From assembly GCF_001294455.1 (NCBI RefSeq), contig NZ_LIKT01000004.1, positions 62,001-126,000 of the forward strand: a stretch of DNA of 64,000 bases. Reading direction: 5' to 3'. Within the stretch, counting starts at the first letter, position 1; every line of letters starts with the position of its first letter. Below the pieces are notes generated by a model. The model was not told the DNA's origin. It made no database searches and saw only the letters and a program-made list of their open reading frames with translations. Positions 1-64,000 of the stretch are shown here, one piece after another. Made by a program: the position numbers and the translations under genes. Origin of the DNA: Phaeobacter sp. 11ANDIMAR09. Its GTDB lineage: Bacteria > Pseudomonadota > Alphaproteobacteria > Rhodobacterales > Rhodobacteraceae.

Positions 1-618
1 ATTGGGCTGGCCATGTGTGGCACCCTGACGATCTGGTCTGGCCTGATCCTGCTGACCGCCCTGGCGCTGTTTTTGGCAGATGCCTTTCGCGATGCACGGA
101 CCCACCGCAAAAACTGCTGTGGCGATGAAGAAGAGGACGAGGTGCTGGAGGGGTTGGAAGAGGCCGATCCCAGCATGCCGGTCTGGAAGATTGGTATCTA
201 TCTGGGGCTTGGCCTGATTGGCCTGCCCTTGGGGGCGGATTTGTTGGTGGATAATGCCACCATCATTGCCCGGATGTATGACGTTAGCGAGCCGATCATT
301 GGCCTGACACTGGTGGCCATCGGCACCTCGCTGCCGGAATTGGCCACCACGGTGATGGCGACCCTGCGCAAACAGGCAGATGTGGCCCTGGGCAATGTCA
401 TCGGCTCCAATATGTTCAACCTGCTGGCCATCATGGGCATTGCGACCCTGATCGGTCCAATCACCGTTGACCCCGAATTCCTGCGCTTTGATCTCTGGGT
501 GATGCTGGGGGCTTCGCTGTTGATCTTCCCATTTGTGTTCCTGAAAAAGGACATCACCCGGCTCTGGGGGCTGGGGCTGGCAGGGCTTTACATCGGATAT
601 CTGCTGGTGCTCTTTTGA
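1..618 (+). CDS. Calcium/sodium antiporter (CaCA family), 3' part
   Basis: This is the C-terminal 205 residues of a cation exchanger; the frame is open to base 1, so the gene begins upstream of the window. The visible half has an acidic cytoplasmic loop (residues about 35-60, several Glu/Asp in a row) followed by the second alpha-repeat, seen as GTSLPELATTVMA and, further on, GNVIGSNMFNLLAIMG. Both are the ion-coordinating signatures of the YrbG-type Ca2+/Na+ exchangers. Four to five hydrophobic segments remain, ending at a Leu-rich helix right before the stop. The inner-membrane location and antiport role follow from the family; the ion actually carried cannot be read from sequence. Confidence 0.9.
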   Translation: MGLAMCGTLTIWSGLILLTALALFLADAFRDARTHRKNCCGDEEEDEVLEGLEEADPSMPVWKIGIYLGLGLIGLPLGADLLVDNATIIARMYDVSEPIIGLTLVAIGTSLPELATTVMATLRKQADVALGNVIGSNMFNLLAIMGIATLIGPITVDPEFLRFDLWVMLGASLLIFPFVFLKKDITRLWGLGLAGLYIGYLLVLF

Positions 619-659
619 CCACAGCCGCTGCGCTGCGACAGGGATAAAGGAGCCATTTG

Positions 660-1436
660 ATGCGAGCATTGGTAACAGGGGCAGGCAAGCGGCTTGGCCG
701 GGCCATGGCGCTCAAACTGGCGGCTGACGGCTATGATGTTGCGGTGCACTACGACCAATCCAGCGCCGCCGCCGAAGAGGTCGCACAGGAGATCCGTGCC
801 CTAGGGCGGCAGGCCATCACCCTGCAGGCGGATCTGCTTTCGCCCAAAGCATGCCGTGACCTGCTGCCACGGGCGGTGGCTGGTCTGGGCGGCGTCATCA
901 CTTGCCTGGTGAACAATGCGTCCATCTTTGAGTCGGACCAGCTGGACAGCGCCACCACGACAAGCTGGGATCGGGCATTTGACAGCAATCTTCGAGCTCC
1001 ATTTCTGCTGACGCAAGCCATGGCAGCGCAACAGGTTGCGCTGACGCAGGATCGGGCGGGGGAGCCAGAGGCCTGGGGGGTGGTGGTCAATATGATTGAT
1101 CAGCGTGTCCGCAATCTGAGCCCGGACTTCATGAGCTATACCCTGGCCAAATCAGCGCTCTGGACATTGACGCAGACCGCAGCTCAGGCCTTGGCTCCGA
1201 AAATTCGCGTCAATGCGATCGGGCCGGGACCAACGCTGGCCAATGCTCATCAAAGCCGGGATGAATTCGCCCGACAGCGGGCCGCTACCATTTTGCAGCG
1301 CGGTGTGAATCCCTCGGATATCACGGCGGCACTGGGCTACCTTTTGACCGCGCGGGCCGTCACCGGGCAGTTAATCTGCGTTGATAGCGGTGAGCATCTT
1401 GGCTGGACTTCCCAAGAGGCTTTGGACCAGGATTGA
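660..1436 (+). CDS. SDR oxidoreductase, pteridine-reductase/FolM-like
   Basis: A 258-residue classical short-chain dehydrogenase. The NADPH-binding motif reads TGAGKRLGRAM; the TGxxKR(L)G form is typical of pteridine reductases and dihydromonapterin reductase FolM rather than of generic SDRs. NNAS marks the core, and the catalytic Tyr/Lys pair is in SYTLAKSA at about residue 160. An AAAGGAG at 646-652 sits seven bases before the ATG at 660, so I chose that start over the in-frame TTG three bases earlier. Cytosolic; a role in tetrahydropterin or folate reduction is an inference from the cofactor motif. It lies 41 bp behind the exchanger gene and may share its transcript. Confidence 0.8.
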   Translation: MRALVTGAGKRLGRAMALKLAADGYDVAVHYDQSSAAAEEVAQEIRALGRQAITLQADLLSPKACRDLLPRAVAGLGGVITCLVNNASIFESDQLDSATTTSWDRAFDSNLRAPFLLTQAMAAQQVALTQDRAGEPEAWGVVVNMIDQRVRNLSPDFMSYTLAKSALWTLTQTAAQALAPKIRVNAIGPGPTLANAHQSRDEFARQRAATILQRGVNPSDITAALGYLLTARAVTGQLICVDSGEHLGWTSQEALDQD

Positions 1437-1572
1437 TCCCTGGCCGAGTGACCCAAGGGAAAGTTTTGCACCTTTTTCGCGAGGGTCACAGATCCGTTAC
1501 AAAAGAGTCTTTGTTTTCAAAAACTTGACAGCTTTGAAAAATATTACCCCTATTTTCAATGACTTACATATG

Positions 1573-1589
1573 TGCTTAAAATTTAAGCA
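1573..1589. repeat. 17-bp perfect dyad (operator-like)
   Basis: TGCTTAAA and TTTAAGCA flank a single central A. The arms are perfect and the element sits in the AT-rich region upstream of uvrC, about 150 bp before its start codon. It looks like a dimeric-regulator operator; no regulator can be named. Confidence 0.4.
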
Positions 1590-1650
1590 ATCGTAAATTT
1601 TCCGCGTGAAATAAGGGAAAAACGCGGATAGCCCGAAGATATCTTCAGGT

Positions 1651-1659
1651 TTATCCACA
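1651..1659 (+). other. Single DnaA-box consensus
   Basis: TTATCCACA matches the strict TTATNCACA consensus. It is alone: no second strict copy lies in the same 300 bp, so this is recorded as a possible DnaA titration or regulatory site and not as an origin. Confidence 0.3.
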
Positions 1660-1737
1660 GGGGTGGTGGATTTGTTCAGGGCTTGCACAGGTGGCTCAGT
1701 CATTGCAGCCGGGCGCGGGGAATCATATCACTGTTGC

Positions 1738-3681
1738 ATGACAGATCAGACGCCAGACCACAGCTCAGACCATGCGCCAGATCAGGTTGCTCACGCGGCA
1801 CCTGACCAGCCTACGGCTGCGCCCGCCGACCCAGAAGCGCCAGGCCGCGGATACGGGGTGATCCAGGGCTATATGAAAACGCTGGATGCCTCGCCGGGAG
1901 TCTATCGGATGCTCGATAGCGAAAGCCGGGTGCTCTATGTCGGCAAGGCGCGCAATCTGCGGGCGCGCGTGTCGAACTACACCCGGCCCGGCAATTCGCC
2001 CCGGATAGAGCGGATGATTGCGCTGACCACGCGGATGATGTTCCTCACCACCCGGACCGAAACCGAGGCGTTGCTGCTGGAGCAAAACCTGATCAAGCAG
2101 CTGAAACCCAAATACAATGTGCTGCTGCGCGATGACAAAAGCTTTCCGAGCATTCTGGTGGCCAAGGATCATGCCTTTGCCCAGCTGAAAAAACACCGCG
2201 GCGCACGCAAGCAAAAGGGCAGCTATTTTGGCCCCTTTGCCGGGGCCGGGGCGGTGAACCGGACCTTGAACCAGCTGCAAAAGGCATTTTTGTTGCGGGA
2301 CTGTTCCAATGCCATGTTTGAAAGCCGCACCCGCCCCTGCCTGCAGTATCAGATCAAACGCTGTTCGGCGCCCTGCACCGGTGAGATCTCGGAAGCGGAC
2401 TACAATCTTTCGGTGCGGGATGCCGAACGTTTTCTGGCCGGGCGCTCCACCAAGATCCAAGAGGAGCTGGCGGCCGAGATGATGAAGGCCTCAGAGGCGA
2501 TGGAGTTTGAACGGGCTGCAGCCCTGCGTGACCGGATCAAGGCGCTGACCCAGGTGCAATCGGTTCAGGGCATCAACCCGCGCGGTGTGGCTGAGGCCGA
2601 TATCATCGGGCTTCATATGGAGAGCGGTCAGGCCTGCGTTCAGGTCTTCTTTATCCGCGCCAATCAGAACTGGGGCAATCAGGATTTCTACCCCCGCGTG
2701 GATGCAGATATGAGTCCCGCCGAGGTGATGGAAGCCTTTCTGGGCCAATTCTACGACAATAAGGAACCGCCCCGGCAGTTGATCCTGTCGGATGCGATTG
2801 AAAACACCGATCTGATGGAAGAGGCGCTGAGCAGCAAGGCCGAGCGCAAGGTGGAAATTCTGGTGCCGCTGCGCGGCGAAAAGACCGAGCTGGTTGCAGG
2901 GGCGGTGCGCAATGCCCGGGAAAGCCTGGCGCGGCGCATGGCGGAAAGCGCGACACAGAATAAGCTGCTCAAAGGTCTGGCCGAGGCCTTTGGCCTCAAC
3001 GGCCCGCCCCAGCGGATTGAGGTCTACGACAACTCGCATATCCAGGGCACCAATGCGGTGGGTGGCATGATCGTGGCCGGCCCCGACGGGTTCATGAAGA
3101 ATGCCTATCGCAAGTTCAACATCAAGGGCGATGACCTGGTGCCAGGCGATGACTTTGGCATGATGAAAGAGGTGCTGAACCGACGCTTTTCCCGGCTGAA
3201 AAAGGAAGACCCGGATCGCGACAAAGGGCATTGGCCTGATTTGCTGTTGATTGACGGCGGCGCCGGCCAGGTCTCGGCGGTAGCGGAAATCATGGCGGAG
3301 CATGGCGTGGAGGACATTCCCATGGTGGGCGTGGCCAAGGGGGTGGACCGCGATCACGGCAAGGAAGAGTTCCACCGGCTTGGGGAAAAGGCCTTTGCCC
3401 TGCAGCGCAATGATCCGGTGCTGTATTTTGTGCAGCGCCTGCGGGATGAAGCACACCGTTTTGCCATCGGCACCCATCGCGCCAAACGCGCCAAGGCGGT
3501 GGGGGCAACACCTTTGGATGATGTTCCGGGCGTCGGGGCTGGGCGCAAACGCGCTCTGCTCAGGCATTTTGGCAGCGCCAAGGCGGTGAGCCGTGCGGAT
3601 TTGCTGGACCTGAAGGCAGTGGATGGGATTTCAAGCGCCCTGGCAGAGACCATTTACGATTTCTTCCACGACAAGGGGTGA
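1738..3681 (+). CDS. uvrC: Excinuclease ABC subunit C
   Basis: UvrC (647 aa) makes both incisions in UvrABC nucleotide excision repair. The GIY-YIG 3'-nuclease domain is at residues ~50-130 ([19 protein letters not shown]), the Cys-rich stretch follows ([14 protein letters not shown]), then the UVR UvrB-binding motif (~250-280), the RNase H-like UvrC homology domain carrying the 5' incision site ([17 protein letters not shown]), and a C-terminal helix-hairpin-helix ([17 protein letters not shown]). The frame is open upstream to 1663; I chose the ATG at 1738 because the extra 25 residues have no UvrC character. The acidic, His/Pro-rich N-terminal tail (first ~35 residues) is a lineage-specific extension. 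Confidence 0.96.
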
Positions 3682-3723
3682 GCCCGCTGCTGGCAGGGCT
3701 GCCGGGCAGGCGGAGATGGAAGG

Positions 3724-3758
3724 GCGCTGCTCCGACAGCGCTGCGCCGTTGTTTTTAT
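3724..3758 (+). terminator. Probable uvrC terminator
   Basis: GCGCTG (3724-3729) pairs with CAGCGC (3736-3741) and an outer GGCGC/GCGCC pairing can extend it; a T-rich tract GTTTTTATT follows at 3751. It separates uvrC from pgsA, 187 bp downstream. Confidence 0.5.
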
Positions 3759-3868
3759 TGCGGATGGCCATTCAGATCCTGGAAAACCCAGAGCCCTGAC
3801 GGAAATGGGAAAAGGAAAGTGCCTAATGCGGCTTTTATGTTCGCGGGGTGCATTGTAGGGTCCGGCCT

Positions 3869-4540
3869 ATGAAGTGGACTTTGCCCAATATCCTGACTGT
3901 GGTGCGCCTGCTGGCGGCACCGGGTCTCGCCGTTATGTTTCTGTATTTTCCGCGCCCTCTGGCGGATTGGTATGCGCTGATCCTGTTTGTCGGCGCCGCA
4001 ATCACCGATTGGTTTGATGGCTATCTGGCGCGGGCCTGGAAGCAGGAAACCAAGATGGGCGCCATGCTGGATCCCATTGCCGACAAGGCCATGGTGGTGA
4101 TCGCGCTGATGATCCTGGTGGGCTATGCTGCGGAACATTGGACGCCCTGGCTGGTGCTGCCGGCGACGATGATCCTGCTCCGCGAGGTTTTTGTCTCGGG
4201 TCTGCGTGAATTTCTGGGCGATACGGCGGGCACGCTGAAAGTGACTAATCTGGCCAAATGGAAGACCACGGCGCAGATGGTGGCCATTGCCACGTTGTTT
4301 TCCCAGGGGATCTTTGAACACTTCCTGGTGATGTCTTCTTTTGGCATGGATGATCAGATCTATACTCAGATCATCGCCGGGGAGATGGAGGATCTCTTTG
4401 GTCTGCGTTGGAAAGAGGCAGGCATGATCTGGTCGGGTCGGATCGGTTTGGTGCTGTTGTGGATCGCCGCTGCGCTGACCCTGATCACCGGGGCGGATTA
4501 TATGCGCAAGGCGCTGCCGCACCTGAAGGAGAACAACTGA
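3869..4540 (+). CDS. pgsA: CDP-diacylglycerol-glycerol-3-phosphate 3-phosphatidyltransferase
   Basis: PgsA (223 aa) makes phosphatidylglycerol phosphate from CDP-diacylglycerol and glycerol 3-phosphate in the inner membrane. The CDP-alcohol phosphatidyltransferase motif D-G-x2-A-R-x8-G-x3-D-x3-D is complete at residues ~49-71 (FDGYLARAWK...GAMLDPIADK). Several transmembrane helices follow. The ATG at 3869 opens the conserved N terminus MKWTLPNILTVVRLL; in-frame upstream codons encode nothing conserved. The stop overlaps the moaD start (TGATG), so the two are translationally coupled. The pairing of a lipid enzyme with moaD is a common alphaproteobacterial order and need not imply shared function. 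Confidence 0.95.
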   Translation: MKWTLPNILTVVRLLAAPGLAVMFLYFPRPLADWYALILFVGAAITDWFDGYLARAWKQETKMGAMLDPIADKAMVVIALMILVGYAAEHWTPWLVLPATMILLREVFVSGLREFLGDTAGTLKVTNLAKWKTTAQMVAIATLFSQGIFEHFLVMSSFGMDDQIYTQIIAGEMEDLFGLRWKEAGMIWSGRIGLVLLWIAAALTLITGADYMRKALPHLKENN

Positions 4541-4785
4541 TGGATGTCGTCTATTTTGCCTGGGTGCGCGAACGCATCGGTGTGCCACGCGAACAGGTTG
4601 AGAGCGAGGCCGCGACGGTGACGGATCTGGTCGCGGAGCTCTCGGCGCGTGAAGAGCGCTATGCGGCAGCCTTTTCCGATCTGTCGTCTCTGCGGGTGGC
4701 GCTGGATCAGGAGTTGTCAGATTTTGAAGCACCGCTGGCAGGCGTGCGCGAAGTGGCGTTTTTCCCGCCGATGACCGGGGGCTGA
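4540..4785 (+). CDS. moaD: Molybdopterin synthase small subunit MoaD
   Basis: An 81-residue ubiquitin-fold protein ending in FFPPMTGG; the terminal Gly-Gly is the site that becomes adenylated and thiocarboxylated by MoeB/sulfurtransferase and donates sulfur to precursor Z. It starts at an ATG overlapping the pgsA stop by one base and is followed four bases later by moaE, its partner in the heterotetrameric synthase. Length and C terminus fit the family exactly. Confidence 0.93.
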   Translation: MDVVYFAWVRERIGVPREQVESEAATVTDLVAELSAREERYAAAFSDLSSLRVALDQELSDFEAPLAGVREVAFFPPMTGG

Positions 4786-4789
4786 ACCG

Positions 4790-5236
4790 ATGCAGGTGCG
4801 GGTGCAGCAAGAGGGCTTTGATCTGGGGGCTGAAAGCGATGGCTTCGCCGCCAGGGTCTCAGGCGTCGGCGCGATTGTGACCTTTACCGGTGTGGTGCGC
4901 GATGCCGATGCAGGCGGGCTGGTGGCAATGGAGATCGAACACTATCCGGCGATGACACAAAAGGCGCTGGAGGCGATCGCCGCAGAGGCCCGGGCGCGCT
5001 GGTCGCTGGCGGATGCGCTGGTGATCCACCGATATGGGCGTCTGGCGCCGGGCGAGCGGATCATGATGGTGGCCACTGCCGCGCGTCACCGCAAACATGC
5101 CTTTGAGGCGGCGGAATATCTGATGGACTACCTGAAATCACGTGCGCCTTTCTGGAAGAAAGAAATCCTCACTGATGGCCGCGCCGGATGGGTGGATGCC
5201 AAGGCAGATGACGAGGACGCCTTGAGCCGCTGGTAG
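4790..5236 (+). CDS. moaE: Molybdopterin synthase catalytic subunit MoaE
   Basis: MoaE (148 aa) converts cyclic pyranopterin monophosphate to molybdopterin with MoaD thiocarboxylate. Family hallmarks are GAIVTFTGVVR near residue 30, the MEIEHYPAMTQKAL segment, HRYGRL, the Arg/His/Lys-rich AARHRKHAFEA and the active-site lysines in the KSRAPFWKKE stretch. It follows moaD by four bases in the pgsA-moaD-moaE operon and is the last gene of it; a hairpin lies directly downstream. Confidence 0.95.
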   Translation: MQVRVQQEGFDLGAESDGFAARVSGVGAIVTFTGVVRDADAGGLVAMEIEHYPAMTQKALEAIAAEARARWSLADALVIHRYGRLAPGERIMMVATAARHRKHAFEAAEYLMDYLKSRAPFWKKEILTDGRAGWVDAKADDEDALSRW

Positions 5237-5243
5237 ATGGCGG

Positions 5244-5269
5244 CAGGTACGGGATTTTATCCCGACCTG
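5244..5269 (+). terminator. Hairpin after moaE
   Basis: CAGGTACGGGAT (5244-5255) pairs with ATCCCGACCTG (through 5269) with one bulged base, eight bases after the moaE stop. No T-run follows, so it is either a Rho-assisted or processing hairpin rather than a classic intrinsic terminator. Confidence 0.5.
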
Positions 5270-5281
5270 ACATCCGGCAAC

Positions 5282-5363
5282 AGGGGGGGCTCCCGCCTGT
5301 TCCGGCGACATTCAAAGAATGTGCCTGCATAGTTGGGCCCGGCTCAGCGCCTTGCGCTGAGCC
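5282..5363 (-). repeat. Palindromic intergenic element, copy 1 (inverted)
   Basis: Read on the minus strand: perfect hairpin (5363-5341), then CCGGGCCCAA (5342-5333), 36 variable bases, then GCGGGAGCCCCCCCT (5296-5282). The same order, hairpin - CCGGGCCCAA - 33 bases - GCGGGAGCCCCCCT, recurs on the plus strand at 6344-6420. The two copies face outward around the gene at 5538. Confidence 0.65.
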
Positions 5364-5537
5364 TCGGGTGTCGCGCCGCCCGGGAACTGACCAGGGCCCC
5401 GCTTGCGTTCTGCGGGGCGGGGGAGGAGATTTCCTCTGCTCGAGCAGTGCGGCGAACAGGGGGGATGGGGCAGACTTGCCTATCGCCTCGGGAGCGGCGA
5501 TGCTGTTCCGTACGGATAGAGACTAGGCGGGAAAGAA

Positions 5538-6314
5538 ATGCGGATCAAACCGGTAAGACTGCTGGATCCGGTATTGTTACTGTCAGACAGGCTAAAAGCT
5601 CTCTTGCTTGCATCTGCCGTTCTGATACTCGCCGGGTTTCTTCAACCGCTTTATGGCCCGGACAGGTTCGATGTGATCAGTGTCATCGTCTTTGCAGTTT
5701 GGCTTGCCCCCGCAGTCCCCTTGATCTGTTTTTCCCTGCGGGCCATGATGACATCCCCACTTTCGCAGGTTTGGGCCTTGATCTTGACAGTCGCGGCCCT
5801 TTGCATTGGGCTTTGCCTCACCCTGTTAGGGAGCGCTTTTGCGCCGCCAGGGTCGGCGCTCATTTCGGCTGTGCAGGGCTGTGGTTTGACGCTGGCTGTC
5901 AGTGCCAGCCTGCTGAGCCTTGCGCCGGAGGCACCGGGGGGAAGGCGTACCTGGCCAGTTGTCTCCGGACTAGTACTGGCGAGCCTTCTGGCGCTTTGGT
6001 CCCTGCTTTGTGTTCCTGTGGTACTGATCCAAGCAGAGCGGGCAGCGGCAGGAGCGCCCTATTGCATTACCCAACACGGGCCTTCGCGACGTGTTGAAGG
6101 GTTTTGGGACCTGCGCGGTTTTTCCCTTTACACTCGGGACTCTGGATACAAGGACAACTCCGGTTGGTACTTCCACGGCCTTCTTATGGTGGAGGGAGCA
6201 GAGGGGCGGAGCTATTTTAACTGGTCCCCGCGAAACATGCGTTTTGACCGGATCCCTCATCCCGAGCGGTTTATTGCGCCTCTGCGGAACCTGTGCAGGC
6301 CAGAGCTTGCCTGA
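5538..6314 (+). CDS. Hypothetical membrane protein
   Basis: A 258-residue protein of no family I recognise. Four to five hydrophobic helices occupy residues ~20-165 (for instance the stretch VIVFAVWLAPAVPLICF and a Leu/Ala-rich helix ending LCVPVVLIQAE), followed by a soluble C-terminal third with aromatic-rich sequence (GWYFHGLLMVEG, YFNWSPRN). GGGAAAG lies just upstream of the ATG. It stands alone between moaE and the convergent small gene at 6453, and is bracketed by two inverted copies of a palindromic element, which hints that it arrived as a cassette. The function is unknown. Confidence 0.65.
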   Translation: MRIKPVRLLDPVLLLSDRLKALLLASAVLILAGFLQPLYGPDRFDVISVIVFAVWLAPAVPLICFSLRAMMTSPLSQVWALILTVAALCIGLCLTLLGSAFAPPGSALISAVQGCGLTLAVSASLLSLAPEAPGGRRTWPVVSGLVLASLLALWSLLCVPVVLIQAERAAAGAPYCITQHGPSRRVEGFWDLRGFSLYTRDSGYKDNSGWYFHGLLMVEGAEGRSYFNWSPRNMRFDRIPHPERFIAPLRNLCRPELA

Positions 6315-6343
6315 AACTGCAACGTGGCTGTAAGGCGGTGCAG

Positions 6344-6420
6344 CAGCGCGCGCAGCGCGCTGCCGGGCCCAAGGCCTGTCGGGATGGCTCTGCCATACTG
6401 AGGGCGCGGGAGCCCCCCTT
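6344..6420 (+). repeat. Palindromic intergenic element, copy 2
   Basis: Perfect hairpin CAGCGCGC-gca-GCGCGCTG (6344-6362), CCGGGCCCAA (6363-6372), 33 bases, GCGGGAGCCCCCCTT (6406-6420). It is the inverted partner of 5282-5363 and lies between the convergent genes ending at 6314 and 6453, where its hairpin could also act as a terminator. Confidence 0.65.
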
Positions 6421-6452
6421 TGATCGCGTTCAAGGGTCCAGGCGGGGCGGGT

Positions 6453-6770
6453 CTATTCCTGATGAAGATGGCTGCGCAGCTCTTCTGCCTCGCGGCGAGC
6501 ATCGCGCAGCCCGTCCATGGCGGCGCGCAGTTCGGCTTCGGTCTGGGTCAGCTGATTGCTCAGCTCTGCCTCGCGTTGCTGAAGATAGGTGATGGCCTGA
6601 TCCCGGGTCTCTTCCGCCTCGTGCAACTCTTGGCTCATGCGGTCCAGATCGGCCACATCGCTTTGCCGGACACGGGTAAAGCGATGCACCAGCCAGTTGG
6701 CAAACCATCCCATGGCAAAGGCCGCAAACAGGATGATGGCGGTGGTGAGGATGAACTCGGTTCTGTTCAT
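6453..6770 (-). CDS. Small membrane-anchored coiled-coil protein
   Basis: 105 residues: an N-terminal transmembrane helix (TTAIILFAAFAMGWFANWLV) and then an uninterrupted heptad-rich helix (~residues 38-105, rich in Glu, Gln, Arg) that should form a coiled coil on one side of the inner membrane. The start overlaps the stop of the upstream OmpA-family gene (ATGA), so the two are made together. I infer a scaffold or tether role working with the OmpA-like protein; no named family was recognised. Confidence 0.8.
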   Translation of the reverse strand: MNRTEFILTTAIILFAAFAMGWFANWLVHRFTRVRQSDVADLDRMSQELHEAEETRDQAITYLQQREAELSNQLTQTEAELRAAMDGLRDARREAEELRSHLHQE

Positions 6771-8689
6771 TGTCCGGATGTCTCCTGTTCGGTGCTGTTG
6801 GGGGCCTCTGCCTGCGCCGCCTCCTCGGTTGGGGCGGTGGCAGCGGCATCAAGGGTGCTTTCCCCCTCAGAGGTGGTTTCGGGCAGGATCAGGCGGAACT
6901 CGATCCGCCTGTTGGCCTCGCGGCCTTCTTCGCTGTCATTGGAGGCAATCGGCTGGCTTTCACCATAGCCTATGGCGATAAAGGCGGCGGTGCGAATGCG
7001 GCGGGCACGCAGCTCGTTCAGGATGGACTGCGCCCGTGACTGGCTGAGAGCCTGGTTCATGCCTTCGCGCCCCTGACTGTCGGTATGGCCTTGAATTTCC
7101 AGCCGGATGGGGCCGCATTTCTCCAGAATTCCGGCAATGTGATCCAGCACGGCGCGGCTGCCACCTGCAACAGTGGCAGAGCCGGGCTCAAAGCTGATCT
7201 TGCCGGAATTCGCCTGGGCGCTGGCCAATTGGGCGGCACAGAGCTCAGCGCTCAGCGGCTGATCCTTGGGGGCTGGAGGCTCCTCATAGGTTACAGCCAG
7301 CTCATAGCTTTCCGCCTCGCCCAGCTTGGCGGCGAGAAAGCCGGAGACCTGCGCCAGGGTGTCTTCCTGGTGGCTCATTCCCCGCAGTTGCAGGTTGTCT
7401 GGCGTCACGGTGACCGATCCACGGTTCAGATGCGACAGGGCCTCGAGACCGGCCAGAACCCGCACCGGCCAATCGGCGGGCAGGTCTGCGACCACGCGAG
7501 TGGCCGTATGCACCTGATCGGCGCCAAACCGCGCCTTGGCATAGCTGCTGGCGATATCGCGCGACATTGCATCATTGATCCGGCCGCGCAGCTGAACCTG
7601 ACCTTCGGGGCTAAGCGTGGCGGTGAATTCGGGCGGGCCTGCGACGCTGTCACTGCTGGGCATAGGCAGCACTGCATGCAGAGCAAAGACCTCGGGCAGG
7701 GCGTTTTCCAGCTCACCCACAACCTTGTCGAACAAATCGGGCGGCGTGTCTTCGGCGGCAACCAGCGTGATATCGGCATTGGCGATGGTCACAGTGCCCT
7801 GACCCAGCGCCGCAAGGCTGGCAATGCTGAGCGCGCTGGCCCGCGACCAATTGGGTGAGGGAACGCCCATGCCGATGACACAGTCCACCTGACCTTCGAG
7901 ACCGGCAGCACGGGCGGCCCCCAGGATCGTAGCGCGGCTTTCAGCGCTTTCGGCCGAACAGGCATCAAATCGGGCTCCGCCTTCGCCAATCAAAAAGCGC
8001 AGAGTGAAGGGGCTGATCACCGGTCGCGCCGCGGTAATGTCCAGGACCAGATGCAGCTCAGGCGGCGCCATGCGGGTCAGCTGACTTTGCAACTGGCTCT
8101 TGGCGACCGCCGAATCCGCCATCGTGGTGATCTTGACGGTATCGGCATCCACCGAAATCTTGGCCCGGGGCAACAGCTCCAGTGCCGAGATGGCATAGCG
8201 CAGCGCCGTGGACCAGCCCTGTGGCTCTGGATAGCGCGCGGTTTCCAGCAGATCAGCCACCTGTCCCGCCTCGCTCATATTGTTGAGCTGCTTGACGAGG
8301 TCTGCACGCGAAGAGCTGTCCGGGATCAGGCCAATGATCGAGATGCCACTGTGGTTGCGCAGGATTTCGGCGGAGAAGCGGGGCGGCGCGATGCCCTTGG
8401 ACGGCGGCACCGTCATTGCGTCAATCACCCGGGTTGCATCCACCACCCCCCCGGCCAGCGACAGAGCGGCAAAGCGGGTGGCCTCATCCGGGGCGGTGCC
8501 CTCCAGCGTCACTTGCAGCCCGTCAGAGGTTACTTCGGCCCAGCCCATGCCGCCCTCGTCCAGGGCCCGGCGCAGGGCGCTCTCGCTGTTTTGCTCTACC
8601 GCTGTCACAGCAAAGCTGGCCGCAACCAGGCTGATGCCGGCTGCCGCTGCAAAGGTCAGGGTAGGGATCAAAAGCGATGACAGGCGCAT
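6767..8689 (-). CDS. OmpA-family peptidoglycan-binding protein
   Basis: 640 residues. A signal peptide or signal anchor is at 1-28 (MRLSSLLIPTLTFAAAAG), repeated BON-like alpha/beta segments follow (e.g. VTSDGLQVTLEGTAPDEAT near the N terminus and again near 350-450), and an OmpA C-terminal domain lies at ~510-600 with the diaminopimelate-binding pattern IQGHTDSQGREGMNQALSQSRA and NRRIEFRL. The tail is low-complexity Glu/Ala/Thr. I chose the ATG at 8689, after AAGGAAT and just before the signal sequence, although the frame is open to 8749. Its likely role is to link the envelope to peptidoglycan; it overlaps the coiled-coil gene downstream. Confidence 0.88.
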   Translation of the reverse strand: MRLSSLLIPTLTFAAAAGISLVAASFAVTAVEQNSESALRRALDEGGMGWAEVTSDGLQVTLEGTAPDEATRFAALSLAGGVVDATRVIDAMTVPPSKGIAPPRFSAEILRNHSGISIIGLIPDSSSRADLVKQLNNMSEAGQVADLLETARYPEPQGWSTALRYAISALELLPRAKISVDADTVKITTMADSAVAKSQLQSQLTRMAPPELHLVLDITAARPVISPFTLRFLIGEGGARFDACSAESAESRATILGAARAAGLEGQVDCVIGMGVPSPNWSRASALSIASLAALGQGTVTIANADITLVAAEDTPPDLFDKVVGELENALPEVFALHAVLPMPSSDSVAGPPEFTATLSPEGQVQLRGRINDAMSRDIASSYAKARFGADQVHTATRVVADLPADWPVRVLAGLEALSHLNRGSVTVTPDNLQLRGMSHQEDTLAQVSGFLAAKLGEAESYELAVTYEEPPAPKDQPLSAELCAAQLASAQANSGKISFEPGSATVAGGSRAVLDHIAGILEKCGPIRLEIQGHTDSQGREGMNQALSQSRAQSILNELRARRIRTAAFIAIGYGESQPIASNDSEEGREANRRIEFRLILPETTSEGESTLDAAATAPTEEAAQAEAPNSTEQETSGQ

Positions 8690-8749
8690 AAAGGGGCTAT
8701 TCCTTGGAAAAACTGCGTCTTGTGTATAGATCCCGGCGCGGTGTTTCAA

Positions 8750-9712
8750 TCAAAGGAAGGCGGCCAAAACGAAGAAAATAAGCGGAATCAAGCCGGTATC
8801 CCGGTTGAGTCGAAACAGCTGCAACAGGCGCTGATTGTTCTCGGCGTCAAAAATCCGCAATTGCCAGGTCATATGCCATCCCATGGCCCAGGGACCAACC
8901 AGCGCCAGGCCCAGGGCCCAGTAGTTGTCATTGAGATCGAGCGCCAGAATAATGGCAAAGGCCATCAGGCTGACAGTGCCGACGATAAAGCGACGCAGCC
9001 AGGTCGGGGTATTGCTGCCAAACAGCCGGGCGGTGGATTTCACCCCGATCAGGGCGTCATCTTCGGTGTCCTGGTGGGCATAGATGGTGTCATAAAACAG
9101 CGTCCAGCTGATGCCGGCAAAATACAGGAACACCGCAGGCCAGTGCAGGGCGCCGGCATGGGCCGTCCAGGCCCACAGTGCCCCCCAGTTAAAGGCGAGC
9201 CCTAGAAACACCTGCGGCCACCAGGTGAACCGCTTGGCAAAGGGGTAGATGGCCACCGGAAACAGCGCCAGAATCCCCATCGAGATCGCCATGGGGTTAA
9301 AGGTCAGCAGGATGCCAAAGGAAATCAGCGCCTGCAGCACCATCCAGATGACCGCGCCTTTGACTGTGACCTGTCCTGATGGAATGGGGCGTGAGCGGGT
9401 GCGCTCAACGGCGCCATCAAAGTTGCGGTCGGTAATGTCGTTCCAGGTACAGCCCGCGCCGCGCATCAACCAGGCGCCCAGGGCGCAGGCAATGGCAATC
9501 CAGGCGTCTTCCCAGCGTGGGCTTCCATCCCAGAGCACCGCCAGCGCCAGCCCCCACCAACAGGGGATCAACAGCAGCCAGGTGCCAATGGGACGGTCCG
9601 CCCGGCTGAGGCGCAGATAGGGGCGACTCCATTCTGGTGCATATTGATCAACCCAGTTGTCTTTGACCGCATCTGCGACCTGCCCATCTGGTTTTGGCGC
9701 GTCACCTTGCAT
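8750..9712 (-). CDS. ubiA: 4-hydroxybenzoate polyprenyltransferase
   Basis: UbiA (320 aa) prenylates 4-hydroxybenzoate in ubiquinone synthesis, in the inner membrane. The first Asp-rich motif is NDITDRNFDGAVERT (~110-125) and the second is YDTIYAHQDTEDD (~230); about nine transmembrane helices. I set the start at the ATG at 9712: the frame runs on to 10192 but that part is antisense to rsmE, while the segment from VADAVKDNWVDQYAP onward is UbiA-like. It diverges from rsmE with only 12 bp between the two start codons. The long-chain polyprenyl synthase at 49686 would supply its lipid substrate. Confidence 0.94.
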   Translation of the reverse strand: MQGDAPKPDGQVADAVKDNWVDQYAPEWSRPYLRLSRADRPIGTWLLLIPCWWGLALAVLWDGSPRWEDAWIAIACALGAWLMRGAGCTWNDITDRNFDGAVERTRSRPIPSGQVTVKGAVIWMVLQALISFGILLTFNPMAISMGILALFPVAIYPFAKRFTWWPQVFLGLAFNWGALWAWTAHAGALHWPAVFLYFAGISWTLFYDTIYAHQDTEDDALIGVKSTARLFGSNTPTWLRRFIVGTVSLMAFAIILALDLNDNYWALGLALVGPWAMGWHMTWQLRIFDAENNQRLLQLFRLNRDTGLIPLIFFVLAAFL

Positions 9713-9724
9713 ATGTAGGGCCTC

Positions 9725-10540
9725 ATGAGTGCAAAAATCAGACTGTATGTAGATCACCCCTTGGGTGCAGGGCAATCCATTCCTCTGGAGAAGGAGCAGG
9801 CGCATTACCTCTTTGGGGTGATGCGGCAGCGTCTGGGCGGTGCGGTAGCGCTGTTCAACGGGCGCGACGGCGAATGGCAGGCCGAAGTGACCGAGGCAGG
9901 CAAGCGCGGCGGCACCCTGACCTGTGTCACGCAAAGCAAGCCCTTGCAGATGCCGCCGGATTTGTGGCTGATCTTTGCGCCGATCAAAAAGGCCCGCACG
10001 GATTTCATCGTGGAGAAAGCCGCCGAGATGGGCGCCGCCCGCATTCTGCCCGTCGGCACCGAGTACACCAATTCCGAACGCATCCGGCAGGACCGGCTGC
10101 AGGCCCATGCCGTCGAGGCGGCTGAGCAATGCGGTGGCACCTATGTGCCCGAGGTCTGTGATTTGCAAAAACTCTCGCAGCTCTTGGATCACTGGCCCGC
10201 CGAGCGCCAGTTGATGTTTTGCGACGAAGCAGAAGTGGGCCAGCGGTTATTTCTGGACATCGCACAGGGAAGCGCCGGTCCCGAGGGAGGGCGTGAAACG
10301 CCCGCCCTGGGGGGCGGGACCGGCGCTGATCGGTCCGCAGGCGAACCGGTCGGCAAGCTATCATTGCAGCCTTGGGCAATCCTCATCGGCCCTGAAGGCG
10401 GTTTTTCCGACAAGGAGCGCAAACGCCTGCACGCCATGGCGCAGGCCCATGTGGTCAGCCTGGGCCCGCGTATTCTGCGTGCCGATACGGCGGCTGTGGC
10501 GGCCATGACCCTTTGGCAGCAAACACTCGGGGATTGGTAA
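9725..10540 (+). CDS. rsmE: 16S rRNA (uracil1498-N3)-methyltransferase with in-frame palindromic insert
   Basis: A SPOUT-class methyltransferase for m3U1498 of 16S rRNA, dimeric and cytosolic. The SAM-binding knot is clear: ILIGPEGGFSDKER and LGPRILRADTAAVA. At 271 aa it is longer than the usual ~240-250. The excess sits at residues ~182-215, a Gly/Pro/Glu/Ala-rich stretch between FLDIAQ and WAILIGPEGG, and 57 bp of it (10271-10327) is a nested near-perfect palindrome that keeps the frame. The insert falls before the knot and should form a surface loop, so the enzyme may still work. The TAATG at its end couples it to the next gene. Confidence 0.93.
   Translation: MSAKIRLYVDHPLGAGQSIPLEKEQAHYLFGVMRQRLGGAVALFNGRDGEWQAEVTEAGKRGGTLTCVTQSKPLQMPPDLWLIFAPIKKARTDFIVEKAAEMGAARILPVGTEYTNSERIRQDRLQAHAVEAAEQCGGTYVPEVCDLQKLSQLLDHWPAERQLMFCDEAEVGQRLFLDIAQGSAGPEGGRETPALGGGTGADRSAGEPVGKLSLQPWAILIGPEGGFSDKERKRLHAMAQAHVVSLGPRILRADTAAVAAMTLWQQTLGDW
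10271..10327 (+). repeat. 57-bp nested palindrome inside rsmE
   Basis: Outer arms AGCGCCGGTCCCG (10271-10283) and CGGGACCGGCGCT (10315-10327) are perfect. Inner arms AGGGAGGGCGT (10284-10294) and ACGCCCGCCCT (10298-10308) have one mismatch around a GAA loop. A six-G bulge lies at 10309-10314. The length is 19 codons, so the frame is kept. It resembles a coding-compatible palindromic repeat. Confidence 0.8.
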
Positions 10541-11193
10541 TGCAGGCTCCGCGCCGGGAATTACACCTGTTCTTTGCGGCTGAGAACGACAGGGCCGTAA
10601 TCCTGTATCGGGCCAACTCCAGCCTTTACCGGTTGATTTCCTGGCGCACGATAGGGGATCATTTTGAACCAGGGCAGTGGCTAAAGACGGGGGTATACGA
10701 GACAAGCTGCGGTCTTTCACCAGACGGCGAGTTTTTTGTCTATGGGGCAAAGCTCAGGGGGTCTTCTTTTCACTATACTGCCCTAAGCCGCGTTCCTTAC
10801 TTCACAGCGCTTGAGTTTCACGGTGACCTAACTATCGCTTCCGTTGGCGGGTACTTCCTCGATAAAGGAACGGTAACATTTAAGCACACAATCAATGAAG
10901 AGCGGCACAGCAGACTGAGCTGTGGTCTGAGCGTGAACAGTGCTCGTAAAAACTGGTGGCATAGCATGAACAATAGAGCAGCGGGTATTTCCTATGAAGA
11001 CGGAGTTTCCCAGCGCGCCTCTGTTCAAGTCAAACGCGGCAAAATACCGGATCTTTTGGAATGCTATCACTGCGACGGAGCGAAACTCTATCGTAAAACG
11101 GCCAAGGGCCTTGAACTGTTGCTTGACTGTTCCGACATGGAGTTTGAGCCGATCCAAGCACCCTATGAGGGCGTGACAAAGGCTCGACCTTGA
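10540..11193 (+). CDS. Hypothetical protein, coupled to rsmE
   Basis: 217 residues, no family recognised. It is soluble, with no signal peptide or membrane helix, and has scattered aromatic and Cys residues (LECYHCDGAKLY near the C terminus has a CxxC-like pair). The ATG overlaps the rsmE stop as TAATG. Base and codon use is visibly more AT-rich than in rsmE or gshA (AAA, TTT, ATA-type codons), which suggests a gene acquired more recently. A hairpin (TTTGGCCCGCCC / GGGAGGGGCCAAA, 11196-11228) follows the stop. Confidence 0.65.
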   Translation: MQAPRRELHLFFAAENDRAVILYRANSSLYRLISWRTIGDHFEPGQWLKTGVYETSCGLSPDGEFFVYGAKLRGSSFHYTALSRVPYFTALEFHGDLTIASVGGYFLDKGTVTFKHTINEERHSRLSCGLSVNSARKNWWHSMNNRAAGISYEDGVSQRASVQVKRGKIPDLLECYHCDGAKLYRKTAKGLELLLDCSDMEFEPIQAPYEGVTKARP

Positions 11194-11195
11194 AT

Positions 11196-11228
11196 TTTGG
11201 CCCGCCCTTAACAATGGGAGGGGCCAAA
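11196..11228 (+). terminator. Hairpin after the rsmE-coupled gene
   Basis: TTTGGCCCGCCC (11196-11207) pairs with GGGAGGGGCCAAA (11216-11228) with one bulge, starting three bases after the stop codon. No T-run follows. A short direct repeat (AACTGGGA at about 11226 and 11241) overlaps it and leads into the next start. Confidence 0.4.
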
Positions 11229-11257
11229 CTGGGAAAGAGCGAACTGGGAGAAAGATC

Positions 11258-11785
11258 ATGAGCTTCATTCGTCCCGAGGCCCGTGTTGCCATCTGGCGTT
11301 GGCGCGAGCTGATTGTTGCGGCGCTCATGCTGCTGGTGGGGCTGAAATGGGCTTTTACCTCTTTTGGCGTGACGGCGGCCACCGGCTGGGCTCTGGTGGT
11401 GGTGGGGCTGGTCATCGCCGTGATTGGCGCCCAGCGACTGCGCTTTCGCCTCGGAGCGGGTGGTCCCGGCGTGGTACAGGTGGATGAGGGGCAGATTGCC
11501 TATTTTGGCCCGCTCACCGGCGGCGCGGTGGCGGCGTCTGAGTTGCAATGCCTGCGGCTGGATCACACTGCCAAGCCGCCGCACTGGGTTCTTGAGCAGG
11601 ACGGTCAGCCTGCCCTGGCCATTCCGGTCAATGCGGCCGGGAACGAGGCGCTGTTTGATGTCTTTGCCGCCCTGCCAGGGCTCAAGACCGAGCGGATGCT
11701 GAGCGAGCTACGACGCCAGGGACCTCACCAGGTCGTGATTTGGGAACGCAGTCCAAGTCGCCCTCCGCTGCACAGGTTGCATTGA
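11258..11785 (+). CDS. Membrane protein of unknown function upstream of gshA
   Basis: 175 residues with two transmembrane helices (~18-38 and ~43-60: LIVAALMLLVGLKWAF and ALVVVGLVIAVIGA) and a cytosolic or periplasmic domain of ~110 residues with a small beta-rich character (GGPGVVQVDEGQIAYFGPLTG). GGAGAAAG precedes the ATG. It lies 64 bp before gshA on the same strand and probably shares its transcript. No function can be assigned from the sequence. Confidence 0.75.
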   Translation: MSFIRPEARVAIWRWRELIVAALMLLVGLKWAFTSFGVTAATGWALVVVGLVIAVIGAQRLRFRLGAGGPGVVQVDEGQIAYFGPLTGGAVAASELQCLRLDHTAKPPHWVLEQDGQPALAIPVNAAGNEALFDVFAALPGLKTERMLSELRRQGPHQVVIWERSPSRPPLHRLH

Positions 11786-11849
11786 CACTGGGAACGATTC
11801 CGCTCACCACTGACCCCCCAAGACAACCCTACAGGACGGAGTGCCCGGC

Positions 11850-13220
11850 ATGTCCATTCCCCAGTCCGGCGGCGGACCCATTGAGCGCCACGAAGATCTG
11901 GCTGAGTATCTGGCCAGTGGCTGCAAGCCACGCGATGCCTGGCGCATCGGCACCGAGCACGAAAAGTTCGGCTATTGTAAGGATACGCTAAAGCCGCTGC
12001 CCTTTGAGGGCGAGCGCTCGATCGTGGCGGTGCTGCAGGGGTTGCGCGACAGCTATGGCTGGTCGCCGGTCACCGAAGGCGGCAATCTGATCGGCCTTGA
12101 AAAAGACGGTGCCAATGTCAGCCTGGAGCCAGGCGGTGCGCTGGAACTCTCTGGGGCGCCTTTGGAGACCATTCACGAGACCTGCGACGAGGTGAACAAT
12201 CACCTGCGCGAGGTTAAGGATATCTCTGACAAGATTGGCGTTGGTTTTATCGGTCTGGGAGCGGCCCCCATCTGGTCCCACGACGAGATGCCGCTGATGC
12301 CCAAGGGGCGGTATCGCCTGATGAACGACTACATGACCAAAGTCGGCACCATGGGCCGCGACATGATGCGCCGCACCACCACCGTTCAGGTCAATATCGA
12401 CTTTGGCTCCGAGGCCGACATGGTGCAGAAGCTGCGTGTGGCGCTGGCGCTGCAGCCGGTGGCGACAGCGCTTTTTGCCAATTCGCCCTTCTTTGAGGGC
12501 AAGCCCAACGGCCATAAGAGCTGGCGCAGCAAGATCTGGCGGCATCTGGATGACAGCCGCACCGGGATGTTGCCCTTTGTCTTTGACGAGGGCTTTGGCT
12601 TTGAATCTTATGTGCAATATGCGCTCGATGTGCCGATGTATTTTGTCTATCGGAATGGCGAATATATCAATGCGCTGGGCATGTCCTTCCGCGACTTCCT
12701 GCAGGGGAAATTGCCAGCCCTGCCCGGTGAAACGCCGACCATGTCGGACTGGGCGGATCATTTGACCACCGCCTTCCCCGAGGCGCGGATCAAGAAATAC
12801 ATGGAGATGCGCGGCGCCGATGGTGGCCCCTGGCGGCGCCTTTGTGCGCTGCCGGCCTTCTGGGTGGGACTGACCTATGATCAAAGCGCGCTGGATGCGG
12901 CCTGGGATCTGGTCAAGGGCTGGGACGCCGAGACCCGCGAAGGGCTGCGTGTGGCCGCTTCGCGCGATGGTTTGCAGGCACAGGTCAATGGCATCAAGAT
13001 GCAGGACCTGGCCCGCGAAGTGGTGGCAATTTCGGATTCTGGCCTGAAAAACCGGGCCCGCCCCGGGGCAGGTGGGCTGGTGCCGGATGAAACCCATTTC
13101 CTCAATGCGCTGAAAGACAGTCTGGACAGTGGCAAGGTGCCAGCCGATGAACTGCTGGAGCGCTATCATGGCGATTGGGAGGGCGATCTGACCCGGATCT
13201 ACGCCGACTACAGCTACTGA
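11850..13220 (+). CDS. gshA: Glutamate-cysteine ligase, plant type
   Basis: 456 residues; first step of glutathione synthesis (ATP-dependent gamma-glutamylcysteine formation), cytosolic. It belongs to the plant/alphaproteobacterial GCS branch, with the hallmark segments WRIGTEHEKFGY near the N terminus, LEPGGALELSGAP (glutamate binding), MRRTTTVQVNIDFGSE, and FEGKPNGHKSWRS. GGACGGAG at 11834-11841 is eight bases upstream of the ATG at 11850; a GTG at 11841 is in frame but overlaps that ribosome-binding site, so I rejected it. A strong bidirectional terminator follows. Confidence 0.95.
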   Translation: MSIPQSGGGPIERHEDLAEYLASGCKPRDAWRIGTEHEKFGYCKDTLKPLPFEGERSIVAVLQGLRDSYGWSPVTEGGNLIGLEKDGANVSLEPGGALELSGAPLETIHETCDEVNNHLREVKDISDKIGVGFIGLGAAPIWSHDEMPLMPKGRYRLMNDYMTKVGTMGRDMMRRTTTVQVNIDFGSEADMVQKLRVALALQPVATALFANSPFFEGKPNGHKSWRSKIWRHLDDSRTGMLPFVFDEGFGFESYVQYALDVPMYFVYRNGEYINALGMSFRDFLQGKLPALPGETPTMSDWADHLTTAFPEARIKKYMEMRGADGGPWRRLCALPAFWVGLTYDQSALDAAWDLVKGWDAETREGLRVAASRDGLQAQVNGIKMQDLAREVVAISDSGLKNRARPGAGGLVPDETHFLNALKDSLDSGKVPADELLERYHGDWEGDLTRIYADYSY

Positions 13221-13242
13221 TTTGACACCAGTTAGCACCAGG

Positions 13243-13271
13243 AAAAGGGGCGCCGCTTAGGTGCCCCTTTT
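13243..13271 (+). terminator. Bidirectional terminator between gshA and the desaturase gene
   Basis: AAAAGGGGC (13243-13251) pairs with GCCCCTTTTT (13262-13271), with an inner CC/GG pair. A-run and T-run flank the stem, so it can serve both gshA and the convergent desaturase gene. Confidence 0.85.
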
Positions 13272-13334
13272 TCTTGCGCTGATGCTCTGGCGGCGCCCAT
13301 TGCCGTAGCGCGGGTGGTGCGGAACCAGCCCTTC

Positions 13335-14153
13335 TCAGGTCGTGCGATCAAACCAGGGCACCACGGGCTGGCGGCTTTTGGCATATCCGGGCACCTGATC
13401 GTCCAACCGGGCGGCCAAATCCGGCAAGCGGCTGACCGGAACCTTGGGAAACAGGTGGTGTTCGCGGTGATAGAACATCAGATAGGCGAGCCGCGCCAAA
13501 ACCCCGCGCTGGCTGCGCCCGGCCAGGCCGGACTGCGCGGTGCCCTGATGGGTGATCCAGACTGCAAAGAAAGCGGTGAGACATTGCGCGGCGCCCATAG
13601 CGGCCAGATGCAGCACCAGGAAACCCTGATGGCTGCACAGGATCAGGCCGATTGCCATTGCCACGGCCAAACCATCGCAGAGCACCCGCCGCCGCCATTT
13701 GCGCCCGCCCCCTTGCCAGCAATGCTGGATCAGATCCAGCGGGAAGCGCGGCCCGTAGAGCAGAACCTCCCCCGCGCTCATGTGGCCACAGTGTCCTTCC
13801 AAATCATTGGGCCCCATGGCGTGACGATGGTGCTGCATATGGCTCCAGGCGATGGAGGAATTGCAGCCAATCATCAGCGCACTGAGCAGGTGCAACAGAG
13901 CGATGTCGGCGCGCCGGGGCAGGCCAAGATTGCCATGGATGGCCTCATGGTTCAGTCGCAGAGCGCAGAGGAAGAACATGAAGCTGGCGAGCGCCCCCGC
14001 GGGCCAAAACGGTGAGGCATAGAGCGCCCAGGAGAGCACCAGCCAGGGCAGCGGCAGGGTCAGCTCCGCCCAGCGTTGGCGGCGGGAGATGGGCAGGAGA
14101 TCCTGCCAGTCCACCTTGCGGGGAGCCTCTTCCTTGACGCGGGGCAGGCACAT
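13335..14153 (-). CDS. Membrane fatty-acid desaturase
   Basis: 272 residues of the membrane di-iron desaturase/hydroxylase fold. The three His boxes are HEAIH (~69), HMQHHRH (~105) and HREHH (~229), with four hydrophobic helices between. Substrate class is uncertain (acyl lipid, sphingolipid or carotenoid). It is the last gene of an apparent operon, regulator - two small membrane proteins - desaturase, with similar GGAAAGGA ribosome-binding sites before the last two members. This context suggests regulated remodelling of membrane lipids (inference). Confidence 0.87.
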   Translation of the reverse strand: MCLPRVKEEAPRKVDWQDLLPISRRQRWAELTLPLPWLVLSWALYASPFWPAGALASFMFFLCALRLNHEAIHGNLGLPRRADIALLHLLSALMIGCNSSIAWSHMQHHRHAMGPNDLEGHCGHMSAGEVLLYGPRFPLDLIQHCWQGGGRKWRRRVLCDGLAVAMAIGLILCSHQGFLVLHLAAMGAAQCLTAFFAVWITHQGTAQSGLAGRSQRGVLARLAYLMFYHREHHLFPKVPVSRLPDLAARLDDQVPGYAKSRQPVVPWFDRTT

Positions 14154-14177
14154 GTTTTGCTCCTTTCCAGAGTGGTT

Positions 14178-14456
14178 TCAGGCAGGGTGCGCCATTTCTG
14201 CGGGGGGCGCAGATTTAGGCTTTTCTGCGGCTCGGGCGGATTGAGCGCCTTGCACCGCCTCGCGCACAACCGCGCGCAGGGTCGCTACAGCATGGGAAAA
14301 CCCTAGACCTAGGCAAATCGCCACCAGGCCAAGGGCCGGGAGCAGGGAAAGAAGACCACCTTCCAGTATAGGGATAACGGCGCCGATCAGGACGACACCC
14401 CCCAATCCCACCATGACCAAGCCAAGGCCGACATAGAGGCTGATGTAAAAAAGCAT
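14178..14456 (-). CDS. Small two-helix membrane protein
   Basis: 92 residues: two hydrophobic helices (LYVGLGLVMVGLGGVVLIGA and LLPALGLVAICLGLGF) and a charged Ala/Lys/Pro-rich C-terminal tail. GGAAAGGA lies before the ATG. The pattern, including GGLL...LLPAL, resembles the protein encoded divergently at 15651, so the two may be distant paralogues. It lies between another membrane protein and the desaturase gene. Confidence 0.75.
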   Translation of the reverse strand: MLFYISLYVGLGLVMVGLGGVVLIGAVIPILEGGLLSLLPALGLVAICLGLGFSHAVATLRAVVREAVQGAQSARAAEKPKSAPPAEMAHPA

Positions 14457-14474
14457 GGTGAGGTCCTTTCCAGT

Positions 14475-14915
14475 TCAGATGGTTTGTTTGAAAAATCTGC
14501 GTTCCAGGCGGTGGTAGATCAGACCGCTCACTGCACCCCAGAGGGGGGCAAAGGCGCTGCCAAAAACCAGAAACAGGCCAGGGCCGTCTAGGCTTCCACG
14601 AGTGAGCCACGCGGGCAGAAAGAGTGGAGTGAAAAGAGAGAGGTGAGTTGCAAGCGCAAGCAGAGCCCAGCCGCCGGGAGCCAACGGCTGACGGCGCAAA
14701 GCAACCAGCATGACCGGAACTCCAACCAGCAAATAGATCGGCCCTCCAAAAACAGTAGCTATGGTGGGGATGAGAAGAGCGGGTGCGCCCAGAATTCCGG
14801 TGAGCAGGGGGCCGCCAACCATGGCAAGTCCAAAGGCAACGGGATCAACCAGGTGACGTTTGGCCTTGGCGGCGGGGAAGAGGAGGTTTCTTGAGTTTGC
14901 AGTTTTTTCTGTCAT
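14475..14915 (-). CDS. Membrane protein of unknown function
   Basis: 146 residues with four hydrophobic helices starting at ~residue 25 (VAFGLAMVGGPLLTGILG, LIPTIATVFGGPIYLLVG, WALLALATHLSLFTPLFL, LFLVFGSAFAPLWGAVSG). GAGGTAATTT precedes the start. It is in the regulator-desaturase operon; no family recognised. Confidence 0.75.
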   Translation of the reverse strand: MTEKTANSRNLLFPAAKAKRHLVDPVAFGLAMVGGPLLTGILGAPALLIPTIATVFGGPIYLLVGVPVMLVALRRQPLAPGGWALLALATHLSLFTPLFLPAWLTRGSLDGPGLFLVFGSAFAPLWGAVSGLIYHRLERRFFKQTI

Positions 14916-14928
14916 TTGAGAAATTACC

Positions 14929-14956
14929 TCACAAAATTTTTTCTATTACTTGTGAG
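14929..14956. repeat. Inverted repeat before the membrane-protein gene
   Basis: CTCACAA (14929-14935) and TTGTGAG (14950-14956) are perfect 7-bp arms 14 bases apart, in the 76-bp gap between the regulator gene and the next gene on the minus strand. It could be an attenuating hairpin or an operator. Confidence 0.35.
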
Positions 14957-14991
14957 AGCCCTAGCAGTGGCTCCCACGAGATGTCTCTTGT

Positions 14992-15525
14992 TTAGTCGGC
15001 TGGTTTGCCCGGCAGAAAGCGGGCGACCTTGGCGCCCAGCTTCAGCACCGCCAGATGTACCGAGCGGGGCAGGCGAGAGAAATCAACATACCACTCATCA
15101 AACATCCGCATCACCCGCAGGGTCTCGCCCATACGGTCCTTGGTGCGTTTGGGGGTGTCATCGCCTTCGGCCTCTTTCATCACCTCCTCCAAGGCACGCA
15201 GGGTGGGGGCAAACTCCCGCTCGCGCCGGGTCTTGATCACTGCATCCACCAGGTCGAACATGTCGCGGATCGAGGTGAAGTGATCGCGCCGATCGCCGAG
15301 CTGACGCGAGGCTTTGACCAGCCCCTGGGATTGTAGCTCTTTCAACCCGTTGGAGACATTGGACCGTGCCAGATTGAGCGTCTCGCAGATCTCATCCGCT
15401 GTCATCGGATCAGTGGAGATATGCAGCAGCGCGTGGATCTGCGCCACGGAGCGGTTGACCCCCCATTTGGAGCCCATCTCGCCCCAGTGGAGGATGAAAT
15501 TCTGCATGGCGGGGGTCAGTCTCAT
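14992..15525 (-). CDS. GbsR/MarR-family transcriptional regulator
   Basis: 177 residues. The winged helix-turn-helix is at ~40-95 (MTADEICETLNLARSNVSNG, LKELQSQGLVKASRQLGDRR), with an N-terminal helix FILHWGEMGSKWGVNRSVAQ typical of the GbsR branch, and a long helical C-terminal dimerisation part. I chose the ATG at 15525 (AGGATATTCAG upstream) over the longer frame. The intergenic DNA it shares with the divergent gene carries two inverted repeats, likely its own operators. First gene of the desaturase operon. Confidence 0.88.
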   Translation of the reverse strand: MRLTPAMQNFILHWGEMGSKWGVNRSVAQIHALLHISTDPMTADEICETLNLARSNVSNGLKELQSQGLVKASRQLGDRRDHFTSIRDMFDLVDAVIKTRREREFAPTLRALEEVMKEAEGDDTPKRTKDRMGETLRVMRMFDEWYVDFSRLPRSVHLAVLKLGAKVARFLPGKPAD

Positions 15526-15539
15526 CTGAATATCCTGAA

Positions 15540-15559
15540 ATTTCTGTAAAGACAGAAAT
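15540..15559. promoter_or_regulatory. Likely GbsR/MarR-type operator 1
   Basis: ATTTCTGT-AAAG-ACAGAAAT: perfect 8-bp arms, 14 bp upstream of the regulator start. Its size and place fit a dimeric MarR-fold repressor controlling its own gene. Confidence 0.6.
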
Positions 15560-15578
15560 ACACGAAAATTGCACCCGG

Positions 15579-15595
15579 TCAAGAATTTTCCTTGA
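15579..15595. promoter_or_regulatory. Possible operator 2 in the divergent promoter region
   Basis: TCAAG (15579-15583) and CTTGA (15591-15595) around AT-rich DNA, between the regulator and the gene at 15651. Shorter arms than site 1 and a different sequence, so it may be a second regulator's site. Confidence 0.35.
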
Positions 15596-15650
15596 TCCAG
15601 AATTGCCAGGGGTTGCAAGGTGTCTGGTATTTACAGTCAGGGAGTTTGAA

Positions 15651-15908
15651 ATGCGCGATCTGTTTATAGGTCTTTTTGATAAGTTGGTGGGTGTTTTTGT
15701 GATCCTGCTCTGCATTGGGGTGTTGGCCGGTACGGCGGGGGCCTTTTTGGCGCCTGCTCCAAACGGTGGTCTGCTGCCAGCTCTGGCAGTCTTTGTCATC
15801 GGCTCGATCTATGCCATTTTAATGGGCGGGATGATGTACTTGTTTCTGGGCGTCTATCACAATACCAAGCGCACGGCGGAGGCCATCGAGGAATTGGCCC
15901 GGCGCTAG
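15651..15908 (+). CDS. Small membrane protein divergent from the regulator
   Basis: 85 residues with two hydrophobic helices (VGVFVILLCIGVLAGTAGAF and ALAVFVIGSIYAILMGGMMY) and a short charged C terminus (NTKRTAEAIEELARR). AGGGAG lies before the ATG at 15651; the frame is open upstream to 15603 without conserved sequence. Its promoter region is shared with the GbsR-like regulator, so it is probably a target of it. Confidence 0.75.
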   Translation: MRDLFIGLFDKLVGVFVILLCIGVLAGTAGAFLAPAPNGGLLPALAVFVIGSIYAILMGGMMYLFLGVYHNTKRTAEAIEELARR

Positions 15909-15912
15909 CTCA

Positions 15913-15954
15913 GCCAACAGAAAAAACCGGCGAAGCCTGTTGGCTCCGCCGGTT
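15913..15954 (+). terminator. Terminator with two interleaved stems
   Basis: Stem A: GCCAACAG (15913-15920) with CTGTTGGC (15937-15944). Stem B: AACCGGCG (15925-15932) with CGCCGGTT (15947-15954), followed by CTTTGTTTTT. The arms interleave, so the two are mutually exclusive or form a pseudoknot. It lies between convergent genes; stem B is the plus-strand terminator. Confidence 0.75.
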
Positions 15955-15991
15955 CTTTGTTTTTGCCATTCAGGAAAATGCTGAGGTAGGC

Positions 15992-16465
15992 TTACTGCTG
16001 CAGGGCAGCTGGCTCAACATCTGCGATGTTTTCCCAGTGGCCGTTGGCGTCCTGAACGAAGCCAGGGATGTTACCTTCCCAGCGGGTCTGGATGTCCTTG
16101 GACAGGTTCAGATAGAGTTTGTTGTCAACGATCTTCCAGTATTCTGGGTCGCCGTCGAATTTAAATCCCATGGCGGTGCCAAAGGCGCAGTAGCCGCCGT
16201 AGGCGGGCAGATATGCTTCAGGGTTGGCCTCAAACTGCGCTTTGTGCTCTTCGGAAGCAAAGCGGTAGGTCGCGTCATTAAAAACAGTTGTGATTTTATA
16301 GCTGCCCTTGGCGGGGGCACCGTCGGTGAAATAGGCGACGGGGTCGTAGCCCTGCATGGCAAGACCGGTGGAGGATGCGTTGAGCTCAACGCCAGCGGCC
16401 ATTGCCGAGGTTACCAATGCAACCGAAAGTGCCACGCCGCTCAGCAGGGATTTAAATGCGTTCAT
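15992..16465 (-). CDS. Secreted YHS-domain protein
   Basis: 157 residues. A Sec signal peptide (SLLSGVALSVALVTSAMAAG) precedes a YHS domain: GLAMQGYDPVAYFTDGAPAKG, RFASEEHKAQFEANPEAYLP and YGGYCAFGTAMG. YHS proteins are thought to bind metals, and the Cys in YGGYCA is the usual conserved one. Periplasmic; exact function unknown. The divergent region upstream holds a perfect inverted repeat at 16589. Confidence 0.9.
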   Translation of the reverse strand: MNAFKSLLSGVALSVALVTSAMAAGVELNASSTGLAMQGYDPVAYFTDGAPAKGSYKITTVFNDATYRFASEEHKAQFEANPEAYLPAYGGYCAFGTAMGFKFDGDPEYWKIVDNKLYLNLSKDIQTRWEGNIPGFVQDANGHWENIADVEPAALQQ

Positions 16466-16588
16466 CGGATCGTTCCTTTTCCTGTCCGGTCAGGGGCTGC
16501 TTTCGCGGGCTGACCGGCACATTTGCGATTTGTATGATGGCCTGTCTGGCTGTCATGGAACCCATGTGGAGAGGGGCTCGATCACGTT

Positions 16589-16609
16589 CAATCAAACTGT
16601 TTTTGATTG
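16589..16609. promoter_or_regulatory. Inverted repeat between YHS gene and the gene at 16738
   Basis: CAATCAAA-CTGTT-TTTGATTG: perfect 8-bp arms in the 272-bp divergent region. It is about 125 bp from either start codon. The rest of this region shows no gene. Candidate operator for a dimeric regulator; none can be named. Confidence 0.45.
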
Positions 16610-16737
16610 CGCAAATGCTCAGAATAGATGTGCGTTGATGCGCAGATCTGGGGGATCACAATATCAAGAGGTCCTTATTTTACTGACATATCTGATACCA
16701 CAGGGCACAATGAAGCCATTAAACAGGAGGGGTTTTT

Positions 16738-17088
16738 ATGCAGAATAGTTTTTGCCGACGACGCTTGATTGCCGGGCTTGTGGCCTCCGCAATGCTGGCT
16801 GCCACTGGTGCTGCTGCGCAAACTGTTGCCGGGCTTTACCGGGCTGAAGGGCGCAATCCGGATGGCAGCAGCTACAGTGGGACAGTGCAGATCCGCGAAA
16901 ACGGGGGCGGGGTCCAGATCAACTGGCAGGTCGGCAGTCAAAGCTACGCGGGCAAGGGCACCCGCAGTGGTGATGTGATCTGGGTGGATTGGGGCGATAC
17001 CTATCCGGTTGTCTATGTGCGCATGCCCAGCGGAGAGCTGCACGGGACCTGGGCCAATGGCCGAGGATTGGAGCGACTCATTCCCTAG
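16738..17088 (+). CDS. Small secreted beta-rich protein
   Basis: 116 residues: a signal peptide (~1-28, cleaved after AAAQ-like AxA) and an ~88-residue mature domain with repeated Gly/Val/Trp beta-strand patterns (GLYRAEGRNPDGSSYSGTV, VQINWQVGSQSYAGKG, GELHGTWANGRGLERL). Such proteins are widespread in alphaproteobacteria as uncharacterised exported proteins. CAGGAGG lies before the ATG. Function not known. Confidence 0.8.
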   Translation: MQNSFCRRRLIAGLVASAMLAATGAAAQTVAGLYRAEGRNPDGSSYSGTVQIRENGGGVQINWQVGSQSYAGKGTRSGDVIWVDWGDTYPVVYVRMPSGELHGTWANGRGLERLIP

Positions 17089-17136
17089 TGACGCAGCCCG
17101 GATGAGGGGGGAAGGGGCAGGAGCTGCCCCCTGTCT

Positions 17137-17742
17137 TCATTTTTGGCCAATGCGCGGCTCGGTGCCTGCCAGCAGGCGGCTGATATTGGCGCCATGGCGC
17201 CAGAACACAATCGCCGCCAGCAGGAGGGCCAGCAAGATCGCGGCTGGATAGCCCAACACATAGGCCCAGAGCGGCGCGGCCAGCGCGGCAACCAGGGCGC
17301 TCAGCGATGAGATCCGGCTGACGGCGGCGGTGGCCACCCATGTCAGGCAGCAGGCAATGCCAACTGGCCAAGCCAGCGCCAGCATTAACCCAAGGAAAGT
17401 GGCAACGCCCTTGCCGCCCTTGAACTTCAGCCAGATGGGGAAGCAGTGGCCCAGGAAAGCAGCCAGTCCAGCCAGCTGCGCGGCGTCTTCGCCGGCCAGA
17501 GAACGCGCCAATAGCACCGCCGCCGCGCCTTTGCCGCCATCCAAGATCAGCGTCGCTGCCGCGGCGGCTTTGCTGCCGGTGCGCAGCACATTGGTGGTGC
17601 CGATATTGCCCGAGCCTATTTCGCGCAGGTTACCCAGCCCCAGGGCGCGGGTCAGCACCAGCCCAAAGGGGATCGAACCCAACATATAGCCAATCACGGC
17701 CCAAAGCAGCAGGATGGCAGCGGCGCTTTCAATCAGGGGCAT
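17137..17742 (-). CDS. plsY: Acyl-phosphate glycerol-3-phosphate acyltransferase PlsY
   Basis: 201 residues, integral membrane. PlsY acylates glycerol 3-phosphate from acyl-phosphate, the first acylation in phospholipid synthesis. The three signature motifs are present: SGNIGTTNVLR (~44), KFKGGKGVAT (~107) and WRHGANISRLLAG near the C terminus. Its ATG overlaps the stop of the dihydroorotase-like gene by one base (TGATG), so it is the last cistron of the pyrB operon. Confidence 0.95.
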   Translation of the reverse strand: MPLIESAAAILLLWAVIGYMLGSIPFGLVLTRALGLGNLREIGSGNIGTTNVLRTGSKAAAAATLILDGGKGAAAVLLARSLAGEDAAQLAGLAAFLGHCFPIWLKFKGGKGVATFLGLMLALAWPVGIACCLTWVATAAVSRISSLSALVAALAAPLWAYVLGYPAAILLALLLAAIVFWRHGANISRLLAGTEPRIGQK

Positions 17743-19052
17743 CAGTCTCTCCGGTATACCGGCGTACCGGTGACATAGGTTGCCAGCACTCTGCCCTGCA
17801 TACGCTGTCCGTCATAGGGCGTATTTTGCGATTTTGATTTTAGCTGGAAACGATCCATCACAAAGGGCATGTCGGGGTCAAACAGTACCAGATCGGCCGG
17901 TGCTTCGGCGCTGAGCCGACCCGAAGCCAGTCCCAGCCGTCTTGCCGGGTTCAGTGCCATGGCGCGGAACAGGGTTGGCAGATCCATGAGCTCACCATGA
18001 TAAAGCCGCATCGCCGCCGGCAGCAGGGTTTCCAGCGCTACGGCGCCTGCCGCTGCTTCCTCAAAGGGCAGACGCTTGCTTTCCTCATCCTGCGGCGTGT
18101 GCATGGAGGAGATCGTGTCGATCAGCCCCGAGCGCACCGCTTCGGCCACGGCCAGGCGATCCTCTTCTGAGCGCAGCGGTGGCTTCACCTTAAAGAAGGT
18201 GCGGTAGTCGGCCACATCCAGCTCGTTCAGGGTCAGGTGATGGATCGAAGTGCCGGCGGTGATGTCCAACCCGTTGGCCTTGGCGCGTTCCAGCGCGGGC
18301 AGGGCGCGGGCGGTGGTGATCTGATCAGCGTGATACTTGGCGCCAGTCATCTCGAGCAAGGCAATGTCACGGTCCAGCCCCATGCGCTCCGCCATGGGCG
18401 AAACCGCTGGCAGGCCCCGCAGGGCGGCAAACTTGCCCGAAGTCGCCGCAGCCCCAGCACTCAAGAGCGGCTCCTGCGGGTGGGCTATGACCAATGCCCC
18501 GCATGAGCGCGCATAGGTCAGCGCCCGGGAAAACACCTTGGTATTGCTGACCACATGATCGCAATCGGAAAAGGCCACGGCGCCGGCATCCATCAAAAAG
18601 CCGATCTCGGTCATCTCGCGCCCGTCGCGCCCCTTGGTCAGCGCCGCCATGGGCAGCACATGCACCGGCGCATCCTCTTGGGCGCGGCGGGTGACAAATT
18701 CCAGCGTTTCCGGACTGTCGATGCTCGGCGTGGTATCGGGGCGGGTGACGATGGTGGTGACGCCCCCGGCCGCTGCTGCCAGACCTGCGGTCTTATAGCT
18801 TTCCTTGTGGCGCTCGCCCGGCTCGCAGACCTTGACGCCGATATCGACAATGCCGGGCGCCAGGCATTTGCCCTCACAGTCGATGATTTCGGCAGTACTG
18901 GCGTCAATGTTTCGCGCACGAAACAGTTGCGCAGGCTCCGTACCCGCGGGCAGGATCTCGGCAATCTTGCCGTCCTGAACCAGCAAAACCCCCAGGCTAT
19001 CGGTGCCGGCTTCCGGGTCGATCAGGCGGGCATTGGTGAACAATAGGGTCAT
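17742..19052 (-). CDS. pyrC: Dihydroorotase homologue lacking metal ligands (PyrC'-like)
   Basis: 436 residues of the class I dihydroorotase/amidohydrolase fold. The active-site motif DxHxHxR-EPG is replaced by DIGVKVCEPG, so both zinc-binding His and the substrate Arg are lost, and the catalytic TDHAPH stretch reads SSMHTPQ. IAHPQEP and SIHHLT are partly kept. An active dihydroorotase must therefore lie elsewhere. By analogy with Pseudomonas PyrC', which supports aspartate transcarbamoylase assembly, I infer a structural partner of the PyrB encoded 1 kb upstream. It is in the operon pyrB - two unknown genes - this gene - plsY. The gene symbol follows family naming, not activity. Confidence 0.88.
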   Translation of the reverse strand: MTLLFTNARLIDPEAGTDSLGVLLVQDGKIAEILPAGTEPAQLFRARNIDASTAEIIDCEGKCLAPGIVDIGVKVCEPGERHKESYKTAGLAAAAGGVTTIVTRPDTTPSIDSPETLEFVTRRAQEDAPVHVLPMAALTKGRDGREMTEIGFLMDAGAVAFSDCDHVVSNTKVFSRALTYARSCGALVIAHPQEPLLSAGAAATSGKFAALRGLPAVSPMAERMGLDRDIALLEMTGAKYHADQITTARALPALERAKANGLDITAGTSIHHLTLNELDVADYRTFFKVKPPLRSEEDRLAVAEAVRSGLIDTISSMHTPQDEESKRLPFEEAAAGAVALETLLPAAMRLYHGELMDLPTLFRAMALNPARRLGLASGRLSAEAPADLVLFDPDMPFVMDRFQLKSKSQNTPYDGQRMQGRVLATYVTGTPVYRRD

Positions 19053-19107
19053 CGCGGATTTCTTCTTTCACGTTCAACGTCGGATCGTTTTGGCGGTTTG
19101 ATTTTCA

Positions 19108-19488
19108 TCACCGCGCCCCTTCGATGGTGCTGGCAGTAAAGGCAGGGCTGGCCTGATACTTGATCAGATGCTTGTCGCCGCCCTTGGTGATCACCTGCAC
19201 GTAGGAGCCCATGGTCTTGACCGCTTCGATCTGGTTCAGCGCCACCCGGCGCTCGGCGGGGCCGGTCAGCACACCGTTCTCAATGCGCCAGACCACGGCC
19301 AGCTCTTCGCTCATCATGTACCAGCCACGCAAAACAATCGCCGCCAGCCCGCCAATGGCACCAGTCCAGACATGTGGATTGTCCAGGGCCCAAAGGATAA
19401 CCATCCCCGCCACCATGGCAATCGCGGCCATCCAGGCATGGGCGGTGATATAAGCGCTGCGGTTGGGGGTAAACTCGATTACATCCAT
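19108..19488 (-). CDS. Membrane protein with bacterial PH-like domain
   Basis: 126 residues. Two hydrophobic helices (~15-35 WMAAIAMVAGMVILWAL, ~40-57 VWTGAIGGLAAIVLRGWYMM) are followed by a compact beta-rich domain (WRIENGVLTGPAERRVALNQ, IEAVKTMGSYVQVITKGG) of the YdbT/bPH2 type. The start is one base from the stop of the previous gene, so translation is coupled. Role unknown; its position between pyrB and the dihydroorotase homologue is the only hint. Confidence 0.75.
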   Translation of the reverse strand: MDVIEFTPNRSAYITAHAWMAAIAMVAGMVILWALDNPHVWTGAIGGLAAIVLRGWYMMSEELAVVWRIENGVLTGPAERRVALNQIEAVKTMGSYVQVITKGGDKHLIKYQASPAFTASTIEGAR

Positions 19489-19489
19489 C

Positions 19490-20026
19490 TCAGAACACCA
19501 ATAGATACAGGATGAGAAAAACGAGGCTCATCACGATGGCAAACAGGGTCGCGCCGATCCGTCGTGCGGCATTGCGAGCGTCGCGCGGCGAGGTTTTGGG
19601 CGCTGAATAGGGCTTGCTGCTTTCGGGCGTGGACATGGGCGGGGCGCTCCAGTTGACGGGGGTTTCGCCATAGCTGGCAATTGGGCGGATCTGGCTGGCC
19701 GGGGTCAGGTGCGTGGCCTTCCCCCCAAAGGCGCGCGAGCGCAGCAGCAGAATATGCCCCTCCAGCGCGGTGAGTGCTTTGCGATCTGCGGCGATCTCGG
19801 CCTCGGCCAGGCCGCAGCCCTGGGTGAGATAGCCCGCCAGCCCCAGCTCTTCGAGATCGGAAATCGGAAAGATCTCGACATGATCCAGATCGATCTCGTC
19901 AATTCCCAGCACCTGTGCCAGGGCACCGGGTTCGCGCAGAAACCGGGCCTGTTCGGGGGCCATGTCCAGATCAAAGATCCGGATCACGCCGCGTTCGCCC
20001 GCTGGGATTTTGATGACGCCTGCCAT
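19490..20026 (-). CDS. Tail-anchored unknown protein in the pyrB operon
   Basis: 178 residues: an N-terminal soluble alpha/beta region (GVIKIPAGERGVIRIFDLDM, LAQVLGIDEIDLDHVEIFP), a proline/serine-rich linker (~115-150) and one C-terminal helix (IGATLFAIVMSLVFLILYLL) that should anchor it in the inner membrane. I placed the start at the ATG at 20026; the longer frame overlaps pyrB. It begins four bases after the pyrB stop. No family recognised. Confidence 0.75.
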   Translation of the reverse strand: MAGVIKIPAGERGVIRIFDLDMAPEQARFLREPGALAQVLGIDEIDLDHVEIFPISDLEELGLAGYLTQGCGLAEAEIAADRKALTALEGHILLLRSRAFGGKATHLTPASQIRPIASYGETPVNWSAPPMSTPESSKPYSAPKTSPRDARNAARRIGATLFAIVMSLVFLILYLLVF

Positions 20027-20030
20027 GCGA

Positions 20031-20981
20031 TCAGCTGGCCTCTGCCAGGCGGCTTTTGCGCAGGTTCTGCGCCAAAAGATCCATCGCCGCCATACGCACG
20101 GCCACGCCCATTTCCACCTGCTCCTGAATGACCGACCGGTTGATGTCATCGGCGAGGGTGCCGTCGATCTCAACCCCGCGATTCATCGGGCCGGGGTGCA
20201 TGACTATGGCATCGGGTTTGGCGTATGAAAGCTTGTCGGCATCCAGCCCATAGCGGTGGAAATACTCGCGCTCAGAGGGGATGAAGCCGCCGTCCATGCG
20301 TTCCTTCTGGAGCCTCAACATCATCACCACATCGACGTCTTTCAGGCCTTCGCGCATGTCGTCATAGATCTCGGCGCCAAATTCGGCGAACTGGCCGGGC
20401 ACCAGGGTGGGCGGCCCAATCAGGCGAATGCGGTTTTCCATTTTTCCCAGCAAGATCAGGTTTGAGCGCGCCACGCGGGAATGGGCCACGTCGCCACAAA
20501 TGGCAATATTGAGCCGGTGCAGGCGGCCCTTGGCCCTGCGGATGGTCAGCGCGTCCAGCAGCGCTTGGGTTGGGTGTTCGTGCTTGCCATCGCCTGCATT
20601 CAGCACCGCGCAGTTGACCTTTTGTGCCAAGAGATCCACCGCGCCGGAATGAGGGTGTCGCACCACCAAAAGATCCGGATGCATGGCGTTCAGGGTCATG
20701 GCGGTATCAATCAGGGTCTCGCCCTTTTTGATCGAAGAGGCCTGCATCGCCATATTCATCACATCAGCGCCCAGGCGCTTGCCGGCGATCTCGAAACTTG
20801 CCTGGGTCCGGGTGGAGTTTTCAAAGAACATATTGATCTGGGTGAGCCCGGCCAGCGCATCCGCATGCTTTTCCGGACGGCGGTTCAGGTCGACATAACT
20901 GTCGGCCAGGTCCAGAATTGCAGTGATTTCATGCGGCTTGAGGGTCTCGATGCCAAGCAGGTGACGGTGGTCGAAAGACAT
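20031..20981 (-). CDS. pyrB: Aspartate carbamoyltransferase catalytic subunit
   Basis: 316 residues; condenses carbamoyl phosphate and aspartate, the committed pyrimidine step. Carbamoyl-phosphate motif [13 protein letters not shown] at ~55 and HPTQALLD at ~135, with the aspartate loop [10 protein letters not shown] at ~230. The ATG at 20981 ([14 protein letters not shown]) gives the usual length; an upstream extension of 22 codons is not conserved. No pyrI lies nearby; the dihydroorotase homologue in the same operon is the probable assembly partner. A hairpin-free 130-bp gap separates it from the divergent glycosylase gene. Confidence 0.96.
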
Positions 20982-21111
20982 GGGGCGGGCTCCGCTCTGT
21001 TTGGCGCATCTTATAGGCAGCTTGGTCCCGGCGGGCAAGGCGTGCAAGGGGCGTCAAAAGGGCCTGCATGAGGGGTGTTTCGCTTGGTCGCGCGGCAGGG
21101 TAGCTTAGGCC

Positions 21112-21918
21112 ATGGAATCGGCATTGGATTATTGGAGCGCAAAAGCGCTGTTGGAATGGCAGGTGGAGCTTGGCGCCACCGAGGCTCTGTGTGAAGCGCC
21201 GGTGAACCGCTATGAGCTGCCTGCTCCAGCCTCCAAAGGCGCGCAAAAGCCGGGGCAGGGCTCTGGCTCGCAGCCAGGCCAGCAACCGGGCATGCCGACG
21301 CCAGTTGCGCCCAAGCCAAAACCGGTGGATCCCGTGGCCGAGGCGCGCAAAGCCGCCGCCGCCGCCGCCGAGCTGCCCTCGCTGCGGGCGGCCATGGCTG
21401 CGTACCGCCATTGCGATCTGAAAATGGGTGCGCGCAATCTGGTCTTTTGTGATGGCCAGGCGGGGGCGCGGGTGATGGTGATCGGCGAGGCGCCGGGGCG
21501 CGAAGAAGACCAGCAGGGCAAACCTTTTGTTGGCGCGGCGGGGCAATTGCTGGACCGGATGCTTGACGCCATTGATCTGGGACGGGACAAAAACGTCTAT
21601 ATCACCAATGTGCTGCCCTGGCGGCCGCAGCAAAACCGCGATCCCAGTGCTGAGGAAATCGACATGATGCTGCCCTTTCTGGAGCGCCATGTGGAACTTG
21701 CCCAGCCGGAGGTCCTGGTGCTGATGGGCAATATCAGCTGTCAGGCGGTGCTGGGCAAACGCGGTATCACCCGGCTGCGCGGCACCTGGGCCGAGGCCTG
21801 GGGCAAGCCTGTGCTGCCAATGTTCCACCCGGCCTATCTGCTGCGTCAGCCCGAGCAAAAACGCGCCGCCTGGGCGGATCTGCTGGAGCTGAAGGCGCGG
21901 CTGGGCTCTGCAAACTAG
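21112..21918 (+). CDS. Uracil-DNA glycosylase family 4-like, iron-sulfur ligands mostly lost
   Basis: 268 residues. A low-complexity Pro/Lys/Gln/Ala linker (~45-85) precedes a UDG-superfamily core: motif A GEAPGREEDQQGKPFVG, NVLPWRPQQNRDP, and motif B MFHPAYLLR. Family 4 enzymes hold a [4Fe-4S] cluster with four Cys. Here only one of the expected positions (YRHC) keeps Cys; the first, the one in the VKCRP-like motif (LPWRP here) and the fourth are replaced. It is therefore probably a cluster-free branch; base-excision repair of uracil is the likely role. First gene of a cluster with the phosphoesterase, LysE exporter and moaB. Confidence 0.86.
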   Translation: MESALDYWSAKALLEWQVELGATEALCEAPVNRYELPAPASKGAQKPGQGSGSQPGQQPGMPTPVAPKPKPVDPVAEARKAAAAAAELPSLRAAMAAYRHCDLKMGARNLVFCDGQAGARVMVIGEAPGREEDQQGKPFVGAAGQLLDRMLDAIDLGRDKNVYITNVLPWRPQQNRDPSAEEIDMMLPFLERHVELAQPEVLVLMGNISCQAVLGKRGITRLRGTWAEAWGKPVLPMFHPAYLLRQPEQKRAAWADLLELKARLGSAN

Positions 21919-21931
21919 GGATTACTCTCAG

Positions 21932-22531
21932 ATGAAAATTATGGCCTTCTCCGATCTGCACCTCAGTGCCTCCCATGCGGCAGAGCTGGTTGCAGCCAGC
22001 GCGCAGGCGGATCTGGTGATTGGCGCTGGGGATTTCTGCAACCATCGCAAGGGCCTGGACCGGGCCATGGCGCTTTTGGCGGGTATCACAAAGCCGCTGA
22101 TCACCGTGCCGGGCAATGCCGAAAGCGCCGAGGAACTGCGCGCGGCCGCCCTGCCGGGCATGCATGTGCTGCACGGTGAGGCGCTGGATATCGAAGGGCT
22201 GCAGATCTTTGGCCTGGGCGGAGGGGTGCCTGAAACGCCCTTTGGCGATTGGTCCTTTGACCTGTCTGAAAAAGAAGCCGAGCGGCTTTTGTCGCGCTGC
22301 ACCCGCGCCGATCTCCTGGTCTGCCATTCCCCGCCCAAGGGTCAGGGAGATGAAACTTCGACCGGACTCTCCGTCGGGGCGCAGTCGATCCTGCAGGCGG
22401 TGGAACGATTGCAGCCGCAGCTGGCGCTCTTTGGCCATATTCACGACAGCTGGGGGTTTCGCGGTCAGCTTGATCGCACTGTGACGGCAAACCTGGGCCC
22501 GGAGCCTAGCTTCTTTGAGATCACACCATGA
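21932..22531 (+). CDS. Metallophosphoesterase, YfcE/calcineurin-like
   Basis: 199 residues with the calcineurin-fold metal motifs in order: FSDLHLS (DxH), GAGDFCN (GD), PGNAES (GNx[ED], with Ala instead of His), CHSPPKGQ and FGHIHDS (GHxH). A small cytosolic phosphodiesterase or phosphatase of unknown substrate. It starts 13 bp after the glycosylase gene and its stop overlaps the next start (ATGA). Confidence 0.88.
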   Translation: MKIMAFSDLHLSASHAAELVAASAQADLVIGAGDFCNHRKGLDRAMALLAGITKPLITVPGNAESAEELRAAALPGMHVLHGEALDIEGLQIFGLGGGVPETPFGDWSFDLSEKEAERLLSRCTRADLLVCHSPPKGQGDETSTGLSVGAQSILQAVERLQPQLALFGHIHDSWGFRGQLDRTVTANLGPEPSFFEITP

Positions 22532-23148
22532 TTGATCCGATTACCCTGCTCGCCTTTGTCCCGGCGGCGCTGGCCCTGAACCTGACACCCGGCGCCGATA
22601 TGATGTTCTGTCTCGGCCAGGGGCTACGGGGCGGGCGCGGATCAGCGCTGGCGGCCAGTGCCGGGATCTCTGCCGGGGGCATGGTGCATGTGGCGCTGGC
22701 CGGGCTGGGGCTCGGGGCGGTGGTGAACAGCCAGCCCGCGCTGTTTGATGTTATTCGCTGGCTTGGCGTTGCCTATCTGCTCTATCTGGCCTGGAGCGCG
22801 TTAAAGGCGCCCTTGCCGTCAACGGATATGCCCCAGCCCCCCGCAGCGCATAGCTTTCGCGCTGGGTTCTGGGTCAATCTCACCAATCCAAAGGTGATCC
22901 TGTTTGTTCTGGCCTTTGTGCCGCAGTTTGTGGTGCCGGAGGCCGGGCCGGTGCTGGGGCAATTCCTGATCTTTGGGCTGGTGCTGGCACTGGGCGGCTT
23001 TGTCATCAATGGGCTGGTTGGAGTCTTTGGCAGTGCAGCCGGGCGGCTTCTGGCACCGGGCACGCGCGCGGGCATCTGGCTGGGCCGGATCTCGGCGGGA
23101 ATATTTGCGGGGCTGGCTCTCAGGCTCGCGCTTTTGCAAAAGACATGA
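22528..23148 (+). CDS. LysE/RhtB-family amino-acid exporter
   Basis: 206 residues, six hydrophobic helices. The family signature NLTPGADMMFCLGQGLRGG near residue 20 and NLTNPKVILFVLAFVPQF near 115 identify a LysE/RhtB translocator. The exported substrate (amino acid or homoserine lactone) is not predictable. ATGA overlap with the phosphoesterase gene. Confidence 0.92.
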   Translation: MIDPITLLAFVPAALALNLTPGADMMFCLGQGLRGGRGSALAASAGISAGGMVHVALAGLGLGAVVNSQPALFDVIRWLGVAYLLYLAWSALKAPLPSTDMPQPPAAHSFRAGFWVNLTNPKVILFVLAFVPQFVVPEAGPVLGQFLIFGLVLALGGFVINGLVGVFGSAAGRLLAPGTRAGIWLGRISAGIFAGLALRLALLQKT

Positions 23149-23156
23149 GGTCTGCT

Positions 23157-23699
23157 ATGTCACGTATCGATGAAACCATGGAGTTCATTCCGGTTCGTAT
23201 CGCCATTCTCACCGTTTCTGACAGCCGCAGCCTCGAGGAGGATCGCTCGGGCCAGGTGCTGGTGGATCGGCTGCAGGCGGCGGGGCATGTCCTGGCGGAT
23301 CGTAAGATCATGCCGGATGAGCGCGCAGAGATCGCAGATCAACTGCGGACCTGGGTCGCTGATCCAGAGGTGGATGTGGTGATCTCAACGGGGGGCACCG
23401 GGCTTACGGGGCGGGATGTCTCGGTTGAGGCGCATCGCGACGTTTATGAAAAAGAGATCGAGGCCTTTGGCACTGTCTTCACCATCGTATCGATGAAAAA
23501 GATCGGCACCTCGGCGGTGCAGTCCCGTGCTACGGGCGGCGTAGCGGGCGGCACCTATCTGTTTGCCTTGCCGGGCAGCCCTGGGGCCTGCAAGGATGGT
23601 TGGGATGAAATCCTGGCCTTTCAGCTCGATTATCGCCACCGCCCCTGCAATTTTGTGGAAATAATGCCACGTTTGACCGAAACCCAGCGACGGAAGTGA
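23157..23699 (+). CDS. moaB: Molybdopterin adenylyltransferase-like protein MoaB
   Basis: 180 residues; the MogA/MoaB fold that adenylylates molybdopterin. STGGTGLTGRD (molybdopterin/ATP-binding), SRATGGVAGGTYLFALPGSPGACKD and a C-terminal HRPCNF are present. A GAGG at 23147 lies before the ATG at 23157; a slightly longer start at 23145 overlaps the exporter stop. It is remote from moaDE and the fdhD-mobAB-moeA operon. Confidence 0.93.
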   Translation: MSRIDETMEFIPVRIAILTVSDSRSLEEDRSGQVLVDRLQAAGHVLADRKIMPDERAEIADQLRTWVADPEVDVVISTGGTGLTGRDVSVEAHRDVYEKEIEAFGTVFTIVSMKKIGTSAVQSRATGGVAGGTYLFALPGSPGACKDGWDEILAFQLDYRHRPCNFVEIMPRLTETQRRK

Positions 23700-23727
23700 C
23701 GCTGCTGCGCGTGTAAAACATCAAGAC

Positions 23728-23740
23728 GAACACTATGTTC
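23728..23740. promoter_or_regulatory. Small inverted repeat upstream of the efflux operon
   Basis: GAACA-CTA-TGTTC, perfect 5-bp arms, 120 bp before the adaptor gene. A possible TetR/MarR-type operator for the pump; no regulator gene is adjacent. Confidence 0.3.
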
Positions 23741-23766
23741 AGTGATATCTGCCAATGGTTACTGCC

Positions 23767-23853
23767 CCGGGAGCGCTCCCGGTGCGGTGCCGTCTTTGGT
23801 GCAAGAGCTAAATTGATAAGGTAGCACGGGGAGGTCCCCGGCCACCAAAGGGA
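23767..23853 (+). promoter_or_regulatory. Structured leader of the RND efflux operon
   Basis: A 16-bp perfect palindrome CCGGGAGCGCTCCCGG (23767-23782) is followed by an outer stem CTTTGGTG (23794-23801) / CACCAAAG (23843-23850) enclosing CGGGGA-gg-TCCCCG (23827-23840). The 3' arm of the outer stem covers the first bases of the AAAGGGA ribosome-binding site (23847-23853), so folding could mask translation of the adaptor gene. Confidence 0.5.
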
Positions 23854-23860
23854 ACAGAGC

Positions 23861-25321
23861 ATGCGCTTTTTGCGGCATAGTTTGACGGGTTTGTTTCTGG
23901 CTGCGGTTACGGCTGCGCTGATGCTCTATGCGGGGCAGATGGTCATTGGGGCTGTGCAGACGCGGATGAATGCCGAGCCCCGCAAGCCCCCAGTGCGCGA
24001 ACGCATTTTTGCAGTGAACCTTGTCACCGCTGAGCTGGCAGAGATCACTCCTGAGCTGATCGCTTTTGGCCGGGTTGAAAGCCGCCGCACGCTGGAGTTG
24101 CGCAGCGCCCAGGGAGGGCGGATCACCCAGCTGTCGGATCGGTTTGAAGAAGGCGGCGTGGTGCGCGCAGGCGAGATTCTGATGCAGATTGATCCATCAG
24201 ATGCGCAGGCGGCTTTGGAAGAGGCGGAGGCGGACATGCTGGATTCCCGCGCCGAAGAACGTGACGCGGGCCGGGATCTCATTCTTGCCAATGACGAGTT
24301 GGAAGCAACCCAGGATCAGGCGCAGCTGCGCGCCCGCGCGCATCAGCGCCAGCTGGATCTGCAGGCGCGTGGCGTCGGCACCACGGCGGCGGTTGAGGCC
24401 GCTGAGCTGACAGCGGTGCAGGCCCGCCAATCGGTGATTTCACGTCGTCAGGCGGTCAGCCAGGCCGAAGCCCGGGTTGATCAGGCCGCAACCCGCGTTG
24501 CACGCAGCCAGATCGCTTTGGATACCGCCACCCGCGACCTGGCCGATACCACCCTGCGCGCCCGCTTTGATGGCACGCTTCAGGCCGTGACTCTGGTAGA
24601 GGGACGCCTGGTCTCAGCCAATGAAAAACTGGCGGAACTGGTCGATGCCGATCAGTTGGAGGCGGTGTTTCGTGTCTCCACCCTGCAATATGCGCGTTTG
24701 CTGGGCGCAGAGGGGCATCTGACCCAGGCACCCGTGCGGGTGACGCTGGATGCGGCCGGTGCCGGGCTCGAGGCAAACGGTCAGCTGTCGCGCGCCAGTG
24801 GTGCAGTGGGCGATGGGCAGACCGGACGTCTGCTCTATGCCAGTCTGGATCTGACCCCGGGGTTCAAACCGGGCGATTTTGTTACCGTCATGGTGAGTGA
24901 GCCACCGCTTGGGGCCGTGGCGCGGGTGCCCTCTTCGGCGCTGGGCTCTGACGGGACCGTTCTGGTACTAAGCGCGGAGGATCGACTGGAGGCTTTGCCG
25001 GTCGAGCTGATGCGCCGACAGGGCGATGATGTGCTGATCCGGGGCGCTGGGCTTGCGGGACGTCAGGTGGTCACCGGGCGTACGCCGCTCTTGGGGGCTG
25101 GTATTCGGGTGCGTCCCCTGCATCGAGGCGCAGAAGCCGCTGCGGTACCCGTGCCTGAAATGATTGAGCTTTCGGAGGAGCGTCGCGCCAAACTGGTGGC
25201 CGCCATCGAAGGCAGTGCCCGTCTGCCAGAAGCCGCCAAGGAGCGGATGCTGGCGGCCCTGGCCAAGGCGCAGGTTCCGGCCAAGCTGGTCAATAGGATC
25301 GAAGCCCGGATGGGGGGATAA
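23861..25321 (+). CDS. RND efflux periplasmic adaptor subunit
   Basis: 486 residues of the HlyD/AcrA membrane-fusion family. N-terminal signal anchor (~8-35), first lipoyl half (IAFGRVESRRTLELRSAQGG), a long coiled-coil hairpin (~125-225, Glu/Ala/Arg/Gln-rich), second lipoyl half (TTLRARFDGTLQAVTLVEG) and a beta-barrel and membrane-proximal part. The C-terminal ~60 residues (PEMIELSEERRAKLVAAIEG onward) are an extra helical extension. It joins the RND pump encoded four bases downstream to an outer-membrane factor not present here. Confidence 0.92.
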   Translation: MRFLRHSLTGLFLAAVTAALMLYAGQMVIGAVQTRMNAEPRKPPVRERIFAVNLVTAELAEITPELIAFGRVESRRTLELRSAQGGRITQLSDRFEEGGVVRAGEILMQIDPSDAQAALEEAEADMLDSRAEERDAGRDLILANDELEATQDQAQLRARAHQRQLDLQARGVGTTAAVEAAELTAVQARQSVISRRQAVSQAEARVDQAATRVARSQIALDTATRDLADTTLRARFDGTLQAVTLVEGRLVSANEKLAELVDADQLEAVFRVSTLQYARLLGAEGHLTQAPVRVTLDAAGAGLEANGQLSRASGAVGDGQTGRLLYASLDLTPGFKPGDFVTVMVSEPPLGAVARVPSSALGSDGTVLVLSAEDRLEALPVELMRRQGDDVLIRGAGLAGRQVVTGRTPLLGAGIRVRPLHRGAEAAAVPVPEMIELSEERRAKLVAAIEGSARLPEAAKERMLAALAKAQVPAKLVNRIEARMGG

Positions 25322-25324
25322 TCC

Positions 25325-28300
25325 ATGCGTGATCTGTCTCGTCCAGCTGGCGGTTTGCTGAGCTATTTCACCCGCCACCGCACCGCCGCCAACCTGTTGT
25401 TGCTGGTGCTCTTGCTGCTGGGCACAGCGGCGATCCCAAAGATGCGGGCGCAGTTTTTCCCAGATGTCATTGTTGAGTCTGTGACCGTGAATGTCACCTG
25501 GGACGGGGCCGGGCCTGAGGATGTGGACGGGGCCATCGTGCAGGTGCTGGAGCCGACGCTTCTGGCTGTGGACGGGGTGCAGGAAAGCAGCGCCTCCTCG
25601 CGTGAAGGTACCGCCTCGATTGTACTGGATTTTGAACCCGGTTGGGATATGGCGCTGGCGGCGGATGACGTGCAATCCGCAGTGGATACCATCACCACGC
25701 TGCCAGAAGAGGCGGATGACCCCACAGTGCGACGCGGCGCCTGGCGCGATCGGGTGACGGATGTGGTGATTTCGGGACCACTGGCCCCCGAGCAGCTGGG
25801 GCTCTTTGCTGATGAACTGGTGGTGCGCCTCTTTGAGGTGGGTGTTACCCGCACCACCATTCGCGGCCTGGCCGCGCCGCAGACCCTGGTCGAGGTGCCC
25901 TCTTACAGCCTGATCACTCATGACATCACCATGAGCGATATCGCCAGCGCCATCGCGGCCGAGGTGGACGCAGATCCGGCTGGTGATGTCACCGGGGCCA
26001 ATACCCGGGTGCGCACGGGACGCGAAAAGCGCAGCCCGGAAGAGATCGAAGGCATTGTCTTGCTTACCCAGGCGGATGGCTCGGTGCTGACCATTGGCGA
26101 TCTGGCGCAGGTCACCCGCGAAGGCGTGGACCGGAACAGATCCTATTTTGTCGGGGAGAACCCGGCCATGTCGATCCGGGTGGACCGTTCGGATCAGGGC
26201 AATGCCATTGCCATTCAGACCCAGGTGCAGGAGGTGGTTGCAGCCCTGCAAACCACCCTGCCGCAGGGTGTCAAGGCCGAGCTGATCCGCACCCGCGCTG
26301 AAGCCATTTCCGACCGGTTGAATATCCTGATCGACAACGGCTTGATGGGGCTTGGGCTGGTGCTGGCCCTGTTGTTCCTATTCCTCAATAGCCGTATTGC
26401 CTTTTGGGTGGCGGCGGGTATTCCGGCGGCGATGTTTGCCGCCGTAGCGCTGATGTATGCCGCTGGCATCACCATCAATATGATCAGCCTCTTTGGCCTG
26501 ATCATCACCCTGGGCATTGTGGTGGATGATGCCATCGTGGTGGGCGAGCACGCCGATTTCCGGGTGCGCCGCCTAGGTGAGACCCCGATGCAGGCGGCGG
26601 AAAATGCCGCTCGGCGCATGGCAATGCCGGTCTTTGCCGCCACGCTGACCACCATCATTGCCTTTTTTGGGCTCACGGCTATTGGCGGGCGCTTTGGCGA
26701 TTTGATCCGCGACATCCCCTTTACGGTGATTGCGGTGCTGGCGGCCTCTTTGATGGAGTGCTTTTTGATCCTGCCGCATCACATGGCCCATGCGCTGACC
26801 CATGCGCAAAAGGATCACTGGTATGACTGGCCCAACCGCATGGTCAACCGCGGCTTTCGCTGGTGCCGGGACCATCTGTTCCGCCCGCTGATGTCGCTGG
26901 TGGTACAGGCGCGCTATGTGGTGCTGGCCGGCGCCGTAACCATTCTGGCCAGCCAGATGGCGCTGTTCATTGGCGGCGACGTGAAGTGGCGGTTTTTCAA
27001 CGCGCCGGAACGTGGCTCTGTCACCGGTAACTTTGCCATGGCCGAAGGCGCCACCCGCGCCGATACCCTGGCGATGATGGCGGAGATGCAGCGCGCCACC
27101 GCCGCCACCGGGGCCTCTTTTGCAGGGCGCTATGGTGGCATCAACCCGGTGGATTTTGTCATCGCCGAGGTCGGCGGCAATGCCGGGCGCGGCATGTCTG
27201 GGGTGGATGCCAAGGATAAGGATCTGCTGGGCGGCATCTCGATCGAACTGATCGACGCGGATTTGCGGCCTGAGTACTCCAGCTTTGCCTTTGTGGCAGA
27301 GCTGCAGGAGGAGGTGCAAAACCACCCGCTGGCCGAAGCCGTCAGTTTTCGCAGCTGGCGTTCGGGGCCCGGTGGCGACGCGCTGGATGTGCAATTTTAT
27401 GGCGCCGATGTGCAGACCCTGAAAGCCGCCTCGGAGGATCTGAAAACCGCTCTGCTGCGTTACCCCGAGGTTTCTGCGGTAGAGGATAACCTCGCCTATG
27501 ATAAAGAAGAGGTGGTGCTGGAGCTGACTCCACAGGGGCAATCGCTGAACTTTACCATCGACACCCTGGGGCGGGCGCTGCGCGCACGACTGAATGGAAT
27601 TGAGGCGGCGACCTATCCCGATGGGCCGCGCAGCGCCGAAATCCGGGTGGAACTGCCCCGCAATGAGCTCACGGCGGATTTCCTGGAACGCACTCTGATG
27701 CGCAGCCCCGGCGGCATCTATGTGCCGCTCTCTGATATCGTCTCGGTCAGTCAGCGCACCGGGTTTTCCACCGTGCGGCGGGAAAACGGCATTCGCCTGA
27801 TCAGCGTCACCGGGGATATCTCAGAGGATGATCCCGCCCGTGCCGCCGATATCGGCAAGGCACTGGAGGAAGAGATCCTGCCCAATATCGCCAGCCGCCG
27901 TCAGGTGGAATGGCGTCTTTCAGGCCTTAGCGAGCAGGAAGATAAGTTCCTTAATGATGCGCGCACCGGGCTGATTCTATGCCTGGCGGGGATCTATCTG
28001 GTGCTGGCCTGGATTTTTGCCAGCTGGACCAGGCCCCTTGTGGTCATGGCGATCATTCCCTTTGGGCTGGTGGGCACCATCTGGGGGCACTACCTTTGGG
28101 GCGTGCCGCTGAGCATGTTCACGGTGATTGGTCTCTTGGGGATGACGGGGATCATCATCAATGATTCCATTGTTTTGGTCACCACCATCGATGAATATGC
28201 CGAAACCCGAGGACTGGTTCCATCAATCATTGACGGAGCGGCGGATCGGTTGCGGCCGGTGATGTTGACGACCCTGACCACGGTCTTAGGGCTGGCGCCT

Positions 28301-28726
28301 TTGATGTATGAAAGCTCGCAACAGGCGCAGTTCCTGAAACCTACGGTGATCACCCTGGTTTATGGCCTGGGCTTTGGCATGTTGCTGGTTCTGTTGGTTG
28401 TGCCGGCTTTGGTGGCGATCCAGCGGGACATGGCGCGGCCGGTGACGGCGTTGCGTCGGGCGCTGCGCGGGAGGGCAAACCCGCTGCGTTGGCTGGTGAT
28501 CGGCAGTGGTGTGGCGCAGGTGCTCTGGCTCGGGGGCAGCCTGGGCTGTGCGATGGCAACCGGAGCCCTGCACCCGGCACTCGCCGCGGCACTGCCGGGT
28601 CTTGGTGGGATGGAACCGGTGCGGGCGGGGCTTTTGCTGGCACTGGCGGGTATCGCGGTATTGTCGCTTCTGGCCTATCTTGGCGCGGCGCTGGCCTACG
28701 GGCTGCGGCGACGCCGGGCGGCCTAG
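25325..28726 (+). CDS. RND-family efflux permease (AcrB-type)
   Basis: 1133 residues. Inner-membrane proton-driven pump with the RND repeat: TM1 near residue 20, a large periplasmic loop, a TM2-6 block (~335-480, with GIVVDDAIVVGEHADFRVRR as the conserved D-x-A-x-V-x-E motif D), TM7 (~540), a second loop, and a TM8-12 block (~880-1040, GLLGMTGIIINDSIVLVTTI). The C terminus is ~75 residues longer than usual and carries two further hydrophobic segments. Paired with the adaptor; substrate unknown. It ends three bases from the convergent Nudix gene. Confidence 0.94.
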   Translation: MRDLSRPAGGLLSYFTRHRTAANLLLLVLLLLGTAAIPKMRAQFFPDVIVESVTVNVTWDGAGPEDVDGAIVQVLEPTLLAVDGVQESSASSREGTASIVLDFEPGWDMALAADDVQSAVDTITTLPEEADDPTVRRGAWRDRVTDVVISGPLAPEQLGLFADELVVRLFEVGVTRTTIRGLAAPQTLVEVPSYSLITHDITMSDIASAIAAEVDADPAGDVTGANTRVRTGREKRSPEEIEGIVLLTQADGSVLTIGDLAQVTREGVDRNRSYFVGENPAMSIRVDRSDQGNAIAIQTQVQEVVAALQTTLPQGVKAELIRTRAEAISDRLNILIDNGLMGLGLVLALLFLFLNSRIAFWVAAGIPAAMFAAVALMYAAGITINMISLFGLIITLGIVVDDAIVVGEHADFRVRRLGETPMQAAENAARRMAMPVFAATLTTIIAFFGLTAIGGRFGDLIRDIPFTVIAVLAASLMECFLILPHHMAHALTHAQKDHWYDWPNRMVNRGFRWCRDHLFRPLMSLVVQARYVVLAGAVTILASQMALFIGGDVKWRFFNAPERGSVTGNFAMAEGATRADTLAMMAEMQRATAATGASFAGRYGGINPVDFVIAEVGGNAGRGMSGVDAKDKDLLGGISIELIDADLRPEYSSFAFVAELQEEVQNHPLAEAVSFRSWRSGPGGDALDVQFYGADVQTLKAASEDLKTALLRYPEVSAVEDNLAYDKEEVVLELTPQGQSLNFTIDTLGRALRARLNGIEAATYPDGPRSAEIRVELPRNELTADFLERTLMRSPGGIYVPLSDIVSVSQRTGFSTVRRENGIRLISVTGDISEDDPARAADIGKALEEEILPNIASRRQVEWRLSGLSEQEDKFLNDARTGLILCLAGIYLVLAWIFASWTRPLVVMAIIPFGLVGTIWGHYLWGVPLSMFTVIGLLGMTGIIINDSIVLVTTIDEYAETRGLVPSIIDGAADRLRPVMLTTLTTVLGLAPLMYESSQQAQFLKPTVITLVYGLGFGMLLVLLVVPALVAIQRDMARPVTALRRALRGRANPLRWLVIGSGVAQVLWLGGSLGCAMATGALHPALAAALPGLGGMEPVRAGLLLALAGIAVLSLLAYLGAALAYGLRRRRAA

Positions 28727-28729
28727 GGC

Positions 28730-29182
28730 TCAGGCCTTGTCACTGGCCTTGCGCATTGTGTGGCGCGCAAGCCGGGCAACCTCTGCGACCTGATCAATCA
28801 GCTCCAGCCCGCTGTCCTCCAGACCTTCGACGGGCAGCCAACAAGCCTGCAGCGCATCATCAGCCGGGACGGGGGAGCCGCTTTCATAGGCGCAAAGCAC
28901 TGCGGTGAGCAGGTATTGCTTTTGCACCGCGCCCTCGCCATCCCGCAGCATCACGTCGATATTGGTCAGATAGTCAATTGCTCGGGCCTGTACACCTGTT
29001 TCCTCATAGAGCTCCCGCGTGGCGGCCTGCAGGGCGGTTTCGCCCATCTCCACATGTCCGCCTGGAAACCCCCACCAGCCCGCATTGGGCTGGGTCTTGC
29101 GCTGCACCAGAATGACCTGGTCCTGGTGATAGACAATGGCGATTGCCCCCAGAACGGGGCGGGCGGGGAGGATTTCAGTCAT
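28730..29182 (-). CDS. Nudix hydrolase
   Basis: 150 residues. The Nudix box G-x5-E-x7-RE-x2-EE-x-G is complete at residues ~41-64 (GGHVEMGETALQAATRELYE then ETGV). The core matches the NADH-pyrophosphatase/ADP-ribose-type small hydrolases; the substrate is not predictable. It is convergent with the RND pump gene (3 bp between stops) and follows the DsbD-N gene by 18 bp on the same strand. Confidence 0.93.
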   Translation of the reverse strand: MTEILPARPVLGAIAIVYHQDQVILVQRKTQPNAGWWGFPGGHVEMGETALQAATRELYEETGVQARAIDYLTNIDVMLRDGEGAVQKQYLLTAVLCAYESGSPVPADDALQACWLPVEGLEDSGLELIDQVAEVARLARHTMRKASDKA

Positions 29183-29200
29183 GTTGGGATCATTGCGCTG

Positions 29201-30112
29201 CTAGCCGGCCGTGCAGCCGGAGATATCCACCGCGTGGTTCTGACCCAGTATGGTGATCCGCAATTGCGAGCGATCCACCGCAGGCAGGCTGCCTGCCCGC
29301 GCAGGCAGTAATTCCGATTTGGCCACCAGGGTCTTGCCGCTGCGCGCGGTTGTGGTGGCCCCGGCAAACACATGCGGGGACCCGGATTCGATCACCGCGA
29401 CCTCTTTGCCGCCGGCGCTGGGCATGGTGATACGGGCTTCGACCTCGATGCCGTATTGGGTTGGTTTCAGGCGGCAGGTGCTGGCCGAGACCCCGGCCTC
29501 GCGGGCGGAATAGGGGCGGCTGGCCAGGGCCGCTACAATCGCCGGGTTTCGCGTGGCGCCAGAATCAAGCTGGTGATCAAAGGAGAGCTCCGAGGGCACG
29601 CAGACATCCTTGCAGATGCCCAGCTCCATCCGCCCTTTCAGGCGTACCGGGCGGCCCGGCTTTTCGGGAGTGATCCGAATGGGGAGCACCAGCTGGTCAT
29701 GATAGCCGATGGTTTGATAGCCAGAGGTGGAAAAGACCTCTGGTGCGGGCCAGGTCATCGACATTTCACCCACATTGCGCGAGCCGCGCCAGGTGAAGCG
29801 CGGCGGGATGCCGGCCTCGCCGGGGGCGCGCCAATAGGTTTTCCAGCCTTGCTGAAGGGTCAGGCGCAGAGCCCCGATATAGCTCCCGTCCGAGGCAAGA
29901 CCGCCATCCAGGATCTCAACCTGGACCAAATCATCCATGCTGGTTGGCAGGGCGCTTTGGGCTGTGGCCAGCTGCGGGACCAGTGCCAAGGCCAGCGCGG
30001 CAAGGCTGGCAGCCACCCCTGCACCCAGGCCGGTGCACAGGTTGCGGCCCAGGCCCGTGGAGGGATTTTCGGCAGGGCTGGCCGAGAGGGGAGTGGGGCT
30101 ACATTCATTCAT
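29201..30112 (-). CDS. DsbD N-terminal-domain protein
   Basis: 303 residues, exported. A long N-region (~40 residues) precedes the hydrophobic signal (LCTGLGAGVAASLAALALAL). The mature part is a DsbD alpha-like immunoglobulin domain with the redox Cys pair in GICKDVCVPSELSF. Such stand-alone proteins probably shuttle electrons in the periplasm to cytochrome c or outer-membrane thiol proteins (inference). I chose the ATG at 30112; the frame is open to a TTG at 30148. Transcribed with the Nudix gene. Confidence 0.83.
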   Translation of the reverse strand: MNECSPTPLSASPAENPSTGLGRNLCTGLGAGVAASLAALALALVPQLATAQSALPTSMDDLVQVEILDGGLASDGSYIGALRLTLQQGWKTYWRAPGEAGIPPRFTWRGSRNVGEMSMTWPAPEVFSTSGYQTIGYHDQLVLPIRITPEKPGRPVRLKGRMELGICKDVCVPSELSFDHQLDSGATRNPAIVAALASRPYSAREAGVSASTCRLKPTQYGIEVEARITMPSAGGKEVAVIESGSPHVFAGATTTARSGKTLVAKSELLPARAGSLPAVDRSQLRITILGQNHAVDISGCTAG

Positions 30113-30274
30113 GGGAATATAAATGGCCTCTTGCAGGGCAATTGCCAAGTCACGATCTGGTTAAATGCTGAACTGCGGTGATGTGACCGCATCACCGCGC
30201 GCCTCTTGCACCTTGGCAAGCGGCGCGTCATGCTGGTGACAGGACATCGCTGTGACCACAGGAAAGGGCAGATT

Positions 30275-30832
30275 ATGGATCTAACCGGGAAGCTATTGAT
30301 CGCAATGCCGGGCATTGGTGATCCTCGGTTTGAGCATTCGGTTATCTTTTTGTGCTCGCATAGCGACGAAGGTGCCATGGGGCTGATCATCAACAAGATC
30401 GCGCCAGAGGTGCAGCTGGGCAACCTGCTGGAGCAGTTGGAGATTCCGGTACTCGACCCGGACAAAGGGGCAGAGGCGATCCGCTTTGGTGGGCCAGTGG
30501 AGACCCAGCGGGGCTTTGTGCTGCACTCAAAGGACTATCAATCCAGCATCAATTCACTAGAGGTGCCACCGGGCTATAGCATGACGGCGACGCTGGATAT
30601 TCTGGAGGATATCGCCCAGGGCAAGGGGCCGGAGAAGCTGTTGATCATGCTTGGCTATGCCGGTTGGGGGCCGGGGCAGCTGGAAGCGGAGATCATCGCC
30701 AATGGCTGGCTGACGACTGAGAGCACAGATGCCTTGATCTTTGAAACACCAGATGTCGAAAAATGGGGCGCGGCGCTGGGCTCGCTGGGGATTGATCCCC
30801 TGTCGCTTTCGGCCAGTGCCGGCACGGCGTGA
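30275..30832 (+). CDS. YqgE/AlgH family protein
   Basis: 185 residues of UPF0301. [23 protein letters not shown] at the start and the segments [13 protein letters not shown] and [14 protein letters not shown] are the hallmark. Function remains uncertain (AlgH-type regulator). I chose the ATG at 30275, after GGAAAGGGCAG; the frame is open to 30206. It diverges from the DsbD-N gene and converges with the Sua5 gene 14 bp away. Confidence 0.92.
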
Positions 30833-30846
30833 TGCCGACCTACCGC

Positions 30847-31842
30847 TTAGCGCTGCTCTGGTAACACCGCATCGCGGGGCGCAGCGGCGCGGCGCAGCCG
30901 GTCATTGATGGCGACCCCAAGGCCGGTCTCGGGGATGGGGGCCACGGCAATGGGCATGGCTTGGGCATCCAGGTGGTGCAGATGGCCAAAGAGATTGGCA
31001 GCCGCTTCCGCCAGATCGCCGCTGTCAGAGAGGCTGAGATCGTTGGCGCGGGCGCCACGGTAGGGGCCAAATCCCAGGTAGCATTCGCCCGCGCGGGGCA
31101 GGGTTGCATTGAGCCGCACCCGCGCCTGTGGCGCATAATGCGACAAGAGCTGGCCGGGCGCTGTCAGGGGGTCATGGAGGTCTCGGCCCGCCAGGGGCTG
31201 TCCCAGCACCGCCTCGATCTCCTCGGCGGCCAGACCGCCGGGGCGCAGCAGCACGGGCGCGTCCCCTGCCAGGCCTAAAATCGTTGATTCCACGCCAACC
31301 GCGCAGGCGCCATCGGCAACCACGGCAGCGATCCGCCCCGAGAGTCCCGCCAGAACATGGTCCGCCGTGGTGGGGCTGATGCGCCCCGAAGGGTTGGCCG
31401 AGGGCGCGGCCACCGGCCCGTCCAGTGCCGCCAGCAGTTTCTGCGCAGTGGGATGGGCCGGCACCCGCAGCGCGAGCGTCTCAAGCCCCGCCGTCACCAG
31501 TTCGGAGATGCCATGCCCCGGCTTCAGCGGCAGCACCAGCGTCAGAGGCCCAGGCCAGAAGGCGTGCGCCAGGCACTCGGCCCAGTCATTCCAGATACCG
31601 TAGCGCCTGGCCGCCTGAACCGAGGCCACATGCGCGATCAGCGGATTGAAGCTGGGTCGCCCCTTGGCGGCATAGATCGCGGCCACGGCCTCGCCACGTC
31701 GGGCATCGGCACCCAGCCCATAGACCGTCTCGGTCGGAAAGGAGACCAGATCGCCCTGGCGCAACAGCTGTGCCGCACGGGCAATCCCGTCGGGCGAAGC
31801 GTCCAGCACTTGCGTTGCATTTTGGGCGGTATCCTGGGGCAT
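30847..31842 (-). CDS. L-threonylcarbamoyladenylate synthase (Sua5 type)
   Basis: 331 residues. YrdC domain (FPTETVYGLGADAR, KGRPSFNPLIAHV, PSANPSGRISPTTADHV) followed by a linker and the C-terminal Sua5 domain (from LSHYAPQARV), so the long Sua5 form rather than short TsaC. It makes threonylcarbamoyl-AMP from Thr, bicarbonate and ATP for the t6A37 tRNA modification. Cytosolic. Convergent with yqgE. Confidence 0.93.
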   Translation of the reverse strand: MPQDTAQNATQVLDASPDGIARAAQLLRQGDLVSFPTETVYGLGADARRGEAVAAIYAAKGRPSFNPLIAHVASVQAARRYGIWNDWAECLAHAFWPGPLTLVLPLKPGHGISELVTAGLETLALRVPAHPTAQKLLAALDGPVAAPSANPSGRISPTTADHVLAGLSGRIAAVVADGACAVGVESTILGLAGDAPVLLRPGGLAAEEIEAVLGQPLAGRDLHDPLTAPGQLLSHYAPQARVRLNATLPRAGECYLGFGPYRGARANDLSLSDSGDLAEAAANLFGHLHHLDAQAMPIAVAPIPETGLGVAINDRLRRAAAPRDAVLPEQR

Positions 31843-31992
31843 TCTCGGTGACGCGGCGTTTTGGTTGATTGCAAGAGGGCGAAGGTTAGGTAATCGGTCA
31901 GCTATAAAGTTAGCGCCACAGACATACCGGGCGGTTTGGGCAATGCCAAGCCTGCGTCCGCGATTATCCCCAAGGCCGCCAAGAGGACGCCC

Positions 31993-33696
31993 ATGACCTT
32001 CCGTGCCCCCCTATCCGAATACGAATTCCTGCTGAGCACCGTGATTGGCTTTGATCAGGTCGCTCAAACCGATCGCTTTAGCGAGGCCAGCAGCGACCTG
32101 GTCGCGGCGATCCTTTCGGAGGCGGGCAAGCTCTGTGATGAGGTTATGGCGCCGCTGAACCGGGGCGGGGATCTGCAGCCTGCGGTTTTGGAAAACGGTG
32201 TGCTGCGGACCTCACCCGGGTTTCCGGAGGCCTGGAAGGCCATTGCGGAAGGCGGCTGGGTCGGGATCAGCGCTTCCCCCGAAAACGGTGGCATGGGGCT
32301 GCCTCAAACTGTGACCGCTGCAGTGAATGAAATGATGGCGGGCGCCTGTCTGGCGCTGCAATTGGCCTCGTTGATGAGCCATGGCGAGATCGAGGCGCTG
32401 GAACACCATGCCAGTGATGCGCTGAAGGAGATGTTCCTGCCCAAGCTGATTTCCGGCGAATGGACCGGAACCATGAACCTGACCGAGCCACAGGCCGGTT
32501 CGGATGTCGGGGCGTTGAGTTCCAAAGCCGTGCCCAATGGTGATGGCACCTATGCGGTGACCGGGCAGAAGATCTATATCACCTGGGGTGACAATGATTT
32601 TGCCGAAAACATCTGTCATCTGGTGCTGGCACGTCTGCCGGATGGTGCGCCGGGAACCAAGGGGATTTCGCTGTTTCTGGTGCCCAAATATCTGCCCAAT
32701 GCGGATGGCAGCCTGGGGGCGGCAAATGATCTGAAAGTGGTGAGCCTGGAGCACAAGCTGGGCCTGCACGGTAGCCCCACCTGCGTGATGCAATATGACG
32801 GCGCCAAGGGCTGGCTTGTGGGCGCGGAACACGGCGGCATGGCGGCGATGTTCACTATGATGAACAATGCGCGTCTGGGCGTTGGCGGCCAGGGCGTCGG
32901 TATCGGCGAGGCGGCCTATCAGCAGGCGCTTGCCTATGCGCTGGAGCGCAAACAGGGCAAGAGCGCCTCGGGGGTGATTGCCGATCACGCTGATGTGCGC
33001 CGCATGCTGATGGAGATGAAGGCCGATACCTATGCCGCGCGCGCCATCATGCTGGCCTGTGCCCATGCCATCGATATGGGCACTGCCACGGATGAGGGGG
33101 ATTGGAAGACCCGCGCGGCCTTCCTCACCCCGATTGCCAAGGCCTTTGGCACTGATACCGGTATTCGGATTGCGGACCTCGGCGTGCAGGTGCATGGCGG
33201 CATGGGCTTTATCGAAGAAACCGGCGCGGCGCAGTTCTTGCGCGATGTGCGGGTGACCTCGATCTACGAGGGCACCAATGGCATTCAGGCCATGGACCTG
33301 GTGGCGCGTAAGATGATGGACGGCGGCGATATGGCCCATCGTATCATCGACGAGATCGAAGCCCAGGCCGAGGGGGCGCGGGCGACCCACCCCAATATGG
33401 GCGAGGCGGTCTGGCAGGCCTGCGAATCTTTGCGCGAAACCACCGAATGGCTGGTGGAGCAGGACAATCTGCAGGATCGCTTTGCCGGGGCAGCACCCTA
33501 CCTGCGCGCCTTTGCCCGGGTTCTGGGCGGGCATTACCACCTTTCGGCGGCCATCGCCGACAAGGGTGGCCCGCGCGAGAAACTGGCGCGCTTCTACATC
33601 AAACGGATGCTACCGGAACACGCGGGCCTGCTGACCCATGTGCAGGAAGGTGCCGCCGGCACTATGGCGCTTACTCTTGACGAAATGGTGGGCTGA
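31993..33696 (+). CDS. Long-form acyl-CoA dehydrogenase
   Basis: 567 residues of the acyl-CoA dehydrogenase superfamily, long AidB/DmdC/FadE-like branch with an extra C-terminal helical domain (after ~460). Flavin/substrate motifs: NLTEPQAGSDVG, GQKIYITWG, and the catalytic Glu in RVTSIYEGTNGIQAMDL. The ATG at 31993 follows AAGAGGA. Electrons go to ETF and on to the ETF-QO encoded at 44450. A role in dimethylsulfoniopropionate breakdown (DmdC) is possible in roseobacters but not proven by sequence. It forms a two-gene operon with the MBL hydrolase. Confidence 0.9.
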   Translation: MTFRAPLSEYEFLLSTVIGFDQVAQTDRFSEASSDLVAAILSEAGKLCDEVMAPLNRGGDLQPAVLENGVLRTSPGFPEAWKAIAEGGWVGISASPENGGMGLPQTVTAAVNEMMAGACLALQLASLMSHGEIEALEHHASDALKEMFLPKLISGEWTGTMNLTEPQAGSDVGALSSKAVPNGDGTYAVTGQKIYITWGDNDFAENICHLVLARLPDGAPGTKGISLFLVPKYLPNADGSLGAANDLKVVSLEHKLGLHGSPTCVMQYDGAKGWLVGAEHGGMAAMFTMMNNARLGVGGQGVGIGEAAYQQALAYALERKQGKSASGVIADHADVRRMLMEMKADTYAARAIMLACAHAIDMGTATDEGDWKTRAAFLTPIAKAFGTDTGIRIADLGVQVHGGMGFIEETGAAQFLRDVRVTSIYEGTNGIQAMDLVARKMMDGGDMAHRIIDEIEAQAEGARATHPNMGEAVWQACESLRETTEWLVEQDNLQDRFAGAAPYLRAFARVLGGHYHLSAAIADKGGPREKLARFYIKRMLPEHAGLLTHVQEGAAGTMALTLDEMVG

Positions 33697-33698
33697 TC

Positions 33699-34745
33699 AT
33701 GGCAAGTGTTCCCGAAGTAGGCCCACGCACCCCCTGGACCGAACCTCCCGCGCTGGGTGAAGCGATAGAGGTCGCCGAGGGTGTCCTCTGGATGCGTCAA
33801 CCGCTGCCGATGAAGCTGGACCACGTCAATATCTATGCTCTGGACGAGGGCGACAGCTGGACCGTGGTCGACACCGGTTTCAATACCCGCAAGAGCCGCG
33901 AAATTTGGGAGGGGCTGATGGCAGGCCCCCTGAAGGGCAAGCCGGTGTCGCGGGTTGTTGGCACCCACCATCACCCCGATCACATCGGCCTTGCGGGCTG
34001 GTTCCAGTCGCAACACGGCGCCGAGCTGGTGACCAGCCGCACCGCCTGGCTGTTTGCCCGGATGCTGACGCTCGATGTGCAGGAGCAATGGCCCGAGGAG
34101 ACGCTGGCCTATTACCGCACTGCGGGGATGGATTCTGAGATCTATGCCAAACGCGTTGCAGACCGGCCCTTCAATTTTGCCGATACAGTCTATCCGATGC
34201 CGCTGGGCTTTACCCGCGTCAAACAGGATGATGTGTTTCGAATGGGCGGGCGCGACTGGGATGTGCATATGGGCAATGGCCATGCGCCCGAACATGTCAC
34301 GCTTTGGAGTCGCGATGACAATCTCGTGATCACCGGCGATCAGGTTCTGGCCTCGATCAGTCCCAATATCGGCGTCTATGCCACCGAACCCATGGCCGAC
34401 CCTTTGGGGGAATGGCTGGAGGCCTGCGAACGTTTGGCGCCCCTGGCGCGCCCGGATCACCTGGCCCTGGGCGGGCATAAGCTGCCCTTTACCCGTCTGC
34501 CGCTGCGGATGCGGCAGCTGATTGACAATCACCACGGCGCGCTGGAGCGGCTGATGGGGCATCTGGATCAACCCCGCAGCGCTGCCGATTGTTTTGCGCC
34601 TCTGTTCAAGCGTAAGATTGGCGAGGGTGAATATGGGCTTGCACTGGTCGAGGCGGTGGCCCATGTCAATCATCTGTACCGCACAGGTCGCGTCAGCCGG
34701 ATCAAAGGCGACAACGGGGCCTGGCTGTATCAGAGCAAAGACTAG
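33699..34745 (+). CDS. MBL-fold metallohydrolase
   Basis: 348 residues. The Zn motif is THHHPDHIG (HxHxDH) at ~88, further ligands are HMGNGHAPEHV (His) at ~190 and the GDQVLASISP Asp. The C terminus has a conserved helix with VAHVNHLYRTGRV. A beta-lactamase-fold hydrolase, likely a thioesterase or glyoxalase II-like enzyme, given its position two bases behind the acyl-CoA dehydrogenase gene. Cytosolic. Confidence 0.9.
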   Translation: MASVPEVGPRTPWTEPPALGEAIEVAEGVLWMRQPLPMKLDHVNIYALDEGDSWTVVDTGFNTRKSREIWEGLMAGPLKGKPVSRVVGTHHHPDHIGLAGWFQSQHGAELVTSRTAWLFARMLTLDVQEQWPEETLAYYRTAGMDSEIYAKRVADRPFNFADTVYPMPLGFTRVKQDDVFRMGGRDWDVHMGNGHAPEHVTLWSRDDNLVITGDQVLASISPNIGVYATEPMADPLGEWLEACERLAPLARPDHLALGGHKLPFTRLPLRMRQLIDNHHGALERLMGHLDQPRSAADCFAPLFKRKIGEGEYGLALVEAVAHVNHLYRTGRVSRIKGDNGAWLYQSKD

Positions 34746-34791
34746 GTGCCGGGGCAGCTCCCGGCCAGAATATGGCGGGGAGTGAGAGACC

Positions 34792-35241
34792 ATGGACAAC
34801 AAGATTTCAACCAGCGCCGAGGCTGTTGAGGCCGCGGCAATGCCCTGTGTGCACGAGGTCCACGCGGACCCCGAGGCCAAAAATGGCCTGACCGAAGTGC
34901 CAGAGCCCCTGCAAAAGACGGATGAGCGAAAGAGCCAGGCGCGCTGGGCCTATGAGCGTCTGATCCTTTACATCCAGAACTTCGAGAAGCAGCTGGATGG
35001 CGAGCACGAGGTTGCCATGGGCTTTGTTGGCGGCGACGCCGGGGTGCTGCGGATCGAGGGCATGGGCTATTACGATCCTGATATCGTGACCTTCTATGGC
35101 ACCGATGGCACGGGTGGAAAGACCCAGCTGGTACAGCATGTGAGCCAGATGAACGTGATGCTGCGCGCTCTGCCAAAACCCCGCCAAGAAGTGCCCGCCA
35201 ATCGTATCGGCTTCCGTCTGGCCAGCGATCTGGAGAGCTGA
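34792..35241 (+). CDS. DUF6173-type protein
   Basis: 149 residues, soluble. A disordered acidic N terminus (~1-45) precedes a compact domain with the conserved stretch HEVAMGFVGGDAGVLRIEGM and DIVTFYGTDGTGGKTQLVQH. This pattern matches a small uncharacterised family common in roseobacters. A conserved RIGFRLASDLES tail closes it. Function unknown. Confidence 0.78.
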   Translation: MDNKISTSAEAVEAAAMPCVHEVHADPEAKNGLTEVPEPLQKTDERKSQARWAYERLILYIQNFEKQLDGEHEVAMGFVGGDAGVLRIEGMGYYDPDIVTFYGTDGTGGKTQLVQHVSQMNVMLRALPKPRQEVPANRIGFRLASDLES

Positions 35242-35499
35242 TTTCTCTTCAGGCTCGTTGATGCCCCTCGGCTGGTCCTGGCCGGGGGCGGGGCAGGCAG
35301 GATTTGATTCGGCACAAAGCCAGATATGCCAACCAGATCCTACGGGCAGGGGCTGTTGCGCCTGCCGGGCGCAGGGCAAAAGGGGCGGCGGATTGGTCGC
35401 AGCTCCGGGTTTTTGCCCCCCTGCGCGCCAATGACGTGGTGACAGGCAATTTGAAATCCAGTATTCAGCAAAAAACATTCGCGAATAGAAAGATCCGTC
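35242..35499 (+). other. Intergenic region before the oxidase subunit IV gene
   Basis: 258 bp with no gene. It contains an imperfect long hairpin (GGGCGCAGGGCAAAA near 35368-35382 against TTTTTGCCCCCCTGCGC near 35410-35426) and a palindrome TTCGCGAA at 35479-35486 just upstream of the start. It probably holds the terminator of the preceding gene and the promoter for ctaG-like subunit IV; no clear -35/-10 is visible. Confidence 0.4.
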
Positions 35500-35634
35500 A
35501 TGGCTGAACATAAACACGGCACCATGGACTGCAAAGTTCAAGAAGACACCTATGCAGGTTTCATCACCTTCACCACGCGTTTCACCATCTTCCTGGTGGT
35601 CCTGGCGCTGTTCCTCGCCGTATTTGCGACCTGA
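35500..35634 (+). CDS. aa3-type cytochrome c oxidase subunit IV
   Basis: A 44-residue protein: a His-rich polar N terminus (MAEHKHGTMD), then a single transmembrane helix (FTIFLVVLALFLAVFAT). This is the short subunit IV (COX4_pro_2 type) of alphaproteobacterial aa3 oxidase, as in Rhodobacter sphaeroides and Paracoccus. The main oxidase genes are not here. It is followed ten bases later by a lipoprotein gene that probably shares the transcript. It is too short for routine ORF finding but unmistakable in sequence. Confidence 0.87.
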   Translation: MAEHKHGTMDCKVQEDTYAGFITFTTRFTIFLVVLALFLAVFAT

Positions 35635-35644
35635 TTCCTTGCCC

Positions 35645-36316
35645 ATGACATTTGGTAAAGCGTTTGGACGCCGGACGCCGGGCCGCATTGCTCTGCGTGC
35701 GGCTCTTTTTGCGAGCTGTATTGCGCTGGCGGGCTGTGCGGCCCAGAAGAAGCCTAATGCCGATGCGCCGACTCTTGCGGCGGCGCGATACGTGCACAGT
35801 GGGCCTCCGGCGCTAACGCTCTTTACCATGGTCAACAACCGGACCGGATCTGGCGGCCATACATCGCTGATGATCAACGCCTCTGAGCGGATCATTTTTG
35901 ATCCAGCGGGCTCTTTTTATGCCGATGTTGTGCCGGAACGGAATGACGTGCTGTTTGGCATCACCCCCGGCGTGGTGCTGGCCTATCGCGGTGCACATGC
36001 CCGCAGCACCCATCATGTGGTGATGCAGCGGCTCGAAGTGACCCCTGCTCAGGCACAGCGCGCCTATGAGCTGGCGATCTCAAATGGACGGGTGCCAGGG
36101 GCCTATTGCGCCAATTCGACCTCCTCGATCCTGAAACAAATTCCGGGGCTGGAGGGGGTTCAGACCACCTTTTATCCGGTGAAACTGTCCGAGCAATTCG
36201 CCGCGCTGCCGGGTGTTGTCACCACAAAATACTTTGAGGATGACGATGCGGATCTGCAAAAAGCCCTGGCAGAGGGCAATGTTGTCCTGAATTACGAGAC
36301 CACGCAGAGCGAGTAA
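35645..36316 (+). CDS. Lipoprotein with permuted papain-like fold
   Basis: 223 residues. The lipobox ALAGC (~residue 29) follows a basic and hydrophobic signal, so it is a periplasmic membrane-anchored lipoprotein. The mature part has GSGGHTSLMI early and YCANSTSSILKQIPG late, i.e. a His before a Cys, the order seen in circularly permuted NlpC/P60 (YiiX/LRAT-type) enzymes. A cell-wall or lipid hydrolase activity is inferred, not shown. It starts ten bases after the oxidase subunit IV gene. A strong terminator follows. Confidence 0.72.
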   Translation: MTFGKAFGRRTPGRIALRAALFASCIALAGCAAQKKPNADAPTLAAARYVHSGPPALTLFTMVNNRTGSGGHTSLMINASERIIFDPAGSFYADVVPERNDVLFGITPGVVLAYRGAHARSTHHVVMQRLEVTPAQAQRAYELAISNGRVPGAYCANSTSSILKQIPGLEGVQTTFYPVKLSEQFAALPGVVTTKYFEDDDADLQKALAEGNVVLNYETTQSE

Positions 36317-36345
36317 CGCTCGTAGGGGGCGACCAAAGATTGGAG

Positions 36346-36383
36346 CGGCTGAGCCTGGGAAACCGGCTCAGCCGTTTTGTTTT
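36346..36383 (+). terminator. Intrinsic terminator
   Basis: CGGCTGAGCC (36346-36355) pairs perfectly with GGCTCAGCCG (36365-36374), nine-base loop, followed by TTTTGTTTT. Ends the oxidase subunit IV-lipoprotein transcript. Confidence 0.92.
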
Positions 36384-36387
36384 CTGC

Positions 36388-36717
36388 TTAGCCGAGCAAG
36401 AACAGCAGCAAAAACCCACTAACACCGCTGAGCAGCGCCCAGAGCACATTGCGGGTGAGGTAGCCCACAGCAAAGGTCAGCGCCGCCACGGCCAGATGCG
36501 GCAGGCTGGTCTCTCCGCCTGTCGGGGAGGGCCAGACAACCAGGGGCGTAACCAATGCGGGCAGAATGGCCACCGCCGTGTAGCGCAGATGCCGCATCAG
36601 CCAGTCCGGCATCTGACGGCCGCCCATAAATCCGATAAAGGCAAAGCGCAGCGCGAAGCTGCCCACGGCCATGCCAATGATCACAATCCAGAGGCTGGTT
36701 TGGTCAAATGTGCTCAT
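36388..36717 (-). CDS. azlD: AzlD-type branched-chain amino-acid exporter subunit
   Basis: 109 residues with four hydrophobic helices. It starts MSTFDQTSLWIVIIGMAV and contains GFMGGRQMPDWLMRHLRYTA, a hallmark of the AzlD small subunit. It works with AzlC, encoded immediately upstream with a 4-bp overlap, as a bipartite exporter of branched-chain amino acids. The strand and coupling fit the usual azlCD operon. Confidence 0.9.
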   Translation of the reverse strand: MSTFDQTSLWIVIIGMAVGSFALRFAFIGFMGGRQMPDWLMRHLRYTAVAILPALVTPLVVWPSPTGGETSLPHLAVAALTFAVGYLTRNVLWALLSGVSGFLLLFLLG

Positions 36718-37454
36718 GGCGCAGTCTCCTGCTTGGCTTTGCTGCGGGCGGCGGCCTGTTCAAGCCAGAGTTCAGTCTGCGCACCCGCCATCATGCCGGC
36801 CAGACCGGCGACGATCAGACCCAGATTATGCGGCATCAGCGTGGCGGGCAAAGAGGCGACAATGGCCACAAAACAGGCAACCATATGGGCAGGCGTGCGC
36901 AGCATCGGCCCGATCATCGCCAGAAAAGCCAGCGGCAGGACAAAGTCCAACCCCCAGCTTGCCGGGATCTGAGCGCCAACCCAGGCCCCGACCACGGTGG
37001 CGGCCATCCAACTGGGCGCAATCACCGAGGTGGTGCCAAAGAAATAAGCCATGCGCTGGGGCAAGCTCATCTCAGGTTCGTCTTCGAACTTTACGATCGA
37101 CAGGGCATAGGATTGATCCACGGTCAGATAGGCCGCAATGGCGCGCTGCCACATCGGCGCTGCGCCAAGGTAGGGCGTCAAAGACGCAGAATACATTCCC
37201 ATGCGCAGGTTCACCGCCAGCGCCGAGGTGAGCACGATCAGCAGAGGCGTGTTCTCTTGCAGCAGTTGTAGGGCGGTGAACTGGGCCGCGCCGGCGAAGA
37301 CTGCGAGGGAAAAAGCCAGAGCCTCAAGGACATTTAGTCCCGCTTCGGCGGATAAGACGCCAAAAAGCAGGCCAAAAGGACTGGCCACTAGCAGAAAGGG
37401 CAGGCTATCGACCAGTCCTTTCAAAAACAGGGATTTCGGTGTGGTGCTTGCCAT
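36714..37454 (-). CDS. azlC: AzlC-type branched-chain amino-acid exporter
   Basis: 246 residues, about seven transmembrane helices, with the family opening FLKGLVDSLPFLLVASPFG and GAAQFTALQLL. Substrate specificity within the AzlC family is not resolved. A 4-bp overlap couples it to azlD. It diverges from fdhD with 85 bp between starts, a region containing CTGCC/GGCAG arms and AT-rich DNA that probably carries both promoters. Confidence 0.9.
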   Translation of the reverse strand: MASTTPKSLFLKGLVDSLPFLLVASPFGLLFGVLSAEAGLNVLEALAFSLAVFAGAAQFTALQLLQENTPLLIVLTSALAVNLRMGMYSASLTPYLGAAPMWQRAIAAYLTVDQSYALSIVKFEDEPEMSLPQRMAYFFGTTSVIAPSWMAATVVGAWVGAQIPASWGLDFVLPLAFLAMIGPMLRTPAHMVACFVAIVASLPATLMPHNLGLIVAGLAGMMAGAQTELWLEQAAARSKAKQETAP

Positions 37455-37539
37455 GCGTGCGTCCTAGATTGACTGCCGAATAGCTAGGCAGCTTACAGAG
37501 GTTTTGCAATTGGTAATAAAATCTGACCTCACAGAAATC

Positions 37540-38403
37540 ATGGCCGACTATCTGATTGCGCCTGACCCCAGCCGCGCAGGGCTCACCCGTCCGGTGCAGG
37601 GCCGAGATGAACACGGCAGGCTTGTGGATCTGTCGGTGGTCGAGGAACGCCCGCTGACCATCTATCTGAACCGGCAGGAAATTGTCACCGCCATGACCAT
37701 TGGCGACTACCCCGAATATCTGGCGCTGGGCTTTCTGCGCAATCAGGGCATGTTGCTGCCCGATGACGTGGTTACGCGGGTGGATTTTGATGAAGAGCTG
37801 GAAACCGTGGTGGTGCGCACCGCAGTGGAGACCAGCCATGAGGAAAAGCTGCAGAAAAAGACCCGCACCTCTGGCTGCGCCGTAGGCACGGTCTTTGGCG
37901 ATATGATGGAGGGGCTGGAGAATGTGCAGCTGCCCGCCACCCCGGTCAAAACCTCCTGGCTCTATGCGCTGGCGCATAAGATCAACCGCACCCCCTCGCT
38001 CTACCTTGAGGCCGGCGCGATCCATGGCACGGTGCTGTGCCACCACGATCGCCCGCTGGTCTATATGGAGGACGTGGGCCGCCACAACGCGGTGGACAAG
38101 ATCGCCGGCTGGATGCTCTCAGAAGGCGTCTCGGCCTCGGACAAGATCCTCTATACCACGGGGCGGATGACCTCGGAAATGGTGATCAAAACCGCGATGA
38201 TGGGGATTCCGGTGCTGGCCTCGCGCTCGGGCTTTACCGCCTGGGGTGTTGAGATCGCGCAGCAGGTCGGCCTCACCCTGATTGGGCGCATGAAGGGGCA
38301 GCGGTTTACCTGCTTGTCCGGCGATGAACGGTTGGAGCGCGATATGGATCCCAAATCGGTGCCGCAGGAGGGCAAGAAGCATAAGCGGAAGGGGGAGAGA
38401 TGA
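37540..38403 (+). CDS. fdhD: Formate dehydrogenase accessory sulfurtransferase FdhD
   Basis: 287 residues. FdhD moves sulfur from IscS to the bis-molybdopterin guanine dinucleotide cofactor of formate dehydrogenase. The region RTSGCAVGT holds one Cys at ~108; the second Cys of the classical CxxC is a Gly. MEDVGRHNAVDKI and LYTTGRMTSEMVIK are strongly conserved. A TTG at 37504 would add 12 residues; I chose the ATG at 37540. Its stop overlaps the next ATG (ATGA), and it heads the operon fdhD - unknown - mobA - mobB - moeA. Confidence 0.93.
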   Translation: MADYLIAPDPSRAGLTRPVQGRDEHGRLVDLSVVEERPLTIYLNRQEIVTAMTIGDYPEYLALGFLRNQGMLLPDDVVTRVDFDEELETVVVRTAVETSHEEKLQKKTRTSGCAVGTVFGDMMEGLENVQLPATPVKTSWLYALAHKINRTPSLYLEAGAIHGTVLCHHDRPLVYMEDVGRHNAVDKIAGWMLSEGVSASDKILYTTGRMTSEMVIKTAMMGIPVLASRSGFTAWGVEIAQQVGLTLIGRMKGQRFTCLSGDERLERDMDPKSVPQEGKKHKRKGER

Positions 38404-38870
38404 TTGACATCTTGAGTGAGATTTATCTTTTCTTGGAAAGCCATATTGATGAATCGCTGATGTCTTTCGTGTTTGTAGCCGGTTTTGGTTATGGGCTTTG
38501 GTATGGACCCGAGGACAAGAGAATTGTGGACGCTGCCATTGGAACCTATCCAAAGACTCAGAGAGAGGCCGTGGAATGGGTTCCACTGCATGCGCTAGAG
38601 TGGTCGGCTAGCTCATCTGCGGACAAGGCAGCACATCGCCTTGCGGGCCGTCGCTTCTTTTTATGGGGGTTGCCCAAATTGGGGGGAATGCAAAAAACCA
38701 CCAGGTCTGCGGCTCGGCGTATTCGAATGAACCTATGGGTTACGCTCCTTGCTGTGGCTCTCTTGGGTCTGAAAACTACAGTTTGGGTCTTGCCCATATC
38801 GCTCTGCATTCTGTTGTTCGTCGTCTTCAAAACGCCACCTTGGCCAAAGCAAGAGGGCTACATTCTATGA
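38400..38870 (+). CDS. Membrane protein of unknown function inside the molybdenum operon
   Basis: 156 residues. An N-terminal hydrophobic stretch (~18-34), a soluble middle (YPKTQREAVEWVPLHALEW) and one or two C-terminal helices (~110-145: LWVTLLAVALLGLKTTVWVL, ISLCILLFVVF). No known domain recognised. Its start overlaps the fdhD stop and its stop overlaps the mobA start, both as ATGA, so it is tightly coupled with both. Base and codon use is more AT-rich than its neighbours. Whether it takes part in cofactor delivery is an open inference. Confidence 0.65.
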   Translation: MIDILSEIYLFLESHIDESLMSFVFVAGFGYGLWYGPEDKRIVDAAIGTYPKTQREAVEWVPLHALEWSASSSADKAAHRLAGRRFFLWGLPKLGGMQKTTRSAARRIRMNLWVTLLAVALLGLKTTVWVLPISLCILLFVVFKTPPWPKQEGYIL

Positions 38871-39502
38871 CCAAACCGCTCGGTGTAATTCTTGCAGGAG
38901 GTCTCGCCACCCGCATGGGCGGTGGCGACAAGGGGCTGTTACAGATCGGCGGCCAGAGCCTGCTGACCCGTGTCCGCGACCGGCTGGCGCCGCAAGTCGC
39001 AGGCCTGGCGCTCAACGCCAATGGCGATGCTGCGCGGTTCTCTGATCTGGGCTTGCCAGTGGTCGCCGACACAATCGAAGGCTTTGCCGGACCGCTTGCG
39101 GGCGTGCTGGCTGGGCTCGATTGGGCCGCCGAGCAGGGCGCAGAGGCAATCGTCACTGCCGCTGCGGATACGCCTTTCTTTCCGCAGGACTTGGTGGCGC
39201 GACTGGGTGCCGCCTCTGCAGGGCAGGAACATCCGCTGGTTCTGGCCACCACACCGCGCACCGGCGAAGAGTTGAAATCCGGCGGCCGCAGCAAGGTCAA
39301 TCGCCATCCCACCTTTGGCCTCTGGCCGGTTGCCCTGCGGGATGATCTGCGCGTGGCCCTGAAGGGGGGGCTGCGTAAGGTGGTGCTCTGGACCGATCAG
39401 CACGGCGGGTGCGAAGCCCTGTTCGAGGCCACCCCCTTTGATCCCTTCTTCAACGTCAACACGCCCGCAGATCTGCGCCGGGCAGAGGAGCTGCTCAGAT
39501 GA
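38867..39502 (+). CDS. mobA: Molybdenum cofactor guanylyltransferase MobA
   Basis: 211 residues; transfers GMP to molybdenum-molybdopterin to form the guanine dinucleotide cofactor. Nucleotidyltransferase motif LAGGLATRMGGGDKGLL at the N terminus, then TAAADTPFFP (metal/nucleotide) and a terminal FFNVNTPADLRRAEELL. Coupled by ATGA to the unknown gene before it and to mobB after it. Confidence 0.95.
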   Translation: MTKPLGVILAGGLATRMGGGDKGLLQIGGQSLLTRVRDRLAPQVAGLALNANGDAARFSDLGLPVVADTIEGFAGPLAGVLAGLDWAAEQGAEAIVTAAADTPFFPQDLVARLGAASAGQEHPLVLATTPRTGEELKSGGRSKVNRHPTFGLWPVALRDDLRVALKGGLRKVVLWTDQHGGCEALFEATPFDPFFNVNTPADLRRAEELLR

Positions 39503-39990
39503 AAATCTACGGTGTCACCGGCTGGAAGAATTGCGGCAAGACCGGGCTGATGGAACGTTTGGTCTCCGAGTTCACCGAACGTGGCCTGACGGTCTCAACC
39601 ATCAAACATGCGCATCACAGCACCGATGTGGACCAGCCCGGTACCGACAGTCACCGACACCGCATGGCCGGGGCCTCGGAGGTGGTGCTGGCCTCGACCT
39701 ATCGCATTGCCATCATGCAGGAGCTGCGCGGGGCCCAAGAGCCGCCGCTGGCAGCGCTGCTGGCGCGGCTGTCACCGGTGGATCTGGTGCTGGTCGAGGG
39801 ATATAAACGCGAGGCTCACCCCAAGATCGAGGCTCACCGCGCTGTTGCCGGCCAGCCCTTGATCGCACCGCAGGATTCCAGCATTCGCGCCCTGGCCAGT
39901 GACGTGCCGCTGAACTGCGAACAGCAGGTTTTTGATCTGGACGACACCACAGCGATTGCGGATTTTATCGCCGCAGAGCTGACGCTTTAG
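39499..39990 (+). CDS. mobB: Molybdopterin-guanine dinucleotide biosynthesis protein B
   Basis: 163 residues. Walker A GWKNCGKTGL at the N terminus, KHAHHSTDVDQPGTDSHRHR and LVEGYKREAHPKIE mark the GTP-binding MobB that assists MobA. Overlaps mobA by 4 bp and is followed by moeA after 20 bp. Confidence 0.95.
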   Translation: MKIYGVTGWKNCGKTGLMERLVSEFTERGLTVSTIKHAHHSTDVDQPGTDSHRHRMAGASEVVLASTYRIAIMQELRGAQEPPLAALLARLSPVDLVLVEGYKREAHPKIEAHRAVAGQPLIAPQDSSIRALASDVPLNCEQQVFDLDDTTAIADFIAAELTL

Positions 39991-40010
39991 CTCCTTTTTG
40001 TAAAGGCAGG

Positions 40011-41273
40011 ATGCCGATGACCCTGACACCACCACCTCTGCGCAATGATTGCTTTTCGCTACCCGCCGGTGTCGATTGGACCCCGGTGGATGAAGCCCTG
40101 GCGCTGCTGCGGGATCGGGTGCGGAGGGTGGTCCCTAGCGAGAGCCTGCCGCTGACCAAAGCTCTGGGTCGGGTGCTGGCAGCGGATGTCATCGCCAAAC
40201 GTTCAAACCCGGCGCTGCCAAACACGGCGGTAGATGGCTACGGCTTTGCTGGTGCCGTGGCAGAGGGCGCTCATGTCCTGCCTCTGGTGCCCGGGCGCGC
40301 CGCAGCTGGGCTGGCCTATGAGGGGGCTGTGCCTGCGGGGCAGGCCATCCGCATTTTGACTGGGGCCGCGCTGCCAGCGGGAGTGGACACGGTTATTCTG
40401 GAAGAGGATGTGACCCTGGGAAGTGGCGAAATCGCCTTTCGCGGACCTCTTAAGCAGGGCGCGAATACCCGCAGAGCAGGGGAGGATTTTTCCCGGGGCG
40501 CGGCTGTCTTAACGGCCAGGCGGGTGGTGACCCCAGCCGATCTGGCCCTTGCTGCGGCTGCAGGTGTGTCCGAAGTGGAGGTCTACAAGCCACTGCGGGT
40601 CGGGGTGCTGTCTACCGGAGATGAGCTTTGCGAGGTCGGTGAAGTGGCCGCGCCGGGTCAGATCTATGATGCCAACCGGCCGATGCTTCTGGCGCTGCTC
40701 CGGCAAATGGGATTTTTGCCAGTGGATCTTGGCAGGGTGTCCGACGACCGGGCCGCCCTGCGCGCCCGGCTGAATGCTGCAGCGACTGAGGTGGATGTGA
40801 TCCTCACCAGTGGGGGTGCCTCAGCTGGGGACGAAGACCATGTCTCGGCGTTGCTGCGCGAAAGCGGGGCCCTTCAGGAGTGGCGCATCGCCCTGAAACC
40901 AGGCCGCCCACTGGCATTGGCTGTCTGGAACGGCGTGCCAGTCTTTGGTTTGCCGGGAAACCCAGTGGCAGCCCTGGTCTGTACGCTGATCTTTGCCCGC
41001 CCGGCCATGGGGCAGATGGCGGGCACCAATTGGCTGCAGCCGCAGGGGTTTGAGCTGCCCGCCGATTTTGCCAAACGCAAAAAAACGGGACGACGCGAAT
41101 ATCTGCGCGCGCGGGTGCGCGATGGTCAGGTCGAGGTGTTTAAATCCGAAGGCTCTGGCCGTATCTCGGGTCTCAGCTGGGCCGAAGGCCTGGTAGAGTT
41201 GGGTGATGGTGCTCTGGCGATCCATCCAGGCGACCCTGTGCGCTTTATCCCCTACGACAGTTTCCGCCTGTAA
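40011..41273 (+). CDS. moeA: Molybdopterin molybdenumtransferase MoeA
   Basis: 420 residues; inserts molybdate into adenylylated molybdopterin. Motifs: NTAVDGYGF, GVLSTGDEL, IYDANRP, TSGGASAGDEDH and LPGNPVAAL with the C-terminal domain IV. Two in-frame ATGs lie at 40011 and 40017; AAAGGCAGG fits the first. It ends the operon; the convergent intergenic region downstream holds three consecutive hairpins. Confidence 0.95.
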   Translation: MPMTLTPPPLRNDCFSLPAGVDWTPVDEALALLRDRVRRVVPSESLPLTKALGRVLAADVIAKRSNPALPNTAVDGYGFAGAVAEGAHVLPLVPGRAAAGLAYEGAVPAGQAIRILTGAALPAGVDTVILEEDVTLGSGEIAFRGPLKQGANTRRAGEDFSRGAAVLTARRVVTPADLALAAAAGVSEVEVYKPLRVGVLSTGDELCEVGEVAAPGQIYDANRPMLLALLRQMGFLPVDLGRVSDDRAALRARLNAAATEVDVILTSGGASAGDEDHVSALLRESGALQEWRIALKPGRPLALAVWNGVPVFGLPGNPVAALVCTLIFARPAMGQMAGTNWLQPQGFELPADFAKRKKTGRREYLRARVRDGQVEVFKSEGSGRISGLSWAEGLVELGDGALAIHPGDPVRFIPYDSFRL

Positions 41274-41284
41274 AACGGCCAGAT

Positions 41285-41400
41285 GCGAGGCTCTGCCTCG
41301 CGCTCCGGGATATTTAAAGCCAAATGAAGAGGGGCTGATTTCATTTGGCCCAAAATATCCTGGGGGTGAGCGCCTGTGGCGCGAGGGGGCAAAGCCCCCT
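41285..41400. repeat. Three tandem hairpins between moeA and the next gene
   Basis: 1) GCGAGGC-tct-GCCTCGC (41285-41301). 2) GGATATTT (41308-41315) and GCCAAATGAA (41319-41328) pair with TTCATTTGGC (41340-41349) and AAATATCC (41353-41360): an 18-bp stem with an internal loop. 3) AGGGGGC-aaa-GCCCCCT (41384-41400). The second hairpin is two inverted copies of a motif GGATATTT-NNN-GCCAAATGAA. It lies between convergent genes and probably acts as a bidirectional terminator. Confidence 0.7.
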
Positions 41401-41419
41401 GCCGAGAAAGATCTGCGCG

Positions 41420-42439
41420 CTAGTCGAACGTTCCCGCAACTCGCCCCAGCAGCATAAAGGCGCGGGCGGTACGGGTGTCGCCCAGTGCTGAGATCTCACC
41501 ATCACTGGCCTCGGTTTCAAACTCTGCAAACATCCGGTCGAAGCGACGTAGGAAGTGATGCGCCGCATCCCGGAAAATGGGGTCCTGTTTCATCCGGGCC
41601 GAGGTCAGCGCCAAAGAGGTGCGATCGCGCACCCCGCCAAGGGCGGCTACGGCGCGGCCGCGTGTGCCCTGAGCAAATTGCCGCCAGATCTCGGGGCGGG
41701 CCATGTCAGGGCGCAGATCATCCATATAGATGCCATCCTGGCTCAGCAGCGTCAGCACATCCTGAGCAGCCTGCACAACCTTGGCGGCTTTGCGGTCTTT
41801 GAGCGCCGCGCGCAGGGCGGAAAACCCGTCTTCGTCTTCGGCTGTTTCGGGAAAGTTCAGCGCTCGGATGAACTGCTCTGCAGGCAGCGGGGGGGCCATG
41901 TCCTCGGCGGAGGTGCCAAGCGCCAGGCTGCCCTGATCCTCGGTGGCCAGTTTGGTGGCTTCGGCCGGAATGGCTGGGCGGGTAGGGCCATGGCGACTGC
42001 TCTGGAAAGTGGCCAGTGCGGTTTCCGTCTTGCGGGCGGTTTCGGCGATCTCTTCCAGTTTTTGGCTCACGGTTGGTTCGCCCGTGGCTACGGTTTGCTG
42101 CACATGGGACAGATAGCTGTGGCGCAGATTGTCGATTGCAGCCTGCAGTCGTTGGCTTTCGCTGCGCATCACCCGCGCCGAGCGCAATGCGGTGGTGCCA
42201 ACCCAGATCATCACCAGCGGCATCACAATGGCCAGAACGGTCAATACGGTTGGGGTCCACTGGGCCAGACCCTGATCCGCCGGAGCCAGAAGGAACAGGG
42301 CCAAGACCACCAAGAGCCAGAGCGCAGAGAGCAGGATGGCTACGACTTCGGCACTGCCCATTCCAGCGTCAGCTTGTCCGGGATCGGTGCCGCGCCCAGC
42401 AAGGGGAGAGGGGCGTTTGGAGGCATCCTGGGCGGTCAT
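41420..42439 (-). CDS. Conserved membrane protein with helical C-terminal domain
   Basis: 339 residues: two transmembrane helices (~30-50 VVAILLSALWLLVVLALFLL and ~60-82), a coiled-coil stretch (~85-140, SESQRLQAAIDNLRHSYLSH then EEIAETARKTETALATF), a variable linker and an all-helical C-terminal domain (~190-339, FSALRAALKDRKAAKVVQAA; RRFDRMFAEFETEASDGE). A type of uncharacterised protein seen in the Rhodobacteraceae. Alone between moeA and greA. Confidence 0.75.
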   Translation of the reverse strand: MTAQDASKRPSPLAGRGTDPGQADAGMGSAEVVAILLSALWLLVVLALFLLAPADQGLAQWTPTVLTVLAIVMPLVMIWVGTTALRSARVMRSESQRLQAAIDNLRHSYLSHVQQTVATGEPTVSQKLEEIAETARKTETALATFQSSRHGPTRPAIPAEATKLATEDQGSLALGTSAEDMAPPLPAEQFIRALNFPETAEDEDGFSALRAALKDRKAAKVVQAAQDVLTLLSQDGIYMDDLRPDMARPEIWRQFAQGTRGRAVAALGGVRDRTSLALTSARMKQDPIFRDAAHHFLRRFDRMFAEFETEASDGEISALGDTRTARAFMLLGRVAGTFD

Positions 42440-42505
42440 AGGCGGGTTCGCAATCCGAAAACTAGAGCAGGTTTGTAATGGGTTACTACTAGGCTAGCGG
42501 TTTCA

Positions 42506-42549
42506 GGGGCAGAGGCAAGAGGAACCATTGTGATGCCTTGCTCTGCCCC
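42506..42549 (-). terminator. Hairpin after greA
   Basis: GGGGCAGAGGCAAG (42506-42519) pairs with CTTGCTCTGCCCC (42537-42549) with one bulge, starting 13 bases beyond the greA stop on the minus strand. No T-run. Confidence 0.55.
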
Positions 42550-42561
42550 CGGATGCAGGCC

Positions 42562-43032
42562 CTATGCGTAGAGGATGGTCAGAATTTCGTAGCCACGCAC
42601 ACCACCCGGCGTGCGGACCTCGACGCTGTCGCCTTCTTCTTTGCCAATCAGAGCGCGCGCAATGGGGGATTTGATGTTCAACAGACCTGCCTCGACATTG
42701 GCCTCATGCTCGCCCACGATCTGCCAGGTTTTTTCCTCGTCGGTGTCCTCGTCAACCAGAGTGACCTTGGCGCCAAATTTGATCGAGCCGGAAAGCTTGC
42801 TGGGGTCGATGACATCCGCGAGGCTCAGAATGCCCTCGAGCTCCTTGATACGACCCTCGATAAAGGACTGTTTCTCGCGCGCAGAGTGATATTCGGCGTT
42901 CTCGGAGAGATCGCCGAGCTCGCGGGCTTCGGCGATGGCCTTGATGATATTGGGGCGTTCAACCGATTTCAGGTTCTTGAGCTCTGCTTCGAGTGCGGTG
43001 TGACCCGCAGAAGTCATTGGGATCTTTTCCAT
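42562..43032 (-). CDS. greA: Transcription elongation factor GreA
   Basis: 156 residues. N-terminal coiled coil with the catalytic [13 protein letters not shown] loop at ~40-53 (two acidic residues at the tip stimulate transcript cleavage by backtracked RNA polymerase) and the C-terminal FKBP-like domain ([13 protein letters not shown]). I chose the ATG at 43032 ([11 protein letters not shown]); the frame is open further to 43062. Soluble. The 274-bp gap upstream holds a GCCCCGC/GCGGGGC hairpin (43106-43131). Confidence 0.96.
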
Positions 43033-43306
43033 ATCTTGGGTCCAGGTCGTTTGGCTAAACAAATAGCTGTTGGGTCATTCGGATGTCGGGTCTACCAAAG
43101 CCAGAGCCCCGCAACAGCACTGTAGCGGGGCCCGTCTTTTGTGTTGGCATTTACCTGACCCAATCTGGGCAGAAATTTCAAGAGGGCGCAGCACGCTCTC
43201 CACAGGCAAATCGGCTCAATCGGCAAATTTTGCGGTTTTTGGTGGCGGCTTGCGCGGAAAAATGCCGTGGTCCGGCAGATTGGGCAGATCGGCCTGCCAG
43301 AGAAAA
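43033..43306 (-). other. Intergenic region upstream of greA
   Basis: No gene. The hairpin GCCCCGC (43106-43112) / GCGGGGC (43125-43131) sits about 75 bases before greA and would be part of a greA leader or the end of the VOC transcript. On the plus strand it is followed by CCGTCTTTTG. The rest is featureless. Confidence 0.4.
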
Positions 43307-43690
43307 TCAATCATCATATTGTACCACTTCATATTCGATCCCGTCCCCGTCGCGGAAGTAAAAGCGCTGACCGGGTTCGTAATCCGCATGGTTGGTTGGG
43401 GTGAACCCGGCGGCCCAAACCGCGGCTTCGGTGGCCTTTATATCCGTGACCGTAACAGCAAGATGGTTGAGCCCGCCCCGGGTTGTGTAGCTGTTGCCCG
43501 GTGATTTTGGCGTGGTGGGCGGCGCATAAAGCGCCAGATAACTGTCGGCCCCGCCCACATGCAGGCTGAACCCATTGTGGATCGAGGCCCCTGACCAACG
43601 TTTGTGCCAACCAAAAACATCGGCCATCCATTTTGCGGTGGCCTCGGGGTTGGTGACGGTCACATTGGCATGTTCCAGAATAGCACTCAT
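43307..43690 (-). CDS. VOC-family protein (glyoxalase/dioxygenase fold), SoxR target
   Basis: 127 residues, one vicinal-oxygen-chelate domain: LEHANVTVTNPEATAKWMAD at the start, HLAVTVTDIKATEAA in the middle, and FYFRDGDGIEYEVVQYDD at the end, with metal-ligand candidates H (LEHAN), H (NHLAV) and E (IEYEVV). A soluble enzyme of unknown substrate, perhaps an aldehyde or quinone detoxifier. GGAGCAAGCAG lies before the ATG. Its promoter overlaps a SoxR-type operator and it diverges from soxR, so it is very probably redox-induced. Confidence 0.9.
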   Translation of the reverse strand: MSAILEHANVTVTNPEATAKWMADVFGWHKRWSGASIHNGFSLHVGGADSYLALYAPPTTPKSPGNSYTTRGGLNHLAVTVTDIKATEAAVWAAGFTPTNHADYEPGQRFYFRDGDGIEYEVVQYDD

Positions 43691-43732
43691 CTGCTTGCTC
43701 CTTTTGCGTGGCATTTGATTGTGAGTCGCCTT

Positions 43733-43763
43733 ACGGTAATTTCTAAAGCTAACTTGAGCTCAA
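43733..43763 (-). promoter_or_regulatory. SoxR-controlled promoter of the VOC gene
   Basis: On the minus strand: -35 TTGAGC (43763-43758), 19-bp spacer TCAAGTTAGCTTTAGAAAT, -10 TACCGT (43738-43733). The 19-bp spacer and the CTCAAGTTA-type dyad match the SoxR operator of enterobacterial soxS (CCTCAAGTTAACTTGAGG). SoxR, divergently encoded, should twist this over-long spacer and activate on oxidation. Confidence 0.72.
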
Positions 43764-43798
43764 GAGTTTTTTCACCCCAAATTTGAAAGGCACGCATT

Positions 43799-44278
43799 AT
43801 GGCAAAATCCGCAGGAGTGGCGATTGGCTATCTGTCTGAACGGACGGGGCTCGCGGTCTCGGCCATTCGCTACTACGAGACACAGGGGCTACTGGAGCCC
43901 TGGCGCAATGCCGGGGGTCAGCGCCGCTTTCACCGGGCCGATATCCGCCGCCTCAGCTTTATCATGATCGCTCAGCAGTTCGGCTTTTCCCTGCCCGAGA
44001 TTCGCGGCTTTCTCAAAACGCTGCCCGGCGGGCGCACGCCAACGCCGGAAGATTGGGAGCGGATCTCGACCGGGTTTCGTCAGCATTTGGATGCGCGAAT
44101 CGAAACGCTGCAGAAAATGCGCGAAAATCTGGACGGCTGTATCGGCTGTGGCTGCCTGTCTTTGCCCAAATGCGCCCTCTACAACCCTCAGGATCAGGCT
44201 GCGCAAAAAGGAAAGGGGCCGCGATACCTGATGGGCGACAGCCCAGAGGTAAGCGGCACGCCGGAAAAGGGGGCTTGA
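43799..44278 (+). CDS. soxR: Redox-sensitive transcriptional activator SoxR
   Basis: 159 residues, MerR family. The winged helix is at ~10-60 (GYLSERTGLAVSAIRYYETQ), the dimerisation helix ~80-115, and the [2Fe-2S] cluster ligands are CIGCGCLSLPKC (C-x2-C-x-C-x5-C), the SoxR-specific pattern. It senses redox-cycling compounds through cluster oxidation. There is no soxS nearby, as is usual outside enterics, so SoxR acts directly on targets such as the divergent VOC gene. Confidence 0.95.
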   Translation: MAKSAGVAIGYLSERTGLAVSAIRYYETQGLLEPWRNAGGQRRFHRADIRRLSFIMIAQQFGFSLPEIRGFLKTLPGGRTPTPEDWERISTGFRQHLDARIETLQKMRENLDGCIGCGCLSLPKCALYNPQDQAAQKGKGPRYLMGDSPEVSGTPEKGA

Positions 44279-44449
44279 ACGGCGAAAACGGCCCTTTCCC
44301 TGCGGCAAAGCGCGGTTCTGGCGCAACTAACGCAGAGTTTGGATTGACCTTGCATGTTGCCAAACGCTAAGCAACCGCGAAAGAAAATTACTCTTAGCGC
44401 GCCCCAGCAATGGGACCGGTAGCGAATACACTAGCCAAGGAGCAGCTCT

Positions 44450-46099
44450 ATGGCCGAGATCGAACGCGAAACGATGGAATATGACGTAGTGATCGTTGGG
44501 GCTGGCCCCGCCGGTCTGTCTGCCGCGATCCGTCTGAAACAGCTGGATGCCGACCTTGAGGTCGTGGTTCTGGAAAAAGGCTCTGAAGTGGGCGCTCATA
44601 TCCTGTCCGGCGCGGTTCTGGACCCCTGTGGCCTGGATGCCCTGATCCCGGATTGGAAGGAAAAAGGCGCGCCGCTGAACACGGAAGTCAAGGAAGACAA
44701 CTTCTATATGCTGGGTGAAGCTGGTGAGGTTCGCATCCCCAACTTCCCCATGCCGCCGCTGATGAACAACCACGGTAACTACATCGTCTCGATGGGCAAT
44801 GTCTGCCGCTGGATGGCCGAACAGGCCGAAGAGCTGGGCGTTGAAATCTTCCCTGGCATGTCCTGTTCCGAGCTGGTCTATGGCGACAAAGGCGAAGTCA
44901 AAGGCGTGGTTGCCGGTGTCTTTGGTCTTGAGGAAGATGGCTCTTACGGTCCCAACACCGAGCCAGGCATGGAACTGCACGGAAAATATGTCTTCCTGTC
45001 CGAAGGCGTGCGTGGCTCGCTGTCAAAAGAGGTTATCGCCAAATACGACCTGCAGGCCGGTAAGGACGTGCAGAAATACGGCGTTGGCATGAAAGAGATC
45101 TGGGAGATCGATCCCGCCAAGCACAAAGAGGGCACTGTCACCCACACCATGGGTTGGCCGCTGAACTCCAATGCTGGTGGTGGGTCCTTTATCTATCACC
45201 TGGAAAACAATCAGGTCTACGTCGGCTTTGTGGTTCACCTGAACTACAAAAACCCGCATCTGTACCCCTATATGGAATTCCAGCGCTTCAAGCACCACCC
45301 GATGGTGGCGGATCTGCTGAAGGGCGGCAAACGCGTCGCTTATGGCGCCCGTGCCATCACCGAGGGCGGCTATCAGTCGATGCCCAAACTGGTGGCCCCC
45401 GGCGTGGCGCTGTTGGGCTGCTCTGCTGGCATGGTCAACGTGCCGCGTATCAAAGGCAACCACAACGCCATGCTGTCGGGTAAATCCGCAGCCGAAGCCG
45501 CCTATGCCGCGATCAAGGCGGATCGCTCCGGTGATGAGCTGCCCGAATATGAAGCCGCCGTGCGCGATGGCGAGATCGGCAAGGACCTGAAGAAGGTGCG
45601 CAACGTCAAGCCGATGTGGTCCAAATGGGGCATGCTGCCCTCGCTGGCCCTGGGTGGTCTGGATATGTGGACCAACACGCTCTTTGGCCTGTCGCTCTTT
45701 GGCACTCTGAAGCACGGCAAAAACGACGCCGAGTCGACCGAAGAAGCCAGCAAGCACAAAGAGATCGACTATCCCAAGCCAGACGGGGTGCTCTCCTTTG
45801 ATCGCCTGACGAACGTCAGCTTTGCGGCGACCAACCACGAGGAAAGCCAGCCCTGCCACCTACGTCTGGCTGATCCGAACCTGCCGATCTCGACCAACCT
45901 GCCCAAGTTCAACGAACCGGCGCAGCGCTACTGCCCGGCCGGCGTCTACGAGGTGGTGGAAAAGGATGGCAAGCCGGAGTTTGTGGTCAACTTCCAGAAC
46001 TGCGTACATTGCAAAACCTGCGATATCAAAGACCCAAGCCAGAACATCACCTGGACCACACCCCAGGGCGGCGACGGTCCGAACTATCCGAACATGTAA
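44450..46099 (+). CDS. Electron-transfer flavoprotein:ubiquinone oxidoreductase
   Basis: 549 residues, membrane-peripheral. FAD-binding GAGPAGLSAAIRLKQ near the N terminus, a membrane-insertion and ubiquinone segment in the middle, and at the C terminus a [4Fe-4S] ferredoxin-like domain (CPAGVYEVVEKDG, NCVHCKTCDIKDPSQNI). It passes electrons from acyl-CoA dehydrogenases through ETF to ubiquinone. AAGGAGC precedes the ATG. Monocistronic, 171 bp after soxR; a UUCG hairpin lies downstream. Confidence 0.95.
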   Translation: MAEIERETMEYDVVIVGAGPAGLSAAIRLKQLDADLEVVVLEKGSEVGAHILSGAVLDPCGLDALIPDWKEKGAPLNTEVKEDNFYMLGEAGEVRIPNFPMPPLMNNHGNYIVSMGNVCRWMAEQAEELGVEIFPGMSCSELVYGDKGEVKGVVAGVFGLEEDGSYGPNTEPGMELHGKYVFLSEGVRGSLSKEVIAKYDLQAGKDVQKYGVGMKEIWEIDPAKHKEGTVTHTMGWPLNSNAGGGSFIYHLENNQVYVGFVVHLNYKNPHLYPYMEFQRFKHHPMVADLLKGGKRVAYGARAITEGGYQSMPKLVAPGVALLGCSAGMVNVPRIKGNHNAMLSGKSAAEAAYAAIKADRSGDELPEYEAAVRDGEIGKDLKKVRNVKPMWSKWGMLPSLALGGLDMWTNTLFGLSLFGTLKHGKNDAESTEEASKHKEIDYPKPDGVLSFDRLTNVSFAATNHEESQPCHLRLADPNLPISTNLPKFNEPAQRYCPAGVYEVVEKDGKPEFVVNFQNCVHCKTCDIKDPSQNITWTTPQGGDGPNYPNM

Positions 46100-46180
46100 G
46101 CCCAGGCTTGGCAGGGCCCGCAACAAAACGGGCAAACTTGCGTCTGTGTTGACGGTTTCATCAGGAAATCACGTAAAATT

Positions 46181-46202
46181 GGGGCGGCCTTCGGGTCGCC
46201 CC
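46181..46202 (+). terminator. UUCG-loop hairpin after the ETF-QO gene
   Basis: GGGGCGGCC (46181-46189), TTCG loop, GGTCGCCCC (46194-46202): nine pairs with one G-U. No T-run follows, only ATTG. It may end the ETF-QO transcript or lie in the leader of the TPR gene. Confidence 0.55.
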
Positions 46203-46272
46203 ATTGCGTGTCACCAGGTCCCGCACTACGATTCGGTTTGAGCAGGCCGCCCACGCAGAAGGAGAACTCCAG

Positions 46273-48015
46273 GTGCCGATTTCACATTTTCGCAGCCTAA
46301 CGGCGCTGGCCTTGGTTGCCTTTTCAGCATCCGGAAGCTTTGTAACCGCTCAGCAGGCTTCGGCCGACGGTCTGGCCGGGTCCTATCTGGCTGGACGAGC
46401 TGCCACTTTTGAGAGCGATTTTTCCGCCGCGGCGGACTATTACACCCGGGCGCTGGTGCGGGACCCTGCCAATCCTTTGCTGATGGAAAACGTGGTCTTT
46501 GCCCATCTGGCGCAGGGCGAGATGCAAAAGGCGATTCCCGTGGCCGAACGGCTTTGGCAGGCCAATCTGCGCAGTCAGGCGGCCAATATCGTCATGGCGG
46601 GGGGCTTTGCTCTGGCGGATGATTTTCAGGCCATTCTGGATCGCGATCTGGACACCCGCGCTATTCATCCCCTTGTGGATGGTCTGATAGAGGCCTGGGC
46701 GCAGATGGGTATTGGTTCTGTGGACAGGGCCATCGCGGTTTTTGACCGCATCGCAGAAGAGGAGGCCCTGCGCCCCTTTGCAGCCTATCACAAGGCTCTG
46801 GCGCTGGCCTCGGCGGGCAACTACGGCGGTGCTGAGGCGCTGTTTGCCGAAAACAATGGGCAGCTCACCCGCCTGTCGCGGCGTTCAGCCCTGGCGCGCA
46901 TCGAAATTCAGTCGCAATTGGGGGCATTTGATATGGCCCTCGCGACACTGAACGACAGCTTTGGCGCCGGCAGCGATCCCGCCCTGGATCAGATGCGCGC
47001 CCGCCTGGAGGCTGAGGAACCGCTGGGCTTTTCCATTGCCAGCACCGCCCGCGATGGCATCGCAGAGGTCTTCTTTACCTTGGCAGCGGTGATGAACGGC
47101 GAAGCGGCCAATGATTTTGTGCTGATGTATGCCCGTGTTGCCGCAGAGCTGAGCCCCAGCCATGTGGATGCAGTTCTGCTCAGCGCGGAACTCTTGGATC
47201 AGTTGGGGCGCTATGAGCTGTCCATCGCCACCTATAAACAGGTGCCCAGCGATCACCCCGAATACTACGCCGCCGAAATGGGCCGCGCCGAGGCGCTGCG
47301 CCGGGCGGCCAAGCCGGATGCCGCCGCAGAAGTTCTGGAGCGCCTGATCGGGGATTTCCCGACCCTGCCACAGATTTCGATCAGCCTGGGCGATCTGTTG
47401 CGCCAGCAGGAAGACTACGCAGGCGCCGTCACCGCCTATGATTCGGCGCTGACCCACATGTCCGAAGACTCCGGCAGCCGTTGGTTCCTGCATTATGCCC
47501 GTGGAATTTCCCATGAGCGTCTCAAGGACTGGCCGAAGGCCGAGGCCGATTTTCGCGCCTCGCTGGAGCTGCGTCCTGACAGCCCTCAAGTGCTCAACTA
47601 TCTTGGCTATTCGCTGATTGAAAAAGAAGACAGCCCTGAAAAACTGGACGAGGCCCTGGGGATGATTGAACGCGCTGTCGCAGCGCAGCCCAATTCTGGC
47701 TATATCGTCGACAGCCTGGGCTGGGTCTTTTACCGCTTGGGCCGCTACGCCGATGCCGTGGGTCCGATGGAACGCGCGGTGGAATTGATGCCGGTGGATC
47801 CTGTGGTCAATGATCATCTGGGCGATGTCTATTGGGCCGTGGGCCGGCTGCGTGAGGCTGAGTTCCAGTGGAAACGCGCGCTCTCCTTCATCAAATCCGG
47901 CGAAGGCGACGGTGAGGCCGATCCGACCCGTATCCGCAGCAAGCTGGAGCTGGGTCTGGACGCGGTTTTGGAACAGGAAGGGGCCGCGCCTTTGCAGGTG
48001 GCCAATGGCGACTGA
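46273..48015 (+). CDS. Secreted or periplasmic TPR-repeat protein
   Basis: 580 residues. A signal peptide follows a GTG start (VPISHFRSLTALALVAFSAS); GAAGGAG at 46257-46263 supports this start over the more upstream TTG. The mature protein is a series of tetratricopeptide repeats, e.g. AADYYTRALVRDPANPLLME, RWFLHYARGISHERLKDWPK, AVAAQPNSGYIVDSLGWVFYRLG and HLGDVYWAVGRLREAEFQWK. A scaffold for an envelope complex; partners unknown. Its last codons overlap the ispE start. Confidence 0.85.
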   Translation: MPISHFRSLTALALVAFSASGSFVTAQQASADGLAGSYLAGRAATFESDFSAAADYYTRALVRDPANPLLMENVVFAHLAQGEMQKAIPVAERLWQANLRSQAANIVMAGGFALADDFQAILDRDLDTRAIHPLVDGLIEAWAQMGIGSVDRAIAVFDRIAEEEALRPFAAYHKALALASAGNYGGAEALFAENNGQLTRLSRRSALARIEIQSQLGAFDMALATLNDSFGAGSDPALDQMRARLEAEEPLGFSIASTARDGIAEVFFTLAAVMNGEAANDFVLMYARVAAELSPSHVDAVLLSAELLDQLGRYELSIATYKQVPSDHPEYYAAEMGRAEALRRAAKPDAAAEVLERLIGDFPTLPQISISLGDLLRQQEDYAGAVTAYDSALTHMSEDSGSRWFLHYARGISHERLKDWPKAEADFRASLELRPDSPQVLNYLGYSLIEKEDSPEKLDEALGMIERAVAAQPNSGYIVDSLGWVFYRLGRYADAVGPMERAVELMPVDPVVNDHLGDVYWAVGRLREAEFQWKRALSFIKSGEGDGEADPTRIRSKLELGLDAVLEQEGAAPLQVANGD

Positions 48016-48826
48016 GGTCTTTGCGCCTGCCAAAATCAACCTGTCCCTGCATGTGACTGGTCGGCGCAGTGACGGCTATCATCTGTTGGACTCATTGGTC
48101 GCCTTTGCTGATCTTGGTGATCATCTGCAGCTCGACCCGGGGCCAGAGATGGCCATCGAATTGAGCGGCCCCTTTGCAGAAGGGGTGCCGCAGGATCAGC
48201 GCAATCTGGTCTGGAAGGCGGCGCAGGGCGCAGGCTGGTCGGGCGCGGTGCATCTGAACAAACAACTGCCCCATGGGGCGGGCATTGGCGGTGGTTCTTC
48301 GGATGCGGCGGCCCTGCTCAACGCTCTGGCAGGCGACGGTTTTGAGATCCCCGCGGATCTGCCCCTGTCGCTGGGGGCAGACCTGCCCGTCTGCATGGCA
48401 GCAACTGCGGCACGGATGCAGGGCATTGGCGAACAGATCACCCCGGTCGCGCTGCCGGAGCTGCCTGCGCTCCTGGTTAATCCTGGTTGTCCTGTCGCAA
48501 CTGGCGCGGTGTTTTCGGCGCTGCAGTCTCGTGAAAATGCGCCGATGCCTGCTGCAATTCCGCGCTTTGACGACATTAGTGACTGTGCCGCCTGGCTGGG
48601 CGAGCAGCGCAATGACCTTGAGGGGCCGGCGCGCGCCGCAGCACCCGACATTGACCGAGTTCTAGGCGATCTGGCTGTCAGCAAGGGGGCTTTGCTTTCC
48701 AGAATGTCGGGCTCAGGCGCCACCTGCTTTGCGCTCTATTCGACCCTCAAAGCGGCCCATATGGCAGCCTATGAAATCGGCACCGAACACCCTGATTGGT
48801 GGATCCGAGCGGTCACCCTGCGTTAG
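48005..48826 (+). CDS. ispE: 4-diphosphocytidyl-2-C-methyl-D-erythritol kinase
   Basis: 273 residues of the GHMP kinase fold; fourth step of the MEP isoprenoid pathway. N-terminal APAKINLSLHVTGRRSDGYH, ATP-binding GAGIGGGSSDAAALLNAL, and C-terminal MSGSGATCFALY are the signatures. It starts 11 bases inside the end of the TPR gene, in a different frame. It feeds the isoprenoid pool used by the polyprenyl synthase at 49686. Its stop overlaps that of the convergent peptidase-like gene. Confidence 0.95.
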   Translation: MATEVFAPAKINLSLHVTGRRSDGYHLLDSLVAFADLGDHLQLDPGPEMAIELSGPFAEGVPQDQRNLVWKAAQGAGWSGAVHLNKQLPHGAGIGGGSSDAAALLNALAGDGFEIPADLPLSLGADLPVCMAATAARMQGIGEQITPVALPELPALLVNPGCPVATGAVFSALQSRENAPMPAAIPRFDDISDCAAWLGEQRNDLEGPARAAAPDIDRVLGDLAVSKGALLSRMSGSGATCFALYSTLKAAHMAAYEIGTEHPDWWIRAVTLR

Positions 48827-49569
48827 AGCTGAAGGTGGATGTGATCATCGTGGCGGGCGGCGCGGCAGCCCTGAAAGCGGATCTTGTCGCTGGTCAGCCC
48901 CAAGGATTGCTTGAGATGCGGCTCGATGAAAATCTTGGCCACCCGCGGATCGCCCGCCAAGGTTTTGACGAGCAATCGATTGCGCTGAGGCTCCAGCTCA
49001 AAGGTCTTCCATAGAGGCTGCAACCAATCCAGATCCCACCTTAGGGAAAGCAGGGCGTCCGGGCAGTTCGTTGGCCCTTGTTCAAAGGCGAAATAGCCGA
49101 TCGGGCTGCGGACTTGGCCCGAATAGTGGTCCCCGGCAGCATCTGCATAGTAAAAAGCTAGGTCGACCTTTTCGCCATCGTCATGGGACAAGTGCGGCAG
49201 TAGGGGAAAGCCGGTGAGAAAGGGAAAATTGGCATCTAAAACAAGCGTCTGGGTGCCGGGGTAGCCCTCTGCAATCCGCTCTGCCGCCTCTTCCAGCACG
49301 GTCTTGAGCTCAGGCGTGACATAGGTCCGGTTGGTGGCGCAGTAGAACCAGGACTGTACCTGCAGCGGGCCGCGTTCAAAACAGGACAACGCCGTTCGAC
49401 CGGTCAGCGGTGCCAGCCAAATCGCTGCGAGGCTCAGCCCGGTATAAAGCAGCGCAAAGGGGAGGAGAGGACGGCGAAACAGCCGTGACAGAGCCCAGGC
49501 AATGCCGCCCAGCTGGGTCAGAGCCGTGAGAACGGCAATGATACAGGCATGAAATACAAGGCGCAGCAT
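48823..49569 (-). CDS. Membrane-anchored LAS-type metallopeptidase-like protein
   Basis: 248 residues. An N-terminal hydrophobic region with two helices (~1-60, VFHACIIAVLTALTQLGGIA, FALLYTGLSLAAIWLAPLTG), then a domain with LSHDDGEKVDLAFYY (a His/Asp pattern like the HxxxxxxD zinc motif of LAS/M15-M74 peptidases) and a C-terminal RAARHDDHIHLQL, similar to the HxH end of MepA-type murein endopeptidases. I infer a cell-wall endopeptidase or its relative. The start at 49569 was chosen because sequence upstream is antisense-like. 4-bp tail overlap with ispE. Confidence 0.68.
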   Translation of the reverse strand: MLRLVFHACIIAVLTALTQLGGIAWALSRLFRRPLLPFALLYTGLSLAAIWLAPLTGRTALSCFERGPLQVQSWFYCATNRTYVTPELKTVLEEAAERIAEGYPGTQTLVLDANFPFLTGFPLLPHLSHDDGEKVDLAFYYADAAGDHYSGQVRSPIGYFAFEQGPTNCPDALLSLRWDLDWLQPLWKTFELEPQRNRLLVKTLAGDPRVAKIFIEPHLKQSLGLTSDKIRFQGCRAARHDDHIHLQL

Positions 49570-49634
49570 GGGCAGGTAAATCAACTTCCGGTCAACTGGG
49601 TAAGGGCTCGGCGGAGAGCTAAACACAAATGAAA

Positions 49635-49656
49635 ACGCCCGCATAGCTGCGGGCGT
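49635..49656 (-). terminator. Terminator of the polyprenyl synthase gene
   Basis: ACGCCCGC (49635-49642) and GCGGGCGT (49649-49656), six-base loop, read on the minus strand and followed by TTTTCATTT. It stops transcription before the peptidase-like gene. Confidence 0.85.
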
Positions 49657-49685
49657 GGCGGCGATTGAATATCTTGAGCCCCGGT

Positions 49686-50684
49686 CTAGTGCAGGCGGGA
49701 GACTACATATTCCGCCAGATCGTGCAGCATCTGGCGGATGGGATGATCTGGCAGGGCGCTCAAGGCCTCTGTCGCCTTTTCTGCCCACATCAGCGCATCC
49801 TGACGGGTGGCCTCCAGTGTGCCGTATTTTTCCATCAGCGCCAAAGCCTGTTCCAGGTCACCGTCTTGCTGCTGGCCCTTCTCAATGGTGCGGGTCCAAA
49901 AGGCGCGTTCTTCGTCGCTGGCCTGGGCCACGGCCTTGATCACCGGCAGGGTCAACTTGCGCTCGCGGAAATCATCGCCGATGTTCTTACCTGTGGTGGC
50001 CGCGTCACCTTGATAATCCAGCAGGTCGTCTGCGATCTGGAAAGCGATGCCAAGCGCATCCCCGTAGTCAAACAACCCCTTGATCTGCGCCTCTGGCGCC
50101 TCGGCGATGACGCCGCCCACTTCGGTGGCAGCTGAAAACAGTGCGGCCGTCTTACCGCGCACAACCTGCAGATAGATCGCTTCATCGGTGGCCAGATTGG
50201 AGGCCGCCGTCATTTGCAGAACCTCGCCCTCGGCGATGGTGGCGGAGGCATTGGCCAGAATGTCCAGAACCTGCAAAGAGCCGGTTTCCACCATCAACTG
50301 GAAGCTACGGGAGAACAGGTAATCGCCCACCAGAACCGAGCTTTTGTTGTCCCACAAGAGGTTGGCCGTTGGACGGCCTCGGCGCTGGCCGCTTTCATCC
50401 ACCACATCATCATGCAGCAGCGTCGCGGTATGAATGAACTCCACCGTTGCCGCCAGTTTGACGTGATGCGCGCCCTCATAGCCACAAAGCCGCGCGGCGG
50501 CGAGGGTTAGCATGGGGCGCAGGCGTTTGCCGCCGGCGCCGACCAGATGGGCTGTCACTTCAGGAATGCGCGGCGCATGTTCCGAGGCCATACGGGTTTG
50601 GATCAGCGTATTCACCGCCTCCATCTCATCTCTCAAAGTGGCGGCGAGCAATTCGTGTGGTTTTTGACTTGTGACTTGGTTCAT
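49686..50684 (-). CDS. Long-chain polyprenyl diphosphate synthase
   Basis: 332 residues, all-helical trans-prenyltransferase. First Asp-rich motif LLHDDVVDES, second QIADDLLDYQGD, with the upstream GGKRLRPML and RPTANLLWDNK. The chain length (C50 for ubiquinone-10 in this group) is inferred from the family, not readable. The reading frame continues far upstream to 51788, antisense to the methyltransferase; the ATG at 50684 (MNQVTSQKPHELL) starts the conserved protein. It supplies UbiA. Confidence 0.93.
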   Translation of the reverse strand: MNQVTSQKPHELLAATLRDEMEAVNTLIQTRMASEHAPRIPEVTAHLVGAGGKRLRPMLTLAAARLCGYEGAHHVKLAATVEFIHTATLLHDDVVDESGQRRGRPTANLLWDNKSSVLVGDYLFSRSFQLMVETGSLQVLDILANASATIAEGEVLQMTAASNLATDEAIYLQVVRGKTAALFSAATEVGGVIAEAPEAQIKGLFDYGDALGIAFQIADDLLDYQGDAATTGKNIGDDFRERKLTLPVIKAVAQASDEERAFWTRTIEKGQQQDGDLEQALALMEKYGTLEATRQDALMWAEKATEALSALPDHPIRQMLHDLAEYVVSRLH

Positions 50685-50741
50685 TGCATTCCCGGCTTTC
50701 AGGCTCGACAAGACCGTGACCTTGCCCTTAGATCCATCCCC

Positions 50742-50963
50742 ATGAAAGAACTTTTGCGCAGCACCGATCCGACTGTCCTGGCCTTTGCATCCGCCCTTCT
50801 TGAGGGTGAGGATATAGACTGCTTTCAGATGGACGTAAATATGAGCATCCTCGAAGGTGGCATCGGGATTTTCCCGCGGCGGCTGATGGTGCGCGAAGGC
50901 GACTATCTGCAGGCGAAACGGGCGATGCTGGACAATGAAATTCCACTTGGCAACGAGACATGA
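50742..50963 (+). CDS. DUF2007 small protein
   Basis: 73 residues (MKELLRSTDPTVLAFASALL onward) with the conserved pattern of the DUF2007 putative signal-transducing family: GEDIDCFQMDVNMSILEGG and PRRLMVREGDYLQAKRAM. Soluble. Its stop overlaps the start of the methyltransferase gene (ATGA), forming a pair divergent from the polyprenyl synthase gene. Confidence 0.85.
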   Translation: MKELLRSTDPTVLAFASALLEGEDIDCFQMDVNMSILEGGIGIFPRRLMVREGDYLQAKRAMLDNEIPLGNET

Positions 50964-51766
50964 GCCGCGCAGGCAAGACGGATAGCTACGTCTTGGGTGG
51001 CCGTGCCGAGGGTGACCTGTCGCTGAATGATTTTCTGGGTGGCCGGGTGCAACTGTGGCAGCCGCGCGCAGGTTATCGCGCCGGGGTCGACCCGGTTCTG
51101 CTGGCCGCTGCTGTGCCCGCAGGGGCAGGACAACGGGTTCTGGAACTGGGCTGCGGCGCAGGACAGGTGTTGTTGTGTCTGGGTGCCCGGGTGCCGGGGC
51201 TGGCGCTTGCGGGCGTCGAGCTGCAATCGGATTATGCCGCACTGGCCCGCCGCAACGGCGCGCAGAACAGTCAGGAGATTGAGGTGTTCGAGGCGGATAT
51301 CGCGGCTTTACCCGCAGATCTGCGCCAGCGACATTTTGACCACGTCTTGGCCAATCCGCCCTATTACCGCGCCGGAGCGCATAGCCCGGCGGAGGATGCG
51401 GGGCGTCAGATTGCCTTGGGCGGCGACACGCCGTTGGAGATCTGGATTGACACGGCCGCGCGCCGACTGGCCCATAAGGGCTATCTGCATATGATACAGC
51501 GGGCGGATCGGTTGCCCGAAATCCTGACCGCCTGTCAGGGGCGTCTTGGGTCACTCGAAGTGTTGCCGCTTGCCCCGCGCGTGGGCCGCCCGGCCGAACT
51601 GGTCTTGCTGCGGGCCCGCAAAGGGGGGCGCGCCGATTTTCGCCTCCACGCGCCGCTGATCCTACATGAAGGCGCCCGCCATATAGCGGATGTCGAAAGC
51701 TACCGGGCTGAGGTGAGGGCTGTTCTGCGAGACGGCGCCGCTCTGAACTGGCCTGCGCAAAGCTAG
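50960..51766 (+). CDS. tRNA(1)(Val) (adenine37-N6)-methyltransferase-like protein
   Basis: 268 residues of the TrmN6/YfiC group. QPRAGYRAGVDPVLLAAA, SAM motif I VLELGCGAGQVLLCLG, and the adenine-N6 catalytic motif NPPYYR. C-terminal PLAPRVGRPAELVLLRARKG is conserved in the group. Predicted role: base methylation of tRNA or, less likely, rRNA. Coupled to DUF2007 by overlap. Confidence 0.88.
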   Translation: MSRAGKTDSYVLGGRAEGDLSLNDFLGGRVQLWQPRAGYRAGVDPVLLAAAVPAGAGQRVLELGCGAGQVLLCLGARVPGLALAGVELQSDYAALARRNGAQNSQEIEVFEADIAALPADLRQRHFDHVLANPPYYRAGAHSPAEDAGRQIALGGDTPLEIWIDTAARRLAHKGYLHMIQRADRLPEILTACQGRLGSLEVLPLAPRVGRPAELVLLRARKGGRADFRLHAPLILHEGARHIADVESYRAEVRAVLRDGAALNWPAQS

Positions 51767-51985
51767 GTGCCAGCGGGGCGTTTTGCAAGAACCCAAAGGG
51801 GTAATTTGTTCAATTTGAGTTAGTTTGAGCCATAAAAATAACGCTATTGGCGAGCTTTGGCCGATATAACAATTTCATGACAAAAACTATGCGTCTGCAG
51901 CGTGACAGTCGGCAAAACTTATGCTCCACTCGACCAGACCCCGCAGTTTTGGGGTTGAACGTCTCGCTTAAAAAGGAGCATCGCC

Positions 51986-52165
51986 ATGAGCCTCAGCTCG
52001 CATCTCACCGAACTGAAAAAGAAACACGACCATCTTAGTATGGAAGTGGAGCAGGCCCAACGATCCCCCAGTACCGATGGTCTGGAGATCGCCGAGATGA
52101 AAAAACAGAAGCTGAAACTCAAGGAAGAGATTGAGCGCCTAAGCAGCGATGTTGCTGTCGCATAG
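51986..52165 (+). CDS. DUF465 (YdcH-like) small helical protein
   Basis: 59 residues, MSLSSHLTELKKKHDHLSME onward, the DUF465 signature, in a single amphipathic helix pair rich in Lys and Glu. AAGGAG at 51972-51977 lies before the ATG. Function unknown; such proteins occur in multiple copies in alphaproteobacteria. A 22-bp palindromic terminator follows. The 219 bp upstream show no gene. Confidence 0.87.
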   Translation: MSLSSHLTELKKKHDHLSMEVEQAQRSPSTDGLEIAEMKKQKLKLKEEIERLSSDVAVA

Positions 52166-52220
52166 GCCATCCTCCCAGCTGCGCCCCAAAGGTGGGGCGG
52201 GCTGGACGATTTGATCTATT

Positions 52221-52246
52221 GGGCTGCCAGATCTGGCAGCCCTTTT
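52221..52246 (+). terminator. Intrinsic terminator after DUF465
   Basis: Perfect 22-bp palindrome GGGCTGCCAGA/TCTGGCAGCCC at 52221-52242 followed by TTTT. Confidence 0.9.
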
Positions 52247-52263
52247 GCGTGTTTGGGGGCTGC

Positions 52264-53118
52264 TCAGCCACTTTTTGCGGCGATGGCAGCGCCTGCGGTG
52301 ATCAATGCCGCCGAGAGTGCCAGTGCCCAGCTCGGCTCCGCAACCCCGGCCAGAACCAGCACCAGGGTGGACAGCAGGGGGGCTGCATAGGAGCTGGTGC
52401 CAAGCATCTGAATATCACCCTGTTTGACGCCAATGTCCCAGACATAAAAGGCCAGCCCAACAGGCCCCAAGCCCAGCAGTAGGGTTGAGACCCAGCCCAG
52501 CGTGCCCTGCGGCCAGACGGTTTCCTCTACTGCAAAATGCAGCCCCCAGGAGGCAATGGCGGTGATCACGCAGAACACCGCGACCGAGCTTGTCGGCGCG
52601 GAGCCCAGCAGACGGGACAGGACCGAATAGCCCGACCATGTCAGGGCGCAGAGGAGAGCCAGGATGTATCCGGGCAGGAACGCCAGCTGAAAGCCGCCAG
52701 ATCCGCCGGTGATGATGGCTGCGGCCCCGGCAAAGCCCAGTACCGCGCCCACCATATGACCGGGACGCAAGCGCTCGCCAGGCAGCAGGCCGGAAAACAG
52801 CACGATCAGCAGCGGCCAGAGATAGGCAATTAGGCCCGCTTCGGCTGCGGGGGCGAGACGCAGCGCCGAAAAATACAACGCATGATAGCCAAACAGCCCA
52901 ACAGAGCCAAAGGCATATACCTTCCAGGAGACTTCTCGCAACTGGCCCAGACCACCCGTGCGCATGGTCCAAATCAATCCTAATGTGCCGCCAATGGTGA
53001 AACAGATGGCATTCAGCAGCAGTGGCGGGGTTGGTGCAGAGCCAACGGTCAAGAGCGCCAGGAGCGCCCAGAGCAGTACGGCAACAAACCCAACTGCGGT
53101 GGCCTTGGTACGGGTCAT
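52264..53118 (-). CDS. EamA/DMT-superfamily transporter
   Basis: 284 residues, ten hydrophobic helices in two five-helix EamA repeats. LYFSALRLAPAAEAGLIAYL is the repeat-1 hallmark, the second repeat ends with SYAAPLLSTLVLVLAGVAEP. Members of this size (YddG-like) export aromatic amino acids or metabolites. Start overlaps the LysR stop (4 bp), so the two are one operon and LysR may control the exporter. Confidence 0.9.
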   Translation of the reverse strand: MTRTKATAVGFVAVLLWALLALLTVGSAPTPPLLLNAICFTIGGTLGLIWTMRTGGLGQLREVSWKVYAFGSVGLFGYHALYFSALRLAPAAEAGLIAYLWPLLIVLFSGLLPGERLRPGHMVGAVLGFAGAAAIITGGSGGFQLAFLPGYILALLCALTWSGYSVLSRLLGSAPTSSVAVFCVITAIASWGLHFAVEETVWPQGTLGWVSTLLLGLGPVGLAFYVWDIGVKQGDIQMLGTSSYAAPLLSTLVLVLAGVAEPSWALALSAALITAGAAIAAKSG

Positions 53119-54062
53119 AATGCGGCGATCTCCTCAACCGGGATAACTGTGAAACCGTCGGATATATGCGCGGTTTTTTCGATCTCTGCCAGAAACCAAT
53201 CGCGAAAAGCTTTGATCTGGGGGCGTTTTTCCGCCCCGGGCAGGCAGAGGAAGCGAAACCGGGCCTTGGTTTCGATCGCCAGCTTGAATGGTGTCACCAA
53301 ACGCCCCTCTTGGACATCGCCGATTATCATCGGGCGTCTCCCCAGCGCGACCCCCATGCCGCTGACCGCTGCGTTGATGGCGTGATCAGCATTGGAAAAA
53401 TGGGTGCCGTGCAGCGGCTTGTAGCTGATGCCTGCGGCGCGAAACCAGGTGGGCCAGTCGCAGGCAGGCTGCAAAAAATCGATGGAGTCGTCAAAAATCA
53501 GCGGTGCCTGCATCAGGCTTTCGTGCGTTGGGAACTCTTCGGCGAGTTTCGGGGTCATCACCGGTGTCAGCCATTCCTTGCGCACCGGCACGGAATACAG
53601 CCCGTCATCCTCACCATAGCCAAAACGGATCGCCACATCGACGTCATCGCGCGCCAGATCCATATTGCGCAGGGTTGCCGAAAACCGCAGGTCAATTTCG
53701 GGATGGGCGCGAGCAAATTCATAAAGCCGCGGCGCCAGCCATTTTGCCGTCAGGGCAGGGCCCGCGGTCACGGTGAGGCTGCTGTTGTCCTGCAGCCGTT
53801 TGGTGGCCATCCAGGCCGCCGAGAGCGCCTGAAAGCCCTCTGTTGCGCCCGGCGCCAGGGTGCGCCCGGCCTCGGTCAGCTCCACCGCGCGATTGAGACG
53901 GCGAAACAGCGGCGCGCCCAGGTGTTCTTCCAGAGATTTGATCTGAAAAGACAGAGCAGCAGGGGTGACGTTCAATTCCGCAGCGGCCAGGGCAAAGGAC
54001 ATGTGCCGGGCGGCGGCATCAAAGGCCCGCAGGGCGGTGAGGGGAGGGAGACGATCTGACAT
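53115..54062 (-). CDS. GcvA-like LysR-type regulator
   Basis: 315 residues. N-terminal winged HTH: MSDRLPPLTALRAFDAAARH, FALAAAELNVTPAALSFQIK, LEEHLGAPLFRRLNRAVELT. C-terminal effector domain (~90-300) of the periplasmic-binding-protein fold. It resembles the GcvA group (LPPLTALRAFDAAARHMSF). The ATG at 54062 is chosen over a TTG at 54071. Upstream DNA has an AAGCC/GGCTT dyad in front of the small gene at 54176. Confidence 0.92.
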   Translation of the reverse strand: MSDRLPPLTALRAFDAAARHMSFALAAAELNVTPAALSFQIKSLEEHLGAPLFRRLNRAVELTEAGRTLAPGATEGFQALSAAWMATKRLQDNSSLTVTAGPALTAKWLAPRLYEFARAHPEIDLRFSATLRNMDLARDDVDVAIRFGYGEDDGLYSVPVRKEWLTPVMTPKLAEEFPTHESLMQAPLIFDDSIDFLQPACDWPTWFRAAGISYKPLHGTHFSNADHAINAAVSGMGVALGRRPMIIGDVQEGRLVTPFKLAIETKARFRFLCLPGAEKRPQIKAFRDWFLAEIEKTAHISDGFTVIPVEEIAAL

Positions 54063-54121
54063 ATCACACAAGTAATACTTAACTGAAGGCTTGGAAAGTC
54101 TCGTTTGTAGCTTTTGTTTTA

Positions 54122-54138
54122 AAGCCTCATATTGGCTT
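54122..54138. promoter_or_regulatory. Possible LysR operator
   Basis: AAGCC (54122-54126) and GGCTT (54134-54138), seven bases apart, in the 113-bp gap between the LysR gene and the divergent small gene at 54176. LysR proteins bind T-N11-A dyads of this size. Confidence 0.45.
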
Positions 54139-54175
54139 CAGATAGACAATTTTAATCCGAACGGAGGCCAAGTAG

Positions 54176-54331
54176 ATGGGTTATTCAGCAAATAGCAACG
54201 TCAAGCAGGCGATGGAACGCGCACATGCGGAGCGCAGTCAGGCGCTGTTTTCTGTTCTGTCCTGGCTGTTCCGGTCGCGTAAATCCGGGGTCACCAGGAC
54301 CGCAGGTTTTGGGTTTTCCCGCTGGGCATAG
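54176..54331 (+). CDS. Small basic protein, divergent from LysR
   Basis: 51 residues: MGYSANSNVKQAMERAHAER then a hydrophobic-aromatic FSVLSWLFRS and a basic tail RKSGVTRTAGF. ACGGAGG lies eight bases before the ATG, an excellent ribosome-binding site, and a perfect terminator follows, so it is a genuine gene of its own transcript. No known family; a role near the membrane or in nucleic-acid binding is possible. It may be a LysR target. Confidence 0.7.
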   Translation: MGYSANSNVKQAMERAHAERSQALFSVLSWLFRSRKSGVTRTAGFGFSRWA

Positions 54332-54355
54332 TGCACATGTTCTTACGGGACTAAA

Positions 54356-54390
54356 AAGGGCCGGTCTGAAAAGACCGGCCCTTGTTTCTT
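54356..54390. terminator. Bidirectional terminator
   Basis: AAGGGCCGGTCT (54356-54367), GAAA loop, AGACCGGCCCTT (54372-54383), followed by GTTTCTTT and preceded by an A-run. Perfect 12-bp stem; serves the small gene (plus) and phaB (minus). Confidence 0.92.
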
Positions 54391-54405
54391 TGTGCAGAGG
54401 CAAAA

Positions 54406-55128
54406 TCAGACGAAGAACTGACCGCCATTGGCCGAGATGGTGGAGCCGTTGATAAAGCCCGAATCGTCGGAAGCCAGGAAGGCCACGCAGCGGGCGATTT
54501 CTTCGGGCTCACCCAGGCGGCCTGTTGGGATCTGGCTGATGATCGAGTCGCGTACCTTTTCTGGCACCGCCATGACCATTTCAGTGGCGATATAGCCAGG
54601 ACAGATCGCATTGGCAGTGATGCCCGCGCGGGCACCTTCCTGGGCCAGGGATTTCACGATCCCCAAATCGCCGGCCTTGGTTGCGGCATAGTTTGCCTGG
54701 GCAAACTGGCCTTTTTGACCGTTAATGGACGAGATCACGATGACGCGGCCAAATTTGCGCTCGCGCATGCCGGGCCAAATCGGGTGAACGGTGTTGAACA
54801 CGCCGGTGAGGTTGGTGTCGATGACCTCTTGCCATTGTTGCGGCGTCATCTTGTGGAAGGGGGCATCGCGGGTGATGCCGGCATTGGCCACCACGATGTC
54901 AATGGGGCCCAGATCGGCCTCAACCTGTGCGATGCCTGCCTGGCTTTCTTCATAAGAGCCGACATTCCATTTGTATGTCTTGATACCGGTCTCTTCGGTA
55001 AACTTTGCCGCCGCTTCGTCATTGCCCGCATAGGTCGCGGCCACGGTGCAGCCCTGATCCATCAGAGCCTTTGAGATTGCTGCGCCAATGCCGCGTGAGC
55101 CGCCGGTGACGAGTGCAGTACGTGCCAT
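54406..55128 (-). CDS. phaB: Acetoacetyl-CoA reductase
   Basis: 240 residues, SDR fold, NADPH motif TGGSRGIGAAIS, catalytic Ser-Tyr-Lys in SSINGQKGQFAQANYAATKAG, and the PhaB-type C-terminal TGRLGEPEEIARCVAFLAS. It reduces acetoacetyl-CoA to (R)-3-hydroxybutyryl-CoA for polyhydroxybutyrate. It follows phaA on the same strand, but a terminator stands between them, so it has its own promoter in 55129-55265. Confidence 0.96.
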   Translation of the reverse strand: MARTALVTGGSRGIGAAISKALMDQGCTVAATYAGNDEAAAKFTEETGIKTYKWNVGSYEESQAGIAQVEADLGPIDIVVANAGITRDAPFHKMTPQQWQEVIDTNLTGVFNTVHPIWPGMRERKFGRVIVISSINGQKGQFAQANYAATKAGDLGIVKSLAQEGARAGITANAICPGYIATEMVMAVPEKVRDSIISQIPTGRLGEPEEIARCVAFLASDDSGFINGSTISANGGQFFV

Positions 55129-55233
55129 TCAGTTTTCCTCCAGTTCGAGATTCTCTCGGTAATCTTGCTACTCATTGATAATGCTATACGCAACAATATT
55201 GCGCAATGGATTTTTGCCGCGATGCCGCGTAAA

Positions 55234-55251
55234 TTGTCGCACCTGCAGCAA
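55234..55251. promoter_or_regulatory. TGC-rich dyad before phaB
   Basis: TTGTCGCACCTGCAGCAA matches the dyad upstream of phaA at 14 of 18 positions. Possible PhaR-type operator for phaB; weaker than the phaA site. Confidence 0.4.
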
Positions 55252-55271
55252 AGGCCTCTGGGGTAATAAAA

Positions 55272-55292
55272 AGGGCGCCACGAGGGCGCCCT
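55272..55292 (-). terminator. Terminator between phaA and phaB
   Basis: AGGGCGCC (55272-55279) pairs with GGCGCCCT (55285-55292); on the minus strand it is followed by TTTTTATT. It ends phaA transcription so phaB is expressed separately. Confidence 0.9.
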
Positions 55293-55317
55293 GTCCTATG
55301 TCAAATGCGGCAGCGCC

Positions 55318-56493
55318 TTATGGGCGCTCCAGGCACATGGCAACGCCCATGCCGCCACCGATGCAAAGCGTGGCGAGGCCTTTTTTGGCACCGCGCCGCT
55401 TCATCTCGAACAAAAGCGTGTTCAGCACCCGGCAGCCCGAGGCGCCGATAGGGTGGCCGATGGCAATGGCGCCACCGTTGACGTTGACGATCGAAGGATC
55501 CCAGCCCATGTCCTTGTTGACGGCGCAGGCCTGCGCGGCAAAGGCTTCGTTGGCCTCAACCAGATCCAGATCGCTGACGGACCAGCCGGCCTTGTCCAGG
55601 GCTTTGCGCGAAGCATAGATCGGGCCAACGCCCATGATCGACGGATCCAGGCCGGCAGTGGCGTAGGAAGCAATCCGGGCCAGCGGCTCGATCCCGCGCT
55701 TTTCAGCGTCATCGGCGCTCATCAACAGGGTAGCGGCAGCACCATCGTTGAGGCCAGAGGCATTGGCCGCTGTGACAGAGCCTTCTTTGGCAAAGGCTGG
55801 GCGCAGTTTCTGCATGGCCTCCATGGTGGCGCCGTGACGGATGTATTCATCCTGATCAACAATGATCTCGCCCTTGCGTGTCTTCACCGTGAAGGCGGCG
55901 ATCTCATCGGCGAATTTGCCGGCTTTTTGCGCGGCTTCGGCCTTGTTCTGGCTGGCGACGGCAAATTCATCCTGCATCTCGCGCGAAATCTGCCATTTAT
56001 CGGCAACATTCTCGGCGGTCTGGCCCATGTGGTAGCCATTAAAGGCATCCCACAGACCATCGCGGATCATGGTGTCGATATATTTCATATCGCCCATCTT
56101 GTGGCCAGCGCGCAGGGCGGCAGCATGGGGGGACAGGGTCATGTTTTCCTGACCACCGGCGCAGACAATCGAGGCGTCCCCCAGCTGGATGTGCTGAGCT
56201 CCGAGGGCCACGGCACGCAGGCCGGAGCCACAGACCTGGTTGATTCCCCAGGCCGAGCTTTCCTGTGGCAGGCCAGCATTGACGTGGGCCTGACGGGCCG
56301 GGTTCTGACCCTGTGCGGCGGTCAGAACCTGGCCCAGAATGGTCTCGGAGACTTCGGATTTGTCGACGCCTGCGCGCTCCACCACGGCTTCCAGTACCGC
56401 TCTGCCCAGATCATGGGCGGGCGTATTGGCGAAGGCTCCGCCAAAACTGCCGACGGCGGTACGCGCGGCGGATGCAATTACTACATTGGTCAT
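55318..56493 (-). CDS. phaA: Acetyl-CoA C-acetyltransferase (PHB thiolase)
   Basis: 391 residues of the biosynthetic thiolase. Active-site Cys in NQVCGSGLRAV (~89), His in GHPIGASG (~348), second Cys in ATLCIGGGMGVAM (~378). It joins two acetyl-CoA into acetoacetyl-CoA. I chose the ATG at 56493 (MTNVVIASAARTAVG) with GAGG upstream. A TGC-rich perfect dyad at 56607 lies in the promoter region. Confidence 0.96.
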   Translation of the reverse strand: MTNVVIASAARTAVGSFGGAFANTPAHDLGRAVLEAVVERAGVDKSEVSETILGQVLTAAQGQNPARQAHVNAGLPQESSAWGINQVCGSGLRAVALGAQHIQLGDASIVCAGGQENMTLSPHAAALRAGHKMGDMKYIDTMIRDGLWDAFNGYHMGQTAENVADKWQISREMQDEFAVASQNKAEAAQKAGKFADEIAAFTVKTRKGEIIVDQDEYIRHGATMEAMQKLRPAFAKEGSVTAANASGLNDGAAATLLMSADDAEKRGIEPLARIASYATAGLDPSIMGVGPIYASRKALDKAGWSVSDLDLVEANEAFAAQACAVNKDMGWDPSIVNVNGGAIAIGHPIGASGCRVLNTLLFEMKRRGAKKGLATLCIGGGMGVAMCLERP

Positions 56494-56606
56494 TATGTTT
56501 GGTCCTCTGCCATCAAATTCTCTCGTGAGGAAATGCAGTTTGCCGGGTCTGACCCTGGCGCAAAAAGACAAATACTCACCTCCCTCTCCGGGACAGATAT
56601 AGCGTC

Positions 56607-56624
56607 TTGCTGCAGTTGCAGCAA
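56607..56624. promoter_or_regulatory. PhaR-like operator upstream of phaA
   Basis: TTGCTGCA-GT-TGCAGCAA: perfect 8-bp arms. It contains CTGC-N4-GCAG, the TGC-rich pattern bound by Paracoccus denitrificans PhaR. Located 114 bp before the phaA start; TTGACA overlaps its right edge at 56624. Confidence 0.6.
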
Positions 56625-56670
56625 TTGACAGGGTGTCTCAGGGCTTGGGCCGGAGTCAACTGGCATATGT

Positions 56671-56710
56671 AAAAAACGAAAAAACCCGCTTCTGGGATGA
56701 GCAGAGGCGG
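56671..56710 (-). terminator. Terminator of the EAL gene
   Basis: CCGCTTCTG (56686-56694) and CAGAGGCGG (56702-56710) form a 9-bp stem with one G-U; on the minus strand it is followed by GTTTTTTCGTTTTTT. Confidence 0.85.
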
Positions 56711-56802
56711 ATCTGGTTTTGCCGCATCGCAGCAAAATTTTCACACCAAGGCAGTGCTTTAGGGGAACGCGACCCGAGCCGACAAAGGAAATAAAATCTG
56801 CG

Positions 56803-57645
56803 TCAAGCGCGATTGCGCTGTTTCATGTTTTCCAGCCAGGGCGGCGAGACCGTGGGGGCGCCATAGAGGAAGCCCTGCAGGCAATCGACGCCAATTGAGA
56901 CCAGGAATTCCGCCTCGGCCTGGGTTTCTACAGATTCTGCAACAATCAGCATGTCGAATTGTTTGGCGATGCCAACCAGAGCCCGCACCACGGCTTGATT
57001 ATCCGGGCTGCCGCAGATCCCGCGAATGAACTGGCCGTCGATCTTGACCGCGTCGAAAAAGAACTCGCGGAAATGACCAATGGCTGTGGTGCCGGCGCCA
57101 AAATTGTCGAGCGCAAAGGCAATGCCGTGTTCCTGCATCCGGTCCATAAAGTCGGCCACCAGTTCGGGCGCCGCCATGGCCGAAGCCTCGGTGATCTCCA
57201 GCACCAGGCGTTCGCCGATGGTCGAATCCTTTTTCAGGAAACTGTCCAGCACCTTGGACCAGCGCCGATAGCCGATGGAGCGGGCAGACATATTGATCGA
57301 CAGGCGGATTTGTGGTGACTTCGCCAGCGCCCGCAGCCCGTGCTGCAGGGCCAGGCAATCCAGCTCGCGGCCGATTTCTTTGTCGTAGACCACATGCATG
57401 AAATCGCGTGCCGGAATCACCCGGTCAGTGGCATCCAGAACCCGGATGTATCCCTCGTAGAAGGCAATATCATGCGGCGCCATCGCCTGCATGACGGGCT
57501 GATAGGCCAGCATGGTCTGGTTATGTTTGACCGCCTCGGCCACCATGTCCAGGGTTGAGCGATCCCGCGAGACCACAGCGGCGGAAAGCGGATCTTCAGA
57601 CCCTTCGGCCATATTTGCCCGTCTCAGTTTTCGCTTATTGACCAC
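56803..57645 (-). CDS. EAL-domain protein with altered active site
   Basis: 280 residues. The EAL fold (c-di-GMP phosphodiesterase) fills residues ~35-270: FYEGYIRVLD (EAL reads EGY), NMSARSI, LEITEASAM, DNFGAGTTAI (DDFGTG reads DNFGAG), KIDGQFIRG, ESVET and CLQGFLYGAP. The metal and catalytic pair is thus changed, so it is more likely a c-di-GMP receptor or weak enzyme. The GTG at 57645 has a strong AGGAGG six bases upstream. No GGDEF partner is present. Cytosolic. Confidence 0.88.
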   Translation of the reverse strand: MVNKRKLRRANMAEGSEDPLSAAVVSRDRSTLDMVAEAVKHNQTMLAYQPVMQAMAPHDIAFYEGYIRVLDATDRVIPARDFMHVVYDKEIGRELDCLALQHGLRALAKSPQIRLSINMSARSIGYRRWSKVLDSFLKKDSTIGERLVLEITEASAMAAPELVADFMDRMQEHGIAFALDNFGAGTTAIGHFREFFFDAVKIDGQFIRGICGSPDNQAVVRALVGIAKQFDMLIVAESVETQAEAEFLVSIGVDCLQGFLYGAPTVSPPWLENMKQRNRA

Positions 57646-57794
57646 GTTTTGCCTCCTGCTTCTGCCGTTTTCTGGGAAAACTATGCGTCGTCAGGGACTT
57701 TCCCGCAAAAGGGTGAATTGAGGCTTAAATCTAAAATTTTAGCAAAACCCAATTTCAGGAACAGCATTCCAGGCGGCATGGGCTCTCCCGCTTA
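57646..57794. other. AT-rich intergenic region
   Basis: Upstream of the EAL gene. It carries the palindrome CTAAAATTTTAG (57731-57742) in AT-rich DNA, probably the EAL promoter or the end of the sterol-desaturase transcript. No gene seen. Confidence 0.4.
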
Positions 57795-58718
57795 TCAGAA
57801 CCCGGGCGTGCCGCTGTCCTGGGGCTGGCGGGCCAGGTGCTTGGCCTTGATGGTGTCCGAGGTGTCGCGGCTGCCGTCGTGGCTGTAGCCGGGGGGCGCC
57901 AGCGCATAGAGCAGGCGCTCTTTGAGGCTGAGCCCCGGCTGGGTCACATCGTGATAGATCGCAACCCATTCGTGAAAGGCCACCCGTAGCGGGTTGAAGG
58001 TGGCAATATTGTAGACCAGCCCATAGTCGACCGGATCATTCTCCTGTTCGGGCACAAATGTGCCGAACATCTTGTCCCAGATGATAAAAACGCCTGCGTA
58101 GTTGCAGTCCAGATAGCGCGGATTGCGACCATGGTGGGCCCTGTGGTGACTGGGGGTGTTCATCACCGCCTCAAACCAGCGCGGCATCTTGCCGATGGCC
58201 TCGGTATGGATCCAGAATTGGTAGACCAGGTTGATGCCGCCGACAAAGAGCACCAGCGCCGGGTGAAACCCCAGCAGCACCAGCGGCGCCCGCACCACCA
58301 TCATAAAGGTAAAGGTGCCGGTCCAGGTCTGGCGCAGCGCGGTGGTCAGGTTGTAGTGCTGGCTGGAATGGTGATTGACATGGCTGGCCCAGACCCAGCG
58401 TATGCGGTGGCCAAAGCGGTGCACCCAATAGTAGCGCAGGTCATCCAGCACAAAGCACAGGACAATCACCCCGATCGAGGTGCCCAGATCCAGTGGCGTG
58501 ATTTCCCATAGAACCATAAAGAATCCCCAGGCGATAAAGCCAAGGACGATTCCCGAGGCCACGCTGCCGGCGCCCATAATCAGCGAGGTCACCGCATCGC
58601 GGGTTTCATAGCGCCCCCCGCGCCCCTTGAGCGCGATCCAGAGGAATTCACCCAAGATGGCGGCGATGAAGATCGGCACCGCCAACTGGGTAACATCGGG
58701 AAAGGAGACAGCATCCAT
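57795..58718 (-). CDS. Sterol-desaturase-family protein
   Basis: 307 residues, membrane di-iron fatty-acid hydroxylase superfamily. Histidine motifs: HRFGH (~100), HVNHHSSQHYN (~113), HHRAHHGRN (~190). Hydrophobic helices surround them. Bacterial members hydroxylate or desaturate lipids, sterol-like substrates or carotenoids; which one cannot be read here. Transcribed with the next gene on the minus strand (58722), three bases away. Confidence 0.9.
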   Translation of the reverse strand: MDAVSFPDVTQLAVPIFIAAILGEFLWIALKGRGGRYETRDAVTSLIMGAGSVASGIVLGFIAWGFFMVLWEITPLDLGTSIGVIVLCFVLDDLRYYWVHRFGHRIRWVWASHVNHHSSQHYNLTTALRQTWTGTFTFMMVVRAPLVLLGFHPALVLFVGGINLVYQFWIHTEAIGKMPRWFEAVMNTPSHHRAHHGRNPRYLDCNYAGVFIIWDKMFGTFVPEQENDPVDYGLVYNIATFNPLRVAFHEWVAIYHDVTQPGLSLKERLLYALAPPGYSHDGSRDTSDTIKAKHLARQPQDSGTPGF

Positions 58719-58721
58719 GGC

Positions 58722-59165
58722 CTATACCTCTTGTGCTGGGGGCTGGTTTTGCATCTGGGGCTGCGGGGCTGATGCCGCCTCGATCATTGCTTGCCAGAGC
58801 ATGGCTTCGGGCTGGCTTAGGTGCAGATGCACCTTGGGAGCTGAAAAGTCCGCAAGGCGAAGATGCAGCCCTTGTTTGCAGGGGCTCAATTTGGCATCTG
58901 CTAGAAAGCGGGCCACGGTGTCGGCCCCAAAGGACCACACCAGGCCAAGCTCTGCGCTATCATCCGCAGTTTGGATCAGGGCGGCGTGCCCGTCTTTGGC
59001 CAGGGTCAGATCGGCAATGGGGCTTTCTGGAAACTGCCGCAGCCAGGCTTCACGCGCCTGAGCCTCGCCAAGCACCCTCAGATCTGACCGCCCGGTCAGA
59101 TGCAGGAGCAGGGCAATGGCCGCGATACCCCCAATAACCAGGATCAACAAAAGCTCCAGCGGCAT
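58722..59165 (-). CDS. Hypothetical membrane-anchored protein
   Basis: 147 residues: an N-terminal transmembrane helix (LELLLILVIGGIAAIALLLH) and a soluble ~110-residue domain (LRVLGEAQAREAWLRQFPES; SAELGLVWSFGADTVARFLA). GGGAGGGGA precedes the ATG at 59165. It seems the first gene of a two-gene operon with the sterol-desaturase-family protein, so it may have a related membrane role. No family recognised. Confidence 0.7.
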   Translation of the reverse strand: MPLELLLILVIGGIAAIALLLHLTGRSDLRVLGEAQAREAWLRQFPESPIADLTLAKDGHAALIQTADDSAELGLVWSFGADTVARFLADAKLSPCKQGLHLRLADFSAPKVHLHLSQPEAMLWQAMIEAASAPQPQMQNQPPAQEV

Positions 59166-59449
59166 TGTCCCCTCCCTAGTCACGCCATTCGCAGGACAGA
59201 ATGGTGGCCGAAGGGCCTCGCTGTCAAAGGTGGCGTAGGGGAAGGCGCCCTCACAAGCCTGAGACCAAGTTTTGCCCCCCTTGAACAGGCAGGCTATTCA
59301 GGCAGCATTTCGCGGTTGGCATACAAGGGCAGGAGAATGTGGGAGGGGGCCTGCGTGCATCCAATTGTCGGATGCAAAAGGCGGGAAGGACATGCGGCTG
59401 TCGTGGCTCAGGCAGAGGTTCTCTCAGCCCGAGCCGCCAAGCGGTGGGG
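59166..59449. other. Gene-free region
   Basis: 284 bp with no convincing gene. It has a perfect hairpin TGCATCC-aattgtc-GGATGCA (59356-59376), located between the tlpA-like stop and the gene at 58722, in the position of a terminator but without a T-run. Confidence 0.4.
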
Positions 59450-60013
59450 TTACTCGGCTTCGATCATTGCGGCCACGATGGCCTTAGCGCTCTCGGAATT
59501 CCATTCGGCGTCGCCCAGCAGGCGGGCAACCTCTTTACCCTCGCGATCCAGCAGCACTGTGATAGGCAGGCCAATCACCGCCATTTCACGCGCCAGGGCC
59601 TGTTTGGGATCCTGGTGGCGCGGCAGGTTGGTGATGCTGTTTTCCTCAAAAAATTTGAGAATACCAGCCGGAGAGTTGCGCCCGGCAGCAATGGTCAGCA
59701 CCTCAAAGTCATCGCCGCCAAACTCTTCTTGCAGTTCTGCGATCTGCGGCATTTCCTTGCGGCAGGGGGCGCACCAGGTGGCCCAGAAGTTCAGTAGAAC
59801 CACCTTGCCCTTGTAGTCCTGCAAAGTTGCCGTGCCGCTGTCGTCCTCCAGGAAAAACGAAGCTTCAGAGACATCGCGGGGCTCAGCATGCACCACCAGT
59901 CGTTTCAGGCTATCGGCGCGCAGGGCTTCCAGTTGTGCAACATCTGCAGCAGACGCCGCATTTGCACCCAGGCCCAGGGCGATATAAAGGGAAAGATGAC
60001 GTAACAGACGCAT
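59450..60013 (-). CDS. TlpA-like periplasmic thiol-disulfide oxidoreductase
   Basis: 187 residues. A signal peptide ([16 protein letters not shown]) and a thioredoxin fold with the active-site WCAPC in [15 protein letters not shown]. Cis-Pro loop [11 protein letters not shown]. It reduces periplasmic disulfides, e.g. for cytochrome c or oxidase assembly. It is divergent from argH with 20 bp between starts, a common alphaproteobacterial pairing. GGAGATAAT lies before its ATG. Confidence 0.92.
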
Positions 60014-60033
60014 ATTATCTCCGGGATTCCACC

Positions 60034-61428
60034 ATGACAGATCAAGCCTCGAACCAGATGTGGGGCGGCCGTTTCGCCGCTGGCCCAGACGCGATCATGG
60101 AGGCGATCAACGCCTCGATCGGTTTTGACAAACGGATGGCTGCCCAGGACATTGCTGGCTCCAGGGCCCATGCAGCGATGTTGGCCGCAACAGGCGTTAT
60201 AAGCGATAACGACGCCGAGGCAATTCGGGAAGGGCTGCTCACGGTCTTGTCAGAGATCGAGAACGGCACCTTCCAGTTCTCCACCGCGCTGGAAGACATT
60301 CACATGAATGTCGAAGCCCGCCTGAAAGAGGTGATCGGCGAGCCGGCAGGCCGTCTGCACACGGGGCGGTCGCGCAACGATCAGGTGGCGACCGATTTCA
60401 AACTCTGGGTGCGCGATCAGCTGGATGCCGCAGAATCGGGCCTGCTGGCGCTGATCCGTGCGCTGCTGAGCCAGGCCGAAGCGGGGGCGGATTGGGCCAT
60501 GCCCGGCTTTACCCATCTGCAGGTGGCGCAGCCGGTGACCTGGGGCCATCACATGATGGCCTATGTCGAGATGTTTGGCCGCGATCTGAGCCGGGTGCGC
60601 GACGCGCGCAAGCGGATGAACGAATCGCCTCTGGGCGCGGCTGCGCTGGCAGGCACTTCCTTTCCGATCGACCGCGACATGACCGCAGCGGCGCTGGGCT
60701 TTGACCGCCCGGCTGCCAATTCACTGGATGCGGTCTCGGACCGTGACTTTGCGCTGGAGTTCCTGTCGGCCGCCTCGATCAGCGCCGTGCACCTGTCGCG
60801 CTTTGCCGAAGAGTTGGTGATCTGGTCCTCGGCGCAGTTCCGCTTTGTCACCCTGTCGGATCGCTTCTCCACCGGCTCCTCGATCATGCCGCAAAAGAAA
60901 AACCCGGATGCTGCCGAGCTGATCCGCGCCAAGGTGGGTCGGATTTTTGGCGCCAACACCGCGCTGATGATGGTGATGAAGGGTCTGCCGCTGGCCTATT
61001 CCAAAGACATGCAGGAAGACAAAGAGCAGGTCTTTGACGCCGCCGACAGCTGGATGCTGGCGCTCGCTGCGATGGAAGGCATGGTCAAGGATATGACCGG
61101 CAACCGCGCCGAGTTGGCGGCAGCCGCCGGAACCGGTTTCTCTACCGCGACTGATCTGGCCGATTGGCTGGTTCGGGTGCTGGGGCTGCCGTTCCGCGAT
61201 GCCCATCACGTGACCGGATCGCTGGTGGCAATGGCGGAGGCGCGGGGCTGCGACCTGCCGGATCTGACGCTGGAGGACATGCAGGGCGTACATGCTGAGA
61301 TCACCGCCGGTGTCTTTACTGTCCTTGGCGTTGAAAACTCGGTAAACTCGCGGCTGTCCTACGGTGGCACGGCACCGGTGCAGGTGCGGGCTCAGGTGGC
61401 ACGCTGGACGGCCGTTCTGGAGGCCTAA
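60034..61428 (+). CDS. argH: Argininosuccinate lyase
   Basis: 464 residues, fumarase/aspartase superfamily. [20 protein letters not shown], then [21 protein letters not shown], and the signature [11 protein letters not shown]. It splits argininosuccinate into arginine and fumarate. The ATG at 60034 is the family start; the frame is open further upstream across the tlpA-like gene but that is antisense shadow. A 10-bp hairpin follows (61457-61484). Confidence 0.96.
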
Positions 61429-61456
61429 ACGGGCGACTGCACAGAAGAAAATTGGC

Positions 61457-61484
61457 CATGGGCGGCCTTGAAATGCTGCCCATG
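61457..61484 (+). terminator. Hairpin after argH
   Basis: CATGGGCGGC (61457-61466) and GCTGCCCATG (61475-61484), eight-base loop, one G-U pair. No T-run, so termination is uncertain. Confidence 0.45.
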
Positions 61485-61534
61485 CTGCCCATCTAGGCTC
61501 AGTAAGAACCGGGCCGGTTTTTGGAGATGCCAGA

Positions 61535-61723
61535 ATGAACAATTGGATGCTCAAACTGATTGGGATCGCCGTTTTGACCGGTGGTCTAAGCGCTTGTGGC
61601 GTTGATGGTGAACCCGTGCGCCCCTCGTTGAACGCAGGGGTTGGGGTTTCCAACAATGGCGTTCATGCCGGGGGATCTGTTGGGGTGCAAAAGGGACCGT
61701 TCAATCTCTCGTTTGGTTTCTGA
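61535..61723 (+). CDS. Small lipoprotein (LptM-like)
   Basis: 62 residues. Signal peptide with a lipobox LSAC (lipidated Cys in SACGVDGEPVRPS) and a Gly/Val/Asn-rich tail (GVGVSNNGVHAGGSVGVQKG). The CGVDGEPVRP start of the mature chain resembles the CGLKGPLY of LptM/YifL, and its place between argH and lysA is comparable. The homology is suggestive only. Confidence 0.7.
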   Translation: MNNWMLKLIGIAVLTGGLSACGVDGEPVRPSLNAGVGVSNNGVHAGGSVGVQKGPFNLSFGF

Positions 61724-61803
61724 GCCACGCGATCTGGCATCCGGAGTAGCCAGAGACGTCGCATAACAATTCGAAACGCCAAATGGGCAGGAGCCTTTAT
61801 AAA

Positions 61804-61965
61804 ATGATCCGATTTCTCTTGGTTCTGGGCTTCTTTGGCCTGTCCGCCTGTGACCTGCCGCAGTCCTATGCTGAACCTCCCAAGGCCGAAAAGGCGGATC
61901 CGGGCCCCTCTTCTGGGGTCAGCGTTTCGGGATATGCCCGTGTGGGCGTTTCTCACAATTTTTAA
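61804..61965 (+). CDS. Second small lipoprotein
   Basis: 53 residues; signal peptide and lipobox LSAC (FFGLSACDLPQ), short tail GVSVSGYARVGVSHNF. The C terminus echoes the previous gene (Gly/Val/Ser alternation), so the two look like tandem paralogues. The ATG at 61804 follows TTTATAAA; the frame is open slightly earlier. Function unknown. Confidence 0.65.
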   Translation: MIRFLLVLGFFGLSACDLPQSYAEPPKAEKADPGPSSGVSVSGYARVGVSHNF

Positions 61966-62061
61966 CCCGTCGCATTTGTACCCATATTCTTGCTGACCAA
62001 AGCGCAATCGATGGCAGGGAATCATTTGCCAGTGCTGCCGGTTTTGGTCTAATCGCCCTTT

Positions 62062-63327
62062 ATGGATCACTTTCTCTACCGCGACGGCGCGCTCTACGCC
62101 GAAGACGTGCCGGTTGCCGAGATCGCGGCTGCTGTGGGCACTCCGTTTTATGTCTATTCCACCGCAACCCTGTTGCGCCACTTTCGTCTGTTTGACGAGG
62201 CTCTGACTGGCATGGATCATCTGGTCTGCTATGCGATGAAAGCGGCCAGCAATCAGGCCATCCTCAAGACCCTGGCCCAGGCAGGCGCGGGCATGGATGT
62301 GGTCAGCCAGGGCGAATACCTGCGTGCCAAGTCGGCTGGGGTTCCTGGGGATCGAATCGTTTTCTCCGGTGTTGGCAAAACGGCCGAGGAAATCCGCTGT
62401 GCTCTGAGCGGCGGGATTCGTCAGTTCAATGTGGAATCTGAACCTGAAATGGCAGTGATCAATGCGGTGGCGCTGGAGCTGGGGCAGGTGGCGCCCATCA
62501 CCATCCGGGTCAACCCCGATGTGGATGCCAAGACCCATGCCAAAATCGCCACTGGTAAATCCGAGAATAAATTTGGCATTCCAATTTCTCGTGCCCGTGA
62601 GGTCTATGCCCATGCTGCCACGCTGCCGGGGTTAAAGGTCATTGGCATTGATTGCCATATCGGCTCGCAGCTGACGGAACTGGAGCCCTTCCGTAAGGCC
62701 TATGAAAAGATCGCAGAACTGACCGAGAGCCTGCGCGCCGATGGCCATGACATTCACCGCCTTGATCTGGGCGGGGGTTTGGGCATTCCCTATACCCGTT
62801 CGAACGAGGCACCGCCGCTGCCGGTGGAATATGGTCAGCTGATCAAGGAGACGCTGGGGCATCTGGGCTGCGAGATCGAGATCGAGCCGGGCCGCCTGAT
62901 TGCGGGGAATGCGGGCCTGATGGTCAGCAAGGTGATCTATGTGAAATCCGGTGAAGATCGCGAGTTCTTGATTGTTGATGGGGCGATGAATGATCTGATC
63001 CGCCCCGCCATGTACGAAGCGCATCACGATATCGTTGCAGTAAATGAGCCCGCTCCGGGGATTGAGAACCGCCCCTATGATATCGTCGGCCCGGTTTGCG
63101 AAACCGGCGATACCTTTGCCAAGGAACGCAATATGCCGCCGCTGAAGGCTGGGGATCTGATCGCCTTCCGCTCAGCCGGGGCCTATGGTGCGGTGATGGC
63201 CAGCGAATACAATTCGCGCCCGCTCATTCCCGAAGTTCTGGTGCATGGGGATCAATTTGCGGTTATTCGTGCACGGCCAGACTATGACGAAATGATAAAC
63301 CGCGATAGCATTCCGGAGTGGCTCTGA
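62062..63327 (+). CDS. lysA: Diaminopimelate decarboxylase
   Basis: 421 residues, PLP fold III. PLP Lys in VCYAMKAASNQ (~54), HIGSQLTELEPF, GGGLGIPY and EPGRLIAGNAG, and C-terminal CETGDTF and SAGAYGAVMAS. It decarboxylates meso-diaminopimelate to lysine. It follows the small lipoproteins and precedes the TIGR02302 gene by 63 bp. Confidence 0.96.
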   Translation: MDHFLYRDGALYAEDVPVAEIAAAVGTPFYVYSTATLLRHFRLFDEALTGMDHLVCYAMKAASNQAILKTLAQAGAGMDVVSQGEYLRAKSAGVPGDRIVFSGVGKTAEEIRCALSGGIRQFNVESEPEMAVINAVALELGQVAPITIRVNPDVDAKTHAKIATGKSENKFGIPISRAREVYAHAATLPGLKVIGIDCHIGSQLTELEPFRKAYEKIAELTESLRADGHDIHRLDLGGGLGIPYTRSNEAPPLPVEYGQLIKETLGHLGCEIEIEPGRLIAGNAGLMVSKVIYVKSGEDREFLIVDGAMNDLIRPAMYEAHHDIVAVNEPAPGIENRPYDIVGPVCETGDTFAKERNMPPLKAGDLIAFRSAGAYGAVMASEYNSRPLIPEVLVHGDQFAVIRARPDYDEMINRDSIPEWL

Positions 63328-63390
63328 CAAAACCGGCTGATCCTGTCGCGTGTTGTGCCACATGCACGGCCCAAAGGAGGCAGAGCGGTA

Positions 63391-64000
63391 ATGGCGCGCG
63401 CTGGCAAGACTGACCCGAGACTACAGCCCCTGCGCTGGCCTCTGCGGCTGACCCGGGGGGGGCTGTTTTGCGAACGCGTGTTGCGGGCCTTCTGGCCGCT
63501 GTTCTCTGTAGTGGCGGCATCGACGGCGATGCTGATGCTGGGGCTGCATGAGATTTTGCCCCGTGCCGTAGTTCTGGGCGGTGCTGGTGCGGCGCTGCTG
63601 GCTATGCTTGCCGGTCTGATTTTTGCGCTATGGCGCTTTCGTTTCCCAAATCAGGCCGAGGTTCTGGCGCGTTTGGATGCCAGCCTGCCCGGGCGTCCGG
63701 TCACGGCCCTGTTGGATGTGCAGGCAACGGGCGTCGAAGATAGCGCGACGGCGGCTTTGTGGCAGGCGCATCAGGTCCGTATGGCACGCGTTGCGGCCCA
63801 CGCCAAAGCACCGGCCCCCAATCTGCGGCTTGCTGCTGCCGATCCCTATGCGCTGCGTTATGTGGCGCTGGTCTCGCTGCTCATTGCGCTGATCTTTGGC
63901 TCCTTCTGGCGTGTCGGCACTCTGTCAGCCATTGCGCCGGGGGGCGCAGAGGCTGGGCTGACCGGTCCCTCCTGGGAGGGCTGGATCGAGCCGCCGCGCT
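63391..64000 (+). CDS. TIGR02302/DUF4175-type membrane protein, 5' part
   Basis: The first 203 codons of a gene that runs past the window end with no stop. It starts at an ATG after AAAGGAGG (63373-63380). Two hydrophobic helices near residues 35-75 (FWPLFSVVAASTAMLMLGLH and a Leu/Ala-rich one), the segment FPNQAEVLARLDASLPGRPV (TIGR02302 pattern), then DPYALRYVALVSLLIALIFG. Such proteins are large (~850 residues), inner-membrane and typically lie beside lysA in the Rhodobacteraceae. Confidence 0.85.
   Translation, partial: MARAGKTDPRLQPLRWPLRLTRGGLFCERVLRAFWPLFSVVAASTAMLMLGLHEILPRAVVLGGAGAALLAMLAGLIFALWRFRFPNQAEVLARLDASLPGRPVTALLDVQATGVEDSATAALWQAHQVRMARVAAHAKAPAPNLRLAAADPYALRYVALVSLLIALIFGSFWRVGTLSAIAPGGAEAGLTGPSWEGWIEPPR

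Follow-up and report, generated by a model that had tools for sequence, protein, structure and literature searches.

Rickettsia palindromic elements (RPEs), as passages of PMC10969869 describe them, are repeated palindromes that lie both between genes and in frame within unrelated protein genes, where they are tolerated as extra peptide; according to the same passages, close to half of the RPEs first reported were inside genes. Sections of PMC3733652 describe GTAG- and CGTC-tagged repeats, some of which are located inside genes, together with RAYTs, and parts of PMC10969869 give the MITE names CIR, ERIC, and BOX. Rickettsia, whose members live obligately inside cells, is the best-known case of protein genes capturing palindromic repeats in frame. 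Here we describe a different repeat with this behaviour in marine bacteria that are free-living; one named species (xdhC, Leisingera caerulea) has strains with and strains without the insert, a culturable system in which the arrival, cost, and decay of an in-frame insert can be tested.

The feature analysed here is very probably one member of a family of structured palindromic repeats dispersed in Rhodobacteraceae (84-88 bp; a nested hairpin, then a second hairpin), inserted in frame in rsmE. Copies are present in many genera, show compensatory changes, and are mostly intergenic; the repeat stands in frame in rsmE of two sister species and is absent or partly deleted in others.

The palindrome in rsmE

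The window, i.e. the whole 64-kb stretch of DNA that was analysed, contains the following features:

9725..10540, + strand: rsmE, 16S rRNA (uracil1498-N3)-methyltransferase, 271 aa, with the insert as residues 181-210 (ORF; NCBIfam NF008696)
10266..10353, + strand: entire palindromic element, covariance model R1 positions 1-84 of 84 (72 bits, E 9.1e-12 in the window)
10271..10283, + strand: hairpin 1, 5' arm of the outer stem, 13 nt (inverted-repeat search, fold)
10284..10308, + strand: hairpin 1, inner hairpin with arms 10284-10294 and 10298-10308, one mismatch, and a GAA loop (fold)
10309..10314, + strand: asymmetric G run between the inner and the outer stem, found in most rows of the 30-copy alignment A1 (alignment, fold)
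10315..10327, + strand: hairpin 1, 3' arm of the outer stem, 13 nt (inverted-repeat search, fold)
10328..10351, + strand: hairpin 2, its position kept, its stem variable and co-varying in other copies (alignment, covariation, fold)

The initial annotation had pointed to a nested palindrome at 10271..10327, and the palindrome is present there. Its two 13-base arms (10271-10283 and 10315-10327) are perfect, as described, and are separated by 31 nt. The second, 11-base inverted repeat is likewise present, but one of its positions is mismatched, leaving 10 of 11 pairs. The 19 codons attributed to the palindrome do keep the frame; the unit, however, is 84-88 bp long when the second hairpin is included, and the net gain amounts to 30 codons relative to 241-aa relatives. 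In the folding check that had been proposed, the 88-nt stretch proved more stable as RNA than its shuffles (MFE -58.5 kcal/mol, shuffled mean -43.4, z -4.4), and folding with DNA parameters gave a z of -5.4. The 64-kb window holds no further perfect inverted repeat with arms of at least 13 and a spacer of 3-40; when the window was resampled 20 times with a first-order Markov model, 19 resamples had no such repeat and the remaining resample had one. Model R1 recognises the rsmE copy as its sole match in the window, besides the copy's own weak reverse match. R1 was built from 30 sequences that include this copy, which is also recovered by BLAST with a copy from another genus (E 1.6e-16, 88% over 64 bases).

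The host gene is identified as rsmE by NF008696 (346.9 bits vs a cut-off of 234), and its frame is open through the palindrome. An RsmE query found one single match in its own genome (G000) and had matches in 75 of 80 relatives. Among the 11 other genomes of the same genus, one of which (G004, 86% complete) lacked a match at E<=0.001, the protein has 271 residues in Roseobacter sp. MED193 (G003), as in the own genome, 257 in Roseobacter sp. SK209-2-6 (G006), 248 in G002, and 241 in the seven others. The MED193 protein is 95% identical to the own RsmE. RsmE had been described as some 25-30 residues longer than usual, which agrees with 271 residues vs 241 in the seven same-genus relatives, and the suggested alignment of relatives revealed that the insert is absent in 7 of 10 same-genus proteins.

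An AlphaFold model of RsmE, computed from 28 sequences, has a mean pLDDT of 85.6, and residues 182-208 are the sole stretch of at least three residues with a pLDDT below 50. In the solved relative 4j3c, 11 residues separate two matched blocks that are separated by 41 residues in the own RsmE. Taken together, the low pLDDT and the difference in length place the insert in a permissive loop before the strand leading to GPEGG. The translated stretch is thus predicted to be a disordered loop ahead of the catalytic knot; the model agrees with the initial annotation, which had located the insert just before the SAM-binding knot. Most likely, the insert does nothing useful to RsmE. Between the own gene and that of G003, the 30 insert codons differ by 3 synonymous and 4 non-synonymous bases and the remainder of rsmE by 38 synonymous and 13 non-synonymous bases, small numbers that would fit a weaker protein constraint on the insert than on the rest of RsmE.

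Loop length varies among RsmE proteins and G+C-rich sequence easily forms hairpins, so one might see in the insert nothing but an ordinary length-variable RsmE loop that is palindromic by chance or through local duplication. Copies outside rsmE contradict this explanation, among them the 64-bp copy in another genus with 88% identity, and such a palindrome was lacking in 19 of 20 resampled windows; we consider an ordinary loop extremely improbable.

In a DNA alignment of rsmE, the full element is found in the own genome and in MED193, its 3' half is retained in SK209-2-6, and G002 carries the altered flank alone, with GQRRFLD replacing GNALQL and seven codons gained. A tree of 2712 gap-free columns of the flanking region joins the own genome and G003 as sisters (support 1.0) and places G006 and G002 apart from this pair. 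Species with a full, half, or no insert do not form one clade on this tree; hence, loss or allele exchange must be added to a simple insertion. Exchange would imply that the insert-bearing rsmE allele was acquired by interspecies recombination and that the insertion happened once, in some other lineage. The patchy pattern, with the full insert in G000 and G003, half of it in the distant G006, and the altered flank only in G002, is what exchange would produce, and the same patchiness is seen within Leisingera caerulea xdhC, where altered bases adjoin the insert. For G000 and G003, however, which are sisters, vertical descent suffices. On balance we give such an exchange somewhat less than an even chance. 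It does not compete with the reading of the insert as one copy of a dispersed repeat.

Range, structure, and context of the repeat

Exact searches of the own genome with the 57-mer and with a 91-bp stretch returned the rsmE copy only (also as its own reverse complement) and otherwise weak fragments at E>=0.1. The 57-mer search proposed in the initial annotation thus yielded no second exact copy; the relatives of the element were recognised by consensus and structure. The family first came to light because the RsmE query also matched four secondary sites in other genera (in G021, G023, G026, and G046) that are close copies of the palindrome outside rsmE. As a BLAST query, the G021 copy had matches at E<=1e-4 in 211 of 394 same-family genomes, with at most two candidates scored per genome; the host family was taken as Rhodobacteraceae on the basis of named matches.

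Model R1 yields 16 matches in the own genome at E<=0.001, one of them the rsmE copy, and 22 at E<=0.01. At the stricter threshold there are 26 matches in G006, 24 in Pseudophaeobacter sp. EL27 (G005), 62 in G264, and 131 in G317; all of the 30 genomes searched, most of them picked for kinship or earlier matches, contain at least one (range 1-131). A class-wide draw with stricter filters, in which the share of the family is unstated, gave no match in 186 of 190 genomes, the remaining four being the own genome, two same-family genomes, and G454 of another family. G454 belongs to another alphaproteobacterial family and holds one intergenic copy (L278) outside the family of the window, perhaps a transferred one. 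A pattern scan of genome contigs detected 82 stretches. The titles of the 80 listed as loci mention Rhodobacteraceae, Paracoccaceae, Rhodobacterales, or member genera and, in three cases, an alphaproteobacterial bin. The genera in these titles we take to be members of Rhodobacteraceae, Paracoccaceae, or Rhodobacterales.

Sixty plasmid records contain a match, 33 from Phaeobacter and 24 from Leisingera among them, and no annotated feature lies under the match in the 40 best records; the present analysis defines a repeat family in Phaeobacter, Leisingera, and their relatives. None of 50,697 phage records matched. Comparison of seven loci with Rfam gave no credible match, with a single sub-threshold one to RNase MRP (15.7 bits vs 50). 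A search by title and abstract, in which subscription journals are thinly covered, found no published description of the repeat. By term search, Rhodobacter, Ruegeria, Roseobacter, Paracoccus, and Dinoroseobacter are absent from the main text of PMC3733652, and Rhodobacter, Silicibacter, Roseobacter, and Paracoccus from that of PMC2267715.

Alignment A1 comprises 30 copies. The named structure combines an outer stem of 16 bp with a 10-bp hairpin inside it and with a second hairpin whose sequence varies. Under this structure, 95.5% of the A1 cells pair, and both sides have changed in 31 cells, compared with 7.4 in shuffles (0 of 500 shuffles were as high). Structures slid by 1-3 columns reach only 40-48% pairing. 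An alternative structure, with the middle GCCC segment paired to its downstream side instead, is equally good (95.3%, 31 cells), indicating that this segment is complementary to its neighbours on either side. By eye, all three segments change together within single copies at L040, L114, and L274. In the pairs of the structure, G-T wobbles outnumber A-C by 55 to 7 in A1 and by 158 to 48 in alignment A2. Much of this excess sits in a few columns that are already wobble in the consensus and therefore represents few independent events, so that the asymmetry gives weak support to folding of the + strand as RNA or single-stranded DNA. The number of open frames per copy, out of six, is 5.30 in A1 (5.10 when shuffled) and 4.34 in A2 (4.25 when shuffled). 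Copies thus have few stops because of their composition, and the translatability of the element looks incidental, not selected.

The genomic context of the copies was scored with a home-made codon-usage gene caller. Within the same genus, 69 copies were considered (71 model matches minus two duplicate loci): 65 are between genes, two partly and two wholly in a predicted gene. The caller wrongly treated the rsmE copy of the own genome as intergenic; of the two copies called wholly in a gene, one is a weak call at the edge of a locus. A set of 48 copies from G264, G290, G274, G317, and G454 divides into 47 intergenic copies and one that is partly in a gene. As raw counts without a gap-type baseline, the same-genus gaps are 44 co-directional, 15 convergent, and 6 divergent, the misplaced rsmE copy being among the 6; convergent gaps, counted in the same raw way, hold 14 of the 20 copies read in G264 (of 62 matches) and 8 of the 13 read in G290 (of 58 matches). 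Of these 69 copies, 46 have flanking sequence in common with a copy at another locus; they fall into 16 groups, most of which span genomes, suggesting that many copies are old rather than actively moving. In four genomes (L059, L068, L069, and L073), a copy is located just upstream of one same gene, once in the opposite orientation; judged from a motif, this gene is presumably a citramalate/2-isopropylmalate synthase.

A structure under covariation, the distribution of gap types with its many convergent cases in G264 and G290, and an excess of G-T over A-C as expected for a folding + strand would all be compatible with intergenic copies that serve the host as RNA or DNA signals (terminator-like elements, hairpins at mRNA 3' ends, or attenuators), the rsmE copy being a rare misplaced duplicate. 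Co-directional copies, however, have no preferred orientation (24 vs 20), the 30 genomes differ from 1 to 131 in their number of matches, unlike what a housekeeping signal would show, and the wobble excess derives largely from the few consensus-wobble columns. A host signal is a less likely explanation, and we favour a dispersed repeat.

In-frame copies in xdhC and an ABC-transporter ATPase gene

In xdhC on Leisingera plasmids, the element is antisense and in frame, and the protein has 335 vs 297 residues. Of 232 records with an xdhC match, 17 span 80% or more of the query and make up the set considered here. The gene measures 1008 or 1002 bp in eight records (three L. caerulea and five L. aquaemixtae) and 894 bp in nine (two L. 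caerulea and seven other Leisingera), so a single named species, L. caerulea, has the insert in three records and lacks it in two. Ten xdhC records were read and aligned, each of them annotated XdhC. The insert is 114 bp long, one copy has an additional 6-bp in-frame loss, and the alleles differ in the bases beside the insert.

The third gene encodes an ABC-transporter ATPase in G026, the element supplying about residues 8-35 at the N-terminus of the protein. Apart from the ATG, the first 50 codons of this gene offer a single start codon, a TTG at codon 4. Relatives of the ATPase were matched at E<=1e-60 in 3 of 25 other genomes; all three are without the element and begin directly at the domain. 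By eye, the xdhC and ATPase copies, both antisense, have a common reading frame, and the rsmE copy uses the sense strand.

A lenient in-gene rule flagged 21 of 50 distinct copies, two of which are the rsmE copies, and missed the ATPase copy of G026. Most of the other flags were set aside, the copies being judged by eye to precede a start codon closely or to occupy an antisense frame. Among the 80 named loci, L228 alone has a same-frame coding signal on both sides. It was rejected as an in-gene copy: the frame through the element has no Pfam match, and the opposite-strand flanking frames match at most weakly. L070 and L099, the two flagged copies with coding signal on both sides, were rejected as well; frames through their elements lack a Pfam match, and opposite-strand frames on either side have Pfam matches. 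At L263, on a plasmid of Leisingera aquaemixtae M597, a copy has lost 25 bases between two AGCGCCC repeats, decay by short-repeat deletion.

Origin of the insert and comparison with known repeats

The insert in rsmE probably arose by insertion of about 90 bp with the frame kept. At ~77% G+C, the element would carry few stop codons in any frame, and because it landed in a loop that precedes the SAM-binding knot, presumably being translated there as a disordered linker, it would have been tolerated. In-frame deletions would then account for its decay, as in the half copy of SK209-2-6. We take the element itself to be a non-autonomous repeat that spread by DNA copying or through an enzyme acting in trans. 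No clean insertion or target-site duplication could be read at rsmE or xdhC, where alleles with and without the element also differ in the bases around it. No mobilising enzyme was identified, and the REP-type transposase PF01797 has no match in the own genome. The initial annotation's proposal of a mobile palindromic element in a coding loop holds insofar as copies are dispersed and stand in frame in two other unrelated genes; movement itself we infer. As contrary outcomes it had named a loop and palindrome present in all orthologues, or the lack of both another copy and length variation; the insert is missing from most same-genus orthologues, and other copies and length variation were both found.

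Larger arrangements surround some copies. In G264 (L298-L317 and L338-L357), imperfect inverted repeats of 19 bp stand on both sides of several copies; seven pairs of them, with spans of 148-179 bp, suggest a MITE-like larger unit around the core. With up to 3 mismatches, G264 has 20 matches to these ends, 14 of which make up the seven pairs, and no pair has the length of a transposase gene. In G317 (L103 and L287-L297; 131 model matches), many copies follow one another at ~240 bp near contig ends, and these tandem arrays probably break the assembly. In G290 (L318-L330), the core lies between two further palindromes, a repeated three-palindrome composite that has a similar counterpart in G317 by eye.

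A bolder interpretation would be a family-wide mobile structure, undescribed as far as was searched, that forms two overlapping hairpins as alternatives on its + strand, is copied as a single-stranded fold of RNA or DNA, and repeatedly donates in-frame disordered segments to marine bacterial proteins. We regard this as rather improbable and retain the reading of a dispersed palindromic repeat with an in-frame copy in rsmE.

Among described systems, MITEs resemble this roseobacter repeat in being palindromic and without a gene of their own, and G264 has 19-bp outer repeats around several copies of the core, itself palindromic. Outer repeats were seen in G264 only, among the genomes whose flanks were read, and no target duplication or parent transposase was identified. 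REP sequences and REPtrons, as far as sections of PMC3733652 portray them, share with it the form of short palindromes, an uneven copy number, and the presence of some copies inside genes; a REP unit, according to a published abstract, has 20-40 bp vs 84-88 bp for the roseobacter repeat. The GTAG tag is near the 5' end in 1 of 69 copies and near the 3' end in none, and CTAC is near neither end in any. PF01797, the Y1-type tyrosine transposase, has matches in 3 of 20 genomes, that of G006 being partial, and none in the own genome or G003. Membership in the REP/RAYT group was rejected on the basis of tag and transposase.

Like RPEs in the passages cited above, the roseobacter repeat is also found in frame in unrelated genes (rsmE, xdhC, and the ABC ATPase). 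RPEs differ in their host, which belongs to another family, in their length of ~150 bp vs 84-88 bp, and in the share of genic copies, which is nearly half in RPEs but small here (65 of 69 and 47 of 48 copies intergenic by the caller). In the roseobacter repeat, moreover, two hairpins share a strand segment. The CGTC end tag that sections of PMC3733652 report for RPEs is no feature of its ends: CGTC is near the 3' end in 2 of 69 copies and near the 5' end in 0 of 69, and its reverse complement GACG in 5 (5' end) and 1 (3' end). The likeness to Rickettsia palindromic elements drawn in the initial annotation thus stands as an analogy, and membership is unsupported; compared by description, the roseobacter repeat resembles RPEs in behaviour and is not shown to be one. 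We file it as a palindromic intergenic repeat that sometimes enters genes in frame, neither RPE nor REP.
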